DNA of 56,868 nucleotides from Clostridia bacterium (GTDB lineage: Bacteria > Bacillota > DSM-521 > Neomoorellales > SLTJ01), in contig JANLFO010000016.1 in the NCBI GenBank assembly GCA_024653205.1, positions 1 to 56,868 of the forward strand, read 5' to 3'. The position numbers and the translations under genes were made by a program. This document shows positions 1 to 56,868 of this stretch, piece by piece. The stretch's first letter is position 1. Every line of letters begins with the position of its first letter. A model generated the notes under the pieces. The model searched no databases. It saw nothing but the letters and a program-made list of their open reading frames with translations, and was not told where the DNA came from.

Positions 1-160
1 AGCGCTGAAGGCATCTAAGCGCGAAGCCCACCCCAAGATGAGGTTTCCCGCCGGGAAAACCGGGTAAGACCCCTGGGAGAAGACCAGGTAGATAGGCCGG
101 GAGTGCAAGGGGGGCAACCTCTTGAGCGGACCGGTACTAATGGGTCGAGGGCTTGCGACG
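1..160 (+). rRNA. 23S ribosomal RNA, 3' end (partial)
   Basis: The window opens inside the last domain of a 23S rRNA. The text GCATCTAAGC...GAAGCCCACC...CAAGATGAGGTTTCCC and the closing GGTACTAATGGGTCGAGGGCTTG are the conserved 3' end of bacterial 23S rRNA. The exact 3' nucleotide is estimated. A 5S gene follows 30 bases downstream, the normal order in an rRNA operon. Confidence 0.93.
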
Positions 161-190
161 TGCGCTTGTGCAGTTTTGAGGGAACCGGCT

Positions 191-307
<117 letters not shown>

Positions 308-321
308 AGCTAAGCCTCAAA

Positions 322-351
322 CCCCGGTGTATTACCGGGGCTTAACTTTTT
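322..351 (+). terminator. rRNA operon terminator
   Basis: CCCCGGT-gtatt-ACCGGGG is a near-perfect GC-rich hairpin followed by CTTAACTTTTT, a typical intrinsic terminator, placed 15 bases after the 5S gene. Its tail touches the 3' end of the convergent dedA-like gene, so it may serve both directions. Confidence 0.85.
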
Positions 352-955
352 AATGCGGTCGCCGGCGCCTTCGCGTGCAGAAAAAGCCCACCAGGAGCAA
401 GGCCAGGACGATGATCATCACCAGCTGATAATAGTCGGCCCAGGTGGCTACTTTCGCCCAGGCCGTTCCCAGGGCGGCGCCCAGGGTAACCAGGAGGAGG
501 TTCCACAGCACCGTACCTGCCGCGGTGTAGATCACGAAGACGGGCATTCTCATTCGGGATAGCCCGGCGGGAATGGAGATAAGGCTCCGTACTATGGGGA
601 ACATGCGCCCGAAAAAGACGGCCCCGGAACCATAGCGTGAGAACCATTCCTCGGCCTTAAGAATATCCGTTTGCTTTACCCGGAGATAGGGCCCGTAACG
701 CCCGACAAAGCGGTAAAGGCGCTCGCGACCCCAAACGGAACCGAGGCCGTAGAGTGCCAGGGCACCGAGTACCGAACCCAGGGTGGCGGAGGCCACGGCT
801 CCCTGCAGGCTGAAGGTGCCTTCGGTAGTTAAGAAACCGGCGAAGGAAAGAACCACTTCGGAGGGAATAGGGGGAAACACATTTTCCAGGAACATGGCAA
901 AGATTATGCCCGGATAACCGAGCTGCTGGATTACCCGAAGCGCCCATTCGATCAA
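350..955 (-). CDS. DedA-family membrane protein
   Basis: A 201-residue integral membrane protein of the DedA/SNARE-associated family. These proteins act in the cytoplasmic membrane and some are undecaprenyl-phosphate or phospholipid flippases. The N-terminal half carries the family signature (FLENVFPPIPSEVVLSFAGF, about residues 22-41) and the middle has the FFGRMFPIVRSLISIPAG segment with conserved arginines. Several hydrophobic helices follow and the C-terminus is basic (RRRRR). The start is a TTG preceded by AGAAGGAGGG. It is the only gene reading back toward the rRNA operon, so it is transcribed alone. The precise substrate cannot be told from sequence. Confidence 0.9.
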   Translation of the reverse strand: MIEWALRVIQQLGYPGIIFAMFLENVFPPIPSEVVLSFAGFLTTEGTFSLQGAVASATLGSVLGALALYGLGSVWGRERLYRFVGRYGPYLRVKQTDILKAEEWFSRYGSGAVFFGRMFPIVRSLISIPAGLSRMRMPVFVIYTAAGTVLWNLLLVTLGAALGTAWAKVATWADYYQLVMIIVLALLLVGFFCTRRRRRPH

Positions 956-1157
956 AATCCCGCAGAGCCCTCCTTCTCAGTTCCTGATTGACGCCGTGCC
1001 GGGCCCGTTTCCGGGCACGGTCGTCCCGATGGTCCGGTACCTTATCTTGCCTCTCCTCCATCTCTTTCGCCTTTTTAAGGAGCATACCTGCTGATACGGG
1101 CCGTTATCCCTTACCCTTCCTCTCCGCAAGGCGAAGTGAGCCACGGGGAGTGGCTGT

Positions 1158-1165
1158 GTTATAAT
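1158..1165 (+). promoter_or_regulatory. extended -10 promoter for the 1210-2403 genes
   Basis: TGTTATAAT is a consensus extended -10 element (TGn-TATAAT). No good -35 is visible at the right distance, which is common for extended -10 promoters. It lies 45 bases before the nicotinamidase-like gene. The preceding 956-1150 stretch is noncoding and holds only an imperfect GC-rich inverted repeat near 993-1020. Confidence 0.6.
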
Positions 1166-1209
1166 TAATGCAAGAGGTAACTGGTAGACCTGCGCGGAGG
1201 GGGTACCAG

Positions 1210-1728
1210 GTGGCGTCGGTCCTAATAGTGGTGGATATGCTGCGCGATTTCGTAGAGCCCGGAGGCGCCCTGTACATCGGGGCGGCGGCGGAGAAGGTCA
1301 AGCCGCAGGTGAAGGCGGCACTGAAGGCAGCCCGCGACCAGGGTAGACCGGTGATCTACCTTTGCGACCGGCACCGGCCGAACGACTCCGAGTTTGTCAT
1401 GTTTTCTCCGCACTGTCTGGAAGGGACCCCGGGGGCGGAGGTGGTACCGGAGCTGGCCCCATCTGCCGGAGAGATAATAATCCCCAAGCGGCGCTACAGC
1501 GGTTTCTTCGGCACCGACCTGGACGCTACCCTGCGGGAGAAGGGCGTGGGCGAGCTGTGGCTGTGCGGAGTGTGTACCAACATCTGCGTGCTCTACACGG
1601 CCGCCGATGCCCGCATGCGCGGTTACCGGGTAGTAATCCTGCGGGAGGCGGTGGCCTCCTTTTCCGAGGCAGCCCATCGTTTTGCGCTGGAAGAAATGGA
1701 GAGGACCTTGGGCTGCGAGGTCCGCTAG
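1210..1728 (+). CDS. isochorismatase-like cysteine hydrolase (nicotinamidase type)
   Basis: A 172-residue cytosolic hydrolase of the isochorismatase superfamily. The catalytic triad is visible: Asp9 (VVDMLRDF), Lys93 (PKRRYSGF) and Cys122 (CGVCTNICV). Asp53, His55 and His68 are in place for the metal site found in nicotinamidases. The C-G-V-C-T-N-I-C block and length fit nicotinamidase/pyrazinamidase, which turns nicotinamide into nicotinate for NAD salvage, although other amides are possible. The GTG start at 1210 is chosen because GGAGGGGG lies 9 bases upstream and the protein then begins right at the first beta strand. It is first in a short run with DUF3842 and CooT. Confidence 0.82.
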   Translation: MASVLIVVDMLRDFVEPGGALYIGAAAEKVKPQVKAALKAARDQGRPVIYLCDRHRPNDSEFVMFSPHCLEGTPGAEVVPELAPSAGEIIIPKRRYSGFFGTDLDATLREKGVGELWLCGVCTNICVLYTAADARMRGYRVVILREAVASFSEAAHRFALEEMERTLGCEVR

Positions 1729-1781
1729 AGGGGCAGGAGAAGAAAGCGATTGGGGCGAATACTCGGCGGTGGGGGGAGCAA

Positions 1782-2204
1782 ATGCGGATTGCGGTAATCG
1801 ACGGGCAGGGCGGGGGTATAGGCCGACACCTCACCGAGCGGATCCGTAAGGAGCTGGGGGAAGAGGTGGAAATCCTGGCCCTGGGCACCAATTCTCTGGC
1901 CACCTCCGCCATGTTAAAGGCCGGCGCCAACGAAGGCGCCACCGGAGAAAACGCGGTAGTACAAAACGCCTGCCGGGTAGATGTAATCGTAGGCTCGCTG
2001 GCCGTGGTTCTGGCCAATTCGATGCTGGGCGAACTCACGCCGGCCATGGCCGCGGCGGTAGCCTCCAGCCCGGCGCGCAAACTGCTCCTGCCTCTTAACC
2101 GTGCCGGGGTGGAGGTGGTAGGGGCGGTGGCGGAGCCCCTGCCCCACCAGGTGGAGCGACTGGTGCAGAGGCTGAAGGCTATACAGCTGGAGAAGGAGGG
2201 TTAG
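1782..2204 (+). CDS. DUF3842 family protein
   Basis: A 140-residue protein of unknown function. It opens with a Rossmann-like strand and glycine turn, AVIDGQGGGIGRHL, followed by ALGTNSLATSAMLKAGA and a segment VVQNACRVDVIVG, the pattern I associate with DUF3842, a family found in anaerobic Firmicutes. The ATG start has GGGGGGAG just upstream. It sits 53 bases after the nicotinamidase-like gene and 4 bases before cooT, so the three are probably one transcript. A nucleotide-binding role is only suggested by the glycine-rich turn. Confidence 0.75.
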   Translation: MRIAVIDGQGGGIGRHLTERIRKELGEEVEILALGTNSLATSAMLKAGANEGATGENAVVQNACRVDVIVGSLAVVLANSMLGELTPAMAAAVASSPARKLLLPLNRAGVEVVGAVAEPLPHQVERLVQRLKAIQLEKEG

Positions 2205-2208
2205 TCGG

Positions 2209-2403
2209 ATGTGTGAGGCCAATGCTTACTTGCTTCGGGGCGGCAAAGAAGAATTGTTGCTGGAGAGTGTGGACCGGGTTATTCCGCAGGAAGAGGGCAT
2301 CCTGCTGGAGGATATTTTCGGTCGGCGGAAGCTGATCAAGGCGCGGATCAAGGAAATGGCTCTGGTGGACCACAAGATCTTCTTGGAGCCCCTGGAGGAC
2401 TAG
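2209..2403 (+). CDS. cooT: CooT-family small nickel-binding protein
   Basis: A 64-residue protein starting MCEANAYL, followed by a short beta-rich body ([32 protein letters not shown]). Length, Cys2 and overall pattern fit CooT, a small SH3-like protein that binds nickel through its N-terminal Cys and helps mature Ni enzymes such as CO dehydrogenase. No Ni enzyme gene is in the window, so the client is unknown. It follows DUF3842 by 4 bases. The family call is confident; the nickel role is by analogy. Confidence 0.8.
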
Positions 2404-2434
2404 TCAGGATCCGCAGGAAAGCGGGTGGTGTAGA

Positions 2435-3214
2435 GTGTCCGGTCATTCCAAGTGGGCCAACATAAAGCACCGCAAAGCCCGGGTAGACGCCCAAAAGGGC
2501 AAATTGTTTACCAGGCTGGGCCGGGAGTTGATCGTTGCCGCCCGCCTCGGCGGAGGTGACCCCGAGGCCAATCCCCGCCTCAAGCTGGCCATTCAGCGGG
2601 CCCGAGAGGCCAATATGCCCATGGAAAACATCCAGCGGGCCATACAGAAGGGTACGGGAGAGATCGCCGGCGAAACCTACGAGGAAGTGGTTTACGAGGG
2701 TTACGGGCCCGGCGGTGTGGCCATAATGCTCAGCCTGGCCACCGACAACCGCAACCGCACGGCTTCGGAGATCCGCCACCTTTTCTCCAGGTACGGGGGC
2801 AACCTGGGCGAATCCGGCTGCGTGGCCTGGATGTTCGAGAGCCGGGGACTTATCACCGTGGAACTGGAAGATGTTTCCCAGACGGCGGACGACATCATGC
2901 TCTGGGCCATTGAGGCCGGCGCAGAGGACGTTAACCTGCGCGAGGAGGACAACTTCATCGAAATCGTCACCGAGCCGGGCCAGCTGGAGCAGGTCAGGAA
3001 GGCGCTGGAGGGCAGAAGGGTTGCCGTGGCTTCGGCGGAAGTAACCATGTTGCCCAAGACCACGGTGAGCATCTCCGATCCGGAACTGGCGCGTCGAGTG
3101 TTGCGCCTGGTGGACGTTTTGGAAGACCACGATGACGTGCAGGCGGTCTACGCCAACTTCGATATCCCGGCCAGCCTGATGCGGGAGTTGGAAGAGGGAG
3201 CGGCCGCCAGTTGA
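2435..3214 (+). CDS. yebC: YebC/PmpR-family regulator or translation factor
   Basis: A 259-residue member of the TACO1/YebC family. It begins with the invariant [21 protein letters not shown] and continues with [15 protein letters not shown] and [15 protein letters not shown], all family signatures. Members have been described as transcription regulators and more recently as factors that relieve ribosome stalling. The start is GTG with an upstream GGAAAG-type site. Its place just before ruvCAB is the usual one in bacteria, and it ends 18 bases before ruvC. Confidence 0.96.
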
Positions 3215-3232
3215 GGGCGGGGTGAAAGCCGG

Positions 3233-3730
3233 GTGCTGGTGATGGGCGTGGATCCGGGGCTGGCCCGGACCGGGTACGGGCTGATCCGGCGGGTCGGGCG
3301 GGACCTGGTGCCCGTGGCGTGGGGATGTATCGAAACACCGGCGGGAGAACCGCTACCCGGCCGGCTGCTCATGCTGCACCGGCAGCTAGGCGAATTGTTC
3401 GGCCGTCATCACCCCGACTGCCTGGCCCTGGAGCAGATATTTTTCAACCGCAACGCGCGCACGGCCATAGAAGTCGGCCAGGCGCGGGGCGTGGTGCTCC
3501 TGGCTGCCGCCGAGGCGGCCGTACCGGTGGAGGAGTACAATCCCCTTACGGTGAAACAGGCGGTCACCGGTTACGGCGGGGCGGAGAAGCAGCAGGTTCA
3601 GAAAATGGTCCACATGTTGCTGGAGCTGCCGGTCCGGCCCGAGCCGGACGACGTTGCCGACGCCCTGGCGGTGGCCATCTGCTGTCTGGAGAGGTGGTAC
3701 CTGGAAAGGAGGACGGTAGCGCCGCCGTGA
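3233..3730 (+). CDS. ruvC: Holliday junction endonuclease RuvC
   Basis: A 165-residue RNase-H-fold nuclease that resolves Holliday junctions with RuvAB. The four acidic catalytic residues are present: Asp7 (GVDPGLARTGYG), Glu67 (ALEQIFFNRN), Asp140 and Asp143 (PDDVADALAVA). The GTG start directly gives the first beta strand. The stop codon overlaps the GTG start of ruvA, so the two are translationally coupled in a ruvC-ruvA-ruvB operon. Confidence 0.97.
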   Translation: MLVMGVDPGLARTGYGLIRRVGRDLVPVAWGCIETPAGEPLPGRLLMLHRQLGELFGRHHPDCLALEQIFFNRNARTAIEVGQARGVVLLAAAEAAVPVEEYNPLTVKQAVTGYGGAEKQQVQKMVHMLLELPVRPEPDDVADALAVAICCLERWYLERRTVAPP

Positions 3731-4320
3731 TTGCCTTCCTGCGGGGAACCCTGGTGAGCGCCGGACCGGCGGTGGTCCTGGAGGTCGGCGGCATAGGTTT
3801 CCTGGTGCAAGTTCCGGCCAGAACCGCGGAAATGCTTCCGCCCCCGGGCTCGCCGGTAATGCTGTATACCTGGCTGCAGGTGCGGGAGGACGGTGTGAAC
3901 CTGTACGGGTTCTCCGAGGCTGAGGAGCGCGATCTTTTCGTCCGTCTGGTGGGTGTAAACGGCCTGGGGCCCAAAGGCGCACTGGGCCTTCTCTCTGTCT
4001 ACGGAGGGAAGCGGCTGGTGGAAATCATAGGCCGGGGAGATACTGCCGCCCTGACCCGGGTTCCCGGCATAGGGCCTAAGCTGGCCCAGCGCGTAGTACT
4101 GGAGCTGAAGGATCGCCTGACGCGCAGGTGCCCGGCGGCCCAGACAGTTCCGTCGGGGGAAGCCGACGAAGTGCTGAACGCCCTGACCGTCCTTGGCTAC
4201 GTGGCTGCGGAAGTTGAGCCCCTGGTGAGGGAGGCCCGAAGGACCCTGGGCGAGGAAAGTGCGGTCGAGGAGTTGCTGGCCTATTGTCTGAAACGTCTTG
4301 ATCCCAGTCGGGCGCCGTAG
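3727..4320 (+). CDS. ruvA: Holliday junction DNA helicase subunit RuvA
   Basis: A 197-residue DNA-binding subunit that holds the four-way junction for RuvB. The N-terminal OB fold ([10 protein letters not shown]...GGIGFLVQV), two helix-hairpin-helix motifs ([13 protein letters not shown] and [23 protein letters not shown]) and the C-terminal three-helix RuvB-binding domain ([13 protein letters not shown]...) appear in order. The GTG start at 3727 overlaps the ruvC stop and gives the standard N-terminus. Confidence 0.97.
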
Positions 4321-4360
4321 GCGCGGAGCCGGGGCGAGGAGGGCGAAGGGGGCAAGAGCA

Positions 4361-5386
4361 GTGCAGAGGTGGCTGAGCGGCCGGGCCGCAGGAGAAGAGG
4401 AGCAGCAGTTCGAGCTGACGTTGAGACCTCGCACCCTGGCAGAGTACGTAGGTCAGGAGGAGGTCAAGGAGAGCCTCGGTATTTTCATCCAGGCGGCCCG
4501 GAGCCGCCGTGAGCCCCTTGACCACGTCCTGCTCTACGGCCCGCCGGGCCTGGGCAAGACTACGCTGGCCATGGTGATCGCCAACGAACTGGGCGTGCAG
4601 ATCCGCATCAGTTCCGGACCGGCCATCGAGCGGCCGGGAGACCTGGCGGCCATCCTCACCAATCTTCAGCCGGGCGACGTGCTCTTCCTGGACGAAATCC
4701 ACCGGCTGAGCCGGGTTGTGGAGGAGATCCTGTATCCGGCCATGGAAGACTATGCCCTGGACATCGTCTTGGGCAAGGGGCCGGGTGCCCGCTCGCTGCG
4801 GTTGAAGCTCGCCCCCTTTACCCTGATCGGGGCCACCACGCGGGCCGGGCTGGTGAGCTCGCCCCTGCGCAACCGTTTCGGCGTCACCCTGCGCCTCAAC
4901 TTCTACCGGCAGGAGGAGTTGGCAGAGATCGTGCGGCGTTCTGCCCAAGTGCTGGGTATCGAGATCGACGCCGAAGGGGCAGAGGAAATTGCCCGCCGCT
5001 CCCGGGGGACGCCGCGAGTGGCCAACCGGCTCCTGAGGCGGGTGCGGGATTACGCCCAGGTGAGAGGCGACGGCCGCATCGATGCGCGGGTGGCCCGGGC
5101 GGCGCTGGAGCTGCTGCAGGTGGACGAGCAGGGCCTGGACGCGGCCGACCGGCAGATGCTGCTTACCCTGATCGACAAGTTCGCCGGCGGTCCGGTAGGG
5201 CTGGAAACCCTGGCGGCAAGCCTCAACGAGGAACCGGAGACGGTCGAAGACGTCTTGGAGCCTTACCTCATGCAGATCGGGTACCTCAAGCGGACGCCTC
5301 GCGGGCGGGTAGCCACGCCTCTGGCCTTCGCCCACCTGGGTCGCCCGGTCTTGGTCCAGGAGGTAATCGAGCTGGCCGACGATTAG
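4361..5386 (+). CDS. ruvB: Holliday junction branch-migration helicase RuvB
   Basis: A 341-residue AAA+ motor. Walker A is GPPGLGKT at residues 60-67, Walker B is LFLDEIHRL, sensor 1 is LIGATTRAG, the arginine finger region is SSPLRNRFG, and a winged-helix domain ends the protein ([23 protein letters not shown]). The GTG start at 4361 is preferred over in-frame codons farther up, which overlap ruvA, because AAGGGGG lies 8 bases ahead and the product has the usual RuvB length. Confidence 0.96.
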
Positions 5387-5538
5387 CCGTCGGTCGCCGG
5401 GTGCCGTCCCGAGTCATCACCGGTTTGCCGGCAGCCCGGGTTTCTCCGAGTAACTGGTGGGTGCCGGGTACCGGACTCGGTGCGTCGCTGCCGCGCCAAG
5501 CCCCGCGTGAGAATGGGGCGACGAGTGAAGACGGCGAG

Positions 5539-5772
5539 GTGAGTTCGGTGGGAGAGTGGAGCTGGCTGGGACGAAGTCTGGTGATCATGGGGGCCCTGTT
5601 GATACTGGTGGGAGTGGTGCTGTGGGTGGGCCCCCGGCTGGGGCCTCTGGGGCGCCTGCCGGGAGACATCGTCTATCAGCGGGGCACTTTCACCTTTTAC
5701 TTCCCCCTGGTAACCTGTCTATTGCTCAGCGTGGTGCTTACTTTCTTGCTCAACCTGCTGCTGCGGCGTTGA
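5539..5772 (+). CDS. DUF2905 small membrane protein
   Basis: A protein of about 77 residues with two hydrophobic helices separated by the signature GRLPGDIVYQRGTFTFYFPL. That block and the two-helix layout define DUF2905, a family of unknown function often found next to ruvAB or queA in Firmicutes. The start is GTG at 5539 or GTG at 5548; the second has GAGGTGAG just upstream, so the N-terminus is uncertain by three residues. The 150 bases before it show no gene. Confidence 0.85.
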   Translation: MSSVGEWSWLGRSLVIMGALLILVGVVLWVGPRLGPLGRLPGDIVYQRGTFTFYFPLVTCLLLSVVLTFLLNLLLRR

Positions 5773-5809
5773 AGCTCCGGCTAGCGGTGAATCTGTGGGG
5801 GAGGGTGCC

Positions 5810-7249
5810 ATGGGGAGGATCAAGCCGGTACTGGTCTTATTGTTTTTTTCCTGCTTTTTCCTGGTCACCGTTCCGGCCTGGGCCGGGGAAACCCTGCGCG
5901 TGGGTTTGGGAGTCGCACCCGCCCAAAGGGAGGTCGGGATTTACCGGGGCAGCTTCGAGGTGGTGGATATTGCCACCGGAGCCGTCCTGGTGGTGGCCGC
6001 GGCCGGTACCACCTGGACGGTGGGCACCGACCCCGTCGGGTTAGGCCTGAGTACCGGCGCCGGGCGGCAGCTGGGGCCGGTCGCCGGACCCTTGCTTTTC
6101 CGTCCCGTTGCTTCGGCTTCGGAAGCACCGCTTTTTTCCCTGAACGGTTGCCGGTACCGGGGTGCCCTGCGTCTGGAGAGAACGGCGGCCGGTATTCTGG
6201 CGGTAAATCTGGTGGATCTGGAGGAGTACCTGTACGGCGTTGTAGGCGAGGAAATGACCTACGGTGCTCCGTTGGAGGCCCTGAAGGCCCAGGCGGTGGC
6301 TTCGCGGAGCTACGCCCTGTTCCGCAAGGCCACCCAGGCGGCCCGGGCCTACGACGTGGGCACGGACCAACTCACCCAAAGGTACGTGGGCTACGAGGCA
6401 GAGGTCAAGTCCGGCTTTGCGCGGGTGAAGGCCGCGGTGGACGCCACCCGGGGGGAGGTCATGTACTACCGGGGCCAATTGGTACAGGCGTACTTCCACG
6501 CCAACGCCGGAGGTCATACCGAAGACAGCGAAAACGTGTGGCAAGGAGCCTTTCCCTACTTGCGCGGGGTGCCTTCGCCGTGGGATAGCTACGCCCTGGA
6601 GCGGGCACCGGACCCCTCCAGTTGGCCGGCGTACACCTACCAGTGGCAGAAGGTGCTCACCCGGGAGGAGCTTGCCGCCCGGCTGGCAGGCTGGAATGCC
6701 GCCCGGACGGATCGGCCCCAGGAGCAGATTCCGGTGGGGGAAGTGACGGAGATCCGGCTTTCTCGCCTGGGCAGCAACGGCGAACCCACTAAATCCGGGC
6801 GCGTTACTCAAGTACTCATAAGAGGTCGGGAAGGCGAGCGGGAAGTGCGGGGAGAAACGGCCCGCAGCCTGTTCGATCTGCGCAGTACCCTTTTTGACCT
6901 GCGGCCGGACTCCCGGGTATGTCTCTTGGCCGCCGGGGGCGCCGCCGAACGCCAGGAGGCAGAGGGCCTGCGGGCAGCCCATGCTCTGGGGACAAGCCCC
7001 GTCAACCCCGGAAGCAGCACCTACTGGGTAATGGGCGCAGGTGGAACCAGCCGGGAACTGCCCAAGATCTTCACCCGCCTGGAATTCACCGGACGGGGGC
7101 ACGGACACGGGGTGGGCATGAGTCAGTGGGGAGCCCAGGGTATGGCGGCCGAGGGGCATGATTACCGGGATATACTGGAATACTACTTTAACCAAAACCG
7201 GAAGGACGGCAGCCTGGTCGTCGGCCCCTATCGCCCCCTTGGAGGGTAG
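5810..7249 (+). CDS. SpoIID/LytB-domain secreted protein
   Basis: A 479-residue exported protein. The first 26 residues form a signal peptide (PVLVLLFFSCFFLVTVPAWAGE). The body carries the SpoIID amidase-enhancer region: VDLEEYLYGVVGEEM, ALKAQAVASRSYAL, AYFHANAGGHTEDSENVW, and near the end GRGHGHGVGMSQWGAQGMA. SpoIID is a lytic transglycosylase that removes stem-less glycan during spore engulfment; paralogues like this one, next to queA, are common in sporulating Clostridia. The ATG at 5810 is used because GGGGAGGG lies 5 bases upstream. It could also act in vegetative wall remodelling. Confidence 0.9.
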   Translation: MGRIKPVLVLLFFSCFFLVTVPAWAGETLRVGLGVAPAQREVGIYRGSFEVVDIATGAVLVVAAAGTTWTVGTDPVGLGLSTGAGRQLGPVAGPLLFRPVASASEAPLFSLNGCRYRGALRLERTAAGILAVNLVDLEEYLYGVVGEEMTYGAPLEALKAQAVASRSYALFRKATQAARAYDVGTDQLTQRYVGYEAEVKSGFARVKAAVDATRGEVMYYRGQLVQAYFHANAGGHTEDSENVWQGAFPYLRGVPSPWDSYALERAPDPSSWPAYTYQWQKVLTREELAARLAGWNAARTDRPQEQIPVGEVTEIRLSRLGSNGEPTKSGRVTQVLIRGREGEREVRGETARSLFDLRSTLFDLRPDSRVCLLAAGGAAERQEAEGLRAAHALGTSPVNPGSSTYWVMGAGGTSRELPKIFTRLEFTGRGHGHGVGMSQWGAQGMAAEGHDYRDILEYYFNQNRKDGSLVVGPYRPLGG

Positions 7250-7288
7250 AACCTTTCGCAGGTCGCAAGTGCGGAGGCAGCCACGGCG

Positions 7289-8305
7289 TTGGAAACCACT
7301 CTCTTTGATTACGCCCTACCGCCCGAACTCATCGCCCAGGAGCCGGTCGAACCCCGCGATGCCTCGCGCCTGCTGGTCCTGCACCGTTCCTCCGGCCGGA
7401 TCGAGCACCGGCGCTTTCGCGAGCTTCCGGAGTACCTGCGCTCCGGGGACGTGCTGGTGGTAAACGAGACCAAGGTCATCCCCGCACGCCTGGTCGGCCG
7501 GCGGGAAGCCGGCGGCAGGGTAGAACTCCTGCTGCTCAGGCGCCGACGGGCGGGGTGCTGGGAGGTGCTGGCCAGACCGGCCCGCCGGGTCCGGAGCGGG
7601 GAGCGGTTGATCTTCGGCGAGGACCTGGAGGCACGGGTCGTAGAGGAGGGCGCGGAAGGCCGCCGGGTGGTGGAGTTCCCGGGAGGGGAGCAGGCGGAGG
7701 CGGTCTTGAAGCGTCTGGGCCAGACCCCACTGCCCCCTTACATTCGCCGTTCCTCTCCGCTGGAACGCTACCAAACGGTTTACGCCCGGGAAGAAGGTTC
7801 TGTAGCCGCTCCTACCGCCGGACTGCACTTCACGCCCGAGCTGTTGGAGGCGCTTCGTCGGCTGGGGGTAGAGGTGGTGCCGGTAGTGCTCCATGTGGGC
7901 CCGGCCACCTTCCGGCCGGTACGCACGGAAAAGGTGGAAGAGCACCGGCTGGAGCCGGAGTACTACCGGGTGTCGCCGGAGGCCGCGGCGAGGATCGAGC
8001 GGGCTTCCCGGCAGGGAGGACGGGTGGTGGCGGTAGGTACCACCGTGGTGCGGGCACTGGAGACGGTGGCGGCGCGCCACGGCCGCGTGGTCGCGGGCGA
8101 GGGCTGGGCGGACCTCTTTATCTATCCCGGACACTGCTTTCGCCGGGTTGACGCCCTGATCACCAACTTCCACCTCCCTCGGTCCAGCCTGCTCATGTTG
8201 GTCTGCGCTTTCGCCGGCCGGGAGCGGGTGCTGGCGGCCTACCGGTTGGCCGTAGAGCACCGATACCGCTTCTATTCCTTCGGCGATGCCATGCTCATAT
8301 TGTGA
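7289..8305 (+). CDS. queA: S-adenosylmethionine:tRNA ribosyltransferase-isomerase QueA
   Basis: A 338-residue cytosolic enzyme that moves the ribosyl group of SAM onto preQ1 in tRNA to make epoxyqueuosine. Diagnostic blocks are DYALPPELIAQEPVEPRDASRLL at the start, LVVNETKVIPARL, SVAAPTAGLHFTPELL, VVLHVGPATFRPV and DALITNFHLPRSSLLMLV. The start is TTG at 7289 with GGAGG 11 bases upstream. It is followed 12 bases later by tgt, which acts in the same queuosine pathway. Confidence 0.97.
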   Translation: METTLFDYALPPELIAQEPVEPRDASRLLVLHRSSGRIEHRRFRELPEYLRSGDVLVVNETKVIPARLVGRREAGGRVELLLLRRRRAGCWEVLARPARRVRSGERLIFGEDLEARVVEEGAEGRRVVEFPGGEQAEAVLKRLGQTPLPPYIRRSSPLERYQTVYAREEGSVAAPTAGLHFTPELLEALRRLGVEVVPVVLHVGPATFRPVRTEKVEEHRLEPEYYRVSPEAAARIERASRQGGRVVAVGTTVVRALETVAARHGRVVAGEGWADLFIYPGHCFRRVDALITNFHLPRSSLLMLVCAFAGRERVLAAYRLAVEHRYRFYSFGDAMLIL

Positions 8306-9451
<1,146 letters not shown>

Positions 9452-9504
9452 TGGCGAAAGCAAACTAGGTAGTAAGCAACTGGAAAGGTGGTGCAGGCTA
9501 GTTC

Positions 9505-9777
9505 ATGAACAGTAGTTGGAACGTGGCCGTCCTCTATCTGGTGATCTTCTTTGTGATCATGTACCTGTTCATAATCCGGCCCCAGCAAGCGCAGCAGAAA
9601 AAACGGCAGGAGATGCTTTCCCGTCTTAAGGTCAACGACCACATCGTCACCGTGGGCGGCCTCCACGGGCGGATTACCAGGATCAAGGAGGACAGCCTTC
9701 TGGTACGCATCGCCGACAAGGTTGAGGTGGAGGTAGACAAGTCGGCGGTGGCGTATGTTCCCACCCGCGAGGAGTGA
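9505..9777 (+). CDS. yajC: preprotein translocase subunit YajC
   Basis: A 90-residue single-span membrane protein of the SecDF-YajC complex. The N-terminal helix (VLYLVIFFVIMYLFIIRPQ) is followed by QQKKRQEMLSRLKVNDHIVTVGGLHG and an acidic tail, which is the family pattern. Its stop codon overlaps the GTG start of the HD-domain gene. An AAGGTGG site lies 13 bases before the ATG. Confidence 0.95.
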   Translation: MNSSWNVAVLYLVIFFVIMYLFIIRPQQAQQKKRQEMLSRLKVNDHIVTVGGLHGRITRIKEDSLLVRIADKVEVEVDKSAVAYVPTREE

Positions 9778-10454
9778 ACGGATCTACGCAAACCGTAGTA
9801 CGGCTGGAAGACGTTAAGCGGGATCCCGAGGTGGCAGTCTATATCGCCCGGAGCAACGAGTACCTGGGGGCCATAGGCTATACCGAGCACGGGCAGCGCC
9901 ACGTTAACCTGGTGGCGCAGGTGGCGTACAACATCCTCACCCACCTCGGACATCCCAGGCGTACTGCCGAACTGGCGGCCATTGCCGGCTACCTCCACGA
10001 CATCGGCAACGTGGTCGGCCGCCACAACCACGGCCAGGCCGGGGCCCTCATTGCCTACCAGATCCTCGGCCGGCTGGGCATGCCTCCGGAAGAAGTGGCC
10101 CAGGTGGTCGGCGCCGTCGGCAACCACGAAGAGGAGTACGGTCAGGCGGTCAACCCGGTAGCGGCCGCTCTCATCCTGGCCGACAAGTCGGACGTACACC
10201 GTTCCCGGGTTCGCAACCGGGATCCGGCAACCTTTGATCTGCACGACCGCGTGAATTATGCGGTGGAGCGTTCCTTCCTCCGGGTAGACGCCGAACGCAA
10301 GCGATTGACCATGGAGCTGACCATCGACACGGACATCAGTCCGGTCATGGACTACTTTGAGATCTTTCTCACCCGAATGCTCATGTGCCGCCGGGCGGCA
10401 GCCTTCCTGGGCTGTGCCTTCGGCATGGAGATAAATGGGGCCAGGTTCCTTTGA
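9774..10454 (+). CDS. HD-domain phosphohydrolase
   Basis: A 226-residue protein with a full HD metal-site pattern: HGQRHVNLV, GYLHDIGNVVGRHNHGQAG, GNHEEEYGQ, and LILADKSDVHRSR. This suggests a metal-dependent phosphohydrolase acting on nucleotides or RNA; the substrate is not visible. Its GTG start overlaps the yajC stop. Genes of this type between yajC and secD are frequent in Clostridia, so it may be co-regulated with protein export. The last bases of the gene hold the secD promoter. Confidence 0.88.
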   Translation: MNGSTQTVVRLEDVKRDPEVAVYIARSNEYLGAIGYTEHGQRHVNLVAQVAYNILTHLGHPRRTAELAAIAGYLHDIGNVVGRHNHGQAGALIAYQILGRLGMPPEEVAQVVGAVGNHEEEYGQAVNPVAAALILADKSDVHRSRVRNRDPATFDLHDRVNYAVERSFLRVDAERKRLTMELTIDTDISPVMDYFEIFLTRMLMCRRAAAFLGCAFGMEINGARFL

Positions 10455-10479
10455 CAGTACGGTTGACCGAGATTATAAT
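10451..10479 (+). promoter_or_regulatory. consensus sigma-A promoter for secDF
   Basis: TTGACA, a 17-base spacer and TATAAT match the housekeeping consensus at every position. The element begins inside the stop region of the HD-domain gene, and the predicted start lies near 10486, about 28 bases before secD. Confidence 0.88.
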
Positions 10480-10513
10480 GGTGCCAAAGTGCCGACCGGA
10501 GGAGCGATAGAAC

Positions 10514-11785
10514 GTGGGTCAGCGCAGTTTTATCATTTTTTTGTTCTCGGCGGTAGCCATAGTAGTCGCGGGAGTATTGCTGCTCAGGCCTCTATTGGGA
10601 ATGGTTACCTACGGCCTAGACCTCCAGGGTGGGGTGCACGTGGTGGCCCAGGCCCAGGGCAGGGAAGGTAAAGCGGTAACCGATGAGGACATGCGGCAGT
10701 TACAGTCGGTAATGCGTCAAAGGGTGGACGAACTGGGGGTCAGTGAGCCGGTTATCCAGCGGCAGGGAGCCGACCGGCTGATAATCGAGCTGGCGGGCGT
10801 GAAGGACCCGGACGATGCCGTGCGGCTTATCGGCAAGACCGCCATGCTACAGTTTAAGACGTACGACGGAAAGGTAGTGGTGACCGGTAGCGAGTTGAAA
10901 GATGCCCGGCCCAACCGGGATCCGGCCACCAACGAGCCGGTCGTGGAACTCGAGTTCAACTCCGAAGGGGCCCGGAAGTTCGGTGAGGTTACCAAACAAC
11001 TGGTGGAACAGTATGGCGAAACCGACCCGCGGCGCTGCATTGCGGTATATCTGGACGAGGAGCTTCTGACCAATCCGGTGGTCAGAACCGCCATTACGGA
11101 AGGCAAGGCGGTAATAGAGGGCGGGTTTGCCACCTTCGACGAGGCTGCCGAACTGGCCGCCCTGCTGCGGGGCGGTGCCCTGCCGGTGAACGTGGAGATA
11201 CTGGAGAAGCGGCTGGTAGGGCCCACGCTGGGGGAGGACTCCCTGGCCCGCAGCCGGGTAGCGGTAACGGTAGCGGTGATAGCCGTGCTGATTTTCATGA
11301 TCCTGGTGTACCGCCTGCCGGGAGTGGTGGCCGACCTCTCCCTGGTGGTGTACGCGCTCTTGCTTCTGGCGGCTCTGGTCGGCATCGGCGCCGTACTCAC
11401 CCTTCCCGGGATCGCCGGGGTACTGCTGTCCATGGGTATGGCGGTGGACGCCAACATCATTATCTACGAGCGCATCAAGGACGAGTTGCGGGCGGGCAAG
11501 ACCCTGCGGGCGGCGGTGGAGGCCGGCTTCCGTCGGGCCTTTTGGACTATCTTTGACGCCAATTTAACCACCATCCTGGCCGCGGTGGTGCTTTACTATC
11601 TCGGCACGGGTTCTATTAGGGGTTTCGCCGTAACCCTTATTCTGGGTATTGCTGCCAGTTTCTTCACGGCGGTAGTGCTCACCCGGTGGCTGCTGCGGCA
11701 GCTGGTGCGGGTGGAGTTCCTACGCAGGCCGGGCTTCTACGGAGTAGCGGCGCGCACGCCGGCGGTTGGAGGGGGTAAGGCGTGA
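10514..11785 (+). CDS. secD: protein translocase subunit SecD
   Basis: A 423-residue RND-type membrane protein that uses proton flow to help pull exported proteins through SecYEG. The N-terminal helix is followed by GLDLQGGVHVV, a periplasmic-type P1 domain (VMRQRVDELGVSEPVIQRQG), and five C-terminal helices including MGMAVDANIIIYERIKDELRAG. The start is GTG with CGGAGGAG upstream. It overlaps secF by four bases. SecD and SecF are separate here, unlike the fused Bacillus SecDF. Confidence 0.97.
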   Translation: MGQRSFIIFLFSAVAIVVAGVLLLRPLLGMVTYGLDLQGGVHVVAQAQGREGKAVTDEDMRQLQSVMRQRVDELGVSEPVIQRQGADRLIIELAGVKDPDDAVRLIGKTAMLQFKTYDGKVVVTGSELKDARPNRDPATNEPVVELEFNSEGARKFGEVTKQLVEQYGETDPRRCIAVYLDEELLTNPVVRTAITEGKAVIEGGFATFDEAAELAALLRGGALPVNVEILEKRLVGPTLGEDSLARSRVAVTVAVIAVLIFMILVYRLPGVVADLSLVVYALLLLAALVGIGAVLTLPGIAGVLLSMGMAVDANIIIYERIKDELRAGKTLRAAVEAGFRRAFWTIFDANLTTILAAVVLYYLGTGSIRGFAVTLILGIAASFFTAVVLTRWLLRQLVRVEFLRRPGFYGVAARTPAVGGGKA

Positions 11786-12690
11786 AGTTCCAGCTTGACT
11801 TCATGAAGTATCGTCGCGTGTATTACGCGGTCTCCCTGGCTTTGATCATAGTCGGTCTTATTTCAATGGCGGTGCGTGACTTTACTCAGGGTAGCGCCCT
11901 CAATCTGGGTATTGATTTCACCGGCGGAAACTTACTTCAGGTAGAGTTTAAACAGCCGGTGTCCATAGAGCAGGTTCGGCAGGTATTAGGAGAGACCAGC
12001 CTCCGTTCCTGCCGGGTACAGCAGGCAGAAGCCAATCAGTTCTTGCTGCGTACTCCGGAGCTGAGTGAGGCAGAGGGAGAAGCCTTGGTTAACACGCTAC
12101 GACAGAAGCTGGGTGATCTCGAGGTACTGCGGAACGAGAAGGTGGGGGCAGTAATCGGGCGTGAACTCACTCTAAATGCTCTTTGGGCGCTGGTAATCGG
12201 CTGGGCACTCATGCTGGCCTACATTTCTGTCCGCTTCCAGTTCTACTTCGGCGTGGCCGCCCTGCTGGCCTTGGTTCACGACGTGCTGATAACCCTGGGT
12301 TTCTTCTCGCTCTTTCAGATCGAGGTAGACAGCGCCTTCGTGGCCGCGATCCTCACCCTGATCGGTTATTCCATCAACGATACCATCGTGATTTTCGACC
12401 GTATCCGGGAGAGTCTGCGGATAATGCGCAAGTCACCCCTCTCCGAAGTCATCAACTTCAGCATCAACGTGAGCCTGGTACGGACCATAACCACTGCGGC
12501 CACGGTAATAATCGTGCTGCTTTGCCTTCTGTTGCTCGGAGGACAGACCACCAAGACTTTCGCCCTGGCCTTGTTGGTGGGCACCATCACCGGGACTTAT
12601 TCTTCGGATTGCATCGCCAGCCCCCTTTATTACGAGTTTCAGCAACGGTGGGGGCAGGGCCGGTCCGCGGCCCGTCCCGCCTATCGGTAG
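11782..12690 (+). CDS. secF: protein translocase subunit SecF
   Basis: A 302-residue partner of SecD with six helices. Recognised blocks are LNLGIDFTGGNLLQVEF after the first helix, and IGYSINDTIVIFDRIRESLR in the membrane core, the SecF version of the proton-relay segment. The GTG start overlaps the secD stop, giving translational coupling. Confidence 0.97.
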   Translation: MKFQLDFMKYRRVYYAVSLALIIVGLISMAVRDFTQGSALNLGIDFTGGNLLQVEFKQPVSIEQVRQVLGETSLRSCRVQQAEANQFLLRTPELSEAEGEALVNTLRQKLGDLEVLRNEKVGAVIGRELTLNALWALVIGWALMLAYISVRFQFYFGVAALLALVHDVLITLGFFSLFQIEVDSAFVAAILTLIGYSINDTIVIFDRIRESLRIMRKSPLSEVINFSINVSLVRTITTAATVIIVLLCLLLLGGQTTKTFALALLVGTITGTYSSDCIASPLYYEFQQRWGQGRSAARPAYR

Positions 12691-12705
12691 GGGGAACCGC
12701 GCGAG

Positions 12706-13128
12706 GTGCTGCTCAGGGCCTTTCTGGTATTCTGGTTCTGGATCGCACCTCTCCTGGCCCTGGCCGCCGGGTGGCCGGGACTGGCCGCCGTGATCACCGT
12801 TGACCTGGTGCTCGGGTGGCAGGGAGACATGGGGGCCGGAGAACTGCTGGTCATGGCCGGTACCGGCGCCGGCGCCACTGCCGCCTCCTGGGCCTTGGGG
12901 CGGAGGTATCCCTTGCGAGAACTGCTCGCCGCGGTCGGCATGGGCTTGGCCTTGGGCCTGGTTACCCGGCCCATTGTGGGCCTGCTGGGAGGCGGGGTAC
13001 TGCCCTACCTGGAACTTTCGCGGCACCCGCGCCGCGTGCTGTTGCTTGCCTTCTCGGCCCCCCTGGTGCGGGTGCTGGCCGCCCTGGCTTTCGGGCTTTG
13101 GCTTTTGCTCGCCCTCTGGCAGGTTTGA
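12706..13128 (+). CDS. unknown integral membrane protein
   Basis: A 140-residue, very hydrophobic protein that I do not recognise. Four or five helices can be seen, with loops such as GWQGDMGAGE and LGRRYPLRE. The start is GTG, 15 bases after the secF stop, and the gene ends 6 bases before cca, so it sits inside the same transcript. No catalytic motif is visible. It could be a small permease or a Sec-associated factor, but that is a guess from position only. Confidence 0.6.
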   Translation: MLLRAFLVFWFWIAPLLALAAGWPGLAAVITVDLVLGWQGDMGAGELLVMAGTGAGATAASWALGRRYPLRELLAAVGMGLALGLVTRPIVGLLGGGVLPYLELSRHPRRVLLLAFSAPLVRVLAALAFGLWLLLALWQV

Positions 13129-13134
13129 GGTCTC

Positions 13135-14523
13135 ATGCTTTGGATTCCCCCGGAAGTAAGATCGGCGGCGGGGATTCTCCGCGTCGCCGGCCGCCAGGCG
13201 TACCTGGTCGGCGGAGCCCTGCGGGACGGGCTGCTGGGTCTTTCTCCCAAGGACTGGGATCTGGCCACGGACGCCCCACCAAGCGAGGTTAGCGCGCTTT
13301 TTGCCGGGCGGGGCTACCGGGTGGTGCCCACCGGCTGGCGCTTCGGGACCGTGACCGTGGTGGTGGGGCAATTCTCTCTGGAGGTTACCACCTTTCGGGC
13401 CGAAGGGCGGTACAGCGACTACCGCCGGCCGGACTACGTGCGTTTCGGCTCCGATATCATACAGGACCTGGCCCGGCGCGACTTTACGGTCAATGCCCTG
13501 GCTCTGGACCTGGCTGCCGGACGCGTGGTGGACCCTTTCGGCGGCCGGAAGGACCTCCGGGCGGGGTTGATACGTACGGTGGGACGGCCGTCCGAGCGCT
13601 TCCGGGAAGACCCCCTGCGTATGCTCCGGGGCTTCCGGTTGGCGGCAGAACGCGGGCTGGTCCTGGAGGGAGCCACGCGGCTCTCGGCCGCCGTCCACGC
13701 CGAGCTGTTGCTCCGGGTGGCGCGCGAGCGGATTAGAGAGGAATTGGCGCGACTGCTGACCGGGCACTGGGCGGCGGCGGCCCTGGAGGACCTGGCCGCC
13801 ACCGGCCTGCTTTTTGTATTGATCCCGGAACTATGGGAAAGCTGGGCCTTTCCTCAGCCTCACCGGGCGCACACGCGGAGCGTGTTGGACCACCTGCTGG
13901 AGACCGTTCGCTATACTCCGCCCCTTGCCCCCCTGCGCCTGGCCGCCCTGTTGCACGACGTGGCCAAGCCTCGCTGCTTTGCTTTGGGCCCCGACGGTTC
14001 GGCGCACTTCTTCGGGCACGATCGCCTGGGTGCCAGGCTGGCCTCAGAGATCTTGCAGCGCCTGCGCTGGGATCGCCGCACCTGCGAAACGGTCGCAGTA
14101 CTGATACGTCACCACATGTTTCCTTTGGCCATGGGCGATAGGGGTATTCGGCGCCTGGTACTGAGGGTGGGTTCGGACAGGATGGAGGAGCTTTTGGCCT
14201 TGCGCCAGGCGGACGTTCTGGCTACCGGCGCCCAAGCCGCGCTGCAGGCCGAGGCGGCACTTGCTTCCTTTCGAACCCGCCTGAAGGGCATTATGGAGAG
14301 AGGAGAAGTCCTCGGTATCGGGGATCTGGCCGTAGACGGGCACGACGTAATGCGCATTGCCGGCCTGTCTCCGGGCCCGGAAGTGGGCCGGATTCTGCGT
14401 GCCCTCCACCAGGAGGTCGTGGCCGATCCCAGCCGCAACTCGCGTGCCTACCTGGAACCCCGCATTGCCGACCTTGCCGGAAGGAATTCCTTGCCTCCGG
14501 GCGAATATCCCAGCAGGGACTAG
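13135..14523 (+). CDS. cca: CCA tRNA nucleotidyltransferase / poly(A) polymerase family with HD domain
   Basis: A 462-residue class II nucleotidyltransferase. The head domain shows YLVGGALRDGLLG, the catalytic DWDLATD (paired acidic residues) and RRDFTVNALAL, followed by RFREDPLRMLRGFRLA. A C-terminal HD domain is present (AALLHDVAKP, HFFGHDRLGA, VLIRHHMFPLAMGD). The likely job is adding or repairing the CCA end of tRNA; Firmicutes can also carry split A-adding and CC-adding enzymes, which cannot be told apart here. Confidence 0.92.
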   Translation: MLWIPPEVRSAAGILRVAGRQAYLVGGALRDGLLGLSPKDWDLATDAPPSEVSALFAGRGYRVVPTGWRFGTVTVVVGQFSLEVTTFRAEGRYSDYRRPDYVRFGSDIIQDLARRDFTVNALALDLAAGRVVDPFGGRKDLRAGLIRTVGRPSERFREDPLRMLRGFRLAAERGLVLEGATRLSAAVHAELLLRVARERIREELARLLTGHWAAAALEDLAATGLLFVLIPELWESWAFPQPHRAHTRSVLDHLLETVRYTPPLAPLRLAALLHDVAKPRCFALGPDGSAHFFGHDRLGARLASEILQRLRWDRRTCETVAVLIRHHMFPLAMGDRGIRRLVLRVGSDRMEELLALRQADVLATGAQAALQAEAALASFRTRLKGIMERGEVLGIGDLAVDGHDVMRIAGLSPGPEVGRILRALHQEVVADPSRNSRAYLEPRIADLAGRNSLPPGEYPSRD

Positions 14524-14562
14524 CAGGAGGTGAGGGTTGCCCGTCGGGGCAACGAACGGGAC

Positions 14563-14883
14563 ATGCAGTATTACCTGGTGGTAGTGCTGGCTTTCGCCCT
14601 TCTGGTGGCGGTTTTCGCCGTGCAGAACGCCGGCCCCGTAGCCGTACGTTTCCTGGGCTGGTATTCTCCCAGCCTTTCCCTGGCATTGCTCATCCTGGGC
14701 TCGTTTATCCTGGGAGCCCTGCTCACCCTGGTCCTGGGCCTGATAAGGCAGGCCTCGTTACGGCGTCAACTGCGCTACTACCAAAACCAGAACCGGCAAC
14801 TGACCGAGGAGATCAACCGTATTCGTCAGGCGGCACTGGAGGATACCCAACCTCTGGGCGGTCGCGGCACTTCTCCGGAATAG
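14563..14883 (+). CDS. LapA-domain membrane protein
   Basis: A 106-residue protein with two hydrophobic helices and the block VFAVQNAGPVAVRFLGW between them, the signature of the LapA/DUF1049 family (lipopolysaccharide assembly protein A domain, also common in Gram-positives). A basic, coiled C-terminal tail follows (LRRQLRYYQNQNRQLTEEINRIRQAAL). The ATG at 14563 is preferred, though an in-frame GTG at 14530 lies within a strong AGGAGGTGAG sequence. Function in Firmicutes is unknown. Confidence 0.82.
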   Translation: MQYYLVVVLAFALLVAVFAVQNAGPVAVRFLGWYSPSLSLALLILGSFILGALLTLVLGLIRQASLRRQLRYYQNQNRQLTEEINRIRQAALEDTQPLGGRGTSPE

Positions 14884-15071
14884 GCCTTGCACCTGCGCGG
14901 CCCGGACCTGCGTGCTTGGCCTCGGCAGCCCGGCTCCCGGGGCTCAGGTTTTCCGTGTGTTCGTTTTCGCCGGACGGCCGGGACGTGCAGGCCAAGGCGA
15001 GGTAGCCGGGTCAAGACCGAAGCCGCCGGGCCCGGCGCTGATTCGGGCGGGGAACGGGGGGAAGAGGGTAG

Positions 15072-17810
15072 TTGGACCGCCAAGAGTGGCAGTTGATGCC
15101 GGCATGTCCCGAATTACGGGAAGAGCTGGCCCGTTGCCTGGGTATTTCCCCCCTGCTGGCCCAGCTTCTTATCAATCGGGGGCAAAGAGATCCGGAGGCG
15201 GCCCGCGTGTTTCTGGAGGGAAGCCTGGGTGACCTGAGCGATTCCCGGGAACTTCCGGGCATGCACCGGGCGGTAGCCGCAATGGCGCGGGCGATAGCCT
15301 CCGGTTGCCGGGTATTGGTCTACGGGGATTACGACGTAGACGGCGTTACCGCCACCGCCCTGCTACTCTCCTTTCTGCGGGAATTAGGCATCAGTGCCGG
15401 GTATTACCTGCCCGACCGCCTGAGCGAGGGTTACGGTTTGCATAAGGAGGCACTGGCCCGGGCCAAGGCCGAAGGTTACGAGTTGATAGTGACCGTGGAC
15501 TGCGGCCTGGCAGGCTGGGAAGAGGTGGCCTGGGCCAGGGACAACGGCCTGAAGATGATCGTCACCGATCACCACCGGCTCCCTCCGGTACTTCCCCCGG
15601 CCGAGGCGGTGGTGTATCCGGGGGAGGGGCAGAGCCTGTCCGGGGTGGGCGTAGCCTTTCACCTGGCGAGGGCGTTGGCGCGCGAATTCGGTTGCCGTGG
15701 CCTTGAGGAGCAGTACCTGGATTTGGTGGCCCTGGGTACCGTGGCCGACGCCGTCCCCCTGATCGGGGATAACCGCATCTTTACGCGCCTGGGATTACCC
15801 AGGCTGGAAGAAACGGTGCGGCCGGGGCTCCGGGCCCTGTCCGCGGCAAGCGGGGTGGCCGGACGCCGGCTTGATCCCCGGGCGCTGAGTTTCACGCTGG
15901 TGCCCCGGCTCAACGCCCCGGGGCGCATGGGCAGGGCCGATCTGGCGCTGCGGCTGCTGCTGGCCACGGGTGCCCTGGAGGCCGAAGAATTGGTGCAGGC
16001 TCTGGAGCGCCTAAACCAGGAGCGTCAGGGCCTGGAGTTGCGGGTCCTGGTCGAGGCTCGAGAGCAGGCCAAGGAGCAACTCGCCCGTGGGCAGGGGGTC
16101 CTCATCCTGGCCTCCGAGGATTGGCATCCCGGGGTGCTGGGGATCGTGGCCGCCCGCCTGGCGGAGGAATGCCGGCGACCCGCCGTATTACTGGCGGTGG
16201 AAGGGGAGGAGGCTCGGGGATCGGGTCGCAGTCTACCGGGCCTCCCTCTATTTGATTTGCTGGCGTCTTGCCGCGATCTCTTTACGCGCTACGGCGGACA
16301 CGATCGGGCCGTGGGGGTATCCCTCCCGGTTGCCCACCTGGAAGAGTTGCGCAGAAGGTTGGCGGGCATAAAGGTAGCCCCGGGAGGGCCGGCCGAGAAA
16401 CCGGCGCTCCTGGTGGAGGCGGTGGTGGGACTGCGGGAGGTAGATGGCGATCTGGCGGAGGAACTCGCGCGGCTAGAGCCCTTCGGCGAAGGCAATCCCC
16501 GGCCGCTTCTTGTGGTTCACGGAGTGACCGTACCCAAGGCCAGGGCGGTGGGCCGCGAGGGTGAGCACCTGCGTCTGGTCGTGGAGCAGGAAGGGGAACG
16601 CCGTCCGGCCATCGGTTTCGGCATGGGCGGAGCGGTAGGCGAGGTATTGGGACGGTGCGTAGATCTGGCCTTTACCCCTATAGTGGATACCTACAACGGT
16701 GAACCCGAGGTAGTGCTGCAGCTGGTCGCCTGGCGGCGGGCAGCAACCAGGCTCGGCGGCACCACGGAGCCGCGGCCGTCTGGTTTGGAGCCGGAGGAGT
16801 TCTTCACCTTCTGGTCCGAGTTCGCCCGCCGGTTGCGGGCAGAGGGTGGCGGGCACGTGGTTGCGGTGACGGCGCCGGTTCTGGCCGCCTATCTGGTGCG
16901 GTGGCTCCGGGAGATCGGGGTGGAGGCGGTACCGGCTCCGGCCTACCTGCGTCGAGCGGAAGTAGAGAGGCTGCTGCACCGGCTTGAAGGGAAGGCGGGT
17001 TGGGTTTTGGTGGCCTCGGCGGGATTGCTGTGCCAGCACGCCGGTCTCCTGGGTTCGGCGTCCGAATCTACTTTGATTTTGCGGGTGGGCCGCGGGGAGA
17101 ACGACGGTGGACGGACGGCGGCGTGGTCGGGCTCGGCGGTAGTCCGGGTGGTCGGATCCCCGGATTGGCCGGGTATTCCGGCCTACCGGTTGCCTGACGG
17201 CGACTTCCGGTCCTTGCTTTCCCCGGAGCGACCCTTGCTGATTTACGTTCGGGGATGGGAACGGGCGGAGGCGCTGGCCGCGCGCCTGAGCCGGGAGTGG
17301 GGCGATGCGGGGGAAATAGGGATCTACCACCAGCGCCTGCCGGAGGCGGCCAAACGTCGGGCCCGGGAAGCCTGGCAGGAGGGCCGGTGGCAAGTTCTGG
17401 TGGGCACTCCGGCGGCGGCGGTGATCGGAGGCCTGCGGCCGGGAAAGGCGGTACTCTTCCTCTACCCTCCTTTTTCCCGGGTGGAGTTCGGACTGTGCGC
17501 CCTGGGCGCCGCAGGCGCCTACCTGGGCTGGCCGCGGAAAGAAGAAGCGGTTAATCAACGCTTCCTGAGTTCGCTGTGGCCTCCGGCCGGGATGTGGAAA
17601 ACTCTGGGCGGGCAGGGAGGGCCCCCGGACCTGCGGTCCTGGCCCCCTTCGCTGCTCCGGGTAGCCGCCGCCGTGGTCGAGGAACTCCAGGGACAGAGGG
17701 CGGTACTGACCGACTCCTGGCGCTACGCAGAGGCCAGGGCGGCCTGGAAATCCTGGCGAGAGTTCCTGAATTTCGCGCGCCGCTTGCCGTTGGCGCGCTC
17801 TGGAATATAA
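15072..17810 (+). CDS. recJ: single-stranded-DNA exonuclease RecJ
   Basis: A 912-residue 5'-3' ssDNA exonuclease. The DHH core shows LVYGDYDVDGVTATALLL, IVTVDCGL, MIVTDHH and LDLVALGTVADAVPLIGDNR; the DHHA1 part has VLGIVAARLAEECRRPAVLL and RYGGHDRAVGVSL, followed by the OB domain (LARLEPFGEGNPRPLL). After about residue 570 comes a long extension with helicase-C-like text (IYHQRLPEAAKRRAREAW, LVGTPAAAVIGG), as in long Firmicutes RecJ. The start is TTG after GGGGGAAGAGGG. The 188 bases before it show no gene. Confidence 0.95.
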   Translation: MDRQEWQLMPACPELREELARCLGISPLLAQLLINRGQRDPEAARVFLEGSLGDLSDSRELPGMHRAVAAMARAIASGCRVLVYGDYDVDGVTATALLLSFLRELGISAGYYLPDRLSEGYGLHKEALARAKAEGYELIVTVDCGLAGWEEVAWARDNGLKMIVTDHHRLPPVLPPAEAVVYPGEGQSLSGVGVAFHLARALAREFGCRGLEEQYLDLVALGTVADAVPLIGDNRIFTRLGLPRLEETVRPGLRALSAASGVAGRRLDPRALSFTLVPRLNAPGRMGRADLALRLLLATGALEAEELVQALERLNQERQGLELRVLVEAREQAKEQLARGQGVLILASEDWHPGVLGIVAARLAEECRRPAVLLAVEGEEARGSGRSLPGLPLFDLLASCRDLFTRYGGHDRAVGVSLPVAHLEELRRRLAGIKVAPGGPAEKPALLVEAVVGLREVDGDLAEELARLEPFGEGNPRPLLVVHGVTVPKARAVGREGEHLRLVVEQEGERRPAIGFGMGGAVGEVLGRCVDLAFTPIVDTYNGEPEVVLQLVAWRRAATRLGGTTEPRPSGLEPEEFFTFWSEFARRLRAEGGGHVVAVTAPVLAAYLVRWLREIGVEAVPAPAYLRRAEVERLLHRLEGKAGWVLVASAGLLCQHAGLLGSASESTLILRVGRGENDGGRTAAWSGSAVVRVVGSPDWPGIPAYRLPDGDFRSLLSPERPLLIYVRGWERAEALAARLSREWGDAGEIGIYHQRLPEAAKRRAREAWQEGRWQVLVGTPAAAVIGGLRPGKAVLFLYPPFSRVEFGLCALGAAGAYLGWPRKEEAVNQRFLSSLWPPAGMWKTLGGQGGPPDLRSWPPSLLRVAAAVVEELQGQRAVLTDSWRYAEARAAWKSWREFLNFARRLPLARSGI

Positions 17811-17811
17811 T
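17784..17811 (+). promoter_or_regulatory. sigma-A promoter for relA-dtd-hisS-aspS
   Basis: TTGCCG, a 16-base spacer and TATAAT lie across the end of recJ. The predicted start is near 17818, just ahead of the GTG of relA, so the leader is short (about 20 bases). Confidence 0.7.
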
Positions 17812-17836
17812 TTAATCTAGAAGGGCTTCGGCGGCG

Positions 17837-19999
17837 GTGAAACCCATGCGGATCGAAGAGCTGATCAAGAAGATACGTGCCTATCATCCCGAGGCGGACA
17901 CGGAGCTGCTGCGCCATGCCCACTCTTTTGCCGCCCGGGCCCACAACGGTCAGAAGCGACGGTCCGGAGAAGAGTTCATCGTCCACCCGTTGGCGGTGGC
18001 CGGTATTCTGGCCGAGCTCCAGCTCGACGTGGTGACCATCGCCGCCGGGATACTTCACGACGTGGTGGAGGATACGCCGGTGACCCTCGAGGCGGTACGG
18101 GAAGAGTTCGGAACCGAGATCGCCTCCCTGGTAGACGGTGTTACCAAACTCACGCGCCTGGAATACCGGAGCAAGGAAGAGCAGCAGGCGGAGAACCTGC
18201 GGAAGATGTTCCTGGCCATGGCCAAGGACATCCGGGTAATCCTGATCAAGCTGGCGGACCGCCTGCACAACCTGCGTACCCTGGGGTATCAGCCTCCGGA
18301 GAAACAGCGGGAGGTCGCGCAAGAGACGGTGGAAATCTTTGCTCCCCTGGCGCACCGCCTGGGGATTTTTCGCCTCAAGTGGGAGATGGAGGACCTCTCG
18401 CTACGCTACCTGCACCCCGAGATCTACTACGATCTGGTGGAACAGATAGCGGTCAAGCGGCAGGAAAGGGACGCCTACCTTAAGGACCTCATAGCTACCC
18501 TGAAAGAAAGGCTTGAGGCCAGCAGTATTAAGGCCGACATCAGCGGCCGGCCCAAGCATTTTTACAGCATCTACAGCAAGATGCGCAAGAAGAACTGCAG
18601 CCTGAACGAGATCTACGACCTGATTGCCGTCCGGGTACTGGTGGAAACGGTTCGGGACTGCTACGCCGTGCTGGGAGTGGTCCACAGCCTGTGGAAGCCC
18701 ATACCCGGCCGTTTCAAGGACTATATCGCCATGCCCAAACCGAACATGTACCAGTCTCTGCATACCACCGTACTGGGGCCCGACGGCCGGCCGTTCGAGA
18801 TCCAAATCCGGACCTGGGATATGCACCGCACGGCGGAATACGGCATCGCCGCCCACTGGCGCTACAAGGAAGGCCGCAGCACTACGGACCGGGAGTTTGA
18901 GGAGAAGCTGTCCTGGCTGCGTGAGCTTCTAGAGTGGCAGCGGGAAATGCGTGACCCGCGGGAGTTCATGGAGACCCTCAAGATAGACCTTTTCGCCGAC
19001 CGGGTCTACGTCTTCACTCCCAAGGGGGATGTGGTGGAGCTGCCGGCCGGGTCGGTGCCGATAGATTTTGCCTATCACGTGCACACTGCGGTGGGACACC
19101 AGTGCGTGGGCGCCAAGGTCAACGGCCGGATCGTACCCCTGGACTATCAGCTTCAGACCGGCGACATCGTGGAGATCCTTACCGCCAAGGGCGGCAAGCC
19201 CAGCCGGGACTGGCTGGCCATAGTCAAGACCTCCCAGGCCCGCAATCGCATCCGGCAGTGGTTCAAGAAGGAAGAGCGAGAGCAGAACAGCCTCCGGGGC
19301 CGGGAGCTTTTGGAGAAGGAAGCCCGCAAGCAGAACCTGCCGCTGGAAGTGCTCAAGGCGGACAATCTGGAGAAGGTTCTGGGCCGCTTCAATTTCCTCA
19401 GCGTGGAGGACCTCTACGCGGCGGTGGGGGACGGAGCGGTGAGCTCCGTCCAGGTTTTGGGCCGGCTCAAGGACGAACTCGATCTCCCCGCCGAGACGGA
19501 GCCCGTACCGCTCATCGTTCCTCTTCCCCGGCGGCGCCGTTCCACCTCGGGAGTGAGGGTGCCCAACGTGGGCAGCGTGGAGGTCCGTCTGGCCCATTGC
19601 TGTCATCCGCTTCCGGGGGATGCCATCCGCGGGTACGTGACCCGCGGGCGGGGGGTTTCCGTACACCGGGCCGACTGCCCCAATCTCCAGTACCACCAGG
19701 GCTCGGAGCCGGAGCGCATAATCGACGTAACCTGGGAGGACAATGCCGAGTCCGTCTACGAGGTGCAGATCGCCGCTCTGGCTGTGGACAGGCCGCGGCT
19801 CACCGCGGACATCATGACCGCCATTGCCGATACCAAGACCATAGTCAATGCGGTGCACGCCCGGGCCACGAAGAACAACCTGGCCACGGTGGACCTCAAG
19901 ATAGAAATCTCCAATCTGGACCAGCTTCAGTCCATCATGGATAAGGTGCGGCGCATTCGGGATGTACTGGAGGTAAGGCGGGTCACCCCTACTTCTTAA
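17837..19999 (+). CDS. relA: bifunctional (p)ppGpp synthetase/hydrolase RelA/SpoT
   Basis: A 720-residue stringent-response enzyme. Domains in order: HD hydrolase (about 20-190, [19 protein letters not shown] and ILHDVVEDT), synthetase (about 235-350, [12 protein letters not shown] and DLIAVRVLV), TGS (about 388-450, [17 protein letters not shown]), a zinc/RIS-type region ([12 protein letters not shown]) and a C-terminal ACT domain (from about 645). Both catalytic halves look intact. The start is GTG. The gene usually has apt before it in Bacillus; here recJ is immediately upstream. Confidence 0.97.
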
Positions 20000-20013
20000 G
20001 ACGAGGTGATCCT

Positions 20014-20463
20014 GTGCGGGCGGTAGTTCAGCGGGTGAACAGCGCCCGGGTGCTGGTGGACGGAGCCGAAGTGGGGAGTATCGGGCCGGGCCTGGTAGTC
20101 TTGCTGGGAGTGGGGCAGGAGGACAAGGCCGAAGACGCGCGGTATTTGGCCGAGAAGGTGGCCCACCTCCGGATATTTCCCGACGCCGAAGGCAAGATGA
20201 ATCGATCTCTTATTGAAATAGGCGGGGAAGCCCTGGTCGTTTCCCAGTTTACCCTCTACGGTGACTGCCGCAAGGGACGGCGGCCTAATTTTACCTCGGC
20301 TGCTCCTCCTGAGAAGGCTTATCCCCTCTACGAACTTATGGTAGAATATCTGCGTGGCTTCGGCCTGAAGGTGGCCACAGGCCGTTTTGCCGCCGACATG
20401 CTGGTGGAGATCCACAACCAGGGGCCGGTGACCCTCCTGCTGGACAGTCGCCGGCTTTTCTAG
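20014..20463 (+). CDS. dtd: D-aminoacyl-tRNA deacylase
   Basis: A 149-residue cytosolic enzyme that hydrolyses D-amino acids (and glycine from tRNA-Ala) off mischarged tRNA. The active-site blocks [17 protein letters not shown] and [12 protein letters not shown] (Gly-Pro-Val-Thr motif) are intact. The start is GTG with ACGAGGTG upstream. It lies 14 bases after relA, its normal neighbour. Confidence 0.97.
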
Positions 20464-20482
20464 GACGGGATGGAGAGCCTAT

Positions 20483-21757
20483 ATGGAACCGCTGACCACC
20501 CGGCCGCGCGGCACCGAAGACGTCCTGGGTCCGGTGGCCCAAGCGTGGCAGTACCTCGAGCAAACCGCCCGCCGGTTGGCGGGCCGCTACGGATACGAAG
20601 AGATCCGCACCCCGGTCTTCGAACACACGGAGCTGTTCGTACGCAGCGCGGGCGATACCAGCGACATCGTGAGCAAGGAAATGTATACCTTTAACGATCG
20701 GGGCGGCCGCAGCCTTACCCTGCGTCCGGAGGGTACCGCGCCGGTGGTAAGGGCCTTCTTAGAGAACCGGCTTTACGCCGGTTCTCTTCCGGTGAAGCTC
20801 TACTACCTGGGGCCCATGTTCCGGTACGGTCGGCCCCAGGCGGGCAGGCTGCGGCAGTTTCACCAATTCGGGGTGGAGTTCCTGGGTTCCGGGGAGCCGG
20901 CGGCGGACGCCGAGGTCATCGCCCTCTCCCTGGAGTTCTGCCGGGAGCTGGGGTTAGAGGGGGTAGAACTGCACCTCAATTCCGTTGGCTGTCCCCGGTG
21001 CCGGCCGCCCTATCGGGAGGCCCTTCTGGCTTACTTGGGCCCCCGGCAGGAGGAATTGTGCGGGGACTGCCTTGATCGTTACGTTCGTAATCCCCTCCGG
21101 GTGTTTGACTGCAAGCAGCCCGGCTGCCGGGAGGTACTGCGGGAAGCCCCCCTGATTACTTCCTACCTCTGTGCGGACTGTGCCCGGCATTGGGCAACGG
21201 TGAAGACCTACCTCGAGCGCCTGGGTTTCGCGTACCGGGAAGATGCCTACCTGGTGCGCGGGCTGGATTACTATACGCGTACTGCCTTTGAGCTTACCGC
21301 CGCGGGAATAGGGGCCCAGAACTCCATCGGCGGCGGGGGCCGCTACGACGGACTGGTAGAAGCCTGCGGAGGGCCTGCGGTTCCGGCAGTGGGGTTCGCC
21401 CTGGGCATGGAGCGGGTACTGCTGGCACTGGAGGCCCAGGGCCGGAAACCCGGTGAAGGGATGGAATTCAGGGTCTTCGTAGCCGTGACCGAAGGAGTGG
21501 ACCGGGCCGAGGCGGCGGAAGTAGTATTGAGACTCCGCCGGGCGGGGTACACCACCGAGCAGGACTATCTCGAGCGCAGCCTCAAGGCCCAGATGAAGCA
21601 CGCCGCCCGCTGGCGCGCCGCCGTGACCCTTATCCTGGGCCCGGAAGAGTTGCGTGAGGGCAAGGTCACCCTCAGGGTCATGGACGGTGGCCTTCAGGAA
21701 AAAGTAGCCCTGGTCGACCTGGAAACGGCGCTGGAGCAATTCCGGAGTACACCTTGA
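20483..21757 (+). CDS. hisS: histidyl-tRNA synthetase
   Basis: A 424-residue class II synthetase. Motif 2 includes LTLRPEGTAPVVRAF and YLGPMFRYGRPQAGRLRQFHQFGVE; the histidine-binding segment is GLDYYTRTAFE, and motif 3 is AVGFALGMERVLLAL. A C-terminal anticodon domain follows (FRVFVAVTEGVDRAEAAEVV). A cysteine-rich insert (GCPRCRPPY...CGDC...CKQPGCREV...CADC) looks like a zinc-binding module seen in many Clostridia HisRS. It is followed by aspS 10 bases later. Confidence 0.97.
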   Translation: MEPLTTRPRGTEDVLGPVAQAWQYLEQTARRLAGRYGYEEIRTPVFEHTELFVRSAGDTSDIVSKEMYTFNDRGGRSLTLRPEGTAPVVRAFLENRLYAGSLPVKLYYLGPMFRYGRPQAGRLRQFHQFGVEFLGSGEPAADAEVIALSLEFCRELGLEGVELHLNSVGCPRCRPPYREALLAYLGPRQEELCGDCLDRYVRNPLRVFDCKQPGCREVLREAPLITSYLCADCARHWATVKTYLERLGFAYREDAYLVRGLDYYTRTAFELTAAGIGAQNSIGGGGRYDGLVEACGGPAVPAVGFALGMERVLLALEAQGRKPGEGMEFRVFVAVTEGVDRAEAAEVVLRLRRAGYTTEQDYLERSLKAQMKHAARWRAAVTLILGPEELREGKVTLRVMDGGLQEKVALVDLETALEQFRSTP

Positions 21758-21766
21758 GGAGGTAGT

Positions 21767-23563
21767 ATGGTTCCCGTGCCTCTGACATTGTTGGGTTTGG
21801 ACGAACATTGGCGACGCACCTGCTACTGCGGCGAGCTGCGGTCGGAGCACGCGGGTACAACGGTCACGGTCATGGGTTGGGTAAACCGCACCCGGGACCA
21901 CGGCGGTCTCATTTTTGTCGACTTGCGCGATCGGACGGGCGTGTTGCAGGTGGTGTTCAGTCCGGATCAGAATCCGGAGACCTTCCGGACGGCGGAGCGG
22001 CTGCGGCCGGAGTACGTGCTAGCCGTGCGGGGAAGAGTGCGGATGCGGCCTCCGGGAACGGCCAACCCCAATCTGGCCACCGGCGAGGTGGAGCTGGAAG
22101 CCGAGGAACTGGCCCTGCTCAATCCCTCGCGCACTCCGCCCCTGCCCGTCAACGAGCCTCAGGAAGTGGACGAGATCGTGCGGTTGCGTTATCGCTACCT
22201 GGACCTGCGCCGTCCCGACCGCCTGGCCAATCTTCGGCTGCGCTACCAGGCGACCCGTTCCATACGTACCTTCCTGGATCGCCGGGGCTTTTGGGAAATA
22301 GAAACGCCGGTGCTTACCAAGAGCACCCCCGAAGGGGCACGGGACTTCCTGGTGCCCAGCCGGCTTCATCCCGGCGCGTTCTACGCCCTGCCCCAGTCTC
22401 CCCAGCTCTTCAAGCAGCTCTTGATGGTGGCGGGTATCGACCGCTACTTCCAGATCGCCCGGTGCTTTCGCGACGAGGACCTGCGCGCCGATCGCCAGCC
22501 GGAGTTCACCCAGCTGGATCTGGAAATGTCCTTTGTGAGCCGTGAAGAGATTCTGGAGCTGGTGGAAGAGTTGGTGGCGGCGGTGTCGGAGGAGGTCGCG
22601 GGCATCCGTTTGCCGCGGCCGTTTCCCCGCCTTACCTTTCAGGAGGCCATGGAGCGCTACGGGTCCGACCGGCCGGACCTGCGGTTCGGGTTGGAGCTGA
22701 AGGATGTATCACCGGTACTCGGGACCTGCGAGTTCCGGGTATTTCGCGAGGTGCTGGCCGGGGGCGGGAAGGTGATCGGTCTGCGGGTGCCCGGAAAGGC
22801 CGGCCTCAGCCGCCGCGAACTGGACGAACTCGCCGGTCAGGCGCAGGCCTTCGGTGCCCGGGGGCTGGTATGGCTGGCCCTAACCGGCGAAGGCGTGCGT
22901 TCCCCGGCGGCCAAGTTCTTGAAGCCCGAAGAACTCGACGGACTTTTCACCGTCCTGGAAGCCGGTTCCGGCGACCTTGTGCTCCTGGTGGCCGGCCCCA
23001 AGGAAGAGGCCTGCAAGGTCATGGGGCTCCTCCGGGTCCATTTGGGCCAGTGGCTGAACCTGGTGGAACCCGACCGCTGGGCTCCGGTGTGGGTAACCGA
23101 TTTTCCCCTCCTGGAATTCAACGCCGAGGAGCAGCGCTGGGAGGCGGTGCACCACCCGTTTACCGCGCCTCGGCCGGAAGACCTTGAACTATTGGACACC
23201 GACCCCGGCAGGGTGCGGGCCTTGTCCTTCGACCTGGTGCTCAACGGTTTGGAACTGGGCGGGGGTAGCATCCGCAACCACCGGCGCGACGTACAGGAGA
23301 AGCTGTTCTCCCTCATTCGCCTTTCTCCTGAAGAGGCCCAGGCCCAGTTCGGTTTTCTGCTGGAGGCCTTGGAGTACGGGGCTCCGCCTCACGGCGGCCT
23401 GGCCCTGGGGTTGGATCGCTGGGTGATGTTCTTGGCGGGGGAGGAAAGCATCCGGGAGGTCATCGCTTTCCCCAAGACCCAGAGCGCCACCTGCCCCCTT
23501 ACCGGCGCACCGGATGCCGTAAGTCCCCGCCAGTTGAAGGAGTTGCACCTCCGTCTCGGTTAG
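21767..23563 (+). CDS. aspS: aspartyl-tRNA synthetase
   Basis: A 598-residue bacterial-type AspRS. The N-terminal OB domain (VTVMGWVNRTRDHGGLIFVDLRDRTGVLQVVF) is followed by the class II core (FLDRRGFWEIETPVLTKSTPEGARDFLV; RCFRDEDLRADRQPEFTQLDLEMSF), the bacterial GAD insertion (residues about 290-420) and motif 3 (GGLALGLDRWVMFLAG). The ATG start has GAGGAGG ahead. Members may be non-discriminating (charging tRNA-Asn too); that cannot be decided here. Confidence 0.97.
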   Translation: MVPVPLTLLGLDEHWRRTCYCGELRSEHAGTTVTVMGWVNRTRDHGGLIFVDLRDRTGVLQVVFSPDQNPETFRTAERLRPEYVLAVRGRVRMRPPGTANPNLATGEVELEAEELALLNPSRTPPLPVNEPQEVDEIVRLRYRYLDLRRPDRLANLRLRYQATRSIRTFLDRRGFWEIETPVLTKSTPEGARDFLVPSRLHPGAFYALPQSPQLFKQLLMVAGIDRYFQIARCFRDEDLRADRQPEFTQLDLEMSFVSREEILELVEELVAAVSEEVAGIRLPRPFPRLTFQEAMERYGSDRPDLRFGLELKDVSPVLGTCEFRVFREVLAGGGKVIGLRVPGKAGLSRRELDELAGQAQAFGARGLVWLALTGEGVRSPAAKFLKPEELDGLFTVLEAGSGDLVLLVAGPKEEACKVMGLLRVHLGQWLNLVEPDRWAPVWVTDFPLLEFNAEEQRWEAVHHPFTAPRPEDLELLDTDPGRVRALSFDLVLNGLELGGGSIRNHRRDVQEKLFSLIRLSPEEAQAQFGFLLEALEYGAPPHGGLALGLDRWVMFLAGEESIREVIAFPKTQSATCPLTGAPDAVSPRQLKELHLRLG

Positions 23564-23582
23564 CCCGGGCGCTTAAGTGGCG

Positions 23583-23987
23583 TTAGCGTTCTTGGCCCGC
23601 CCGGCGCCGGCGGCGCGAAATTGCCTGGTGGCGCTGGCGGAGGTCTACCATCAGCGCCCTTTCATTTTCGTCCCAGTAGGCCGAATAGCGCGTTCCGAGC
23701 CCGGAAGAGAGCTCGGGTTTGCGCGAGAAGAGGAAGCGCAAGAACTCCCGGGTGGCCAGCCGCACCGAACCGTTGCGCTCCTTGGGAGCGAAGGGAACGG
23801 CCAGAGTCGGGTCGCCACCTTCGTCCGCAGGCTTAACCACGATTATCTCTCTTTCCGGGTCAAAGCCGAGCATCACCAGTTCGGGTTTAGACAGCGCCGC
23901 TACGGCCGCCTGATTAAACACAAGGCCGTACTGGGTTATCGACACCATTGGCAGCCTGGCCCGGGGATTGAACCATTCTATTGCCAT
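23583..23987 (-). CDS. unknown protein, convergent with aspS
   Basis: A protein of about 134 residues that I do not recognise. It begins MAIEWFNPRARLPMVSITQYG, then a segment VFNQAAVAALSKPELVMLGFDPEREIIVVKPADE that resembles a small beta-alpha domain, and ends in a very basic tail (RQRHQAISRRRRRAGQER). The ATG at 23987 is chosen over an upstream in-frame ATG because GGAGGTGG lies just before it. A consensus-like promoter sits 21 bases further up, which argues that the gene is real. In Bacillus this slot after aspS holds tcdA, which is absent. Confidence 0.7.
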   Translation of the reverse strand: MAIEWFNPRARLPMVSITQYGLVFNQAAVAALSKPELVMLGFDPEREIIVVKPADEGGDPTLAVPFAPKERNGSVRLATREFLRFLFSRKPELSSGLGTRYSAYWDENERALMVDLRQRHQAISRRRRRAGQER

Positions 23988-24007
23988 CACAGACCACCTC
24001 CATGGGA

Positions 24008-24037
24008 AGTATATGGTACGCATCTCCGCGCTGTCAA
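24008..24037 (-). promoter_or_regulatory. sigma-A promoter for the unknown reverse-strand gene
   Basis: Read on the minus strand: TTGACA, an 18-base spacer and TATACT. The predicted start is close to the ribosome site of the 23583-23987 gene, leaving a leader of only about 15 bases. Confidence 0.75.
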
Positions 24038-24106
24038 TTAGCCACGATGATAAACCATCCTTTCAACATAGTATTGAATGCGCAACCTTCATAATGACCG
24101 GCGGCG

Positions 24107-24124
24107 GACTTGTTAGCACAAGTC
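24107..24124. repeat. perfect 7-bp inverted repeat
   Basis: GACTTGT-tagc-ACAAGTC lies in the noncoding stretch between the unknown reverse gene and the 6S RNA promoter, 70 bases upstream of the reverse gene's -35. It could be an operator or a small hairpin. Nothing else is seen in 24038-24286. Confidence 0.4.
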
Positions 24125-24286
24125 TCCCCACCGGCGTCGCCGTTTGGCCGGGCTTGCGGTAGGCAACGGCACGCCTTGGATGCTCCGCACGGCCGGTGAA
24201 AGCGGGGCTGCCCCCTTGTTCGACCGGCAGACAATACTCCGCCTAAGGTATCCGGATGGAGAGCTTGAATCTTGCGGGTGGCCGGC

Positions 24287-24315
24287 TTGCAAAGGAACGC
24301 AAGCTGTGGTAACAT
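24287..24315 (+). promoter_or_regulatory. sigma-A promoter for the 6S RNA candidate
   Basis: TTGCAA, a 17-base spacer and TAACAT. The predicted transcription start is near 24322, just before the outer stem of the structured RNA. Confidence 0.65.
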
Positions 24316-24321
24316 AAAAAC

Positions 24322-24557
24322 AAACGAGATAACTCAGCGGAGCACCCTGCGGTGTGCGAGGCCGTCGGCCAGTTTTGGGCCAACAGCAAGAAAAAGGGAG
24401 CCCGGCCTCTGGGTGTGGCGTGCAGGCCCCCTCGGCGGGGAAACATAAAGCATCCAGGAGGGCACCCACCTGCGAGAGCGGGTCTAGAAACTACGGCGGT
24501 CAACGGCACCAGTGGGGTGCTACTCTAGTTTCGGGGCAGTTGCCGCCCCGGCTTTTT
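24322..24557 (+). ncRNA. ssrS: probable 6S RNA
   Basis: A noncoding stretch of about 235 bases with its own promoter and a terminator. The ends pair into a long rod: AACT..AG..GAGCACCC (24331-24347) with GGGTGCTaCTCTAGTT (24515-24530), and inside it GCCGT with ACGGC and GGTG with CACC. The upper arm pairs AGCCCG..CTC..GGGTGT with GCACCC..GAG..CGGGTCT. A rod with internal bulges is the 6S form, which binds sigma-A RNA polymerase. The site is right: in Bacillus subtilis a 6S gene lies between aspS and rarA. The family was not tested with a covariance model. Confidence 0.7.
24532..24557 (+). terminator. intrinsic terminator of the 6S RNA candidate
   Basis: CGGGGC-agttgcc-GCCCCG followed by GCTTTTT. 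It closes the structured RNA 20 bases before the rarA start, so rarA transcription must come from read-through or a promoter not recognised here. Confidence 0.8.
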
Positions 24558-24576
24558 CTTAGGCGGGAGGCTTGCC

Positions 24577-25944
24577 GTGCCGGATCTCTTTTCCCTGGCC
24601 CGAACCGAATGGGAGAAGAAGGGAGCGCCGTTGGCCTGGCGAATGCGGCCCCTCCGGCTGGAGGAGGTGGTAGGTCAGGAGGAGGTTCTCGGGCCCGGCC
24701 GAGTGTTGCGGCGGGCAATAGAGCAGGACCGGATCAGTTCCCTCATCCTGTATGGTCCCCCGGGCTCGGGAAAGACTACCATAGCCGAGGTTATCGCGCG
24801 TACCACCCGAGCGCGTTTCGAACGTCTCAGCGCGGTCACGGCCGGAGTATCGGACCTGAGGCGGATAATTCACGAGGCCGAGGAATGCCTTGGGCGTTAC
24901 CAACAGCGAACCATCTTGCTCATAGATGAGATCCATCGCTTCAACAAGGCCCAGCAAGATGCCCTCCTGCCTGCGGTGGAGCGCGGCACCGTGGTTCTAA
25001 TCGGTGCCACCACGGAGAACCCGTACTTCAGCGTCAACTCCGCCCTGCTTTCTCGGTCGCGCGTGGTCAGACTCCGCCCGCTTACCGAGGACGAGATCAA
25101 GGTGCTCGTTCTCCGCGCCCTGGCAGATAGGGAGCGGGGACTGGGAGAATATGAGGCCGAACTGGAGCCTCAGGCCGTTGAGCACCTGGCCCGGGCCTCC
25201 CGGGGTGATGCCCGCGTGGCGCTTAACGCCCTGGAGCTGGCCGTCCTCAGCACCCCGGCCGACTCCGAGGGCAGACGCCGGGTGCCCCTTTCTGCCGTGG
25301 AGGAGGCCCTTCAGGAGCGGGCCCTGCTTTACGACCGTGAGGGAGATCAGCATTACGACGTGGTCTCCGCCTTCATCAAGAGCCTGCGGGGTTCAGACGC
25401 CGACGCCGCCCTCCACTACCTGGCGCGCATGCTGGCCGGCGGGGAAGACCCCCGATTTGTCGCCCGCCGTATGGTAATCCTGGCGTCGGAAGACGTCGGC
25501 CTGGCCGACCCCCAGGCGCTGGTGATCGCCACTGCCGCCGCCCAGGCGGTGGAGTACGTGGGAATGCCCGAGGCGGAGCTGGCGCTGGCCGAAGCCGCCG
25601 TTTATCTGGCGCTGGCCCCCAAGAGTAACAGCGTCTACCGGGCTTTGGCCCGGGCCAAGAGGGACGTAGCCGAAGGAGACATCGGCCACGTGCCCCCGCA
25701 CCTGCGCGACGCGAGTTACGCCGGTGCCGCCCGCCTGGGACACGGTGCCGGATACAAGTACCCGCACGACTATCCCGGGCATTGGGTGGAGCAGCAGTAC
25801 CTGCCCGACCCCCTGGTGGGGGCCAGGTATTACGAGCCTTCGGAAAGCGGCTGGGAGGCCGGTCTCAAGTCCCGACGCTCAGGAGGGGCAAGGCCGCTCG
25901 AAAAAGGTGAGGGCGGCAGACCGGGCAGGACGAAGCGATCGTGA
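24577..25944 (+). CDS. rarA: replication-associated recombination protein RarA (MgsA)
   Basis: A 455-residue AAA+ ATPase acting at stalled replication forks. Walker A is GPPGSGKTT at residues 60-68, Walker B is [12 protein letters not shown], sensor 1 is [14 protein letters not shown], and the C-terminal tetramerisation region contains [16 protein letters not shown] and [31 protein letters not shown]. The start is GTG with GGGAGG ahead. The last 30 residues are a basic, low-complexity tail. rarA followed by a cysteine desulfurase is the usual Firmicutes arrangement, although the Rrf2 regulator often found between them is absent. Confidence 0.96.
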
Positions 25945-25950
25945 TCGCGG

Positions 25951-25979
25951 TTGGCCGCGGCCCGGCAGGGAGATATTAA
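25951..25979 (+). promoter_or_regulatory. possible promoter for the cysteine desulfurase gene
   Basis: TTGGCC, a 17-base spacer and TATTAA lie in the gap between rarA and the desulfurase. The leader would be about 40 bases. Confidence 0.45.
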
Positions 25980-26023
25980 AATCGGTGCTTGCCGGAGAGG
26001 TCACGCGAGGAGGGATTCGAGCG

Positions 26024-27202
26024 TTGAACACCCGTCGGTCGGTATACATGGACCACAGTGCCACCACGCCGCTGCGCCCCGAGGTCCTCGAGGCCATGCT
26101 GCCCTACCTGTCCGAGCGTTACGGCAACCCGTCCAGCGTTCATTCCCGGGGGCGGCAGGCCAAGCAGGGCCTGGAAGAGGCACGGGCGCGGGTGGCCGCC
26201 CTCATAGGAGCCCGACCGGAGGAAATCGTCTTTACCAGCGGGGGTACGGAGGCCAACAATCTCGCCCTGCTGGGAGCGGTTCGGGCCTATTCGCGCCGGG
26301 GAAGACACATCATAACCTCGGCCATAGAACACCACGCGGTTCTCGACACGGCCGGCTACCTGCGGGAGAACGGGTTTGAGGTCACCTTTCTCCCGGTTAC
26401 GGCCGACGGATTGGTGCGGGTAGAGGACGTGGCCGCGGCGGTTACCGAGCAAACGGTTCTTATCAGCATCATGCACGCCAACAACGAGATTGGCACCATC
26501 CAGCCCATCGCCGAAATCGGCCGTTTGGCCCGGCAGAGGGGCATCCTTTTTCACACCGACGCCGTGCAGAGTGCCGGCAAGATACCGATCGTGGTGGACG
26601 AGCTGGGGGTTGACCTTCTGGCCCTGTCGGCCCACAAGTTCGGCGGCCCCAAAGGCACGGGCGCCCTCTACGTGCGCAAGGGCGTTCGCCTGGAACCGCT
26701 TCTTCACGGCGGAGATCAGGAGCGCCGCCGCCGCCCGGGAACGGAGAATCTCCCCGGGATCGTGGGGATGGGTGCGGCGGCGGAGTTGGCCCAAAGGGAA
26801 CTGCCGGCAGAGGCCGCCAGGCTTGGTGCCTTGCGGGATCGGCTGATAGAGGGGCTGTTGGGAAATGTCCCGGAAACGATGCTCACCGGTCACCGGCAAC
26901 GGCGTTTGCCCAACCATGCCAGTTTTTGCCTGCGAGGGGCAACGTCGGCGGCACTGCTGGCGGAGCTCGACCGGGCGGAGGTGGCCGCTTCCGGCGGCTC
27001 GGCTTGCACCGCTCTGGCTCCTGACCCATCGCACGTTTTGGTGGCCTTGGGGTTGGAGCCCGAGTGGGCCCAGGGAGCCTTGCGTCTGAGCCTGGGATGG
27101 GGAAACACCGAGGACGACGTGGCCTACGTACTGGAAATCCTGCCGTCCATCGTGGAGCGAGTACGTCGTTCTCCTCCGCCCTGGTCGGGCAGGGTGTCGT
27201 GA
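26024..27202 (+). CDS. iscS: cysteine desulfurase (IscS/NifS family)
   Basis: A 392-residue PLP enzyme that takes sulfur from cysteine for Fe-S clusters and tRNA thiolation. Recognised parts: YMDHSATTPLRPEV, FTSGGTEANNLAL, SAIEHHAVL, HANNEIGTIQP, HTDAVQSAGK, the PLP lysine Lys205 in LSAHKFGGPKG, and the sulfur-accepting Cys328 in SGGSACTALAPDPSHVL. The TTG at 26024 is chosen because GAGGAGGG sits 8 bases upstream. No nifU or mnmA follows, so its sulfur acceptors are elsewhere in the genome. Confidence 0.93.
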   Translation: MNTRRSVYMDHSATTPLRPEVLEAMLPYLSERYGNPSSVHSRGRQAKQGLEEARARVAALIGARPEEIVFTSGGTEANNLALLGAVRAYSRRGRHIITSAIEHHAVLDTAGYLRENGFEVTFLPVTADGLVRVEDVAAAVTEQTVLISIMHANNEIGTIQPIAEIGRLARQRGILFHTDAVQSAGKIPIVVDELGVDLLALSAHKFGGPKGTGALYVRKGVRLEPLLHGGDQERRRRPGTENLPGIVGMGAAAELAQRELPAEAARLGALRDRLIEGLLGNVPETMLTGHRQRRLPNHASFCLRGATSAALLAELDRAEVAASGGSACTALAPDPSHVLVALGLEPEWAQGALRLSLGWGNTEDDVAYVLEILPSIVERVRRSPPPWSGRVS

Positions 27203-27223
27203 CGGGGGCGCCAAAAGCCACGG

Positions 27224-28186
27224 TTAGATCATGCGGCGCCAGCGGAAGGTCACCACTACCGTTAAGGAGATGAGCGCGGATACGATCAAGGCAATAACGA
27301 AGGCATGCGGGGAGTGCTGTCCCGGCAAGGGCACGTTCATGCCGTAAAAGCTGGCCACTGTGGTCGGGACCATTAAGACAATGGTCACTACCGTGAGGAA
27401 CTTCATCACAATGTTTAGGTTGTTGGAAATAACTGAGGCAAACGCGTCCATAGTGCTGTTCAGGATGCTGGTGTAGATCTCTCCCATTTCTATGGCCTGC
27501 TTGTTTTCGGTAATTACATCTTCCAGGAGTTCTCTATCTTCTTCGTACATCTTTATTAGTTTACCCTGATCATCGCTCACAATTAGGTAGGACCTCATAA
27601 GTTTTTCCATTACAATTTGGTTTGAGCGTAAAGAGGTAGTAAAATAAACCAGGCTCTTGCCCAGGTCGAGCAGGTCTATCAGTTCCCGGTTACGCGTAGA
27701 GTACTCCAGCCTTGCCCGGATATTTTCGCTTTTCCTATCGATCTGTCTGAGGTAGCGCAGATAAAGAGTGGAGGCGTTAAAGAGAATCTGTAACAGGAAG
27801 CGCGTTCGTTTGAAGGTGTAGAATCCCCGTACCTTGCCCGAGAGGAGCTCTGTAATTACGGGGTTATCCTCAAGGCACACCGTGATCACTACATCCTCGG
27901 TAATGATAACGCCCAGAGAAAGGGTGTCGTAAGCGGCCCCCCGCACCACAGGAACCCTTATAATCACCAGAACCCCGTGGTCGTCAAATTCGATGCGGGG
28001 TATTTCTTCTTCGTCCAGAGGGTACTCCAAGAAGTCAAGCGGTATGCCCACATCCCGGCTGATCTGCTCCTTTTCCTCCTGGGTAGGGGCAACGAGGTTA
28101 ATCCAGCTTCCTTTTCTTAGAGTTACAGTACTCTGCTCTGCCAGCCCGGCTTCGGTAGACACGTATACCTTCAGCACCAGATTCAC
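27224..28186 (-). CDS. CorA-family divalent cation transporter
   Basis: A 320-residue protein with a long cytosolic N-terminal domain rich in charged helices and two C-terminal membrane helices. The CorA signature YGMNVP occurs at the end of the first helix (TTVASFYGMNVPLPG), and a short second helix ends in RWRRMI. CorA proteins form pentameric Mg2+ (or Co2+/Ni2+) channels. The GTG at 28186 is chosen because GGGGAGGA lies 7 bases ahead; an open frame continues upstream past the promoter. It is convergent with the desulfurase gene. Confidence 0.92.
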   Translation of the reverse strand: MNLVLKVYVSTEAGLAEQSTVTLRKGSWINLVAPTQEEKEQISRDVGIPLDFLEYPLDEEEIPRIEFDDHGVLVIIRVPVVRGAAYDTLSLGVIITEDVVITVCLEDNPVITELLSGKVRGFYTFKRTRFLLQILFNASTLYLRYLRQIDRKSENIRARLEYSTRNRELIDLLDLGKSLVYFTTSLRSNQIVMEKLMRSYLIVSDDQGKLIKMYEEDRELLEDVITENKQAIEMGEIYTSILNSTMDAFASVISNNLNIVMKFLTVVTIVLMVPTTVASFYGMNVPLPGQHSPHAFVIALIVSALISLTVVVTFRWRRMI

Positions 28187-28249
28187 CTCGCTGTCCTCCC
28201 CGGGGATCGCCCAGGTTAGATGATGGGCCCGTAACCTGTAGACGCGATC

Positions 28250-28278
28250 ATTATAGCAGACGGAAGGTGCAATAACAA
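28250..28278 (-). promoter_or_regulatory. sigma-A promoter for the CorA gene
   Basis: On the minus strand: TTGTTA, a 17-base spacer and TATAAT, giving a leader of about 55 bases. It also shows that in-frame codons upstream of 28250 cannot be the translation start from this transcript. Confidence 0.75.
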
Positions 28279-28489
28279 TTTGCACGTGCGCTCAATCACC
28301 CACATCCTCAACTCTGCCGACCTGCGTGCTTCCGGCGAGTTGGGTGTCCGGCGAGGATTTGGCCTTCGAAGCCAGCGGGACCGTTGCAGAAAGCGGTAAG
28401 ATGCTGACCATGCGGCTTATTGACAGGTGGGAGCGGCATGGGTTACGCTTCTGCCATGCGAGATCAGGAAAGGAGAGACCGGGAAAGAA

Positions 28490-30925
28490 ATGGTGGAATG
28501 GCCGGAGGTTCCGGTATCGGCGCTGCGCCGGGAATGTGATTCTGAACAGTTTGGTTTTTCCACTACCGAGGAAGTGGAGCCCCTGGAGGGTATTATCGGG
28601 CAAGAGCGGGCAGTCCGGGCCATGGAATTCGGCCTCAGGGTGCAAAAGCCCGGCTACAACCTCTTTCTTACCGGTATTACCGGCACGGGTAAGCTTAGTT
28701 ACGCCCGTTCGGTGGTCAGCCAGGTGGCTGCGAGCCTGCCTACGCCGGAAGACTGGTGTTACGTATATAACTTCCGCGATCCTTCCCAGCCCCGAGTACT
28801 GTGCCTGCCGTGCGGGAAGGGAGCCAGCTTAAGCCGGGATCTGGAAGAGCTGATCGAGGAACTGCAGGTGGAGATACCACGGGCCTTCGGTAGTGACGAC
28901 TACGAGAACCAGAAGAACGACATAATCCGGGAGTTTCAGGAACGCAGCGGTCAGTTGGTAGAGGAATTAACCCAAAGGGCGTCGGTCCAGGGCTTCAGCC
29001 TGCGCCGCTCCAGCACCGGCTTTGTGACCGTGCCTTTGGTCGACGGCAAGCCCCTGAGCGGCGAGGAGTACGAAGCCCTGCCGGCGGAGACCAAAGAGGA
29101 CATCGAGCGCCGCTCCAACGCCTTACAGTTTGACATCCGGGATACCATCCGGCGGGTGCAGCAGGCGGAAAGGGAAGCCAGGGAGAAAATCAGGAAACTC
29201 GACGCTCAGGTGGGTTTGTTCTGCGCCGGCCACCGCATCGACGCGCTTAAGGAGAAGTACCAGGAACACCCGCAGGTGGTGGAATACCTGGAGGCACTGA
29301 AGCAGGACATCCTTAATAACCTGGAACTCTTCCGGGCGGAGGAAGAAGAGCATAACGTCCCGCCCTGGGCCCGGCCCAGCCGCAGTTCCGCCTTACTGAA
29401 GTACAAGGTGAATCTCCTGATCGACCGTCGCAGCTGCTGCGGCGCGCCGGTGGTAGCGGAGAACAACCCCACCTATTACAATCTGGTGGGCCGGGTGGAG
29501 CACGAGAACGAATGGGGGATCCTCAGCACCAACTTCACCATGATCAGGCCCGGGGCGCTGCACCGGGCCAACGGCGGCTTCTTGATCCTTCAAGCCCGGG
29601 ACGTACTGGCAAACCTCTTCAGCTGGGAAGCGTTGAAGCGCGTGTTGAAGACCGGCCAGCTCTCCATCGAAAACATGGGGGAGCAGTTCGGCCTCATACC
29701 CGTGGCTAGCCTCAAGCCGGAACCCATTCCCGTGCGGCTGAAAGTCATCCTGATCGGGAATCCGCTGCTCTACCACCTTCTCTACCAGTACGACGAGGAC
29801 TTCCGCAAGCTGTTCAAGATCCGCGTGGATTTTGACACCGAAATGGCGCGCACTCCCGAGAACGAGACCAAGCTGGCGCAGTTCATAAGCTTTCACTGCC
29901 GCCAGGAGGGTTTGCGGCACTTCGAGCGCGGAGCGGTGGCCAAGGTGGTAGAGTACAGCTCCCGGCTGGCGGAAGACCAGGAGAAGCTCAGTACCCGGTT
30001 CAACGAACTGGTGGAAATCCTCTATGAGGCCGATGCCTGGGCGGCGGTGGAGGGAGCGCCTTACGTGGGAGCCCGGCACGTGAGCAGGGCGATCGAAGAG
30101 AAGCATTACCGGTCGAATCGGCTTGAGGAGAAGATCCGGGAGATGTTCGCCCGGGGAGAGCTTCTGGTCGATACCGACGGCCGGGTAGTCGGCCAGGTAA
30201 ACGGGCTTTCGGTAATAGACCTGGGCGACTACGTATTCGGTCGGCCCTCGCGCATCACCGCCACCGCCGGCCTGGGGCAGCGGGGGGTGGTCAATATCGA
30301 GCGAGAGACCAAGATGAGCGGAAACATCCACAGCAAGGGAGTACTCATTCTGACCGGTTACCTCTTCGCGAAGTACGCGCAGGACGTGCCCCTGGCCCTC
30401 TCCGCCAGCCTGTGCTTTGAGCAGCTGTATACGGGAGTTGACGGGGACAGCGCCTCGAGCGCCGAGCTTTACGCCCTGCTTTCCAGTCTCGCCGACTTGC
30501 CCTTGGACCAGGGTATAGCCGTCACCGGTTCCATCAACCAGAAGGGAGAAATCCAGCCGGTGGGCGGGGTAACGGCCAAGATCGAGGGGTTTTACCGGGT
30601 CTGCAAGGTGAAGGGTCTGACCGGGCGCCAGGGGGTGATCATTCCGTACCAGAACGTCCGCCACCTCATGCTTTCAGACGAGGTGGTGGAAGCCTGCCGG
30701 CGGGGGGAGTTTCACGTCTGGGCCATACGCTACGTGGACGAGGGACTGGCCATACTCACCGGTTTGCCCGCGGGTGAACGCCGTCCCGACGGTACCTACC
30801 CGCCGGGGACCGTTCACCATTGCGTGTTGGAGAAGCTGAAGACTTACCACCGTCGCCTGCAACGCCGGGAAGAGAAGGAGGAGGTTTCGGAAACCGAAAG
30901 TGAGGTTGCCGCAGCGCGGGACTGA
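28490..30925 (+). CDS. Lon-type ATP-dependent protease (AAA_32/Lon C family)
   Basis: An 811-residue soluble Lon-like protease. The N-terminal ATPase has a Walker A variant GITGTGKLSYA, in which the usual Thr/Ser after Lys is Leu, a long helical insert (about residues 130-270) and a second ATPase half (HRANGGFLILQARDVL, VILIGNPLLYHLL). The C-terminal Lon protease domain shows the serine in GVDGDSASSAELYALLSS and the lysine region QPVGGVTAKIEGFYRVC. The ATG at 28490 gives the start normal for this family (EVPVSALRRECDSEQFGF). Its substrates are unknown; related proteins occur in many anaerobes. Confidence 0.88.
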   Translation: MVEWPEVPVSALRRECDSEQFGFSTTEEVEPLEGIIGQERAVRAMEFGLRVQKPGYNLFLTGITGTGKLSYARSVVSQVAASLPTPEDWCYVYNFRDPSQPRVLCLPCGKGASLSRDLEELIEELQVEIPRAFGSDDYENQKNDIIREFQERSGQLVEELTQRASVQGFSLRRSSTGFVTVPLVDGKPLSGEEYEALPAETKEDIERRSNALQFDIRDTIRRVQQAEREAREKIRKLDAQVGLFCAGHRIDALKEKYQEHPQVVEYLEALKQDILNNLELFRAEEEEHNVPPWARPSRSSALLKYKVNLLIDRRSCCGAPVVAENNPTYYNLVGRVEHENEWGILSTNFTMIRPGALHRANGGFLILQARDVLANLFSWEALKRVLKTGQLSIENMGEQFGLIPVASLKPEPIPVRLKVILIGNPLLYHLLYQYDEDFRKLFKIRVDFDTEMARTPENETKLAQFISFHCRQEGLRHFERGAVAKVVEYSSRLAEDQEKLSTRFNELVEILYEADAWAAVEGAPYVGARHVSRAIEEKHYRSNRLEEKIREMFARGELLVDTDGRVVGQVNGLSVIDLGDYVFGRPSRITATAGLGQRGVVNIERETKMSGNIHSKGVLILTGYLFAKYAQDVPLALSASLCFEQLYTGVDGDSASSAELYALLSSLADLPLDQGIAVTGSINQKGEIQPVGGVTAKIEGFYRVCKVKGLTGRQGVIIPYQNVRHLMLSDEVVEACRRGEFHVWAIRYVDEGLAILTGLPAGERRPDGTYPPGTVHHCVLEKLKTYHRRLQRREEKEEVSETESEVAAARD

Positions 30926-31016
30926 GAGGGCCCGGTATTTTTCCTGCCTGGCGGGGTAAGACTATTTAGCGCGGGCCGATGCTAGCGGTTCGGTTGTGCC
31001 GGAGGCGAGATGGTTG

Positions 31017-31211
31017 TTGGTTGCCAAACATTACCGGCCCCCCTGTCCGGTCTGCGGGAGTAGCCGGCAGGTGGGGCAGGTAGGCACGAGACAGTTCTTT
31101 TGCTGGAATTGTCTCCTGGAGTACAATCACCGTCGGGAGGTCTTTTCGGTAGCCGAGGACGGGACGCTGATAGCGCTGCAAGGCGCAGGAGGTGAGGACG
31201 GTGTGGTTTGA
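31017..31211 (+). CDS. small zinc-ribbon protein, unknown
   Basis: A protein of about 64 residues with two CxxC pairs, CPVCG and CWNC, separated by 19 residues, which fits a treble-clef or ribbon zinc site. The rest (EVFSVAEDGTLIALQGAGG) is a short beta hairpin. I do not recognise a named family. TTG codons at 31014 and 31017 lie 5-8 bases after GGAGGCGA and are better starts than the GTG at 30996. It is followed by an overlapping small membrane protein gene. Confidence 0.6.
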   Translation: MVAKHYRPPCPVCGSSRQVGQVGTRQFFCWNCLLEYNHRREVFSVAEDGTLIALQGAGGEDGVV

Positions 31212-31350
31212 ACGACGCTTCCTGAGCGGCCTGATCACCGGCGGTATGCTGGGATTGATTGCCGGGGCCGTGTTTTGGCCTCGAGGTGCGGCAAAGGGAG
31301 GCGGTCGGGAGGCCGCGGTGCGTCGGATTACTGGCTGGTTAAAAAAGTAG
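31201..31350 (+). CDS. 49-residue membrane protein, YtxH-like
   Basis: A short gene starting GTG at 31201, inside the end of the zinc-ribbon gene, with AGGAGGTGAG 5 bases ahead. The product begins MWFERRFLSGLITGGMLG, has one glycine-rich hydrophobic helix (LITGGMLGLIAGAVFW) and a basic tail ending in WLKK. The helix-then-basic-tail layout is like the N-terminal part of YtxH-type envelope proteins, but it is too short for a firm family call. It ends 13 bases before the AI-2E-type permease gene. Confidence 0.65.
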   Translation: MWFERRFLSGLITGGMLGLIAGAVFWPRGAAKGGGREAAVRRITGWLKK

Positions 31351-31362
31351 GGGTGGCGGCGC

Positions 31363-32394
31363 TTGAGGTGGCTCCGCAACCCCAAGAAGTTGATAATCGG
31401 GGGCCTACTGACGGCAGTGGGCCTTTACTTTGTCTATCGGGTGCGGGCGGTACTACCTCCTTTCATCTTTGCCCTCGCCTTCACCTACATCCTTGGCCCC
31501 CCGGTTAACGGGCTTACCCGGCGCGGGCTCAACCGGACCGCCGCCATCCTTCTGGTGTACTTGGTGGGCGCGGCCATGTTGGCCCTGGCAGGGACGTTTG
31601 CCTGGCCGGCGCTGGTCAGGGAGACGGCCGCCTTCGTGGAGGGCCTGCCCCGGCATACGGCGGGCATAGAGCAGTTCCTGGAGGACTTATCCCGGCGGTA
31701 CCAGCGCACTCCCCTACCCGAGGGGGTGCGCCTGATAATCGACGAGCATCTTCGGCGGGCAGAACAGTTCCTGATAAGCACCCTGCGGTCGGCCGCCGGA
31801 GCGGTCATAGATGTAGTTTCCCAGGCCGCCAACTTGATCTTGGCTCCCATCCTCGCCTTCTTCTTCCTGCGCGATGCCGGCGGTCTTACCAGGCGCGTCG
31901 AAGCGTACGTCCCGGCTCCCTACCAGGGGCAGGTGCTCGGCCTGCTGGCAGAAATCGACGCGGTACTTCGCAACTTCGTCTTCGGACGGCTGGTGGTGGC
32001 CTTGCTGGTAGGGTTGCTGAGCGCCGCCGGCCTGGCCCTGATCGGCGTAGAGTACGCCCTGGTCCTGGGAGCCATCGCCGGCATATGCGATCTGATTCCC
32101 TTCTTCGGCCCCTTTATCGGTGCGGTGCCGGCGGTGATCCTGGCGGGGCTAAAATCGACCACTGCCTTGCTTCTGGTAGTCATCCTTTTTGTGATCGTTC
32201 AGCAGATCGAGGCGCAAGTCCTGGCCCCGCTCATCCTCAGCGAAACCGTGGGTCTGCACCCGGTGGCAGTCATTTTCGCCCTGCTTGCCGGGGGGCACCT
32301 CTACGGCCTGTGGGGGGTACTCTTGGCGGTGCCCGTGGCGGCCGTTCTGCGCCTGCTCCTGCGGCGTCTTTATCTCTACCTGGTGGAGCAGTAG
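31363..32394 (+). CDS. AI-2E/PerM-family permease
   Basis: A 343-residue membrane protein with about eight helices. The family marks are LAPILAFFFLRDAGG, the FGRLVVALLVGLLSAAGLALIGVEYALVLG segment, and GICDLIPFFGPFIGAVPAVILA followed by EAQVLAPLILSETVGLHPVAVIFALLAGGHLYGLWGVLLAVPVAA. These proteins export small molecules or act as Na+/H+ antiporters; the cargo is not predictable. The start is TTG. A YrrI-type permease just before alaS is a conserved Firmicutes arrangement. Confidence 0.9.
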   Translation: MRWLRNPKKLIIGGLLTAVGLYFVYRVRAVLPPFIFALAFTYILGPPVNGLTRRGLNRTAAILLVYLVGAAMLALAGTFAWPALVRETAAFVEGLPRHTAGIEQFLEDLSRRYQRTPLPEGVRLIIDEHLRRAEQFLISTLRSAAGAVIDVVSQAANLILAPILAFFFLRDAGGLTRRVEAYVPAPYQGQVLGLLAEIDAVLRNFVFGRLVVALLVGLLSAAGLALIGVEYALVLGAIAGICDLIPFFGPFIGAVPAVILAGLKSTTALLLVVILFVIVQQIEAQVLAPLILSETVGLHPVAVIFALLAGGHLYGLWGVLLAVPVAAVLRLLLRRLYLYLVEQ

Positions 32395-35490
<3,096 letters not shown>

Positions 35491-35494
35491 AGCC

Positions 35495-35761
35495 ATGGCA
35501 GAAAGAACCCACCTGGAAGAAACCGTAACCTTCAGGCGTGCCAAGGAGGAGCCGGCGGATGCCCGGCAGATCCTGCGCGCTGTATATGAGGCGCTGAGGG
35601 AGAAAGGATACAATCCCATCAATCAGTTGGTAGGTTATCTCCTTTCCGGCGACCCGGCCTACATTACCAGTCACAACAACGCCCGTAACCTCATTCGCCG
35701 CCTGGAAAGGGACGAACTCCTGGAAGAGCTTCTTCGCCGTTACCTGGAGGAGACGGAATAA
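35495..35761 (+). CDS. ireB: IreB-family regulatory phosphoprotein
   Basis: An 88-residue protein of the IreB/YrzL (DUF965) family: [70 protein letters not shown]. In Enterococcus IreB is phosphorylated on an N-terminal threonine by the PASTA kinase IreK and affects cephalosporin tolerance. The matching N-terminal Thr residues (HLEETVTF) are present. Placement between alaS and ruvX is the standard Firmicutes order, here interrupted by the next gene. Confidence 0.95.
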
Positions 35762-35767
35762 CCGCGC

Positions 35768-36715
35768 ATGGACTATCGCCCGCTGGGCCGTACCGGTCTC
35801 GTGGTATCGCGTCTGGGGTTTGGTTCGCTGTCCCTTACGCCTCCGCACGGGCTTGCGGACCCGTCATCCGGCATCGCCCTGCTCGAGGAGGCCCTGGATC
35901 GGGGTGTTAATCTTATTGACACCGCCGAGATCTATGAGAACTACTACCTCCTGCGCCGGGCGTTGGCCCGCCGCAGGGACGGGGTAGTGGTTGCCACCAA
36001 ATCCTACGCCTACACCCGAACGGATATGGAGCACAGCCTGGTCCGGGCGCTACGAGAACTCAACCGGCCTTACATAGACATCTTCCTACTGCATGAACAG
36101 GAAAGTGCCCTTACCCTGCGGGGTCATTACGAGGCTCTGGCCTACCTGGTAGAGGCCCGGGATAAAGGACTGGTACGGGCAGTCGGGATTTCCACGCACG
36201 CGGTGGCCGCGGTTGAGGCGGCCGCCGACCTGGTGGAGATAGACGTGATTCATCCCTTGGTCAACCGCCGGGGGCTGGGGATTATCGACGGCGACCGGGA
36301 GGCCATGCTGGCGGCGATCGAGCGCGCCCACCGGCAGGGCAAGGGCATATATGCCATGAAAGCCCTTGCCGGCGGGCACCTCATCGGCGAGGCCGATGCC
36401 GCCTTGCGCTGGGCTTTCGGCCTGCCCTTCGTGGACTCGGTGGTAGTAGGCATGTCCTGCCGGGAGGAGCTTGAGGCCAACCTGGCGGTGGCTGACGGCC
36501 GCGAGGTGCCGGGGGAACTCAAGGCGAGGTTGGGCACGCGAACCCGGCGGCTGGTGGTGGAGGAGTGGTGCCAGGGGTGCGGAGAATGCGTTTCCCGCTG
36601 TCCCCAGCAGGCCCTGAGCCTAAACAGGGGCAGGGCCAGGGTCGACCCGGAACGTTGCGTGCTGTGCGGCTACTGTGCCCTGGCCTGTCGCAGTTTCTGC
36701 CTGAAGGTGGTCTAG
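35768..36715 (+). CDS. aldo/keto reductase with C-terminal 2x[4Fe-4S] ferredoxin domain
   Basis: A 315-residue fusion. The N-terminal TIM barrel is an aldo/keto reductase (LGRTGLVVSRLGFGSL, NLIDTAEIYENYYLL with the catalytic Asp and Tyr, VVATKSY with Lys, IFLLHEQES with His). The last 50 residues are a two-cluster ferredoxin: CQGCGECVSRCP and CVLCGYCALACRSFC. Such fusions occur in anaerobes and may couple carbonyl reduction to ferredoxin; the substrate is unknown. It lies 6 bases after ireB and 5 bases before ruvX, inside the alaS operon. Confidence 0.9.
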   Translation: MDYRPLGRTGLVVSRLGFGSLSLTPPHGLADPSSGIALLEEALDRGVNLIDTAEIYENYYLLRRALARRRDGVVVATKSYAYTRTDMEHSLVRALRELNRPYIDIFLLHEQESALTLRGHYEALAYLVEARDKGLVRAVGISTHAVAAVEAAADLVEIDVIHPLVNRRGLGIIDGDREAMLAAIERAHRQGKGIYAMKALAGGHLIGEADAALRWAFGLPFVDSVVVGMSCREELEANLAVADGREVPGELKARLGTRTRRLVVEEWCQGCGECVSRCPQQALSLNRGRARVDPERCVLCGYCALACRSFCLKVV

Positions 36716-36720
36716 CCGGG

Positions 36721-37224
36721 ATGCGTATACTGGGTCTAGATGTGGGGGAGAAGAATATCGGCGTGGCCGTTAGCGATCCCTCAGGTCTCACTGCCCAACC
36801 CTTGATGACCCTGCGCCGCCGGTCCCGGGAAGCCGATCTGGCGGCTCTGGCCGCCCTGGCCCGGGAGTACGGGGTAGAGGAAGTGGTGGTGGGCCTGCCG
36901 CTCCGGCTTGACGGCAGCCCGGGGCCGGAGGCGGAACGCGTGGTCCGGTGGGCGCGGCGCTTAGAGGCGGGCCTGGGGCTGCCGGTTCGGTATTGGGACG
37001 AGCGGCTTACTACCGCCGCGGCCGAACGGGCGCTGTTGGCGGCCGATCTTTCCCGTCGAAGGCGGCGTCGAGTCGTGGACCGCACTGCCGCCTGCCTTAT
37101 ACTCCAGGGTTACCTGGACAGGCGCCAGGTCCAGGGCGCGCACAACGAGCATGGCGCAAGGCCCGACCCCGAGGGGGAGAGTGCAAGCGCCGGCGATGTT
37201 GACAGGTATAACCACCAGACGTAG
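36721..37224 (+). CDS. ruvX: RuvX/YqgF Holliday-junction-resolvase-like RNase H fold protein
   Basis: A 167-residue protein of the YqgF family, involved in 16S rRNA 5'-end maturation. Key parts are ILGLDVGEKNIGVAVSDPSG, VEEVVVGLPLRLDGSPGPEA, YWDERLTTAAAERAL and VDRTAACLILQGYLD, with the acidic active-site residues in place. The length exceeds the usual 140 because of a hydrophilic tail after residue 140. The ATG at 36721 follows the ferredoxin-type gene stop by 5 bases. Confidence 0.94.
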   Translation: MRILGLDVGEKNIGVAVSDPSGLTAQPLMTLRRRSREADLAALAALAREYGVEEVVVGLPLRLDGSPGPEAERVVRWARRLEAGLGLPVRYWDERLTTAAAERALLAADLSRRRRRRVVDRTAACLILQGYLDRRQVQGAHNEHGARPDPEGESASAGDVDRYNHQT

Positions 37225-37227
37225 AAT
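37199..37227 (+). promoter_or_regulatory. sigma-A promoter for the DUF1292 gene
   Basis: TTGACA, a 17-base spacer and TAGAAT, lying across the ruvX stop. It gives the DUF1292 gene and what follows an independent transcript with a leader of about 25 bases. Confidence 0.78.
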
Positions 37228-37258
37228 AGGCATAACCAAACCGAAACGGGGTGAGCAG

Positions 37259-37522
37259 GTGAACGAATCCGATACCATCGTCCTGCTGGACGATGAAGGC
37301 CAGGAGCACGAGTTTATGGTGGTGGACTTCCTCGAGGTGGGCGAGAAAGAGTACGTGGTCTTATTGCCCCTGGACGAAGAGGAAGAAGGCGAGGAAGGGG
37401 AAGCAGTGGTCTTCCGTCTCGAGCTCGACGAGCAGGGCGAGGAGGTCCTTCACGAGATCGAGGACGATGCCGAGTGGGAGGCTGTGGAGAAGGCCTGGGA
37501 GAAGGCCATGGCCGAAGAGTAA
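37259..37522 (+). CDS. DUF1292 (YrzB-like) acidic protein
   Basis: An 87-residue, highly acidic protein: SDTIVLLDDEGQEHEFMVVDFLEVGEKEYVVLLPLDEEEEGEEGEAVVFRLELDEQGEEVLHEIEDDAEWEAVEKAWEK... contains the DUF1292 pattern (DEEG.E..F.v.d.f...dkeYvvl.p). Function unknown. The GTG at 37259 has GGGGTGAG ahead. Its location between ruvX and mltG is conserved across Firmicutes. Confidence 0.93.
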   Translation: MNESDTIVLLDDEGQEHEFMVVDFLEVGEKEYVVLLPLDEEEEGEEGEAVVFRLELDEQGEEVLHEIEDDAEWEAVEKAWEKAMAEE

Positions 37523-37534
37523 AGGGAATACCCG

Positions 37535-37554
37535 GGGCCGCGATAGCGCGGCCC
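37535..37554 (+). terminator. GC-rich hairpin after the DUF1292 gene
   Basis: GGGCCGCG-atag-CGCGGCCC is a perfect 8-bp stem just after the DUF1292 stop. The tail is TGCTTGTCC, with few U residues, so it is a weak terminator or an attenuator in front of the VanW-like gene. Confidence 0.5.
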
Positions 37555-37571
37555 TGCTTGTCCATGCGAGC

Positions 37572-38357
37572 TTGCCGAGCCGAAGCCTCCTGCCGATCTG
37601 GCGGGTGGTGGCGCTGGCAGCGCTCGCATTAGCGATGCCGCTTTGCCGGCCGGCCGCAGCAGGGGGAGGAGCTTGTCTGCTTGCCGAGTGCGCCACTCCG
37701 GTCGCCGGCTGCCAGCAGGAGCGGTTGCAGAATCTGGCCCTGGCGGCACAAGCTATTGACGGATACCGGGTTCTTCCCGGACGAGTCTTTTCCTTTAATC
37801 AAGTGGTGGGGCCGCGCACCCTGGAGGCCGGCTACCGGCCGGGACCGGTTCTGACCCCCCTGGGCGAGCAGAGCGCGGCGGGGGGCGGGGTGTGCCAGGT
37901 TGCCACCACCCTGTACAACGCTGCCCTCCGGGCCGGGCTGCCGATCCTGGAACGTCACCCTCATTCCGCCGCCGTAGGCTACATCGATCCGGGGCTGGAC
38001 GCCGCGGTGGTCTACGGTCGTCTGGACTTGTGCTTTGCCAATCCTTCATCCCAGGCGCTGCTTATCCGGGCAAAGCTCGACCGGGGCTACCTGCGCGTTT
38101 CCCTCTGGGGGCGGCAGCCGGTAACCGGGCCGATACGGGTAGGGGTAAGAGTGCTGGCCACCATTCCTCCCGGTGAGGTTTTCCGCATTGAACCCGGGCT
38201 GCCCCCCGGAGCCCAAGTGGAGCTCTATCCGGGCAGGGAAGGAATGCAAGTAGAAGTCAGGCGGCGGTTCCTGGGCTCGGGCAGGGAAGAGCTGGTCTCG
38301 CGGGATTCTTATCGCGCGCGGCCCAGAGTGGTACTGAGGGGCGGGTCCCAACCCTAA
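37572..38357 (+). CDS. VanW-family secreted protein
   Basis: A 261-residue protein with a probable signal peptide (residues 1-30, VVALAALALAMPLCRPAAA) and a VanW domain: FSFNQVVGPRTLEAGYRPGPVL, SAAGGGVCQVATTLYNAALRAGLPILERHPHS, GYIDPGLDAAVVYGRLDLCFAN. VanW proteins are of unknown function, found near vancomycin-resistance genes but also in many Firmicutes as wall-associated factors. The TTG at 37572 is a best guess because it gives a clean signal peptide; its ribosome site is weak. No resistance genes are nearby. Confidence 0.82.
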   Translation: MPSRSLLPIWRVVALAALALAMPLCRPAAAGGGACLLAECATPVAGCQQERLQNLALAAQAIDGYRVLPGRVFSFNQVVGPRTLEAGYRPGPVLTPLGEQSAAGGGVCQVATTLYNAALRAGLPILERHPHSAAVGYIDPGLDAAVVYGRLDLCFANPSSQALLIRAKLDRGYLRVSLWGRQPVTGPIRVGVRVLATIPPGEVFRIEPGLPPGAQVELYPGREGMQVEVRRRFLGSGREELVSRDSYRARPRVVLRGGSQP

Positions 38358-38535
38358 CCCTCGAGGGCTGGGTCAGGCGGACAGTGGTCTGCGAACGCTC
38401 TAACCGAGGAAGACAAGGACCGTGCGGCAGCCACAAGGTTCCGGAGGGCAAAGCGCCAACCCGTTCGGCGGCCGATCGGGAGGAGGGGAATCGGGGCCTC
38501 TGGGGTCGGCTGGGTGACCGTCGGGAACGTCAGGG

Positions 38536-38564
38536 TTGTGCCCAACCTGACGGCATAGTATGAT
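38536..38564 (+). promoter_or_regulatory. possible promoter for mltG
   Basis: TTGTGC, a 17-base spacer and TATGAT in the 234-base gap before mltG. The rest of this gap shows no gene. Confidence 0.45.
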
Positions 38565-38606
38565 GGTTACCGCGGGGCGTCTTGGGGGAGGGTGAGTAAT
38601 TCGGAA

Positions 38607-39674
38607 ATGCCGACGGCAACGCTTCCACCCCGGCTTCCTTGGCCTTCCTACCGGCTGGGCGTACTGGCAGGCCTGTTGATACTGGTCCTGGCTATATGCA
38701 GTCTGGGTTTCTGGTTTGAACGAGCTCTAGGGCCGGCAACTCCTCCGGGCGAAGAGGAAGTGGTAGTGAAGATCCCTCGGGGCAGTTCTCCCGGCCAAAT
38801 TGCCGAGCGACTGCGGCAGGAGGGGCTCATTCGCAGCGCGGTGGTTTTCCGCATATACTTGCGGCTGCAGGGGCTGGAGGAAAGCCTCAAGGCCGGGGAG
38901 TACCGGTTGTCGCCAAGTCTTTCCGTTCCCGAGATAGCCGATACTCTGGCCAGCGGAAACGTGGTACGCCACCGGGTCACCATTCCCGAGGGGTTCACCC
39001 TCAAGCAGATAGCTGCCCGTCTCGCCGAGGCCGGCCTCATAGACCCGGAGCGTTTTTGGCAGGTGGCTGCCGAAGCCCCCTTCGATTACGACTTCCTGCG
39101 GGACGGGCCGCCGGGAACTCAGCGGCTGGAGGGCTTTCTCTTTCCCGATACGTATTATTTTTCCAAAGACATGACCGAGGAAGAAATAATAGCGGCCATG
39201 CTGCGGCGTTTCCGGGAGGCCTTCACTCCGGAAATGGAGGCCCGGTGTCGGGAGTTGTCGCTCACCGTGCGGGAGGCGGTCACGCTGGCCTCACTGGTGG
39301 AGCGGGAGGCCAAGCTGGACGCGGAAAGACCCCTGGTGTCGGCGGTTTTTCACAACCGGCTCCGCCTGGGATTAAAACTAGAGTCCTGTGCTACGGTGCA
39401 GTACCTTCTCGATGAGCCCCGACCGGTTCTTCGCGCCGAGGACCTCAAGATTCCTTCCCCCTACAATACCTACCTTCACGTCGGCCTACCCCCGGGTCCG
39501 ATAGCCTCACCCGGCTTGGCTTCGCTGCGGGCGGCACTTTATCCTGCCTCGGCGCCTTATCTTTACTTTGTGGCCAATCCCGACGGCAGTCATACTTTTA
39601 GCCGCACTTACTCCGCCCACCTTGCCGCCAGCCGGTCGATCCGCAGTCGTTCCGCCACCTCCTCTTCGCCCTGA
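38607..39674 (+). CDS. mltG: endolytic murein transglycosylase MltG
   Basis: A 355-residue membrane-anchored enzyme that cuts nascent peptidoglycan strands. One N-terminal helix (LGVLAGLLILVLAICSLGFWF) is followed by a LysM-like part (VVKIPRGSSPGQIAERLRQEGLI) and the YceG catalytic domain with EGFLFPDTYYF, the catalytic Glu in TLASLVEREAK, and NTYLHVGLPPGPIASPG. The ATG at 38607 is chosen for its spacing from GGGAGGGTGAG; the GTG at 38592 lies inside that site. mltG after the DUF1292 gene is conserved. Confidence 0.94.
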   Translation: MPTATLPPRLPWPSYRLGVLAGLLILVLAICSLGFWFERALGPATPPGEEEVVVKIPRGSSPGQIAERLRQEGLIRSAVVFRIYLRLQGLEESLKAGEYRLSPSLSVPEIADTLASGNVVRHRVTIPEGFTLKQIAARLAEAGLIDPERFWQVAAEAPFDYDFLRDGPPGTQRLEGFLFPDTYYFSKDMTEEEIIAAMLRRFREAFTPEMEARCRELSLTVREAVTLASLVEREAKLDAERPLVSAVFHNRLRLGLKLESCATVQYLLDEPRPVLRAEDLKIPSPYNTYLHVGLPPGPIASPGLASLRAALYPASAPYLYFVANPDGSHTFSRTYSAHLAASRSIRSRSATSSSP

Positions 39675-39688
39675 CCAGTGGAGCTGGG

Positions 39689-39718
39689 GTATAAACCCAG
39701 TTCTCCGGTGGCATATTA
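39689..39718 (+). promoter_or_regulatory. possible sigma-G (forespore) promoter
   Basis: GTATA, an 18-base spacer and CATATTA agree with the sigma-G pattern (GnATA, 17-18, CAtnnTA). It lies 50 bases before the first alpha-crystallin-type gene. No sigma-A promoter as good is seen in the gap. The match is short, so chance is possible. Confidence 0.4.
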
Positions 39719-39767
39719 AGGTTCGGGCGCAAGCCCCCAATGCCAAAGAGGAGGTAGGTAAAACCTG

Positions 39768-40373
39768 ATGTACGTAAGCGCCTTCAATCCTCAGGCCATG
39801 GCTTTCGCCCAAGGCGGACAGATGGCCTCGGCTCTGCCTCCGGCCCTTACCTGGACTGCCCAGCCGATTGCCACGGCAGGGATGATGCCCCCCGCTTATC
39901 CGGGTATAGGGTACATGCTGCCGGCAAGCAGTGCCTGGGTGCCGGCCATTAGCGCCGGAGCCTTCGGCTTGCCGATGGGTCACGCCATTACGTACAGCTT
40001 CGTGCCGGCCATGGGTACGGGCATCGCCTCGTCGGCCCTCGGCCCCGAGTTCCGCTACCTGCATACCGGGGCAGGGCTGGTAGAGCCGCGGGTAGAGATT
40101 TCGGAGACCAACAGCGACATTGTGGTTACCGCCGAGCTTCCCAACATTAACCCCAGCGACCTTAACCTGACGGTGACCGACGATTCGTTGAGCATTTCCT
40201 GCACCGCGTTTGCCGGCGGTATTCCCACCAGCGTCCACCGTACCATCGCCTTGCCTACTTCGGTAAAGGCCGAGCAGGTCACCGCCAATTACAGCAACGG
40301 GATCCTGGAGTGCCGCCTGCCCAAGTCGGACCTTGCGGCCCGCAGGCGCATTCGGGTAAATCCTATGGGCTAG
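39768..40373 (+). CDS. Hsp20/alpha-crystallin-domain protein with long N-terminal arm
   Basis: A 201-residue protein. Residues 1-100 are low-complexity, rich in Ala, Met, Pro and Gly (AFAQGGQMASALPPAL, ATAGMMPPAYPGIGYM), and residues about 105-195 form an alpha-crystallin domain (EPRVEISETNSDIVVTAELPNINPSDLNLTVTDDSLSISC, NGILECRLPKSD). An IRV motif near the end matches the I-x-V anchor of small heat-shock proteins. The likely role is a holding chaperone or a spore protein like CotP. AGGAGG lies ahead of the ATG. It is followed by a strong terminator and a second related gene. Confidence 0.85.
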   Translation: MYVSAFNPQAMAFAQGGQMASALPPALTWTAQPIATAGMMPPAYPGIGYMLPASSAWVPAISAGAFGLPMGHAITYSFVPAMGTGIASSALGPEFRYLHTGAGLVEPRVEISETNSDIVVTAELPNINPSDLNLTVTDDSLSISCTAFAGGIPTSVHRTIALPTSVKAEQVTANYSNGILECRLPKSDLAARRRIRVNPMG

Positions 40374-40382
40374 AGCTTCCGC

Positions 40383-40422
40383 GGCGGGGCGGCCGCATTG
40401 CCGCCCCGCCGGGGGTTCTTTT
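40383..40422 (+). terminator. intrinsic terminator between the two alpha-crystallin genes
   Basis: GGCGGGGCGG-ccgcattg-CCGCCCCGCC is a perfect 10-bp stem followed by GGGGGTTCTTTT. It should stop most transcripts after the first gene, so the second may be made at a lower level. Confidence 0.8.
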
Positions 40423-40446
40423 GGCCTCCGGTGAAGAGGTGAGAGC

Positions 40447-40860
40447 GTGTACCACATACAGGTAGCGTGGCCCTATTTTTCCACCGCCCTCCCCCCGACG
40501 GAGCTGCCGACGGCTACTCCTGCGGCCCCGGCCCCCCGTGTGGATCTCCTGGAATCCGACCGGGAGGTAGTGGTGATCATGGAGGTTCCCGGCAGCAAGG
40601 CCGACCAACTGGCCGTGGAGGTGCACGATCAGCAGCTGGAGGTCAGCGGAAGCGTAGGCTCCGGCCTGTCCGAGGCCCAGCCCGGTCTGGTTTACCGCTA
40701 CCGGGAGCGGGCCCAAGGGGATTTTCGCCGCCTGCTGAGTCTGCCTGCGCGGGTGGATTCTGCTCTGGCCACGGCCACCCTTCGGGAAGGGCTCTTGATG
40801 GTGCGCCTCCCCAAGGCAGACCGCTCCCCGTCTCAACCCAGGAAGGTGAGCATAGGCTAG
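40447..40860 (+). CDS. Hsp20/alpha-crystallin-domain protein
   Basis: A 137-residue protein with a short Pro/Ala/Thr-rich arm (ALPPTELPTATPAAPAP) and an alpha-crystallin domain: VDLLESDREVVVIMEVPGSKADQLAVEVHDQQLEVSG, RYRERAQGDFRRLLSLPARVDSALATATLREGLLMVRLPKAD. The C-terminal VSI fits the I/V-x-I/V anchor. It is clearly related to the gene before it but shorter. The start is GTG with AGAGGTGAG ahead. No CIRCE operator is seen. Confidence 0.85.
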   Translation: MYHIQVAWPYFSTALPPTELPTATPAAPAPRVDLLESDREVVVIMEVPGSKADQLAVEVHDQQLEVSGSVGSGLSEAQPGLVYRYRERAQGDFRRLLSLPARVDSALATATLREGLLMVRLPKADRSPSQPRKVSIG

Positions 40861-41144
40861 GTCCGGCCCGGGTCTCCGGGTGGACGAATCGTCCGTCCCT
40901 TTCTGCTTCTCCCACCGCAACTGTTTCGGTGTGGTATACGGTTTCGGCAGGGGTTCCGCAGACCCTGTCGAAATGGTTTCTTGGAGTGTGCCGGTATCCG
41001 CCTGGCGGGCCGGGTTACGGAGGCTGCCTTCATCGTTCCCGCCTTTATGTAGCCAAATTTACATTTCTGGTGTAATAAACCTTACCGTTGCTCATCCCAC
41101 GGCGGTTTACAATTATACCAAAAGTGTAAGGCAGCAAGAGATGC
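40861..41144. other. long noncoding regulatory stretch upstream of the bam operon
   Basis: Nearly 480 noncoding bases separate the second alpha-crystallin gene from the AOR-type gene. The first 190 show no gene or clear signal. The AT-rich segment from 41045 to 41130, in an otherwise GC-rich region, holds two operator-like sites, and the sigma-54 promoter follows. Confidence 0.6.
41059..41129. promoter_or_regulatory. two inverted 18-bp sites, likely activator-binding (enhancer) sites
   Basis: Site A, TTACATTTCTGGTGTAAT (41059-41076), and site B, TTACACTTTTGGTATAAT read on the minus strand (41112-41129), agree at 15 of 18 bases. Each has TTACA...TGTAA-like dyad ends. Their centres are 53 bases apart, about five helical turns, and they lie 16-86 bases upstream of the sigma-54 element. 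This is the layout of binding sites for a bacterial enhancer-binding protein. The protein itself is not encoded in the window. Confidence 0.65.
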
Positions 41145-41160
41145 TGGCACGGGTCTTGCA
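41145..41160 (+). promoter_or_regulatory. sigma-54 (RpoN) promoter of the bam operon
   Basis: TGGCACGGGTCTTGCA matches the -24/-12 consensus TGGCACG-N4-TTGC(A/T) at every conserved position. The expected start is near 41171, leaving a leader of about 170 bases before the first gene. Sigma-54 promoters need an ATP-driven activator, which fits the inverted sites just upstream and implies tight substrate control. Confidence 0.82.
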
Positions 41161-41340
41161 AGTTCTTGTTTTTCGGCAGGGTGTTGGCCGGAGGTCTAGC
41201 CGGGTCTTAGGGATTAGGCGGAGGCTTGGAAGTAAGGGGGGTATGACGGCTCTACGCCTGTAAGGAACCGAAAAGCGGTCTAGGCGGTTAAGGCAGAACT
41301 AATCAGCGGACATCGGAGGGAAAGAGAGGAGTGACCGGAA

Positions 41341-43323
41341 GTGAGGTATGCGGAAACCGGATATAACCTGGAAGTGGATCTTTCTACCGGCAAGGTGGAA
41401 AAAGTAGAGACCGACCCCCGCTGGACGGAATTGTTTCTTGGGGGGCTAGGGACCAACGCCCGGCTAATCTGGGATAGAGTTCCGCCGGAGGCAGACGCGT
41501 TTTCCGAGGAGAACATACTGGTTATTAGCGCCGGGCTGCTCGTAGGTACGCCGGTGATCGGGGCGAACCGGGCGATCGTGAGCAGCATCTCTCCAACGAC
41601 CGGACTCTTCGTGTTTTCCATGGCCGGAGGCTTCTTCGGCCCGGAACTCAAGCACGCCGGATACGACAAAATAATCATTAAAGGAAAATCGCCCAAACCA
41701 GTATATCTTTGGATTCATAACGATCACGTCGAGATCCGGGACGCCAGCCACCTGCGGGGCAAAGGCAGCCTGGAAACGATCGAGCTCTTGCGGCAGGAGC
41801 TCAAAGACCCGCGGGCCCAGGGAATAGCCATCGGTCCGGCGGGCGAAAACCGCGTGTACTTCGCCTCCATTGAGACCACGCGGGGCAGTTTCAGCCGCGC
41901 GGGCGTGGGCGCGGTGATGGGGGACAAAGGTCTCAAGGCGGTGATGGTCCGGGGAACCCGAGAGGTCAACGTGCTCCAGCCGCGCGAAGTCTACGAGTTC
42001 AGCAACGAGGTGCTGAGGTTCATACGGCACCGCAAGGAGAACCCGCTCAAGGGCGTGCAGCCCATTCACGAGACCATCGGTGCCCCTCAGGAAATGGTAA
42101 TCGACGACGAAGAGTGGCACTGCAACAACTTCGCCTGGGGACACGCCCGCCAGAGGAGACGTGACTTCTGGAACAAGGAAGTCGAGCAAAGGTGGGCCGA
42201 GATTACCAACCAGGTCAGAAAGCGGCTGATCGGCTGCTACAACTGCCCGCTCTACTGCACCGCTCTTATTTCCGTTCCCGGATACTATCCCTACCACCTC
42301 AAATGCTTCACCAAGCTGACCTACGTGCTGGCGGCCTATGGAGATTTGGACTTCGGCTTCAAGATCAATTCCTATTCCGTGCAGTACGGATTCGACGGGT
42401 ACTCGGCCGCGCAGGTGTGCGCCTTTGCCGTCGAGCTCTACGAGAACGGCATTCTGACCGACAAGGACATGCCGGGTTTCCCCTCCAACAACGAGGAGCG
42501 CTTCTTCTGGCTGCTGGATAAGATCGCCCACCGCGAGGGCATCGGCGATATCCTGGCCGACGGCGTCTACCGGGCGGCCCGGCAGATCGGTCGCGGCGCC
42601 GAAGCCTTCGACCACAACACCATCAAGAAGCTGGAGCAGGTACCGATCAAGCTGGGGATGCTCAACCCGATCTACTTCCTCATGTGGTCCACCAACGAGA
42701 AAGGAAACATCACCCAGGTCGAGGGCCAGGTGCCGCAAGTGCACCTTACCCCGGAGCAGAAGGAAAACTTCATCAAGGACTGGGTCCAGCTTCCCACCAA
42801 GTACGCGGACAAGATAAAGGCCTGGCTCCGGGATTGGCAGCCGCGGGGAGAGCGCTCTTATCCCTTCTGGCCTTCCCTGGATACGGTCTGCGCCCTGGTA
42901 GACTGGCAGGAGGTCATGCACTATCTGGACGACTGCCTGGGGCTCTGTTCCGGCCTGGATGCCTTTGCCTACAAGCCTCCCTACCATGTGCACAATATGC
43001 CCCACCTGTTGAAGATAACCGCCGGTTTGGAGCTGGACGAGGAGTCCTTGTGGGACGCGGCGGTGAGAGTAAGGACCCTGGTACGGGCCATTAACAACAG
43101 CCGCGGGCTGAGAAGGAAAGACGACAAGCCGCCCGAGGACCACTGGAAGCACCGCTTCCCCGAGTACGAGGCCAAGCTCATCGACGCCTTCTACCAGCAC
43201 CGAGGCTGGAATCAGGACGGTATTCCCACCAAGGAGACTCTGGAGCGGCTGCAAATGGGCTTCGTTGCCGAAGAGTTCATCCGCAGGGGCATCCTTACCG
43301 AAGCCGCTGCGGAGGCCAAGTAG
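41341..43323 (+). CDS. bamB: BamB-like tungsten AOR-family subunit (class II benzoyl-CoA reductase type)
   Basis: A 660-residue protein of the aldehyde:ferredoxin oxidoreductase family. The N-terminal pterin domain shows GGLGTNARLIWDRVPPEA and ISPTTGLFVFSMAGGFFGPELKHAGYD. A [4Fe-4S] site is Cys299-x2-Cys302-x3-Cys306 with Cys536 (DDCLGLC) as probable fourth ligand. Cys322, Glu251 and His260 occupy the numbers I recall for the tungsten ligand and active-site residues of Geobacter BamB; this is from memory. The GTG start has AGAGGAG 9 bases ahead. First gene of an eight-gene operon in bam order. The call rests on operon order and size; an AOR acting on another acid or aldehyde is the alternative. 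Confidence 0.82.
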   Translation: MRYAETGYNLEVDLSTGKVEKVETDPRWTELFLGGLGTNARLIWDRVPPEADAFSEENILVISAGLLVGTPVIGANRAIVSSISPTTGLFVFSMAGGFFGPELKHAGYDKIIIKGKSPKPVYLWIHNDHVEIRDASHLRGKGSLETIELLRQELKDPRAQGIAIGPAGENRVYFASIETTRGSFSRAGVGAVMGDKGLKAVMVRGTREVNVLQPREVYEFSNEVLRFIRHRKENPLKGVQPIHETIGAPQEMVIDDEEWHCNNFAWGHARQRRRDFWNKEVEQRWAEITNQVRKRLIGCYNCPLYCTALISVPGYYPYHLKCFTKLTYVLAAYGDLDFGFKINSYSVQYGFDGYSAAQVCAFAVELYENGILTDKDMPGFPSNNEERFFWLLDKIAHREGIGDILADGVYRAARQIGRGAEAFDHNTIKKLEQVPIKLGMLNPIYFLMWSTNEKGNITQVEGQVPQVHLTPEQKENFIKDWVQLPTKYADKIKAWLRDWQPRGERSYPFWPSLDTVCALVDWQEVMHYLDDCLGLCSGLDAFAYKPPYHVHNMPHLLKITAGLELDEESLWDAAVRVRTLVRAINNSRGLRRKDDKPPEDHWKHRFPEYEAKLIDAFYQHRGWNQDGIPTKETLERLQMGFVAEEFIRRGILTEAAAEAK

Positions 43324-43358
43324 ACACTCGGGAATAACCGGCTATGGAGGATTGAGCC

Positions 43359-43907
43359 ATGAGTGGAGAGCAAATCAAGAAGAAAAAAGTCAAGGTCATA
43401 AAGATCGACCCGAGCAAGTGCACGGGCTGTCGCTCCTGCGAGTTGATTTGCAGCGCCTCCCACGCTACGCCCAAGTACGGGAGCACCAACCCGGCCAAGG
43501 CGCGCATTCGCGTGATGTTCAAGCCGCTTGAAAACATATATCTTCCGGTTATGGCCGGCGAGTACACCCCGGCCGAGTGCCCGGGCCGCTATTCTATCAT
43601 CATTGACGGCCAGGAGTACGGCGAGTGCGCGTTCTGTCGGGCTTCCTGTCCTTCGAGGGACCTCTTCAAAGAACCCGATTCCGGCTTACCTCTGAAGTGT
43701 GACCTGTGCGAGAGCGACCCCACTCTGGAAAAGCCCCTGTGCGTCCAGTGGTGCTATCACGAGGCCTTGACCTACGAAGAGAGGGAAGAAGAGGTAACCG
43801 AGGAAGTGAAGCTGGACCAGATGGAGGTTGCTCTGGAGTCGCTGGTAGACAGGTACGGTCTGGAGAAGATAGTGGAAGGCATTGCCCGCATGGCCTCTAA
43901 GGGCTAA
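43359..43907 (+). CDS. bamC: BamC-like polyferredoxin subunit
   Basis: A 182-residue Fe-S protein that would pass electrons to the AOR-type subunit. It holds exactly 12 cysteines: Cys21, 24, 27, 31 (CTGCRSCELIC), 74, 90, 93, 97 (CAFCRASC), 114, 117 (CDLC), 128 and 132 (CVQWC), enough for three [4Fe-4S] clusters. The C-terminal 45 residues are acidic and helical. In class II benzoyl-CoA reductase BamB and BamC form the catalytic unit. The start is ATG with GGAGG upstream, 36 bases after the first gene. Confidence 0.82.
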   Translation: MSGEQIKKKKVKVIKIDPSKCTGCRSCELICSASHATPKYGSTNPAKARIRVMFKPLENIYLPVMAGEYTPAECPGRYSIIIDGQEYGECAFCRASCPSRDLFKEPDSGLPLKCDLCESDPTLEKPLCVQWCYHEALTYEEREEEVTEEVKLDQMEVALESLVDRYGLEKIVEGIARMASKG

Positions 43908-43933
43908 ACCTTAACCGAAAGAGGAGAAGTCCT

Positions 43934-45085
43934 ATGGAAACCGTAGCCCCTTTCAAAGAGGCAATACAGGAGATAAAGGAAAGCGGCGGCGACGTTGTCA
44001 AGTACTGCTACGAGTGCGGTAAGTGCGACACCATTTGTCCGTGGAACAAGGTCACGAATTTCAGCGTGCGGCGGCTAATGCGAGAATCCAACTTTGGCCT
44101 GGCGGAAATCGAGCGGGAAGAGATTTGGCGCTGCACCACCTGCGCGCGCTGTACGTTGCGGTGTCCGCGAGGGGTAAAGCAGCCGGACGCCATGGTGGCC
44201 CTGCGGCGGATCGCAACCAAGTACGGCGTTTACCCTGCTCCGGTGTACCCCGTCCGGACGGCCATGGCCGGCCTCACGGCGGAAGGGAACCCCTTCGGCG
44301 AGGAACGGGCAAAGAGGACGCAGTGGACCGACGGGCTTCCGGTCAAAGCCTTCAGCGAGGGAACCGAGGTCCTGTACTTCCCCGGGTGTTATCCCAGTTA
44401 CGATCCCCGGCTGAAGAAGGTGGCTCGGGCCACGGCCACCATTCTCAGCAAGGCCGGGGTGGACTACGGCATCCTGGGCACCAAGGAAAACTGCTGCGGG
44501 GAGAGCATCCGGCGGACGGGTAACGAAGAACTCTTCAAACGCCTGGCCAAGGAGAACATCAAGACCTTCATCGACAACGGGGTGAAGAAGATCGTCGTTT
44601 CCTCGCCGCATTGCTTCCACACTTTCAAGAACGAATACCCGCAGTTCAGCGTGAACTTCGAGGTAATGCACGTTTCCCAGCTCCTTTGGGAGCTAATCAG
44701 GGACGGAAAGCTCCAGATCACCAAGGGGTATCCGAAGCGGGTAACGTATCATGACCCCTGCTATCTGGGCCGGCACAACGGCGTATTCGACGAGCCTCGA
44801 GAGGTTCTCAAACGCATACCGGGTCTGGAACTGGTAGAGATGCCCGAGTCCGGGAAGAACAGCCTCTGCTGCGGTATGGGCGGGGGCCGGATATGGATGG
44901 AGACTCCCAAGAACGAGCGGTTTTCCAACCTGCGACTGGAGCAGGCCCGGGAGGTAGGGGCAGAGGTGCTGATCACCTGTTGTCCCTACTGCATCACCAG
45001 CTTTGAGGACAGCCGGCTCATCCTTGAGTACACCGACGTGCTGGAAGTCAAGGACCTCACCGAGGTGCTGGCGGAGGTTATCTAG
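43934..45085 (+). CDS. bamD: BamD-like HdrD-family Fe-S protein
   Basis: A 383-residue soluble protein. The N-terminus carries two [4Fe-4S] motifs (Cys25-x2-28-x2-31-x3-35 and Cys67-x2-70-x2-73-x3-77). Two CCG domains follow, YFPGCYPSYDPRL...ENCCGESIRRTGN and HDPCYLGRHNGVF...NSLCCGMGGGRIW...VLITCCPYCITSF, as in heterodisulfide reductase HdrD/HdrB. In the Bam complex this subunit is thought to link the HdrA-like flavoprotein to the catalytic unit. The start is ATG with AGAGGAG upstream. A 156-base GC-rich gap separates it from the next gene. Confidence 0.83.
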   Translation: METVAPFKEAIQEIKESGGDVVKYCYECGKCDTICPWNKVTNFSVRRLMRESNFGLAEIEREEIWRCTTCARCTLRCPRGVKQPDAMVALRRIATKYGVYPAPVYPVRTAMAGLTAEGNPFGEERAKRTQWTDGLPVKAFSEGTEVLYFPGCYPSYDPRLKKVARATATILSKAGVDYGILGTKENCCGESIRRTGNEELFKRLAKENIKTFIDNGVKKIVVSSPHCFHTFKNEYPQFSVNFEVMHVSQLLWELIRDGKLQITKGYPKRVTYHDPCYLGRHNGVFDEPREVLKRIPGLELVEMPESGKNSLCCGMGGGRIWMETPKNERFSNLRLEQAREVGAEVLITCCPYCITSFEDSRLILEYTDVLEVKDLTEVLAEVI

Positions 45086-45241
45086 GGGGGCCGACGGGGC
45101 GGGCGCCCCTCGCCCACCGGGTTCGGTACCGTCCGGGCGGCGCTCCCCCGGGCGGCCTGACGGCCCTCGCCGCCCCGGGGAGATACCGGACGAAGGCTCC
45201 GGGCCAATAAAGTACGAAAGTACGATCGAGGTGGAGAGCAA

Positions 45242-48200
45242 ATGGAGAGGGCAGCAATTGTGGATCTCCTTAAATACCGCAACTTTGGGGACGTAATGGT
45301 GGTCGGAGGGGGAATAAGCGGTATCCAGGCCGCCCTCGATCTCGCCTCGGCGGGGTTCAGGGTGTATCTGGTAGAAAAGTCGCCCTCCATTGGCGGCCAC
45401 ATGGCTCAGCTGGACAAAACCTTTCCTACCAACGATTGCTCCATGTGCATCGAGTCGCCCAAGTTTATCGAGTGCCACCGCCACCCGAACATCGAGATCA
45501 TTACCTACGCCGAAGTGGATGCGGTGGAGGGCGAGCCGGGGAACTTCAAGGTCACGGTAACCAAGAAGCCGAGATACGTTGCCGAGAGCAAGTGTACCGG
45601 GTGTACCACCTGCCGGGAATACTGCCCGCTGCTGGTTCCCGATCCCTTCAACCAGAAGCTATCCAATAACAAGGCCATCCACATCCACTTCGCCCAGGCC
45701 ATTCCCCTGGTTTCCTACGTGAACGAGAACTGCCTCTTCCTGCGCGAGGGGAAGTGCCGGATATGCGAGGGGGTCTGCAAGAACGACGCCATCAACTTTG
45801 CGCAGACCCCGGAGAAGACGGAAATAAGGGTGGGCGCGATCGTTCTGGCGCCCGGTTACGAACCCTTTGATCCGGCCGTGCTTGACGAGTTCAATTACGG
45901 CAAGCTGGCCAACATGGTAACCAGCCTCGACTACGAGCGGATCCTGTGCGCCACCGGGCCTTATGAAGGGATAATCAGGCGGCCGTCGGACCTCAAAGAG
46001 CCGCACCGGATCGCCTGGATCCAATGCGTGGGTTCCCGGCAGGTCATCGAGGGCGCCAACAGCTACTGCTCGGCGGTATGCTGCACCTACACCCAGAAGC
46101 AGGTAATCCTGACCAAGGACCACGTGGCCGATATAGAGTGCACGGTATTCCATAACGACATCCGGTCCTACGGCAAGGATTTCGAGCGCTTCTACCAGCG
46201 GGCGGCCAATCTGCCGGGGGTGCGCTTCATCCGAAGCTACGTAACCGTGGTGGGGGAAGTGCCGGAAACCAAGAACATCGTTATCCGCTACTCCACGCCC
46301 GCGGACGGAGTGAAGGAAGAAGAGTTCGACCTGGTGGTGCTCTCCGTCGGACTGGCCCCGCCTGCCGACGCCAGGGAGCTGGCCCGGAAATTGGGGATCG
46401 AACTCAGCCCGCACGGCTTCTGTCAAAACAATCCATTCAACCCGATCGAGACCAATCGGCCGGGCATCTTCGTAAGTGGAGCCTTCATGGGACCGGTGGA
46501 TATTCCCGAGTCGGTAATGACGGCCAGCGGAGCGGCCTCGATGTGCGGAGAGCTTCTGTCTTACCGTCGGGGCAAGCTGGCCAGAGAAAGGGTATACCCG
46601 CCGGAAAGGGATGTGGCCGGGGAAGAGCCCCGAGTCGGCGTTTTCATCTGTCATTGCGGTGCGAACATCGGCGGAGTGGTCAATGTTCCCTCGGTGGTGG
46701 AATACGCCCGGACGCTGCCCTATGTGGTCCACGCCCAGGATCAGCTCTTCTCCTGTTCGGCGGACTCCGCGCAGCAGATAGCCAACACCATCCGGGAGAA
46801 GGGGATAAACCGCGTGGTAGTGGCGGCCTGCACTCCCAGAACCCACGAGCCGCTGTTCCGGGATACCCTCCGCGAGGCGGGCATCAACCCCTACTACTTC
46901 GAGATGGCGAACATCCGGGAGCACTGCTCCTGGGTTCACTCCCGGGAAAAGGAAGAGGCTACGCGCAAGGCTAAGGACGCGGTCCGGGTCGCGGTGGCCA
47001 AGGCGCTGCGCCTGCAGCCGTTGCAGGAGTTCAACCTCCCCGTCAACAAGAACGCCCTGGTGGTGGGCGGCGGCGTGGCCGGCATGAACTGCGCCCTCAG
47101 TATCGCCAGCCAGGGACACGACGTTTACCTGATAGAGAAGGAAAAAGAACTCGGCGGTACGGCCAGGCGGATCTTCTACACCCTTGAGGGTCAGGACGTT
47201 CAGGCCTATCTCCGGGAACTCATCCAGAGGGTGTACCAGCATCCCCGGATCCACGTCTACACCAATGCTTACCTGCTCGACAGCACCGGGTACGTAGGAA
47301 GCTTCGTGACCAGGGTGGCCTCGGGAGAGAAGGTTATCGAAATAAGGCACGGAGCGACGGTAGTGGCAACCGGAGCGGAGGAGTACCGGCCCACGGAATA
47401 CCTGTACGGCCAGGACGAGCGGGTACTCACCCAGCTGGATCTGGAGGAAAAGATCGTGCGTGCCCCGGAAAGCCTGGCCGGGTGCGAAACCGTGGTCATG
47501 ATCCAGTGCGTGGGAAGCCGGCAGGAAGACCGCAACTACTGCTCCCGCGTATGCTGCAGCCAGGCGGTCAAGAACGCCCTGAAGCTGAAAGAGATCAATC
47601 CTAACCTGGACGTGTACGTCCTCTTCCGGGACATGAGAACCTACGGCCTGAAAGAGGATTACTACCGCGAGGCGGCGGATAAGGGCGTGCGGTTCCTCCG
47701 TTACGAAGAGACCGACAAGCCGCAGGTGGAGCCGGCGGTGGAAGAGGGCCGGGAGGTACTCAGGGTGACGGTAACCGACCAGGTTCTGGGCAAGAGGATC
47801 GCCATCGACGCGGACCTCCTGATCCTGTCCGCAGCCGTGGTTCCCTCCCCGCAAACCAAGGAACTATCGCAGCTCTTCAAGGTGCCGGTAAACCCGGACG
47901 GCTTTTTCCAGGAGGCGCACGTGAAGTTGCGGCCCGTGGACTTCGGGGCCGAAGGCGTATACCTCTGCGGCACGGCCCACTATCCCAAGCACCTTCAGGA
48001 AGCGGTGGGGCAGGCTTACGGAGCGGCCGGCCGGGTCCTCACCCTGCTGTCGCACGACACGGTGGTGGCCTCGGGTTCGGTGTGCGAGGTAGATGAGGAC
48101 AGGTGCGTGGCCTGCGGAGCGTGCATCTCGGTCTGCGCTTACGGGGCCATCGAGTTCCGGCAAACGCCGCAAGGGAAGAAGGCCACGGTTAATCCGGTGC

Positions 48201-48373
48201 TGTGCAAGGGCGACGGTCTCTGCAACACCAAGTGCCCGACCGGGGCCATCTCGCTAAAGCACTTCACCAACGAGCAAATCCTGAGCCAGATCGACGCGGC
48301 GGCTGGATCGGAAGCGTGGATGCTTACCGAGCAAGGAGGCGTGGGCGACTATGGAAAGAGGGTCGCAGTTTAG
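45242..48373 (+). CDS. bamE: BamE-like large HdrA-family flavoprotein
   Basis: A 1043-residue protein that looks like two HdrA-type modules in line. Module one has a FAD site at residues 22-27 (VVGGGISG), the HdrA cysteine motif (DCSMCIESPKFIECHRHPNIEII) and a ferredoxin part (CTGCTTCREYC; CRICEGVC). Module two has the HdrA N-terminal block (GVFICHCGANIGGVVNVPSVVEYARTLP; CTPRTHEPLF), a second FAD site at 609-614 (VGGGVAG) and a C-terminal two-cluster ferredoxin (Cys955, 958, 961, 965 and CKGDGLCNTKC). HdrA flavins carry out electron bifurcation, which fits driving a very low-potential reduction. It overlaps the next gene by 23 bases. Confidence 0.85.
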   Translation: MERAAIVDLLKYRNFGDVMVVGGGISGIQAALDLASAGFRVYLVEKSPSIGGHMAQLDKTFPTNDCSMCIESPKFIECHRHPNIEIITYAEVDAVEGEPGNFKVTVTKKPRYVAESKCTGCTTCREYCPLLVPDPFNQKLSNNKAIHIHFAQAIPLVSYVNENCLFLREGKCRICEGVCKNDAINFAQTPEKTEIRVGAIVLAPGYEPFDPAVLDEFNYGKLANMVTSLDYERILCATGPYEGIIRRPSDLKEPHRIAWIQCVGSRQVIEGANSYCSAVCCTYTQKQVILTKDHVADIECTVFHNDIRSYGKDFERFYQRAANLPGVRFIRSYVTVVGEVPETKNIVIRYSTPADGVKEEEFDLVVLSVGLAPPADARELARKLGIELSPHGFCQNNPFNPIETNRPGIFVSGAFMGPVDIPESVMTASGAASMCGELLSYRRGKLARERVYPPERDVAGEEPRVGVFICHCGANIGGVVNVPSVVEYARTLPYVVHAQDQLFSCSADSAQQIANTIREKGINRVVVAACTPRTHEPLFRDTLREAGINPYYFEMANIREHCSWVHSREKEEATRKAKDAVRVAVAKALRLQPLQEFNLPVNKNALVVGGGVAGMNCALSIASQGHDVYLIEKEKELGGTARRIFYTLEGQDVQAYLRELIQRVYQHPRIHVYTNAYLLDSTGYVGSFVTRVASGEKVIEIRHGATVVATGAEEYRPTEYLYGQDERVLTQLDLEEKIVRAPESLAGCETVVMIQCVGSRQEDRNYCSRVCCSQAVKNALKLKEINPNLDVYVLFRDMRTYGLKEDYYREAADKGVRFLRYEETDKPQVEPAVEEGREVLRVTVTDQVLGKRIAIDADLLILSAAVVPSPQTKELSQLFKVPVNPDGFFQEAHVKLRPVDFGAEGVYLCGTAHYPKHLQEAVGQAYGAAGRVLTLLSHDTVVASGSVCEVDEDRCVACGACISVCAYGAIEFRQTPQGKKATVNPVLCKGDGLCNTKCPTGAISLKHFTNEQILSQIDAAAGSEAWMLTEQGGVGDYGKRVAV

Positions 48374-49118
48374 ACCGAAGATATTGGGTTTCCTCTGCAA
48401 CTGGTGTGCTTACGGCGGCGCCGACCTCTGCGGAGTCTCGCGCTACCAGTACCCTCCCTACCTGAGAGTGGTTCGGGTAATGTGTTCCGGACGGGTCGAC
48501 ATGGGGTTCGTCCTGCGGGCTTTCCAGAACGGCATGGACGGAGTATTCGTGGGCGGGTGCTGGCCCGGTGAGTGTCACTACATTACCGAGGGTAACTACG
48601 ATGCTCTGGCCATGATGCACCTGACCAAGAAACTGCTGCGCGAGATCGGCATCAATCCCGAGAGAATGAGGCTGGCCTGGGTGTCGGCCTCGGAGGGCGT
48701 GCGCTTTGCCGAGATCATGAACGAGTTCAGCGCCAAGGTGAGGGAACTGGGCCCGCTCGGCAAAGGCGAAGGTCTGGACCCGCAGACCCTGGCGGTCAGG
48801 CTGGAAGCCGCAGCCAAGCTCGTTCCCTATATAAGGCTGGTGGAAAGAGAAAGACTGAGACCCCCCGTGCGCACCGAAGAAGCTTACAACGAGTTCTTCA
48901 CCGGCGAAGAGGCAGATCGGATCTTTAAGGAGTTGGTCGTCAGCAGGCTGGTGGAAAACGAGGTAATGCTGCTCCTGCGCAAGGGTCCGCGGTCGGCGGG
49001 AGACATCTGCGGCGCCCTGGGTCTAACCATATCGGAAGCCCTGGGTTACGTGAACCCGTTGGTGAGAGACGGGCTGGTCAGGTACGACGTGGAGCACAAC
49101 CGATTCGCGCTTGCCTAG
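48351..49118 (+). CDS. bamF: BamF-like MvhD-family subunit
   Basis: A 255-residue protein. The first 140 residues match MvhD/FrhD-type iron-sulfur proteins (ILGFLCNWCAYGGADLCGVSRYQYP, VRVMCSGRVDMGFVLRAFQNGMDGVFVGGCWPGECHYITEGNYDA), with cysteines for a [2Fe-2S] cluster linking HdrA to an electron input module. The last 75 residues (EEADRIFKELVVSRLVENEVMLLL...SAGDICGALGLTISEALGYVNPLVRDGLVRYD) look like a winged helix, unusual for MvhD. No in-frame TGA occurs, so the cysteines here are not replaced by selenocysteine, which some BamF proteins contain. It overlaps bamE. Confidence 0.8.
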   Translation: MERGSQFRPKILGFLCNWCAYGGADLCGVSRYQYPPYLRVVRVMCSGRVDMGFVLRAFQNGMDGVFVGGCWPGECHYITEGNYDALAMMHLTKKLLREIGINPERMRLAWVSASEGVRFAEIMNEFSAKVRELGPLGKGEGLDPQTLAVRLEAAAKLVPYIRLVERERLRPPVRTEEAYNEFFTGEEADRIFKELVVSRLVENEVMLLLRKGPRSAGDICGALGLTISEALGYVNPLVRDGLVRYDVEHNRFALA

Positions 49119-49206
49119 GTACGGGCCGGGAGGCAGACTGCGGAGCCGTGCCGGCAGGCGCAAGATAGTGGTCGGGCCCACGAAACGAGAAAGGGAGAGG
49201 CGGCAG

Positions 49207-49683
49207 ATGGGTATGAACAAGGATAAGGTAAACGAAGTCGTCGATAGGGTAGTCGAGAAGCACCGGGGCGAGCCCAGCGCGCTGATCCAGGTTCTGCTGG
49301 ACATACAGAGCGAGATCGAGTGGCTGCCGCAGGAGGTACTGGAAAGGGTTAGTGAGAAGCTCGGGGTACCCCTCGGTCGGGTAAGGAACGTGGTAACTTT
49401 TTACAAGGCCTTTCAAACCGCCCCGAAGGGACGCCACGAGGTTCGGGTCTGTACCGGTACGGCCTGCCACGCGCTTGGAGCCTCTCGCATCCTGGAAACG
49501 GTAGAGGCTGTGACCGGCGTGAAGCCCGGAGAAACCGACGTCGACTCCAGGTTCACCGTGAGGGCCGTGAACTGCCCCGGGTGTTGCGCCTCGGGTCCCG
49601 TGGTGGAAATCGACGGGAAGACCTTCGGTAAGATAAGCGCATCGGAGTTGGTAGAGCTCCTGAGGAAGTACGAGCGGGAGTAG
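49207..49683 (+). CDS. bamG: BamG-like NuoE-family [2Fe-2S] subunit
   Basis: A 158-residue thioredoxin-like protein of the 24-kDa (NuoE/HoxE) family. The N-terminal helices (ALIQVLLDIQSEIEWLPQEVLERVSEKLGVPLGRVRNVVTFYKAF) are followed by the cluster ligands in VCTGTACHALGA and NCPGCCASGPVVEI. It should pair with the NuoF-like subunit to take electrons from NADH. The ATG at 49207 has GGGAGAGG ahead; in-frame codons farther up lie in a basic stretch unlike the family. Confidence 0.88.
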   Translation: MGMNKDKVNEVVDRVVEKHRGEPSALIQVLLDIQSEIEWLPQEVLERVSEKLGVPLGRVRNVVTFYKAFQTAPKGRHEVRVCTGTACHALGASRILETVEAVTGVKPGETDVDSRFTVRAVNCPGCCASGPVVEIDGKTFGKISASELVELLRKYERE

Positions 49684-49699
49684 GAGGAGGAAATGGGTC

Positions 49700-51610
49700 A
49701 TGCCCCGAGTTAGTTCTCCGGCGGAGTTAGAGAAACTGCGGAATGATATCCTGGCGAGGCGGGGCGCGGACCGGCGCTACGTTTGCGTTCCCTTTGGATC
49801 GGACTGTCGCGCGGCGGGCAGCGGGGAGGTAGCGGCAAGGCTGGAGGAAGAACTGCGCAAGCAGGGACTGGACCGGGAAATCGCGGTCAAGCGGACCGGC
49901 TGCCTCGGGCTTTGCGAGCGGGAGCCCATGCTGGTCATCTACCCGGAGGGGATCTGCTACCTCGACGTACGACCTGAAGACGTACCCGAGATCGTGGGCC
50001 AAACCATAAAGGGAGGGAAGCTCGTTGAGCGCCTGCTCTACGTGGACCCGGCAAGCAACGAGAGGATAGCCTGCATCAACGACATTCCCTTCTATAAACA
50101 CCAGGTACGGCTCCTACTCGGGGTTACACCTGAGGTAGATCCCGCCAGCATCGAGGACTATCTGGCGGTAGGCGGCTATTCGGCCCTGGCCAAGGCGCTC
50201 TTTGAGATGACCCCGGAGCAGGTGATTACGGAGGTCAAGAAATCGGGGCTGAGGGGTCGGGGGGGTGCGGGCTTTCCCACCGGCCGCAAGTGGGAGGAGG
50301 CCAGGCACGCACCCGGCGACCTCAAGTACGTGATCGTGAACGCCGACGAGGGAGACCCCGGGGCCTTCATGGACCGCAGCGTGCTGGAGGGGAACCCGCA
50401 TTCGGTGCTGGAGGGGCTGATTATCGGCGGATATGCCGTGGGCGCCCGGGAAGGGTTCTTCTACGTTCGCGAAGAGTACCCCCTCGCCCTGGAACACGTG
50501 AGACTGGCCATTAAGCAGGCCGAAGAATACGGCTTCCTGGGAAAGAACATCCTGGGATCGGGCTTTGACTTCACCGTCACGGTGCACCAGGGAGCGGGCG
50601 CCTACGTGGTGGGCGAGTCCAGTGCCCTGATGACGGCCATAGAAGGGCGGGTAGGCGAACCCCGGCCGAAATACATTCACACCGTCGTCAAAGGGGTCTG
50701 GGGTCGGCCGAGCGTGCTGAACAACGTGGAGACCTGGGCGAACGTACCGCAGATAGTCAACAAAGGCGGGGACTGGCTTGCCGGGTACGGCACGGAGAGA
50801 AGCAAGGGCACCAAAGTGTTCTCTCTGGTAGGGAAGGTCAACAACCCCGGCCTGGTTGAGGTTCCCATGGGAATGACCCTGAGGGACATAATCTACAAGA
50901 TCGGCGGGGGGATGCGCGGCGGCGGCCGGTGCAAGGCCGTTCAGACCGGCGGGCCCTCCGGCGGGTGCATTCCTGAGGATCTCCTGGACCTCCGGGTGGA
51001 CTTCGACGAATTGACCAAGGCCGGTTCCATCATGGGCTCCGGCGGAATGATTGTGATGGACGATGAGACCTGCATGGTGGATCTGGCCAGGTATTTCATC
51101 GAGTTCCTCAGCGACGAGTCCTGCGGAAAGTGCGTGCCCTGCCGCGAGGGACTGCGGCAGATGCTGGGAATACTGACGGACATCACCAAGGGTCGGGGGA
51201 AAGAGGGCGACATCGAGACCCTGGAGGAATTATCGGAGGTTATGATGGATGCCGCGCTCTGCGCCCTCGGGCGGGCGGCGCCTACCTCGCTGCTCTCCAC
51301 TTTGCGCTACTTCCGAGACGAGTACGTGGCGCACATAAGAGACAAGAGGTGCCCGGCACTTTTCTGCAAGGATCTGGTGGCCTACTGCATCGACCCGCAG
51401 AAATGTTCGGGTTGCGGCAAGTGCCTTGCGGTCTGCCCCACGGGCGCCATCGTGGGTAGTGAGAAGCAGCCGCATGCGGTAGACCAGGCGAAGTGCAGGA
51501 AGTGCGGGGCTTGCCTGGAAGTATGTCCGCCCGAGTACGGAGCGGTTAGCAAACTCTCGGGTGAGCCCGTACCCTCCGCGGAAGCGGCCGCAACTCTAGC
51601 CAGAGCGTAA
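49700..51610 (+). CDS. bamH: BamH-like NuoF-family flavoprotein
   Basis: A 636-residue NADH-binding subunit. An N-terminal thioredoxin-like [2Fe-2S] domain (about 25-125, RTGCLGLCEREP) precedes the NuoF core: FMN/NADH loops GLRGRGGAGFPTGRKW (near 185) and NADEGDPGAFMDRSVLEGNPH, GAGAYVVGESSALMTAIEG, and the cluster Cys475, 478, 481 (CGKCVPCREG). A two-cluster ferredoxin ends the protein (Cys569, 572, 575, 579 and CRKCGACLEVCP). The layout matches HydB/NfnB-like and BamH proteins. The ATG follows AGGAGGAGG. Confidence 0.88.
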   Translation: MPRVSSPAELEKLRNDILARRGADRRYVCVPFGSDCRAAGSGEVAARLEEELRKQGLDREIAVKRTGCLGLCEREPMLVIYPEGICYLDVRPEDVPEIVGQTIKGGKLVERLLYVDPASNERIACINDIPFYKHQVRLLLGVTPEVDPASIEDYLAVGGYSALAKALFEMTPEQVITEVKKSGLRGRGGAGFPTGRKWEEARHAPGDLKYVIVNADEGDPGAFMDRSVLEGNPHSVLEGLIIGGYAVGAREGFFYVREEYPLALEHVRLAIKQAEEYGFLGKNILGSGFDFTVTVHQGAGAYVVGESSALMTAIEGRVGEPRPKYIHTVVKGVWGRPSVLNNVETWANVPQIVNKGGDWLAGYGTERSKGTKVFSLVGKVNNPGLVEVPMGMTLRDIIYKIGGGMRGGGRCKAVQTGGPSGGCIPEDLLDLRVDFDELTKAGSIMGSGGMIVMDDETCMVDLARYFIEFLSDESCGKCVPCREGLRQMLGILTDITKGRGKEGDIETLEELSEVMMDAALCALGRAAPTSLLSTLRYFRDEYVAHIRDKRCPALFCKDLVAYCIDPQKCSGCGKCLAVCPTGAIVGSEKQPHAVDQAKCRKCGACLEVCPPEYGAVSKLSGEPVPSAEAAATLARA

Positions 51611-51622
51611 GGAGTGAACGTG

Positions 51623-52213
51623 ATGAGTGAAGTCACTCTGCAGATTGACGGAATCCAGGTCAGGGCCACCGAGGATATGACCGTCCTGGAGGCAGCCAAG
51701 AACGCGGGAATATCGATTCCCACCCTTTGCTACCACGAGAAATTGGAGCCCTACGGCGCCTGCCGGCTCTGCATGGTGGAAGTAGAATCGGGCGGCAGGA
51801 CCAGACTGGTGGTGTCCTGTGTCTACCCCGTAGAGGACGGCCTCATTGTAAGGACCAAGTCGGAGAGGCTGAGCAAGATTCGTAAGACGATCATAGAGCT
51901 GCTGATGGCCCACGCACCGGATTCGCCGGTATTGCAGGAGTTGGCCGCCGAATACGGTGCGGAACGGGACCGCTTTGCGAAACAATCCTCCTTCTGCCTG
52001 CTCTGCGGCCTGTGCGTGAGGTACTGCGCCGAGGTCAAGAAGAAGTACGCCATCGGCTTCGTGGATAGGGGCATAAGGCGAGAAATCAGCTTTGTCCCCG
52101 AGGTCGCCGCCAGGGAGTGCTGGAACTGCAAGGAGTGCTTCTCCCTCTGCCCGACCTCCTACCTCCAGGCGGTGTACGTTCTGACCGAGGCTCTGGCGGG
52201 TGCGGGCAGATAG
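51623..52213 (+). CDS. bamI: BamI-like NuoG N-terminal Fe-S subunit
   Basis: A 196-residue protein. The first 80 residues form a plant-type [2Fe-2S] domain (Cys36, Cys47, Cys50, Cys64), followed by two [4Fe-4S] motifs, CLLCGLCVRYC and CWNCKECFSLC. It corresponds to the N-terminal third of NuoG and to BamI, which closes the electron chain of the Bam complex. The ATG at 51623 is chosen with TAAGGAG 9 bases upstream rather than the GTG at 51614. It is the last gene of the operon. Confidence 0.83.
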   Translation: MSEVTLQIDGIQVRATEDMTVLEAAKNAGISIPTLCYHEKLEPYGACRLCMVEVESGGRTRLVVSCVYPVEDGLIVRTKSERLSKIRKTIIELLMAHAPDSPVLQELAAEYGAERDRFAKQSSFCLLCGLCVRYCAEVKKKYAIGFVDRGIRREISFVPEVAARECWNCKECFSLCPTSYLQAVYVLTEALAGAGR

Positions 52214-52265
52214 GGGGCCTGTAGGCCTGCTGCCGGCTCGGCAGTCGCACTCTGCTCTGCGCAGG

Positions 52266-52451
52266 TTAGGTTCCGGGCCAGGGCGAACCGCTGTTAACGT
52301 CGTCCGTGTCGAGCAGCACCAGATCTCGGGGGCTGCGCGGCTCGGTTAGCTCCGCCCTGGCGTAGGCGGAGCTTGGCGTTAACAGCCGGTATTTGGGACC
52401 CAGATGAGGGTAGGCGATGACGATTCCGCGTCCTAACCGGCGACGAAGCAC
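52266..52451 (-). CDS. 61-residue unknown protein downstream of the Clp-fold protease
   Basis: A short gene starting GTG at 52451, with GGAGGGAAGGAG immediately upstream on the minus strand. The product (RRRLGRGIVIAYPHLGPKYRLL, then SSAYARAELTEPRSPRDLVLLDTDDVNSG) matches nothing I know. It lies 80 bases after the Clp-fold protease gene, on the same strand, and converges on the bam operon. The strong ribosome site is the main evidence. Confidence 0.5.
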   Translation of the reverse strand: MLRRRLGRGIVIAYPHLGPKYRLLTPSSAYARAELTEPRSPRDLVLLDTDDVNSGSPWPGT

Positions 52452-52486
52452 GCTCCTTCCCTCCTCGGTAACGGCTAACAGATCCC

Positions 52487-52508
52487 TCGGCCGCCGTCAG
52501 GCGGCCGA
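52487..52508. terminator. perfect hairpin between the 61-residue gene and the protease gene
   Basis: TCGGCCGCC-gtca-GGCGGCCGA, a 9-bp stem. On the plus strand it is followed by a loosely T-rich stretch (ATTGCCTTTCGCCGATTGTCTTTCT), so it may stop bam operon read-through; on the minus strand it lies between two genes and has no U tract. Confidence 0.45.
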
Positions 52509-52531
52509 TTGCCTTTCGCCGATTGTCTTTC

Positions 52532-53554
52532 TCAGATGACCCGCGTCCAGCGTTGCCCGGTCATGCTCACATGCAGGCGGGGACTGCCTTCGGGGGTGGT
52601 ACCCAGGCGGGTAACGGTGCCCTGAAAAACGAAGGCGTCCAGGCAGGCTAGGCTCTCTACCAGCCCCCCCACGGCCTCGAAGCTTACCGGTCCCCGCTCC
52701 TGGTCGGTCAGCAGATCCGCCGGGTTAAACGGTTCGTTGAGCCGAAGGTCGGTCTCGTAGCACTCGTAAAGCTCCCACATCAGGCTGTCTAACTCCGGGT
52801 CGGCATATACCACCGGCAGCCCTATTTCCTCGCGGGCCTCGCGGCGCGAGATCATGTGATTGTGGGAATAGAGCCGCGCGGTTAGATTGGCCACTATGCT
52901 CTCTATACGCGGCTCCTCCTCCGAGCCCAGGTGCAGGCGCAAGAGTTTCTTGGCCAGGGAGCGGATCAGGGCGTAGTTCCGGTGCACGTTACCCAGGGCC
53001 AGCGGGTGCACCTTCTCCGAGAGGAAGCGGAATACCAGGCCCAATTGTTCCTCGCTTCGCAAACCGGCCATCTCCTGAGCCAGGGAAATGTAGGAGGAAA
53101 CGTCTTCTACGCTCACCGGGATGCGGGCTGCGGGATTGGCCGGGTCCTGAGGGTTGAAGGCGTTGGCCACGCTGGGATCGATGGGGCCCAGCTCCCCCAT
53201 CCTGCCCATTACTACTTCGTCTGCCCCCAGGCAGAGTAGGGTCCCGGCACTGTAGGCGCGGAATGGCACCAGTACGGCCAGCCGGTTGGCGTATTCGCGA
53301 AGCAGGTTGACGAGCCGCCAGGGCGTTAGGACGTCGCCGCCGCGGGTATAAAGGAAGAGGTCCAGCCGGGAGGTTGGACCTATGGCCTCCAGGTGGCGGT
53401 AGAACACGCGGAGAACGTCCGGCGCCACCCGGGTGCTGACGTTTTCCCGGTCGCCGGTAAAGTAGGCGATGAGCCTGGATTCCCGTCTCTTCTCGATGCG
53501 GCTGATGATTTCCGCCCGTTTCTCCCGCAAGCTCGTATTCACCCTTCTTAGCAT
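52532..53554 (-). CDS. SDH-family Clp-fold serine protease
   Basis: A 340-residue protein with a ClpP/crotonase-like core. RLDLFLYTRGGDVLTPWRLVNLLREY, VLVPFRAYSAGTLLCLGADEVVMGRMGELGPIDPSV and the later DVSSYISLAQEM segment fit the serine dehydrogenase proteinase family (SDH_sah). The nucleophile is probably the Ser in AYSAGTLL. Such proteins often sit at the membrane, though no clear helix is seen here. The ATG at 53554 has a weak site, and a GTG at 53542 is an alternative. Confidence 0.82.
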   Translation of the reverse strand: MLRRVNTSLREKRAEIISRIEKRRESRLIAYFTGDRENVSTRVAPDVLRVFYRHLEAIGPTSRLDLFLYTRGGDVLTPWRLVNLLREYANRLAVLVPFRAYSAGTLLCLGADEVVMGRMGELGPIDPSVANAFNPQDPANPAARIPVSVEDVSSYISLAQEMAGLRSEEQLGLVFRFLSEKVHPLALGNVHRNYALIRSLAKKLLRLHLGSEEEPRIESIVANLTARLYSHNHMISRREAREEIGLPVVYADPELDSLMWELYECYETDLRLNEPFNPADLLTDQERGPVSFEAVGGLVESLACLDAFVFQGTVTRLGTTPEGSPRLHVSMTGQRWTRVI

Positions 53555-53590
53555 TCCCCGGCGCCGGGTTCCTAACTCCGGAGAAAGCTG

Positions 53591-53615
53591 CGGCCCCGCC
53601 GAGGAAGCGGGGCCG
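53591..53615 (-). terminator. terminator-like hairpin after the 25-residue peptide gene
   Basis: CGGCCCCGC-ttcctcg-GCGGGGCCG on the minus strand, a 9-bp GC stem followed by CAGCTTTCTCC. It lies 47 bases downstream of the small peptide stop and 37 bases before the protease start. Confidence 0.6.
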
Positions 53616-53661
53616 AATTCAAACCAGGTGCCTCCCCAAAGGGAAGGGGCCCTGGGGACGA

Positions 53662-53739
53662 CTATTCGTCGCCCAGCAGGAGCAGGATTAGAATTAGGAA
53701 CACAATGAACGCTTTACGGTCGCGCAGGTAGCCGGTCAT
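53662..53739 (-). CDS. 25-residue membrane peptide
   Basis: A very short gene with a strong ribosome site, AAGGAGGAACC, 4-7 bases before the ATG at 53739. The product starts MTGYLRDRKAFIV, has one membrane helix rich in Leu and Ile (FIVFLILILLLLG) and ends in GDE. A terminator-like hairpin follows. This is typical of small sporulation or envelope peptides in Firmicutes, but I cannot place it in a named family. Confidence 0.6.
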   Translation of the reverse strand: MTGYLRDRKAFIVFLILILLLLGDE

Positions 53740-53881
53740 TCTGGTTCCTCCTTCTTACCAGATTGACTTTTTCTGGAGCTAGTTTATGTGGGGCAGGAGC
53801 AAAGGGTTCCGCGTCTGGGCAGGTTGCCTCCCGGGTCGTCGGAAGAGAATGCGCCGGAAGCCTGGGACTGGATGCGCGGTA

Positions 53882-53910
53882 TCGACTAACGGCAAATGGC
53901 AGGGTATAGT
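53882..53910 (+). promoter_or_regulatory. promoter for the desulfoferrodoxin-rubrerythrin operon
   Basis: TCGACT, a 17-base spacer and TATAGT, with the start expected near 53917, about 30 bases before the desulfoferrodoxin GTG. Confidence 0.5.
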
Positions 53911-53947
53911 GATAGTAAGGCATTCTGCTTCGAGGGGGGGTATTCAT

Positions 53948-54351
53948 GTGACCGCCGCACGCGAGGTTTACCGGTGCCTGGTCTGCGGCAACGTGGTGGA
54001 GGTGGTGCATTCGGGAAAGGGAGCCTTGGTCTGTTGCGAAAACCCGATGGAGCTGCTGGCGGAGAATTCGGTGGACGCCAGCAGGAGAAGCACGTGCCGG
54101 TTGTTGAGGAAGAGCGCGGCCGAACCAGGGTAACCGTTGGTAGTGCACCCCATCCTATGGAACAGGCGCACTACATAGAGTGGATTGAGCTCTTCAGCGG
54201 GGAACGTCTGTGCCGCGCATATCTGCGACCCGGGGACGCCCCGCAGGCCGAGTTTGCCTTGGAGCCGAGGTCTGCGATCGCCCGCGCCTACTGCAATCTG
54301 CACGGGCTTTGGGTTTCTCCAGCCGGGTCGTTCGGGAAAGGGGGATCATAA
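53948..54351 (+). pseudogene. dfx: desulfoferrodoxin (superoxide reductase) with a frameshift
   Basis: The family reads clearly in two frames. Frame one, from GTG at 53948 (GAGGGGGG upstream), gives the desulforedoxin domain EVYRCLVCGNVVEVVHSG...LVCCENPMELLAENSVDA with all four iron cysteines. After GCC at 54077-54079 the next codon has only two bases (54080-54081), and frame two then continues with EKHVPVVEEE, SAPHPMEQAHYIEWIELFSGERL and ARAYCNLHGLW, holding the His and Cys ligands of the catalytic iron. Frame one alone stops at 54133 after 61 residues. One missing base explains everything; a read error, a real null allele or programmed slippage are all possible. The stop overlaps the rubrerythrin ATG. 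Confidence 0.85.
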
Positions 54352-54926
54352 TGCCCAGTCTAAGGGGAACACAAACCGAGAGAAACCTTCTGTTGGCATT
54401 TGCCGGCGAATCGCAGGCCCGGAATCGCTACACCTTCTTTGCCAGCCAGGCCAAGAAGGAAGGGTACGAGCAAATAGCGGCCGTATTCTCGGACACTGCG
54501 GACAACGAGAGAGAGCACGCCAAGCGGTTCTTCCGCTTTCTCGAGGGAGGAGAAGTGGAGATAACCGGGAGCTTTCCCGCCGGCGTGATCGGCAGTACCG
54601 CCGAGAACCTGGCCGCGTCGGCAGACGGCGAGCGCCACGAACACTCCGAGCTTTATCCGGAGTTCGCCCGGGTGGCCGAAACCGAAGGTTTTCCGGGAAT
54701 AGCCGCAGTCTTCCGGGCGGTGGCTGTGTCCGAGCAGGGACACGAACAGAGATTCCGGGCCCTTTTGGCCAATCTGCAAGGCGAACGCGTTTTCTCGCGG
54801 GAGGGCAGGGCGGTGTGGCGCTGCCGCAATTGCGGCTACCTGCACGAAGGCCCTACCGCACCTGAGGTGTGCCCGGCCTGCGCCCATCCCCAGGCCTATT
54901 TCGAGCTGAAAGCGGAGAACTACTAA
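54351..54926 (+). CDS. rbr: rubrerythrin
   Basis: A 191-residue di-iron peroxidase. The four-helix part carries the ligands in AFAGESQARNRYTFFASQA, DTADNEREHAKRF, GERHEHSELYPEFA and AVSEQGHEQRF; the C-terminal rubredoxin domain has WRCRNCGYLHEGPTAPEVCPACAHP, with four iron cysteines. It reduces H2O2 in anaerobes and would deal with the peroxide made by superoxide reductase encoded just before. The ATG shares a base with the desulfoferrodoxin stop (TAATG), so the two are translationally coupled. Confidence 0.95.
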   Translation: MPSLRGTQTERNLLLAFAGESQARNRYTFFASQAKKEGYEQIAAVFSDTADNEREHAKRFFRFLEGGEVEITGSFPAGVIGSTAENLAASADGERHEHSELYPEFARVAETEGFPGIAAVFRAVAVSEQGHEQRFRALLANLQGERVFSREGRAVWRCRNCGYLHEGPTAPEVCPACAHPQAYFELKAENY

Positions 54927-54932
54927 TCAGAA

Positions 54933-54966
54933 GGCCCCGTCTGTGGCCTGCCCGGCAGGCGGGGCC
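54933..54966 (+). terminator. hairpin after rubrerythrin
   Basis: GGCCCCG and CGGGGCC pair around an inner GCCTGC/GCAGGC stem, 6 bases after the stop. The U tract is poor, so termination is likely but not certain. Confidence 0.5.
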
Positions 54967-55019
54967 CGTTCCGGCGCAGCGACGGGGGCTACCGGGAGGG
55001 GGGCGATAACAGGACCCGA

Positions 55020-55853
55020 CTAGAGTAGGCCGGCTTCTTCCAGCAGCCGGCGCAGCATGCGAGCATTGGTCACGGCCTGGCCCTGGTAGTGGTTGTTGAA
55101 GGCTACGAAGACTGCCCTCGCCTCGCGCGCCAGGGAGGCGATGCCGGGGATCCACTCCTTGAGTTCTTCTTTCGAGTAGAGGTAGTCGTAGCGCTCGTAA
55201 GCCTGCTCGTGGTCCCACCACTTGCCGGCATTGCGACCGTGGAAGCGCACGTAGGCTGTCGGAGCCGTGCATTGCACTACCCCACCCGGCAGGCCGCGCA
55301 GCCGCGGCCCGTCCACGCAGACGTAACCGAGGTTATGTTGTGCCAACCACTGCCAGACTTCGTTCCGGGACCACTCCCGGCTTCTGAACTCTACCACCAA
55401 AGGCAGGCCGGCCAGCAGTTCCCGCACCCGGTCCAGGTAGGATAGGTTCTCGGATTGAAAATGAAAGGAGTAGGGGAACTGCAAGAGCACCGCTCCGAGT
55501 CTCCCGGATTCCAGGAGCGGGACGAGACCGGTCCGGAACTCCCGTGCCTCCTCGGCCACCGCGGGACCGCGTTCATGGGTCAGACCCCGGTAGGCCTTAA
55601 CCGTAAACAGGAATCCCTCGGGCACCTTGCGCAACATGCCGGCCAGGGTGCGGGCCGAGGGCAACCGGTAGTAAGAAAAATTGACCTCCACAAAATTGAA
55701 CTCACGGGCGTAATGGGCCAGCATGTCTGCCGGGCGCAGGGAAGCCGGGTAGAAAGGGCCGACCCAATCCCGGTAGCTGTATCCGGAGGTGCCCACACGG
55801 ATTTCGCCCTCACCGCGGGTCTTGCGGTACCGGGTGCCCGAGCCGTCAGACAC
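55020..55853 (-). CDS. DUF72 family protein
   Basis: A 277-residue TIM-barrel-like protein: RVGTSGYSYRDWVGPFYPASLRPADMLAHYAREFNFVEVNFSYYRLPS at the N-terminus, LGAVLLQFPYSFHF, LPLVVEFRSREWSRNEVWQWL, and AYVRFHGRNAGKWWDHEQAYERYDYLYS are the DUF72 (YecE-like) blocks. The function is unknown. The GTG at 55853 is preferred because GAGGGGGG lies 7 bases upstream; an open frame runs farther up but lacks a ribosome site. It is convergent with rubrerythrin. Confidence 0.92.
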   Translation of the reverse strand: MSDGSGTRYRKTRGEGEIRVGTSGYSYRDWVGPFYPASLRPADMLAHYAREFNFVEVNFSYYRLPSARTLAGMLRKVPEGFLFTVKAYRGLTHERGPAVAEEAREFRTGLVPLLESGRLGAVLLQFPYSFHFQSENLSYLDRVRELLAGLPLVVEFRSREWSRNEVWQWLAQHNLGYVCVDGPRLRGLPGGVVQCTAPTAYVRFHGRNAGKWWDHEQAYERYDYLYSKEELKEWIPGIASLAREARAVFVAFNNHYQGQAVTNARMLRRLLEEAGLL

Positions 55854-55891
55854 GCGCTTACCCCCCTCGGAGTGATTGCCGGGCGAAAGGC

Positions 55892-56677
55892 TCAGGAGCC
55901 AAGGTCTCCTTGGCGGTCGAGGACGCATTGGGCCCGGTTCAAGAGGGAAACGGGGTCGACACCGTGTTCAGGATACACGGCCGATCCGAATTGCCAGGTG
56001 ATCTCCGGGTCCAGGATCGCCAGCCAGTCCTTCAGTTTGGCCATGACCGTTTGGGCCCCCTGTGCCCCGGTCACCGGGAGGACCACCGCCAGGCGGCCGC
56101 ACTCCAGGGAGATCACGCTGTCTATGTCGCGCAGGCGGCGCCCCAGGTAGCCTTCCAGATCGGAAAGGGCGCGGGCTCCCGGACCGGAGCGCCGACCCAC
56201 CAGCAGGGAGACTTCTCCGCCGGAGCGGGAGGCACGGTTGATTTCCAGGCGCAGGATTCCCAGGAGGCTCTCTTCGGGACCGGTTCTCCCTTGACCGGGG
56301 CCGATCAGCTTTTCCACCCGCCGCACCAACTGCCGGGGGGCAAAGGGCTTGATCAGATACTCCGCAGCACCGAGGTCTAGCGCCTGCCTTACCACGGTAG
56401 AGCAACCACAGGGAGTAAATACCATGACCGGGGTGTACTTTGACCTCGGCCTGGCTTTCAGCTCCCGTAGCACTGTCAGCCCGTCTATGCCAGGAAGCAG
56501 GGTATCCAGCAGGATGAGGTCGAAGGGCCGCGGCTGGGCGGCGACCCTGGCCAGAGCCTCCTCGCCGCTGGTCGCCTCTTCGGCCTCATAGCCGTGCGCC
56601 CCAAGAGATTGGCGCACCCACGAACGGGTCACGGCAGTATCCTGCACTACCAAAATACGCTTTGAGCCCCCGGTCAA
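55892..56677 (-). CDS. response regulator with degenerate GGDEF-like output domain
   Basis: A 261-residue protein. The receiver domain is complete: the acidic pocket residue in VVQDTAVTRS, phospho-acceptor Asp in LLDTLLPGIDG, the Thr in VFTPCG and the Lys in YLIKPFAP. The output half resembles a GGDEF fold (EINRASRSGGEVSLLVGRRS, LGRRLRDIDSVISLECGRLAVVLPVTGAQGAQTVMAKL), but the GGDEF loop itself is ECGRLAVVLP, so it should not make cyclic-di-GMP. The TTG at about 56677 follows GGAGGTGG closely; a GTG at 56770 is in frame but lacks a site. No histidine kinase is adjacent. Confidence 0.82.
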   Translation of the reverse strand: MTGGSKRILVVQDTAVTRSWVRQSLGAHGYEAEEATSGEEALARVAAQPRPFDLILLDTLLPGIDGLTVLRELKARPRSKYTPVMVFTPCGCSTVVRQALDLGAAEYLIKPFAPRQLVRRVEKLIGPGQGRTGPEESLLGILRLEINRASRSGGEVSLLVGRRSGPGARALSDLEGYLGRRLRDIDSVISLECGRLAVVLPVTGAQGAQTVMAKLKDWLAILDPEITWQFGSAVYPEHGVDPVSLLNRAQCVLDRQGDLGS

Positions 56678-56813
56678 AAGGACCACCTCCCGCGGCCTAA
56701 CCTTCTGTTCTCCGTCCCCACTCGCTTCTCCTGCCGCCCGCCCTCCTGGCCCCAAAGGCCGAAGGATCACTGGCCCGGGAGGACCGCAGGTGGGGATGCG
56801 TCAGGGCCGGGGC

Positions 56814-56868
56814 CTGAGTTATCCCCACTTTCCCACGGGCGGTACCGGGTGCTCCCCGTTCGTACTGT
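56814..56868 (+). repeat. dispersed repeat, copy 2 (cut by the window end)
   Basis: Matches 32487-32541 with two differences over 55 bases; the last 41 are identical. The window ends inside the element. The 130 bases before it, upstream of the response regulator, are otherwise empty. Confidence 0.85.

Follow-up and report, generated by a model that had tools for sequence, protein, structure and literature searches.

A putative sigma-54 promoter and paired upstream dyads before a class II benzoyl-CoA reductase operon of a Clostridia bacterium

The bamBCDEFGHI operon of a Clostridia bacterium is probably run by sigma-54 from a promoter at positions 41145–41160, through a PAS-type enhancer-binding protein (EBP) that is encoded in trans and acts at two sites upstream. 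The window analysed here is a stretch of 56,868 nucleotides (contig C16) from a genome assembly of 2.46 Mb in 51 contigs that is 98.8% complete. The sigma-54 holoenzyme binds -24/-12 elements as a stable closed complex and depends on an EBP oligomer to hydrolyse ATP. In the mechanism that we propose, the sigma-54 RNA polymerase holoenzyme would sit at the -24/-12 element as a closed complex, while the trans-encoded PAS-type AAA+ EBP would bind as dimers at two TTACA-N7-TGTAA sites separated by some five helical turns, assemble, and remodel the closed complex through ATP hydrolysis. Production of benzoyl-CoA reductase would in that case be limited to an inducing condition, for which an aromatic acid or a CoA ester thereof is the probable cue. 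The binding of an EBP at the two sites, the identity of this protein and its signal are what we infer.

The operon and the element before it

The operon spans positions 41341–52213, and the domain content of its eight proteins identifies a complete set of BamC to BamI type subunits, in order, behind BamB. The BamB protein scores 934 bits against a benzoyl-CoA reductase (PDB 4z3w) versus 210 bits against an aldehyde:ferredoxin oxidoreductase (1aor). This difference and the subunit order establish that the "bam-type operon" of the preliminary description is a class II bamBCDEFGHI operon, with the following genes.

41341..43323, + strand: bamB, catalytic subunit of class II benzoyl-CoA reductase, 660 aa (AFOR_N and AFOR_C domains)
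43359..43907, + strand: bamC-type ferredoxin subunit (Fe-S domains, operon order)
43934..45085, + strand: bamD-type HdrB/D-like subunit (CCG and Fer4 domains)
45242..48373, + strand: bamE-type HdrA-like flavoprotein, 1043 aa (NF040770 HdrA2, 964 bits, below the cut-off of the model)
48351..49118, + strand: bamF-type MvhD/FlpD-like subunit (PF02662)
49210..49683, + strand: bamG-type NuoE-like subunit (PF01257; start assumed within the open reading frame 49111–49683)
49700..51610, + strand: bamH-type NuoF-like subunit (PF01512, PF10589)
51614..52213, + strand: bamI-type NuoG N-terminal-like subunit (PF13510, Fer4)

Genes of the lower pathway lie on contig C10, where bamA (C10:25331–26410, TIGR03200) and nearby bamQ (TIGR03201) both score above the cut-offs of their models, together with a dienoyl-CoA-hydratase-like (bamR-like) protein, which falls below the cut-off of that model, and decarboxylase genes. 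The presence of bamQ and bamA in addition to bamB–I points to a real benzoyl-CoA pathway. A second bamB, 62% identical to the first, is located at C9:44212–46158 (L097:11213–13159) and is followed by bamC-, bamE- and bamF-like genes; it lacks a strong sigma-54 element. Elsewhere in the window, positions 1–307 at the contig start hold the 3' end of a 23S rRNA and a 5S rRNA, and a 6S RNA is recognised by Rfam at 24341–24522.

The gap before bamB is bordered immediately on its 5' side by two neighbouring Hsp20-like genes (39768–40860), both scoring below curated cut-offs. Apart from the paired sites described further below, it contains the following features.

40861..41340, + strand: gap of 480 bp separating bamB from the second Hsp20-like gene; it contains the promoter, both sites and about 170 nt of leader
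40878..40898, + strand: terminator-like hairpin 3' of the Hsp20-like genes (one found versus a chance expectation of 1.3, hence weak)
41145..41160, + strand: sigma-54 -24/-12 element TGGCACGGGTCTTGCA (12/12 consensus; predicted start about 41168–41171)

The element agrees with the sigma-54 consensus TGGCACGNNNNTTGCW at all 12 specified positions; the GG of the -24 box occupies 41146–41147 and the GC of the -12 box 41158–41159, with 10 bases between them, and the context TGGCACG-N4-TTGCW is matched as well. The base at 41171 is T, and G41168 is the purine nearest to the predicted start. Under an order-1 Markov model, the expected number of perfect -24/-12 elements is 0.013 in the window and 0.55 in the genome, where 5 are observed; for one strand of the 480-bp gap the expectation is 5e-5.

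Recurrence at other bamB loci

We scanned 31 regions upstream of bamB relatives, a few of which are copies within one genome, and used shuffled regions as a control. Six of the 31 loci possess a -24/-12 element scoring at least 10/12 with intact GG and GC, compared with 0.3 expected from shuffling, and five possess one scoring at least 11/12 (0.025 expected). The same scan of 27 aldehyde:ferredoxin oxidoreductase controls yielded one element at 10 and none at 11. The six loci are the window, L052, L055, L059, L061 and L155. Four besides the window are of Bacillota type: L052, L055 and L061 are Peptococcaceae/Desulfitobacterium-like records and L155 comes from G291, a genome of the same phylum as the window genome; L059 belongs to a non-Bacillota MAG.

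This recurrence, well above chance, bears on a different reading of the locus, in which the -24/-12 match is coincidental and the operon is transcribed from a sigma-A promoter at another place in the 480-bp gap. Such a reading could appeal to the 25 of 31 bamB loci that have no strong sigma-54 element, including both bamB copies of G002 and the second bamB of the genome studied here (C9:44212). It is opposed by the recurrence in related loci, by the very low expectation of a perfect element in the gap and by a search for sigma-70-like promoters that found none within 40500–42000, and we regard it as very improbable. A predicted sigma-54 promoter before the bam operon is thus supported: the element reported in the preliminary description is exact to the base, matches at 12/12 positions, occurs in a genome with rpoN and recurs at other bamB loci.

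The bamB promoters of Peptococcaceae bacterium CEB3 (L052), Acididesulfobacillus (L055) and G291 (L155) resemble that of the window in combining a strong -24/-12 element with an upstream dyad. Their dyads differ from those in the window, being of the type TGCAT-N6/7-ATGCA (TGCATTACAACAATGCA, TGCATCATGACAATGCA and TGCATTACATAATGCA, respectively) and lying about 200–240 bp before the -24 box; at L061 a looser candidate site, GACATCATACCAATGCA, was read by eye. A second difference is that in CEB3 a gene for a PAS-PAS-AAA+-HTH activator stands directly before the bamB promoter. A 75% identical copy of this activator is encoded on another contig of G291, which makes an arrangement in trans plausible there, although that assembly is fragmented. 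In the window genome no close relative of the CEB3 activator was found at 1e-100, and the best EBPs of its own are about 39% identical. In Acididesulfobacillus, only the 3' part of a similar EBP gene (L055:8865–9395, 176 aa) precedes bamB.

The paired sites upstream of the promoter

Two 18-bp sites lie between the Hsp20-like genes and the -24 box.

41059..41076, + strand: distal putative enhancer site TTACATTTCTGGTGTAAT (17-bp dyad TTACA-N7-TGTAA at 41059–41075; centre at about -104)
41112..41129, - strand: proximal putative enhancer site TTACACTTTTGGTATAAT (imperfect dyad at 41113–41129; centre at about -50)

The positions of the two sites, their identity at 15 of 18 bases in inverted orientation and the distance of 53 bp from centre to centre were all reproduced as first reported. 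Within each 18-mer, 17 bp form an imperfect palindrome, TTACA-N7-TGTAA, and thus a dimer site. From one palindrome centre to the other the distance is 54 bp, or about 5.1 helical turns, so that two dimers would face almost the same side of the DNA. Since each site is palindromic in its own right, the "opposite orientation" of the pair carries little weight. Of the earlier proposal of paired inverted enhancer sites, the paired dyads upstream of the promoter stand, while the argument from orientation is weak and the proximal site is close to the promoter. When the 480-bp gap was dinucleotide-shuffled 1000 times, an inverted pair of 18-mers with at least 15/18 identity within 100 bp arose in 9 cases; shuffling just the 120 bp that precede the -24 element produced such a pair in 4 of 2000 trials. 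A search of the whole 2.46-Mb genome for the motif, which the preliminary description had called for and which allowed up to two mismatches, returned only the distal and proximal sites at zero mismatches. The combination of proximal site and promoter was sought in 398 genomes across the phylum and was matched only in the window and once in G394, where the match falls inside a coding sequence on the other strand. Near relatives yielded no phylogenetic footprint of the TTACA-N7-TGTAA sites: in the assembly of G001, the genome with the closest bamB found (69%), the 5' end of bamB was not found, and neither bamB copy of G002 has a strong element. These observations weigh against the proposed mechanism, as do the other sequence and the greater distance of the sites seen in relatives.

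Binding of an EBP at both sites is plausible. The upstream sites of EBPs typically lie at about -80 to -200 from the start; the distal site, at about -104 relative to the start predicted at 41171, is within this range and the proximal site, at about -50, is outside it. A centre so unusually close for an enhancer leaves room for a reading in which the sigma-54 promoter is real but a repressor or another non-EBP regulator uses the pair as its operator to loop or block the promoter, with EBP sites elsewhere or weak. Dyads of the TTACA-N7-TGTAA type are used by many regulator families, and a repressor operator would have the same sequence signature. Moreover, no EBP of this genome was matched to the bam motif, and a repressor of benzoate metabolism, BgeR, is named for Geobacter in a title cited in PMC6678401. 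Against the operator stands the layout, since EBP dimers usually bind in this way, at two similar dyads that immediately precede a -24/-12 element with some five helical turns between them; in addition, the best 18-bp pair in the gap is the one at 15/18, and no second pair of at least 15/18 was seen there. We consider the operator unlikely, although it is the strongest of the competing explanations, and favour two EBP dimers at the sites.

Candidate activators and comparison with known systems

The rpoN gene, whose absence the preliminary description had named as counter-evidence, is present in a single copy on contig C4 (PF04552, E=3.6e-55 at C4:106890–107360, within a 500-aa open frame). The search for sigma-54 activators that it had also proposed revealed six complete EBPs (PF00158) and one fragment, the complete ones on contigs C1, C5, C9, C10, C14 and C15. 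No PF00158 match was found on the window contig C16, in agreement with the earlier statement that the activator is encoded outside the window. All six EBPs combine PAS, AAA+ and Fis-type HTH domains, to which the C10 protein adds PrpR_N and the C1 protein GAF, and a response-regulator receiver domain was found in none of the six; this predicted composition fits ligand sensing. A -24/-12 element is located within a few hundred bases of the EBP on C15, C10, C1 and C5 and about 7 kb from that on C14; near the C9 EBP no element scoring at least 9/12 was found.

The EBP on C10 deserves separate consideration. The lower-pathway operon, which ends in bamR-like, bamQ and bamA genes, has its own -24/-12 element and adjoins this PrpR_N-type EBP, and an ortholog of the EBP (79% identical over 630 aa) occurs in G001, the bearer of the closest bamB. 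Both observations would suit a scenario in which the C10 EBP also switches the bamB–I operon. However, the gap between the EBP and the operon on C10 shares with its counterpart in G001, which belongs to another genus, a conserved site, GGGTTTG(A/T)TTTTTGAACAGA, beside an equally conserved -24/-12 element, and this site differs from the bam motif. Its best match in the bam gap is 10/17, a level reached by 432 of 500 shuffles; conversely, C10 lacks the bam motif. The absence of each site from the other region argues against the C10 EBP, which we consider disfavoured and its control of bamB–I improbable. These results suggest that both halves of the benzoyl-CoA pathway could be switched via sigma-54, through different enhancer sites.

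The promoters assigned to the C14 and C15 EBPs have sites of the TGTAT/ATACA type, and that of the C1 EBP has TGTGTC-N11-GACACA. With the C10, C14/C15 and C1 proteins associated with other sites, elimination leaves the C9 EBP, the C5 EBP or one missing from the assembly. The C9 PAS-domain EBP leads weakly. Its gene is about 6 kb from the second set of bamB, bamC, bamE and bamF, and a 67–69% identical copy exists in G001; two relatives at about 50% identity adjoin fumarase-like (G143) or succinyl-CoA-synthetase-like (G002) genes. By our judgement, and with no computation behind these weights, the C9 EBP has a chance well short of even, the C5 EBP a somewhat smaller one, and the rest falls to the other EBPs or to one missing from the assembly. 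A short frame with a sigma-54 AAA+ stretch at C10:72993–73590 (L041:6994–7591) is apparently the remnant of an EBP gene, and the corresponding fragment, C10:73381, was set aside as a candidate on that ground.

NtrC binds the enhancer site TGCAC-N7-GTGCA. The sites in the window are likewise dyads of 17 bp whose half-sites measure 5 bp, and they too precede a -24/-12 element; they differ from NtrC-class sites in the half-site sequence and in the proximal position at about -50. Sigma-54 control of bam genes is reported for Geobacteraceae in PMC11497800, which cites Juarez et al. 2010 on BamVW, and BamVW and BgeR are named as regulators in PMC6678401. In Geobacter the control is also by sigma-54, and BamVW is a two-component system, whereas the candidate activators here are PAS-type one-component EBPs, the phylum is different and the promoter lies before bamB itself. 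For the bss/hbs operons of Geotalea daltonii, PMC11497800 describes -24/-12 promoters and Fis-type EBPs with 5' RACE support. The same elements thus serve anaerobic aromatic genes there, for other enzymes; the EBP gene of Geotalea daltonii adjoins its operon divergently, whereas the window contains none.

No description of sigma-54 control of bam in Bacillota was found in the open literature searched. The type of switch is familiar, while neither its application to the bam operon in this group of bacteria nor the remote position of the activator seems to have been described. What is new is that sigma-54 elements recur upstream of bamB in Bacillota and that the activator sites change. These results lead us to speculate, tentatively, that sigma-54 control of the bam operon is widespread in Bacillota while the activator has changed along with its DNA site. 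CEB3 and relatives would pair TGCAT-N6/7-ATGCA with a PAS-PAS EBP, the genome studied here would pair TTACA-N7-TGTAA with a different EBP encoded at a distance, and its lower pathway would use a third combination of site and EBP type. If true, the promoter class would have been kept while one enhancer-binding protein was replaced by a non-orthologous one. Among the papers found, accounts of how class II (tungsten) benzoyl-CoA reductase operons are regulated exist for few organisms, chiefly Geobacter, and none for Bacillota came up in the open library searched; the present analysis adds testable promoter coordinates, a genome-unique motif and six candidate activators.

Two further perfect -24/-12 elements of the genome are located on C4, and the 16 kb read around them (L034) contain no EBP. 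They lie at C4:130858 and C4:134376, the second immediately before a NiFe(Se)-hydrogenase operon.
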